Positions 1 through 6,399 of a stretch of 6,399 nt of DNA are shown in pieces (the first letter of the stretch is position 1; each line of letters begins with the position of its first letter). The DNA is from Waddliaceae bacterium (GTDB lineage Bacteria > Chlamydiota > Chlamydiia > Chlamydiales > GCA-2709385), in the NCBI GenBank assembly GCA_002709385.1, contig PAQS01000001.1:40681-47079 (forward strand), in the 5' to 3' direction. The notes below the pieces were generated by a model. The model was not told where the DNA came from. It saw nothing but the letters and a program-made list of their open reading frames with translations, and searched no databases. The position numbers and the translations under genes are program-made.

Positions 1-1
1 T

Positions 2-271
2 CAATGGCTTCGTCAGCAGCTTCTCAAGCAGGGCTTTTTCCCGGCAATACCTTATAGACAACTTAAAAATCCCAGTGAAACCCGTCCCAAATTTAGCCAA
101 GTGAAAGCCTTTTTCAATATCTCATCACGTCGATGGGTAGTGGAACGTACGTTTTCGTGGATCAAGCGTCAGTCTCGTCGCTTGCTTTTACGTTGGGAAA
201 GAACGCAAAAAGCTTGGGAAGCGGTACTAAAAATGGGAATTATTCGATACTGGATTAGAAATTTATTTTGA
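2..271 (+). CDS. IS5-superfamily transposase, C-terminal part (5' end outside the window)
   Basis: This frame is open from the left edge and ends at TGA 269-271, giving 89 residues of a DDE transposase, the enzyme that cuts and moves an insertion sequence. The segment RWVVERTFSWIKRQSRRLLL (visible residues 44-63) fits the C1 signature of the IS4/IS5 superfamily: R44, three residues, then the likely catalytic glutamate E48, then six residues, then K55. The ending MGIIRYWIRNLF is also typical of the IS5 group (IS427/IS1031-like, from memory). The upstream aspartates must lie outside the window, so I cannot tell whether the element is intact. No start codon is visible. It runs towards the minus-strand partition operon and stops 146 bp before that operon's last stop codon, so it does not break it. 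The family call is secure; the subgroup is less so. Confidence 0.87.
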   Translation, partial: QWLRQQLLKQGFFPAIPYRQLKNPSETRPKFSQVKAFFNISSRRWVVERTFSWIKRQSRRLLLRWERTQKAWEAVLKMGIIRYWIRNLF

Positions 272-417
272 TAGGTTCATCCAGTTTAAATATTTGAAGT
301 GGTGTTATTATATGGTGATGCTTGGTTTTTTAGTTTACTTGGACTTGATTACTTTTTGTGTTACATTTTTTGCATATCGAAACTCGAAAAAACTTTCAAA
401 AAGCGATCAGATTCTTT
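272..417. other. Short convergent spacer between transposase and partition operon
   Basis: This AT-rich stretch lies between the transposase stop on the plus strand and the RHH-protein stop on the minus strand. The right end of the insertion sequence should fall here. TAGGTTCATCC just after the transposase stop is a conceivable part of a terminal inverted repeat, but the matching left end is outside the window. Several T runs occur (for example 325-332 on the plus strand and A runs near 387-392 and 398-402), but I see no convincing stem preceding them, so I do not call a terminator. A GTG-initiated frame from 299 runs through here and into the antisense of the RHH gene; it has no ribosome binding site and no recognisable content. 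Confidence 0.5.
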
Positions 418-777
418 CTACTTAACAGGCCTACCGCTCTTAAGCTCCTCTCGTCTTTCAGGAAATTGGTCTCCTTTAGATTTTAAAGCCTCTCCAGTTT
501 GGTCATCAAAGACTATAGACTTCTTTTCTAACTCCCGAATAGCTTTTTCGAGTGCTTGTTCTGTTAGCTGGGCGAGAGTTAACCCTCTAGTCCAATAAAC
601 GGCATTTTTAGCTCTATCTAAGGTCTCCCCCGAAATCTGTACGGTTAGCCTTTGCTTTAACCCCCCATTCTCATCTGGAGCAGGTTTAGGCTTTGAAACC
701 TGTTCTGTTTTTTTTGCAGAAGGAGGCTCGCTCAGTAATGCATCTAACGGATTCTCTTTGATTGTCTGTCTGCTCAT
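418..777 (-). CDS. Ribbon-helix-helix DNA-binding protein, putative ParA partner / centromere binder
   Basis: A 119-residue protein starting 2 bp after the ParA stop, with AAGGA seven bases before its ATG. Residues about 43-85 look like a ribbon-helix-helix fold: a short strand (RLTVQIS, 43-49), a helix from about 51 to 61 (ETLDRAKNAVY), a WTRGLT turn and a second helix ending in ELEK (about 66-85). Proteins with the KNAVYWT..GLT pattern often sit directly after parA on plasmids. RHH proteins of that position bind the centromere and the operon promoter as dimers and stimulate the ParA ATPase, as ParG and Omega do. The N-terminal 40 residues are rich in K, P and E and look disordered, which suits a ParA-contacting tail; the C-terminal 34 residues are charged and basic. 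The fold comes from sequence pattern and the role from position. It does not resemble chlamydial pGP6 as I remember it. Confidence 0.75.
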   Translation of the reverse strand: MSRQTIKENPLDALLSEPPSAKKTEQVSKPKPAPDENGGLKQRLTVQISGETLDRAKNAVYWTRGLTLAQLTEQALEKAIRELEKKSIVFDDQTGEALKSKGDQFPERREELKSGRPVK

Positions 778-779
778 AT

Positions 780-1535
780 CTAATTCCTTCCAACAAATTC
801 TTTCGCCAGGCTTCGGTAGTCTTGTGCTCCTGGACTTTTTGAGTCATACATAGTGATTGGGATGCCAAATGAAGGACATTCCGCAAGTTTTACTGTTTCT
901 CTAATGCAGGACTTGTAGACCTTGCCATTGAAGCGCTTCTTTAAGTCATCGATGATGTCCAAAGATAACCTAGTCCTCTTGTCCACCCTGCAAGGAACAA
1001 TCCCGTTGATTTCTAGATTTGGGTTTAGCCTCTCTTTCACAGTATCAATTGTTCTCAGAAGCTGGGCTAGACCATCCAAGGCCATTACCCTTGTCTCTAA
1101 GGGAACCAATACCTCGTCTGCAGCTACGAGTGCATTTAGAGACAGGATACCAAGAGCTGGTGGGCAATCTATGAGAATATAATCCCAATTCGTGCTGATC
1201 TGTTTTAGCTGTCTACTTAGGATCGTTTCAGCTCCAACCTCTGATGCTAAGGCCTTCTCAATACCGATTAACCAAGGGCTGGAAGGAATTATGCTTAAAC
1301 CAGAAATACCTGTCTCAATGATTTTATCAGAAATACTGGTATTTTCAGCAAAAACATCATATAAACCTTTTTTAGTATTTGATGCTTTTAACCATTTAGA
1401 TGAAGATCCTTGAGGGTCAACATCTATCAAAAGGATTTTTTTTCCACTTTCAACAAGAGCAGCCCCAAGGTTCACAGCTGTTGTCGTCTTTGCAGACCCA
1501 CCCTTTTGGTTAACTATAGCTATAATCGTCATCAT
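780..1535 (-). CDS. parA: ParA-family partition ATPase (pGP5-type)
   Basis: A 251-residue MinD/ParA-type ATPase that would drive segregation of the replicon by ATP-dependent dimerisation on nucleoid DNA. The deviant Walker A motif is NQKGGSAKTTT (residues 9-19), with signature lysine K11 and P-loop lysine K16. Walker A' is LLIDVDPQGS (35-44) and Walker B is YILIDCPP (119-126). There is no N-terminal helix-turn-helix extension, so it is the short (type Ib-like) form, which usually relies on a separate small regulator; two small genes precede it here. Two ATGs stand in tandem: AGGGGG lies 2 bases before the first and 5 before the second, so the second (start at 1532, giving MTIIAIVNQKGG) may be the real start. 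The start lies inside the end of the 57-residue gene, implying translational coupling. Chlamydial plasmids encode a ParA called pGP5; whether this is its orthologue needs a tree. Confidence 0.95.
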   Translation of the reverse strand: MMTIIAIVNQKGGSAKTTTAVNLGAALVESGKKILLIDVDPQGSSSKWLKASNTKKGLYDVFAENTSISDKIIETGISGLSIIPSSPWLIGIEKALASEVGAETILSRQLKQISTNWDYILIDCPPALGILSLNALVAADEVLVPLETRVMALDGLAQLLRTIDTVKERLNPNLEINGIVPCRVDKRTRLSLDIIDDLKKRFNGKVYKSCIRETVKLAECPSFGIPITMYDSKSPGAQDYRSLAKEFVGRN

Positions 1536-1683
1536 TTCCCCCTAAAATCCAATTATCCCAATGAACCTGCCCCTTTACCTTCAGCTCTTTTTTTAAACGA
1601 TCAACTTCTTGTTTCGCAAAAACATAAGAGAGTAACCATTCTTTAAGTTGTCTCAATAAGTCGATAGGATTGACCTTAAACAT
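1510..1683 (-). CDS. Small unrecognised protein (57 residues) between the HTH gene and parA
   Basis: An ATG-initiated frame of 57 residues ending in TAA at 1510-1512. It begins 2 bp after the stop of the HTH gene, is preceded by AAGG six bases before the ATG, and overlaps the 5' end of parA by 26 bp. This gap-free arrangement is the main evidence that it is translated. Residues 6-36 (from PIDLLRQLKEW to LKKELK) have heptad-like hydrophobic spacing with alternating charge and could form an amphipathic helix or short coiled coil. Residues 42-46 hold two tryptophans (WDNWI), and the tail is acidic (GGNDDDYSYS). No signal peptide or membrane segment is evident. I recognise no family. It could be an accessory partition factor or a leader whose translation sets parA expression; the acidic tail is encoded inside the parA start and may be only a by-product of the overlap. 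Confidence 0.6.
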   Translation of the reverse strand: MFKVNPIDLLRQLKEWLLSYVFAKQEVDRLKKELKVKGQVHWDNWILGGNDDDYSYS

Positions 1684-1685
1684 CT

Positions 1686-1868
1686 CTAACCTTCTTTAAT
1701 TCCAAGACGCTGATTAATCCAACGATTCAAAGAAGAGCGAGTGAACCTCCAAATGTTTCCAACTTTCATTGCAGGAATCTCCTTCTCCTTAGCCTTTTTG
1801 TATAGAAAGGATTTGGAGACCTTCAGGTATTTGCTTGCTTCGGCACAAGTTAAAACTTCTTCTTCCAT
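1686..1868 (-). CDS. Excisionase-family helix-turn-helix protein (HTH_17 / MerR-like)
   Basis: A small DNA-binding protein of 60 residues from the ATG at 1868. The layout is that of the excisionase/HTH_17 family: LTCAEASKYLKVSKSFLYKK forms the helix-turn-helix, IPAMKVGNIWRF the wing, and TRSSLNRWINQ the closing helix. Such proteins act as excisionases (recombination directionality factors), transcriptional regulators or plasmid replication accessory factors. An upstream GTG at 1877 would add three residues, but the purine run AAAAGAG lies directly against that GTG and about eight bases before the ATG, so I prefer the ATG. It heads the minus-strand operon and faces the integrase gene across a region of about 130 bp, a position suited to controlling both promoters. 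The fold is clear; whether it works as regulator or excisionase is inference. Confidence 0.85.
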   Translation of the reverse strand: MEEEVLTCAEASKYLKVSKSFLYKKAKEKEIPAMKVGNIWRFTRSSLNRWINQRLGIKEG

Positions 1869-1950
1869 GTTAAGCACTCTTTTAAATTCCGTTTTGATTC
1901 GATGCAGATCTTTGTTTTAGAGAGCATTCACTTTCTTTCCATCATTCTGT

Positions 1951-1979
1951 TTGAATCTTAATTAATCAACACGTATATT
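1951..1979 (+). promoter_or_regulatory. Predicted sigma-70-type promoter for the integrase-nuclease-helicase operon
   Basis: A -35 element TTGAAT (1951-1956) and a -10 element TATATT (1974-1979) are separated by exactly 17 bp. Transcription would start near 1985-1987, about 20 bases before the integrase ATG, leaving a short leader that contains the ribosome binding site. The TTGA...TCAA flanks of the TTAATTAA palindrome (1951-1969) cover the -35 element, so a protein bound there could block the polymerase. Both hexamers differ from consensus by one base. This is a prediction by eye. Confidence 0.5.
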
Positions 1980-1992
1980 ATCACCGTTAAGT

Positions 1993-1997
1993 GAGGG
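1993..1997 (+). promoter_or_regulatory. Ribosome binding site deciding the integrase start at 2005
   Basis: GAGGG lies seven bases before the ATG at 2005. A second ATG at 2023, in the same frame, has GAAGGA (2011-2016) six bases before it. Both starts are plausible; the upstream one is chosen because its spacing is good and it lies just downstream of the predicted transcription start. Confidence 0.55.
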
Positions 1998-2004
1998 TTA
2001 ACAC

Positions 2005-3009
2005 ATGAATGAAGGACCGCGCATGAATCTTCCAAAAAAAAATGATGAAGCTGCCCTTGAAGAGTACAAAAAGCAGCATTTAGAAGACTTCATGGAATAC
2101 ACCAAAAAATCCAAGTCCCCTAACTCTATCCGAGCATACAAGTTCGCTTGGACAAAGTTTAGCGACTGGTGCAGTGGCAGCGGATATAACCTATTGTTTC
2201 CTCCTGCAGAATCTTTTGAGCTCCTCATTGGTCTTTTCATCGCATCGATGGCCAAATCAAAAAATCTAAAACCGGCATCCCTGACAACTTACTTAGCAGG
2301 GATAAAGCATTTCTACTCCGAGAAGAATATTCGAGTAGACACGAAGCATGAAGAAATCCGTAAGGCAATGGCTGGAATTAGGAGAGAACTCGGAACCAAG
2401 CAAAATCGTAAGCTTCCTCTCACGACTGATAACATCAAACTTTTAATCGACTCGATTGGGAGAATAGTAAAACCAATTGAAAGCAGGGATAAAGCGATCA
2501 TTTTGATTGGATTCGCAGGAGCATTCAGGCGGTCTGAATTAGTGGGAATAGATCACGAACACCTTGAGTTTGGATCAGGAGGTGTTTCTATTTTCATTCC
2601 ATCCTCTAAAACAGACCAAGAAGGCGCTGGAAGGTTTGTAGATATCCCGTTTTCAGGTTCAGAAACCTACTGTCCAGTAAGAGCAATACAAGCGTGGATC
2701 ATGTGCAGCAAGTCCTCATCAGGCCCAGTTTTCCGATCCATCACAAAAGGCGGAAGGATAAAAGACAAAAGACTGGGAGATCGAGATATAGCCTATATGC
2801 TCAAAAAATACTGTAAGCCATTCGGGTTCTCAGATCAGATTGCTGGACACAGCTTAAGAGCAGGACATGTGACATCTTCTATCAAGATGGGGACACCTGA
2901 AACCTGGATAATGAGGCAAACGGGCCATACAAGCGTGGATACTCTTAGAAAGTACGAAAGACTACAACGAGAATTTGAAGCTAACTCAGCCGCTAAAATA
3001 GGGCTATAG
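2005..3009 (+). CDS. Tyrosine recombinase / phage-type integrase (pGP7/pGP8-like)
   Basis: A 334-residue site-specific recombinase with all catalytic residues visible. Residues about 25-130 form the SAM-like core-binding domain (NSIRAYKFAWTKFSDWC, then SLTTYLAGIKHFY). The catalytic domain holds R175 (FRRSEL), K202 (SSKTD), H282 and R285 (GHSLRAG), H308 (QTGHTS) and the nucleophile Y317 (LRKYERL). It should therefore be active in cutting and rejoining DNA, either to resolve plasmid multimers or to integrate the element. The genus Chlamydia plasmid carries two such proteins, pGP7 and pGP8, with pGP8 just upstream of the helicase gene; this one occupies that position with one extra gene in between. 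It is the first gene of the plus-strand operon. An alternative start at 2023 would remove six residues. The family is certain; orthology to pGP8 rather than pGP7 rests on position. Confidence 0.93.
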   Translation: MNEGPRMNLPKKNDEAALEEYKKQHLEDFMEYTKKSKSPNSIRAYKFAWTKFSDWCSGSGYNLLFPPAESFELLIGLFIASMAKSKNLKPASLTTYLAGIKHFYSEKNIRVDTKHEEIRKAMAGIRRELGTKQNRKLPLTTDNIKLLIDSIGRIVKPIESRDKAIILIGFAGAFRRSELVGIDHEHLEFGSGGVSIFIPSSKTDQEGAGRFVDIPFSGSETYCPVRAIQAWIMCSKSSSGPVFRSITKGGRIKDKRLGDRDIAYMLKKYCKPFGFSDQIAGHSLRAGHVTSSIKMGTPETWIMRQTGHTSVDTLRKYERLQREFEANSAAKIGL

Positions 3010-3016
3010 GGGGAAC

Positions 3017-4063
3017 ATGTCCAATAGGGAGGAAGGTAAGTTTCAACTTACCAAAGGGTACAAAGATCTACTGACTGAAATTAAAGAAACTATTAAGACA
3101 TCTCGTCTTAAAGCTGCAATTTCTGTAAATCAGGGCTTAATTCAGATGTACTGGGAAATAGGGGCATCTATCCTAAAAAAGCAGGAATCTGAGGGCTGGG
3201 GGGCTAAAACCATAGAAAAGCTGGCCTCAGACATCAAATCTTCTTTTAAAGATATGAAAGGATTCTCGCATCGAAATCTCAAGTATATGGTTCATTTTGC
3301 TAAAGAATACCCAGACTTCCCAATTGGGCAACAGCTTGTTGCCCAAATTCCCTGGGGACATAACATACTCATATTGCAGAAAGTTAAGATACAAGAAGCT
3401 AGGTTATGGTACGTTCAAAAAACCATAGAAAACGGGTGGAGCAGGAACGTTTTACAGCACTGGATCGATAGCGACCTCTATCAAAGAGAAGGAAAAGCTT
3501 TAACGAACTTCAGCAAAACCTTGCCAGCACCCCAATCGGACCTGGCAACACAAACCCTCAAAGATCCGTATTGCTTCGACTTTCTAACTTTAAGAGAACA
3601 ATTCGATGAAAAAGAGTTAGAGGATGGGCTGCTTGACCACCTTCAGAAGTTTCTCATGGAACTCGGACAGGGATTTGCGTTCATAGGGAGACAGTACCCT
3701 TTAACGATCGAGGGAGACACCTCTTACCTAGACTTACTGTTCTACCACACCAGACTTCACTGCTATGTAGTGGTAGAGCTCAAGGCTGGAGCTTTTGACC
3801 CAAGAGACGCTGGGCAAATGAATTTCTACTTAAGTGCCGTGGATGACATGCTCAAAACAGACCATGACAATCCAACCCTCGGGCTTCTTCTCTGCAAAGG
3901 AAAGAAAGGATTAAAAGTAGAATATGCTCTACGCGACATAAGGAAGCCAATTGGAGTGGCCGAATACGAAACAAAAATTATTGAATCCCTTCCAGACGAC
4001 CTCAAAGGATCACTACCAACTATTGAGGAGTTGGAACTAGAGTTTGAAGAGGAACAAGAATGA
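3017..4063 (+). CDS. DUF1016/YhcG-family PDDEXK nuclease
   Basis: A 348-residue, apparently full-length member of the YhcG/DUF1016 family. The N-terminal domain (about 15-160) includes the family-typical stretches LIQMYWEIG (41-49), GWGAKTIEKLASD (60-72), FSHRNLKYM (83-91) and the PWGHN motif (112-116). The C-terminal nuclease domain carries D239 (SYLDLLFYH), E254 and K256 (VELK) and Q267 (GQMNFYL), the expected PD-(D/E)XK metal and catalytic positions. It is thus probably catalytically competent, acting on DNA or another nucleic acid; the physiological substrate of this family is not settled as far as I know. The start is 7 bp after the integrase stop with AGGGGG overlapping that stop codon, and the end overlaps the helicase start as ATGA. 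It is therefore embedded in the replication operon. Its base composition looks a little less A-rich than the last gene of the window, which may hint at separate acquisition. Confidence 0.92.
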   Translation: MSNREEGKFQLTKGYKDLLTEIKETIKTSRLKAAISVNQGLIQMYWEIGASILKKQESEGWGAKTIEKLASDIKSSFKDMKGFSHRNLKYMVHFAKEYPDFPIGQQLVAQIPWGHNILILQKVKIQEARLWYVQKTIENGWSRNVLQHWIDSDLYQREGKALTNFSKTLPAPQSDLATQTLKDPYCFDFLTLREQFDEKELEDGLLDHLQKFLMELGQGFAFIGRQYPLTIEGDTSYLDLLFYHTRLHCYVVVELKAGAFDPRDAGQMNFYLSAVDDMLKTDHDNPTLGLLLCKGKKGLKVEYALRDIRKPIGVAEYETKIIESLPDDLKGSLPTIEELELEFEEEQE

Positions 4064-5445
4064 CATCAAAAACACAAGAGCTCCCTTACTCCAAAGAATC
4101 TGAAATGATGGTTTTAGGGTGCATGCTTTCAAACATAAATCACCTACATGTATCTCTAGCGACCTTGTATGAAGACGACTTCTTCTTTCCGCAGCATAAA
4201 AAAATATTTAAAACTATAAACAAGCTCCATCGGGAATCTAGTGTTCAGATCGATTTGCATATCGTATGTGAAGAATTAAAAAAAACAGAAGAACTGAGCT
4301 CCGTAGGAGGGCCTGAATATCTTATGGCCCTGGCTCAATTTGCAGGGACATCAGCCTATATAGAAGAATATTGTGACCTTCTAAAGGATAGTTCTCACCA
4401 ACGACAGACTATATACCTGTTGAATGAGACACAAAAAAAGCTTCTTGAAAATCCCAAAAGTCACAAGGAATTAAAAGAAAAATTTTTCCAGCAGTTCATC
4501 GATCTAGATAAGAAGTATTCTCCAAATGACAAAGCTTCCATTGGTGAAATTTTATCAGGGAGTAAATCACGAATAGAACCCACCCCCATAATAGAAAGAA
4601 TCCAATCAAGAAAGTTATTTTTCGAAAATAATGGAAAACAATTTATGACTGGAATACCAACCGGTTTTCTAGACTTTGATAAAAAAGCCACAATACTTGA
4701 AGACACCAACCTAATTTATGTAGCGGCACGACCAGCTATGGGAAAAACTTCTTTTGTTATGAATGTACTATCTCATATTTGTTTTGACCAAAACCTACCT
4801 GTAGGGTTCATCTCTTTAGAAATGGGTGCGGACCAACTTGCAGAAAGACTGCTATCTATGCAAACGGGTATCTCAGGCGAAAAAATAAAAAGAGGCACTC
4901 TTAGTGATGATGAAATAAAAAGGCTAATCGAAAAAGAAAAAGCTCTACGAAATTCAAACTTCTTCATTCATGACCAAGCTGTTTCTACAGTTTCCCAAGT
5001 AGTTTCTAGAGCAAGAAGGCTTAAGGACGAAGAAGACATTCGCATACTCGGCATAGACTACCTTCAATTACTCGGAATAGATGGGAGAAGTGACAGCAGG
5101 CAATATGAAGTAGCCGAGGTCTCTAGAACACTAAAACGCCTAGCAATGGAGCTAAGGATTCCCGTAATTGCCATCTCACAGCTATCCAGAAAAGTTGAAG
5201 ATCGAACGGATAAAACACCAAATATGAGTGATTTAAGAGACAGTGGCCAAATAGAGCAAGATGCAGATGCTATCTTATTTATTATGAGAAGAGACTACTA
5301 CGACCCAAATGACAAACCTGGACAAGCACAAATCTTTCTAAAGAAAAATAGACACGGTCCGGAAGCTACCACAAGTTTAAGTTTTAGTTCAGAAAGTGGG
5401 TCATTTAAAAACTTGTCAAATATCGAACTTCCTACGGAGTGGTAA
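4060..5445 (+). CDS. DnaB-family replicative helicase (pGP1-type)
   Basis: A 461-residue hexameric helicase, close to the length I recall for chlamydial pGP1 (about 450). The N-terminal DnaB domain spans about 8-110 (SKESEMMVLGCML; FFFPQHKKIF; SSVGGPEYL), followed by a linker. The RecA-like motor domain starts near 195 (MTGIPTGFLDFD). Walker A is ARPAMGKTS (223-231, K229), the catalytic glutamate is E254 in SLEM, Walker B is ILGIDYLQLL (329-338, D333), and DLRDSGQIEQDAD (391-403) is followed by K429 and the arginine finger R431 in KKNRHGP. All motor motifs are intact, so it should unwind plasmid DNA 5' to 3'. No separate initiator gene is visible in the window. It shares ATGA with the preceding nuclease gene, with GAGG seven bases upstream of its ATG, and TAATG with the following pGP2-like gene. 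Confidence 0.95.
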   Translation: MTSKTQELPYSKESEMMVLGCMLSNINHLHVSLATLYEDDFFFPQHKKIFKTINKLHRESSVQIDLHIVCEELKKTEELSSVGGPEYLMALAQFAGTSAYIEEYCDLLKDSSHQRQTIYLLNETQKKLLENPKSHKELKEKFFQQFIDLDKKYSPNDKASIGEILSGSKSRIEPTPIIERIQSRKLFFENNGKQFMTGIPTGFLDFDKKATILEDTNLIYVAARPAMGKTSFVMNVLSHICFDQNLPVGFISLEMGADQLAERLLSMQTGISGEKIKRGTLSDDEIKRLIEKEKALRNSNFFIHDQAVSTVSQVVSRARRLKDEEDIRILGIDYLQLLGIDGRSDSRQYEVAEVSRTLKRLAMELRIPVIAISQLSRKVEDRTDKTPNMSDLRDSGQIEQDADAILFIMRRDYYDPNDKPGQAQIFLKKNRHGPEATTSLSFSSESGSFKNLSNIELPTEW

Positions 5446-6399
5446 TGTCATTAAAATCACTAAATCTAGAAGTTCACTATGAGAAAGCCATAGAATCTAT
5501 AAAAAATTTTCTGTGTATAATTCCAGAAAGCGAAAGAGAAGAAATTTGGACTAGTTTCGCAAAACAATTTTTCCAGTCTCTTATATTGAACGCTACGATC
5601 AATCTAAAAAAAGCTATCGAAGACCCAAATTTTCCTGAAATCAATAAGAATGAGCCTTTCATCGAAACGAGCTACCCAGTCTCTAAAAAATGGAGTGAAT
5701 TAGGTTCAGAGATAGAAGAAGAAATTCACCCTATATTAAATAAAAAAAGAATCAAACTAAACTCCAACGAGGAAAAAATACTAAATATCATCAACTCACA
5801 TAGGATGATAACAGTAGACAAAGACTTCGAGTTTGAAATACCAAAAGAATACCTCCCAAATGAAGAAATTTGCAGCAACAAAACACCAAAAATCTTCAAT
5901 GAGACAAAAACTCCTTTTTTAAGGATACACTTTAAAGGATCTTTTGAATCAACAAACCCTATGAATTTTGAAGGTGTAATATACATTATCATCACCTCTC
6001 TATTAGCTATAAAATCAACAGATGAAGTGAAATTCCCTATATTTGTTGGTTTAACCACAAAAAAAAATGCTCATGAAAAATTCAACAAATCACAACAAAA
6101 AGCATTTTGGAAGCGATTAATACAATTAATCGAAGGGGAAACTGTTTTAACAACTCCCCTCAAAGAACCAACACGAGACCTATCACCTCCAAAATTTCCT
6201 CTTATAAAAAGCCCCATGCACTTAGAGAGCTTAAAAAGAGGAAAAAGGCCTGATTACCAATCACCAATTCCTTTATCTCTACAATCACAAGTAGATGTAA
6301 TAGGGCTCAACCTAGATAAGAAACACTACCATGCACTAAACGCCGTACAACAGCTCCTATGTGACACCAATTACAAAGGAAATGTTAGAGGAACCACTC
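5445..6399 (+). CDS. pGP2-like chlamydial plasmid protein with a long N-terminal extension (3' end outside the window)
   Basis: An uninterrupted frame of 318 codons from the ATG at 5445 to the right edge, with no stop. The start overlaps the helicase stop (TAATG), and GGAG lies five bases before it. Residues 254-318 strongly resemble, from memory, the extreme N-terminus of the chlamydial plasmid protein pGP2-D: IKSPMHLE (254-261; recalled IKSPIHLE), VDVIGLNL (283-290), HYHALNAVQQLL (294-305) and TNYKGN (308-313). In pGP2-D this block begins near residue 10, so about 245 residues here are extra. That region is A-rich, lysine- and glutamate-rich, mostly helical by eye in the first 60 residues, and includes a hydrophobic stretch GVIYIIITSLLAI (177-189) that looks more like buried strand and helix than a membrane span. 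I recognise no domain in it. The molecular function of pGP2 is unknown; its conserved place after the helicase suggests a part in plasmid maintenance. Confidence 0.85.
   Translation, partial: MSLKSLNLEVHYEKAIESIKNFLCIIPESEREEIWTSFAKQFFQSLILNATINLKKAIEDPNFPEINKNEPFIETSYPVSKKWSELGSEIEEEIHPILNKKRIKLNSNEEKILNIINSHRMITVDKDFEFEIPKEYLPNEEICSNKTPKIFNETKTPFLRIHFKGSFESTNPMNFEGVIYIIITSLLAIKSTDEVKFPIFVGLTTKKNAHEKFNKSQQKAFWKRLIQLIEGETVLTTPLKEPTRDLSPPKFPLIKSPMHLESLKRGKRPDYQSPIPLSLQSQVDVIGLNLDKKHYHALNAVQQLLCDTNYKGNVRGTT

Follow-up and report, generated by a model that had tools for sequence, protein, structure and literature searches.

The pgp2 gene of this chlamydial replicon encodes a long form of Pgp2, the proposed iteron initiator of chlamydial plasmids. 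What is new is a real, previously undescribed N-terminal domain; the kind of initiator that bears it is known. The long form is probably ancestral, with its accessory domain later lost in Chlamydia and its sister genus Chlamydiifrater. In the proposed explanation, the C-terminal 330 residues would bind the array of 22-bp iterons found shortly 3' of the gene and, with the DnaB helicase encoded by the preceding, translationally adjacent gene, would initiate replication of the plasmid. The ~245 residues at the N-terminus would be an accessory domain present in the ancestor of the G000 plasmid lineage and the Chlamydiaceae plasmids. Clavichlamydia would have kept this domain, and Chlamydia and Chlamydiifrater would have lost it through a single in-frame deletion sparing both the core and the coupled start codon.

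The window is the whole stretch of DNA that was analyzed, 6,399 nucleotides in length (G000:C1:40681-47079). G000 is a chlamydial genome of 3.15 Mb that is 97% complete and sits in a family other than Chlamydiaceae. The comparison set comprised 232 Chlamydiota genomes. The features of the replicon are listed in Table 1.

Table 1. Features of the long pgp2 replicon, in window positions
Feature	Position	Strand	Details
ParA (Pgp5 counterpart)	780..1535	-	AAA_31 2.6e-58
Tyrosine recombinase (Pgp7/8 counterpart)	2005..3009	+	Phage_integrase 8e-16
Plasmid DnaB helicase (Pgp1 counterpart), upstream partner of pgp2	4060..5445	+	DnaB_C 9e-87; DnaB N 2.7e-24
Coupled start	5436..5447	+	GGAG 5436-5439; in-frame GTG 5439; dnaB stop TAA 5443-5445; ATG 5445-5447
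Long pgp2	5445..6399	+	first 318 of 579 codons; runs on to L002:11865 = G000:C1:47864
N-terminal extension of long Pgp2, residues 1 to ~244	5445..6176	+	no named family
Start of Pgp2 core (IKSPMHLE at 6204), predicted RepE/pi/RctB-type initiator	6177..6399	+	

The reading frame of long pgp2 is sound. As the original prediction had it, the start is coupled to the end of the helicase gene, with the ATG overlapping the dnaB stop codon and a GGAG site just ahead of it. The frame is open past the window end and reaches its stop in the contig; one ambiguous base (N) lies at position 6400, just past the window. The first 252 codons are stop-free, a length not reached in any of 5,000 Markov shuffles of the same DNA, and codon usage in the extension is close to that of dnaB (r = 0.80) and of the core (r = 0.74). 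The extension is continuous, as had been claimed, and coding-like in its codon use. After residue 1, in-frame ATG, GTG, or TTG codons occur only at residues 48, 121, 173, 195, and 258. Because none falls within residues 196-257, a classical Pgp2 start near residue 245 is impossible, and translation from near residue 250, which had been named as one of the findings that would overturn the prediction, is ruled out. The in-frame GTG (MVMSLKS...) is located exactly where the Chlamydia ATG overlaps the end of dnaB and may be the true start of long pgp2.

A YhcG/DUF1016-type PDDEXK nuclease gene (window 3017-4063) separates the recombinase from dnaB, which it overlaps; in the Chlamydiifrater plasmid, dnaB directly follows the recombinase, without a gene between them. 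An IS transposase end with many ambiguous bases (window 2-271; L002:4135-4952) adjoins a tyrosine recombinase frame that is cut at L002:3520-4182, and an IS insertion beside the replicon is likely. A RES-domain frame (L002:12066-13001; E 9.5e-6), the toxin type of bacterial toxin-antitoxin pairs, is located 3' of the iterons. The same G000 contig is 60.6 kb long, and a comparison of its ends found no overlap. It encodes a second replication module (L004:1447-4112), composed of a further ParA and a distant, environmental-type Pgp2 relative that is 506 aa long and 26% identical to the core, and two plasmids may have joined as a co-integrate in this contig. It also carries F-type conjugation genes (L004:11343-19726 and L005:35-8958), which include TraE, TrbI-like TraB, thioredoxin-like, TraC, and TraU by Pfam and additional frames resembling TraN, TraF, TraH, TraG, and TraD.

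The C-terminal part of the protein is Pgp2. Residues 253-575 match Chlamydiifrater Pgp2 (51% identity, E 2e-101, tblastn against plasmids), and the placing of the start of Pgp2 similarity at IKSPMHLE, residue 254, was exact. The core is 53% identical to that of the Pgp2 encoded by genome G027 (E 3e-127). Among the 232 Chlamydiota genomes, it has matches in 16 Chlamydiaceae genomes at 44-52% identity, and weaker relatives elsewhere in the phylum reach 21-29%. Classical Pgp2 proteins are 338-354 aa long and begin 6-9 residues ahead of the IKSPMHLE block, where about 10 had been predicted. The G000 protein therefore has ~244 extra N-terminal residues, in agreement with the ~245 first proposed.

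Wan et al. (2025) proposed from modelling that Pgp2 is a replication initiator resembling pi, RepE, and RctB, and they showed that the beta-hairpin of C. trachomatis Pgp2 is required for plasmid transformation (PMC11895440). The original prediction's premise of a pGP2 without known function is therefore out of date. Our fold comparison used a G027 protein model (pLDDT of the core ~75 by blocks), and the VIA and Foldseek lists are of the core only. RctB is the top Foldseek match (E 3e-5), and the top matches of the two lists also include RepE (Z 8.9 over ~113 residues) and pi (Z 7.9). The structural match begins at G027 residue 217, where classical Pgp2 starts. At this moderate model confidence, the core is predicted to have a RepE/pi/RctB-like fold. 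The beta-hairpin motif is kept, and KHKTSRDKWEF of G000 aligns with YKTSRNKYEF. The core can be recognized as an initiator by its predicted fold, its dnaB operon, and its iterons, so Pgp2 function did not have to await the extension for a first clue, as the original prediction had suggested it might; the extension is an accessory domain on a recognizable initiator.

Similar proteins were found in two further settings. The cyanobacterial plasmid Geminocystis pGM01 (L038:1-3954) encodes a 343-aa Pgp2-like protein (28%, E 9e-12) 3' of a DnaB-like gene, so initiators of the Pgp2 type also occur outside Chlamydiota. Contig L007, which is assigned to an uncultured Clostridia genome, encodes a Pgp2 identical to that of the Chlamydiaceae genome G011, has the same iteron type, and is probably a mis-binned Chlamydia plasmid.

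The Chlamydia plasmid origin consists of four 22-bp iterons (PMC7143637, PMC7259575). In G000, four 22-bp repeats begin 19 bp 3' of the pgp2 stop and match at 98%. The pattern GTCTACC-N7-GTTGC at 22-bp spacing is present in 17 of the 232 Chlamydiota genomes, exactly the 17 that have a strong (close) Pgp2, and a reversed-pattern control of the motif was found in 0 of the 232. The iteron unit is GTCTACCGGGAAGTGTTGCAAG in G000, GTCTACCACCTTAAGTTGCAAA in G027, and GTCTACCACCTAAAGTTGCAGA in Chlamydiifrater. In a departure from Chlamydia, the G000 iterons directly follow pgp2; in the GTCTACC... reading, they share the strand of the gene, whereas those of Chlamydiifrater and G027 are on the opposite strand. 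The co-occurrence of this motif with Pgp2 is comparative support for the 2025 iteron-initiator proposal, and the iteron and initiator pair of Chlamydiaceae is now extended to a genome outside the family.

The extension matches no named domain. Against Pfam, NCBIfam, PHROGs, and PDB sequences it had chance-level matches only. A domain already named and present in homologues of this length across the phylum would have told against the original prediction. A tblastn search of plasmids and phages gave no useful match, and IMG/VR gave none. In the Geminocystis plasmid, a separate ORF lies between dnaB and the pgp2-like gene; it was considered as a fusion source and has no homology to the extension. 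The AlphaFold model of the extension has pLDDT mostly below 50 and no confident fold, and a comparison with RctB domain I rests on this same model.

One probable relative of the extension is found in G027. The G027 plasmid is an 8,040-bp contig, the size of the published plasmid of "Candidatus Clavichlamydia salmonicola", a fish-infecting relative (PMC10448858); G027 is probably this organism, given the length of its plasmid and its tree position. The main text of the Clavichlamydia paper makes no mention of an extension (PMC10448858). The G027 Pgp2 has 552-558 residues, and its extension, in the same position in the protein, is collinear with that of G000 over the whole length; the identity is 26%, and the alignment has long gaps (BLASTP E 0.006 as a single comparison). 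The local score of the pair is 82, compared to 36.8 +/- 6.0 for shuffles (z 7.5), with 0 of 1,000 shuffles as high, 0 of 4,000 when composition was kept in 20-residue windows, and 40 for the reversed sequence. Unrelated frames in loci that were not fetched by the extension do not exceed 59. Loci picked from the 232 genomes for likeness to the G000 extension score 69-83 (best 83 and 81). Such top scores are to be expected when a search is very large, and these loci were selected from whole genomes; G027 was not so selected. The secondary-structure strings of the two extensions agree at 67%, versus 40% when rotated, though they are not independent, as each sequence is in the other's alignment. 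Taken as sequences, the two extensions make homology probable rather than proven. A profile built from both of them found no third member in the 232 genomes. All Chlamydia and Chlamydiifrater Pgp2 proteins are without the extension, and other environmental relatives have 105-180 N-terminal residues with no detectable relation to it; the N-terminal segments of Simkania/Rhabdochlamydia-type proteins likewise have no homology to it. The long form is thus not universal across the phylum, and it is not unique to G000 either.

The junction with dnaB bears on how the long and short forms are related. The dnaB gene ends Trp-TAA in G000, in G027, and in all of the short Chlamydiaceae forms, and the NTG of the NTGGTAA junction is in frame with pgp2, as ATG in Chlamydia, GTG in G000, and TTG in G027. 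Because long and short forms have the same in-frame junction, they differ by an internal in-frame segment and not by a shifted start. In a core tree that includes Geminocystis, G000 branches first, followed by G027 and then the short forms (96/82 for G027 with the short forms, 95/95 for the short clade). When Geminocystis is left out, G000 branching first and a clade of G000 and G027 are not separable (p-AU 0.40). In the species tree, Clavichlamydia is the sister of Chlamydia and Chlamydiifrater (PMC10448858). Given both trees and the placement of G000 in another family, the simplest reading is one loss before Chlamydia and Chlamydiifrater. The evidence favours this in-frame internal loss, with the direction inferred from a rooting that is not decisive, and Chlamydia Pgp2 has probably been reduced to its short form. 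The original prediction had offered both a fusion onto pGP2 and a loss in the short Chlamydia form; the junction, the core tree, and the species tree support loss better than gain. A DnaB tree, built as a second witness for the direction of change, gave no resolved answer. There, the closest grouping of the G000 helicase is with the helicase of the Simkania plasmid (97/96), while in the core tree the G000 Pgp2 groups with Chlamydiaceae; the dnaB-pgp2 operon may be a mosaic, or this may be long-branch attraction.

Three other explanations for the long form were weighed. We consider it rather unlikely that the short form is ancestral and that the domain was gained by an in-frame insertion after the coupled start and ahead of the core, with long plasmids reaching the G000 and Clavichlamydia lineages. 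The environmental Pgp2 relatives and the Geminocystis protein are without this extension, the core tree is compatible with a single clade of G000 and G027, and an F-type T4SS on the G000 contig makes transfer plausible, as such a gain would have it. It would, however, need either transfer between families or two gains, since Clavichlamydia is inside Chlamydiaceae and G000 is not, and the full core tree sets G000 outside G027 and the short forms. Loss has its own weak point, as the extension is present in just two sequences, which are modestly similar. That modest similarity, with its long gaps and an E value of only 0.006, would also suit two unrelated, fast-changing extensions that arose separately in the same position, by acquisition or by growth, and the varied segments of the environmental relatives show that the N-terminal place tolerates different segments. 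Independent origins are improbable nonetheless, given 0 of 5,000 shuffles as good, the end-to-end collinearity, and a profile that matches just these two proteins in 232 genomes, though it was built from them. An artefact, in which a mis-called start, a frameshift, or an assembly join gives a falsely long Pgp2, could draw on the ambiguous base at position 6400 and those in the nearby IS copy. It is very hard to credit in view of the coding-like codon use, the absence of a usable start between residues 195 and 258, and the same arrangement in an independent genome (G027).

The iterons of G027 (long Pgp2) and Chlamydiifrater (short Pgp2) are identical at 20 of 22 positions, which suggests that the extension is probably not the iteron reader. 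Its pI is 6.1-6.6, neutral to acidic, versus 9.2-9.5 for the core, and between G000 and G027 it has kept 26% identity versus 53% for the core. A protein contact fits better than DNA reading because the iteron is near-constant and the extension is not basic and diverges much faster. The most likely role, though a speculative one, would be the recruitment of the neighbouring DnaB or Rep-Rep oligomerization for copy control, and as inferences these two are equally compatible with the data. RctB too has an additional N-terminal domain, domain I, in the same place relative to its RepE-like core. With RctB as the top structural match of the core, the extension could be a DNA-binding or origin-specific domain placed like domain I that adds origin contacts. 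This is doubtful, as the extension is not basic, the iteron is nearly the same with and without it, and it has no sequence match to any DNA-binding domain. Tentatively, the ancestral Chlamydiaceae initiator might have carried an undescribed domain that loaded or positioned its own DnaB, and the loss of this domain would mark a change in how replication starts or is limited. The long and short forms are a natural pair with almost the same iteron and are a means to ask what the extension does.

Among known systems, TrfA-44 of RK2 is also an iteron initiator with an optional N-terminal extension, and the long form of TrfA loads DnaB in Pseudomonas (PMC4980987). The comparison with G000 Pgp2 is by description rather than by sequence, and TrfA makes both forms, whereas G000 pgp2 has no internal start for a short form (residues 196-257). 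RctB of Vibrio chromosome 2, RepE of F, and pi of R6K share the predicted two-winged-helix initiator core, but G000 Pgp2 has no detectable sequence similarity to them. Chlamydia Pgp2 (pGP2-D; plasmid CDS4) shares the core sequence, the predicted fold, the beta-hairpin motif, the dnaB/Pgp1 operon, and the 22-bp iterons, and differs in being 338-354 rather than 579 aa long, without the ~244 extra N-terminal residues. The G027 plasmid has the full Chlamydiaceae gene set, and its extension is only 26% identical to that of G000, but its Pgp2 has the long form, a probably homologous extension, and the same iteron type.
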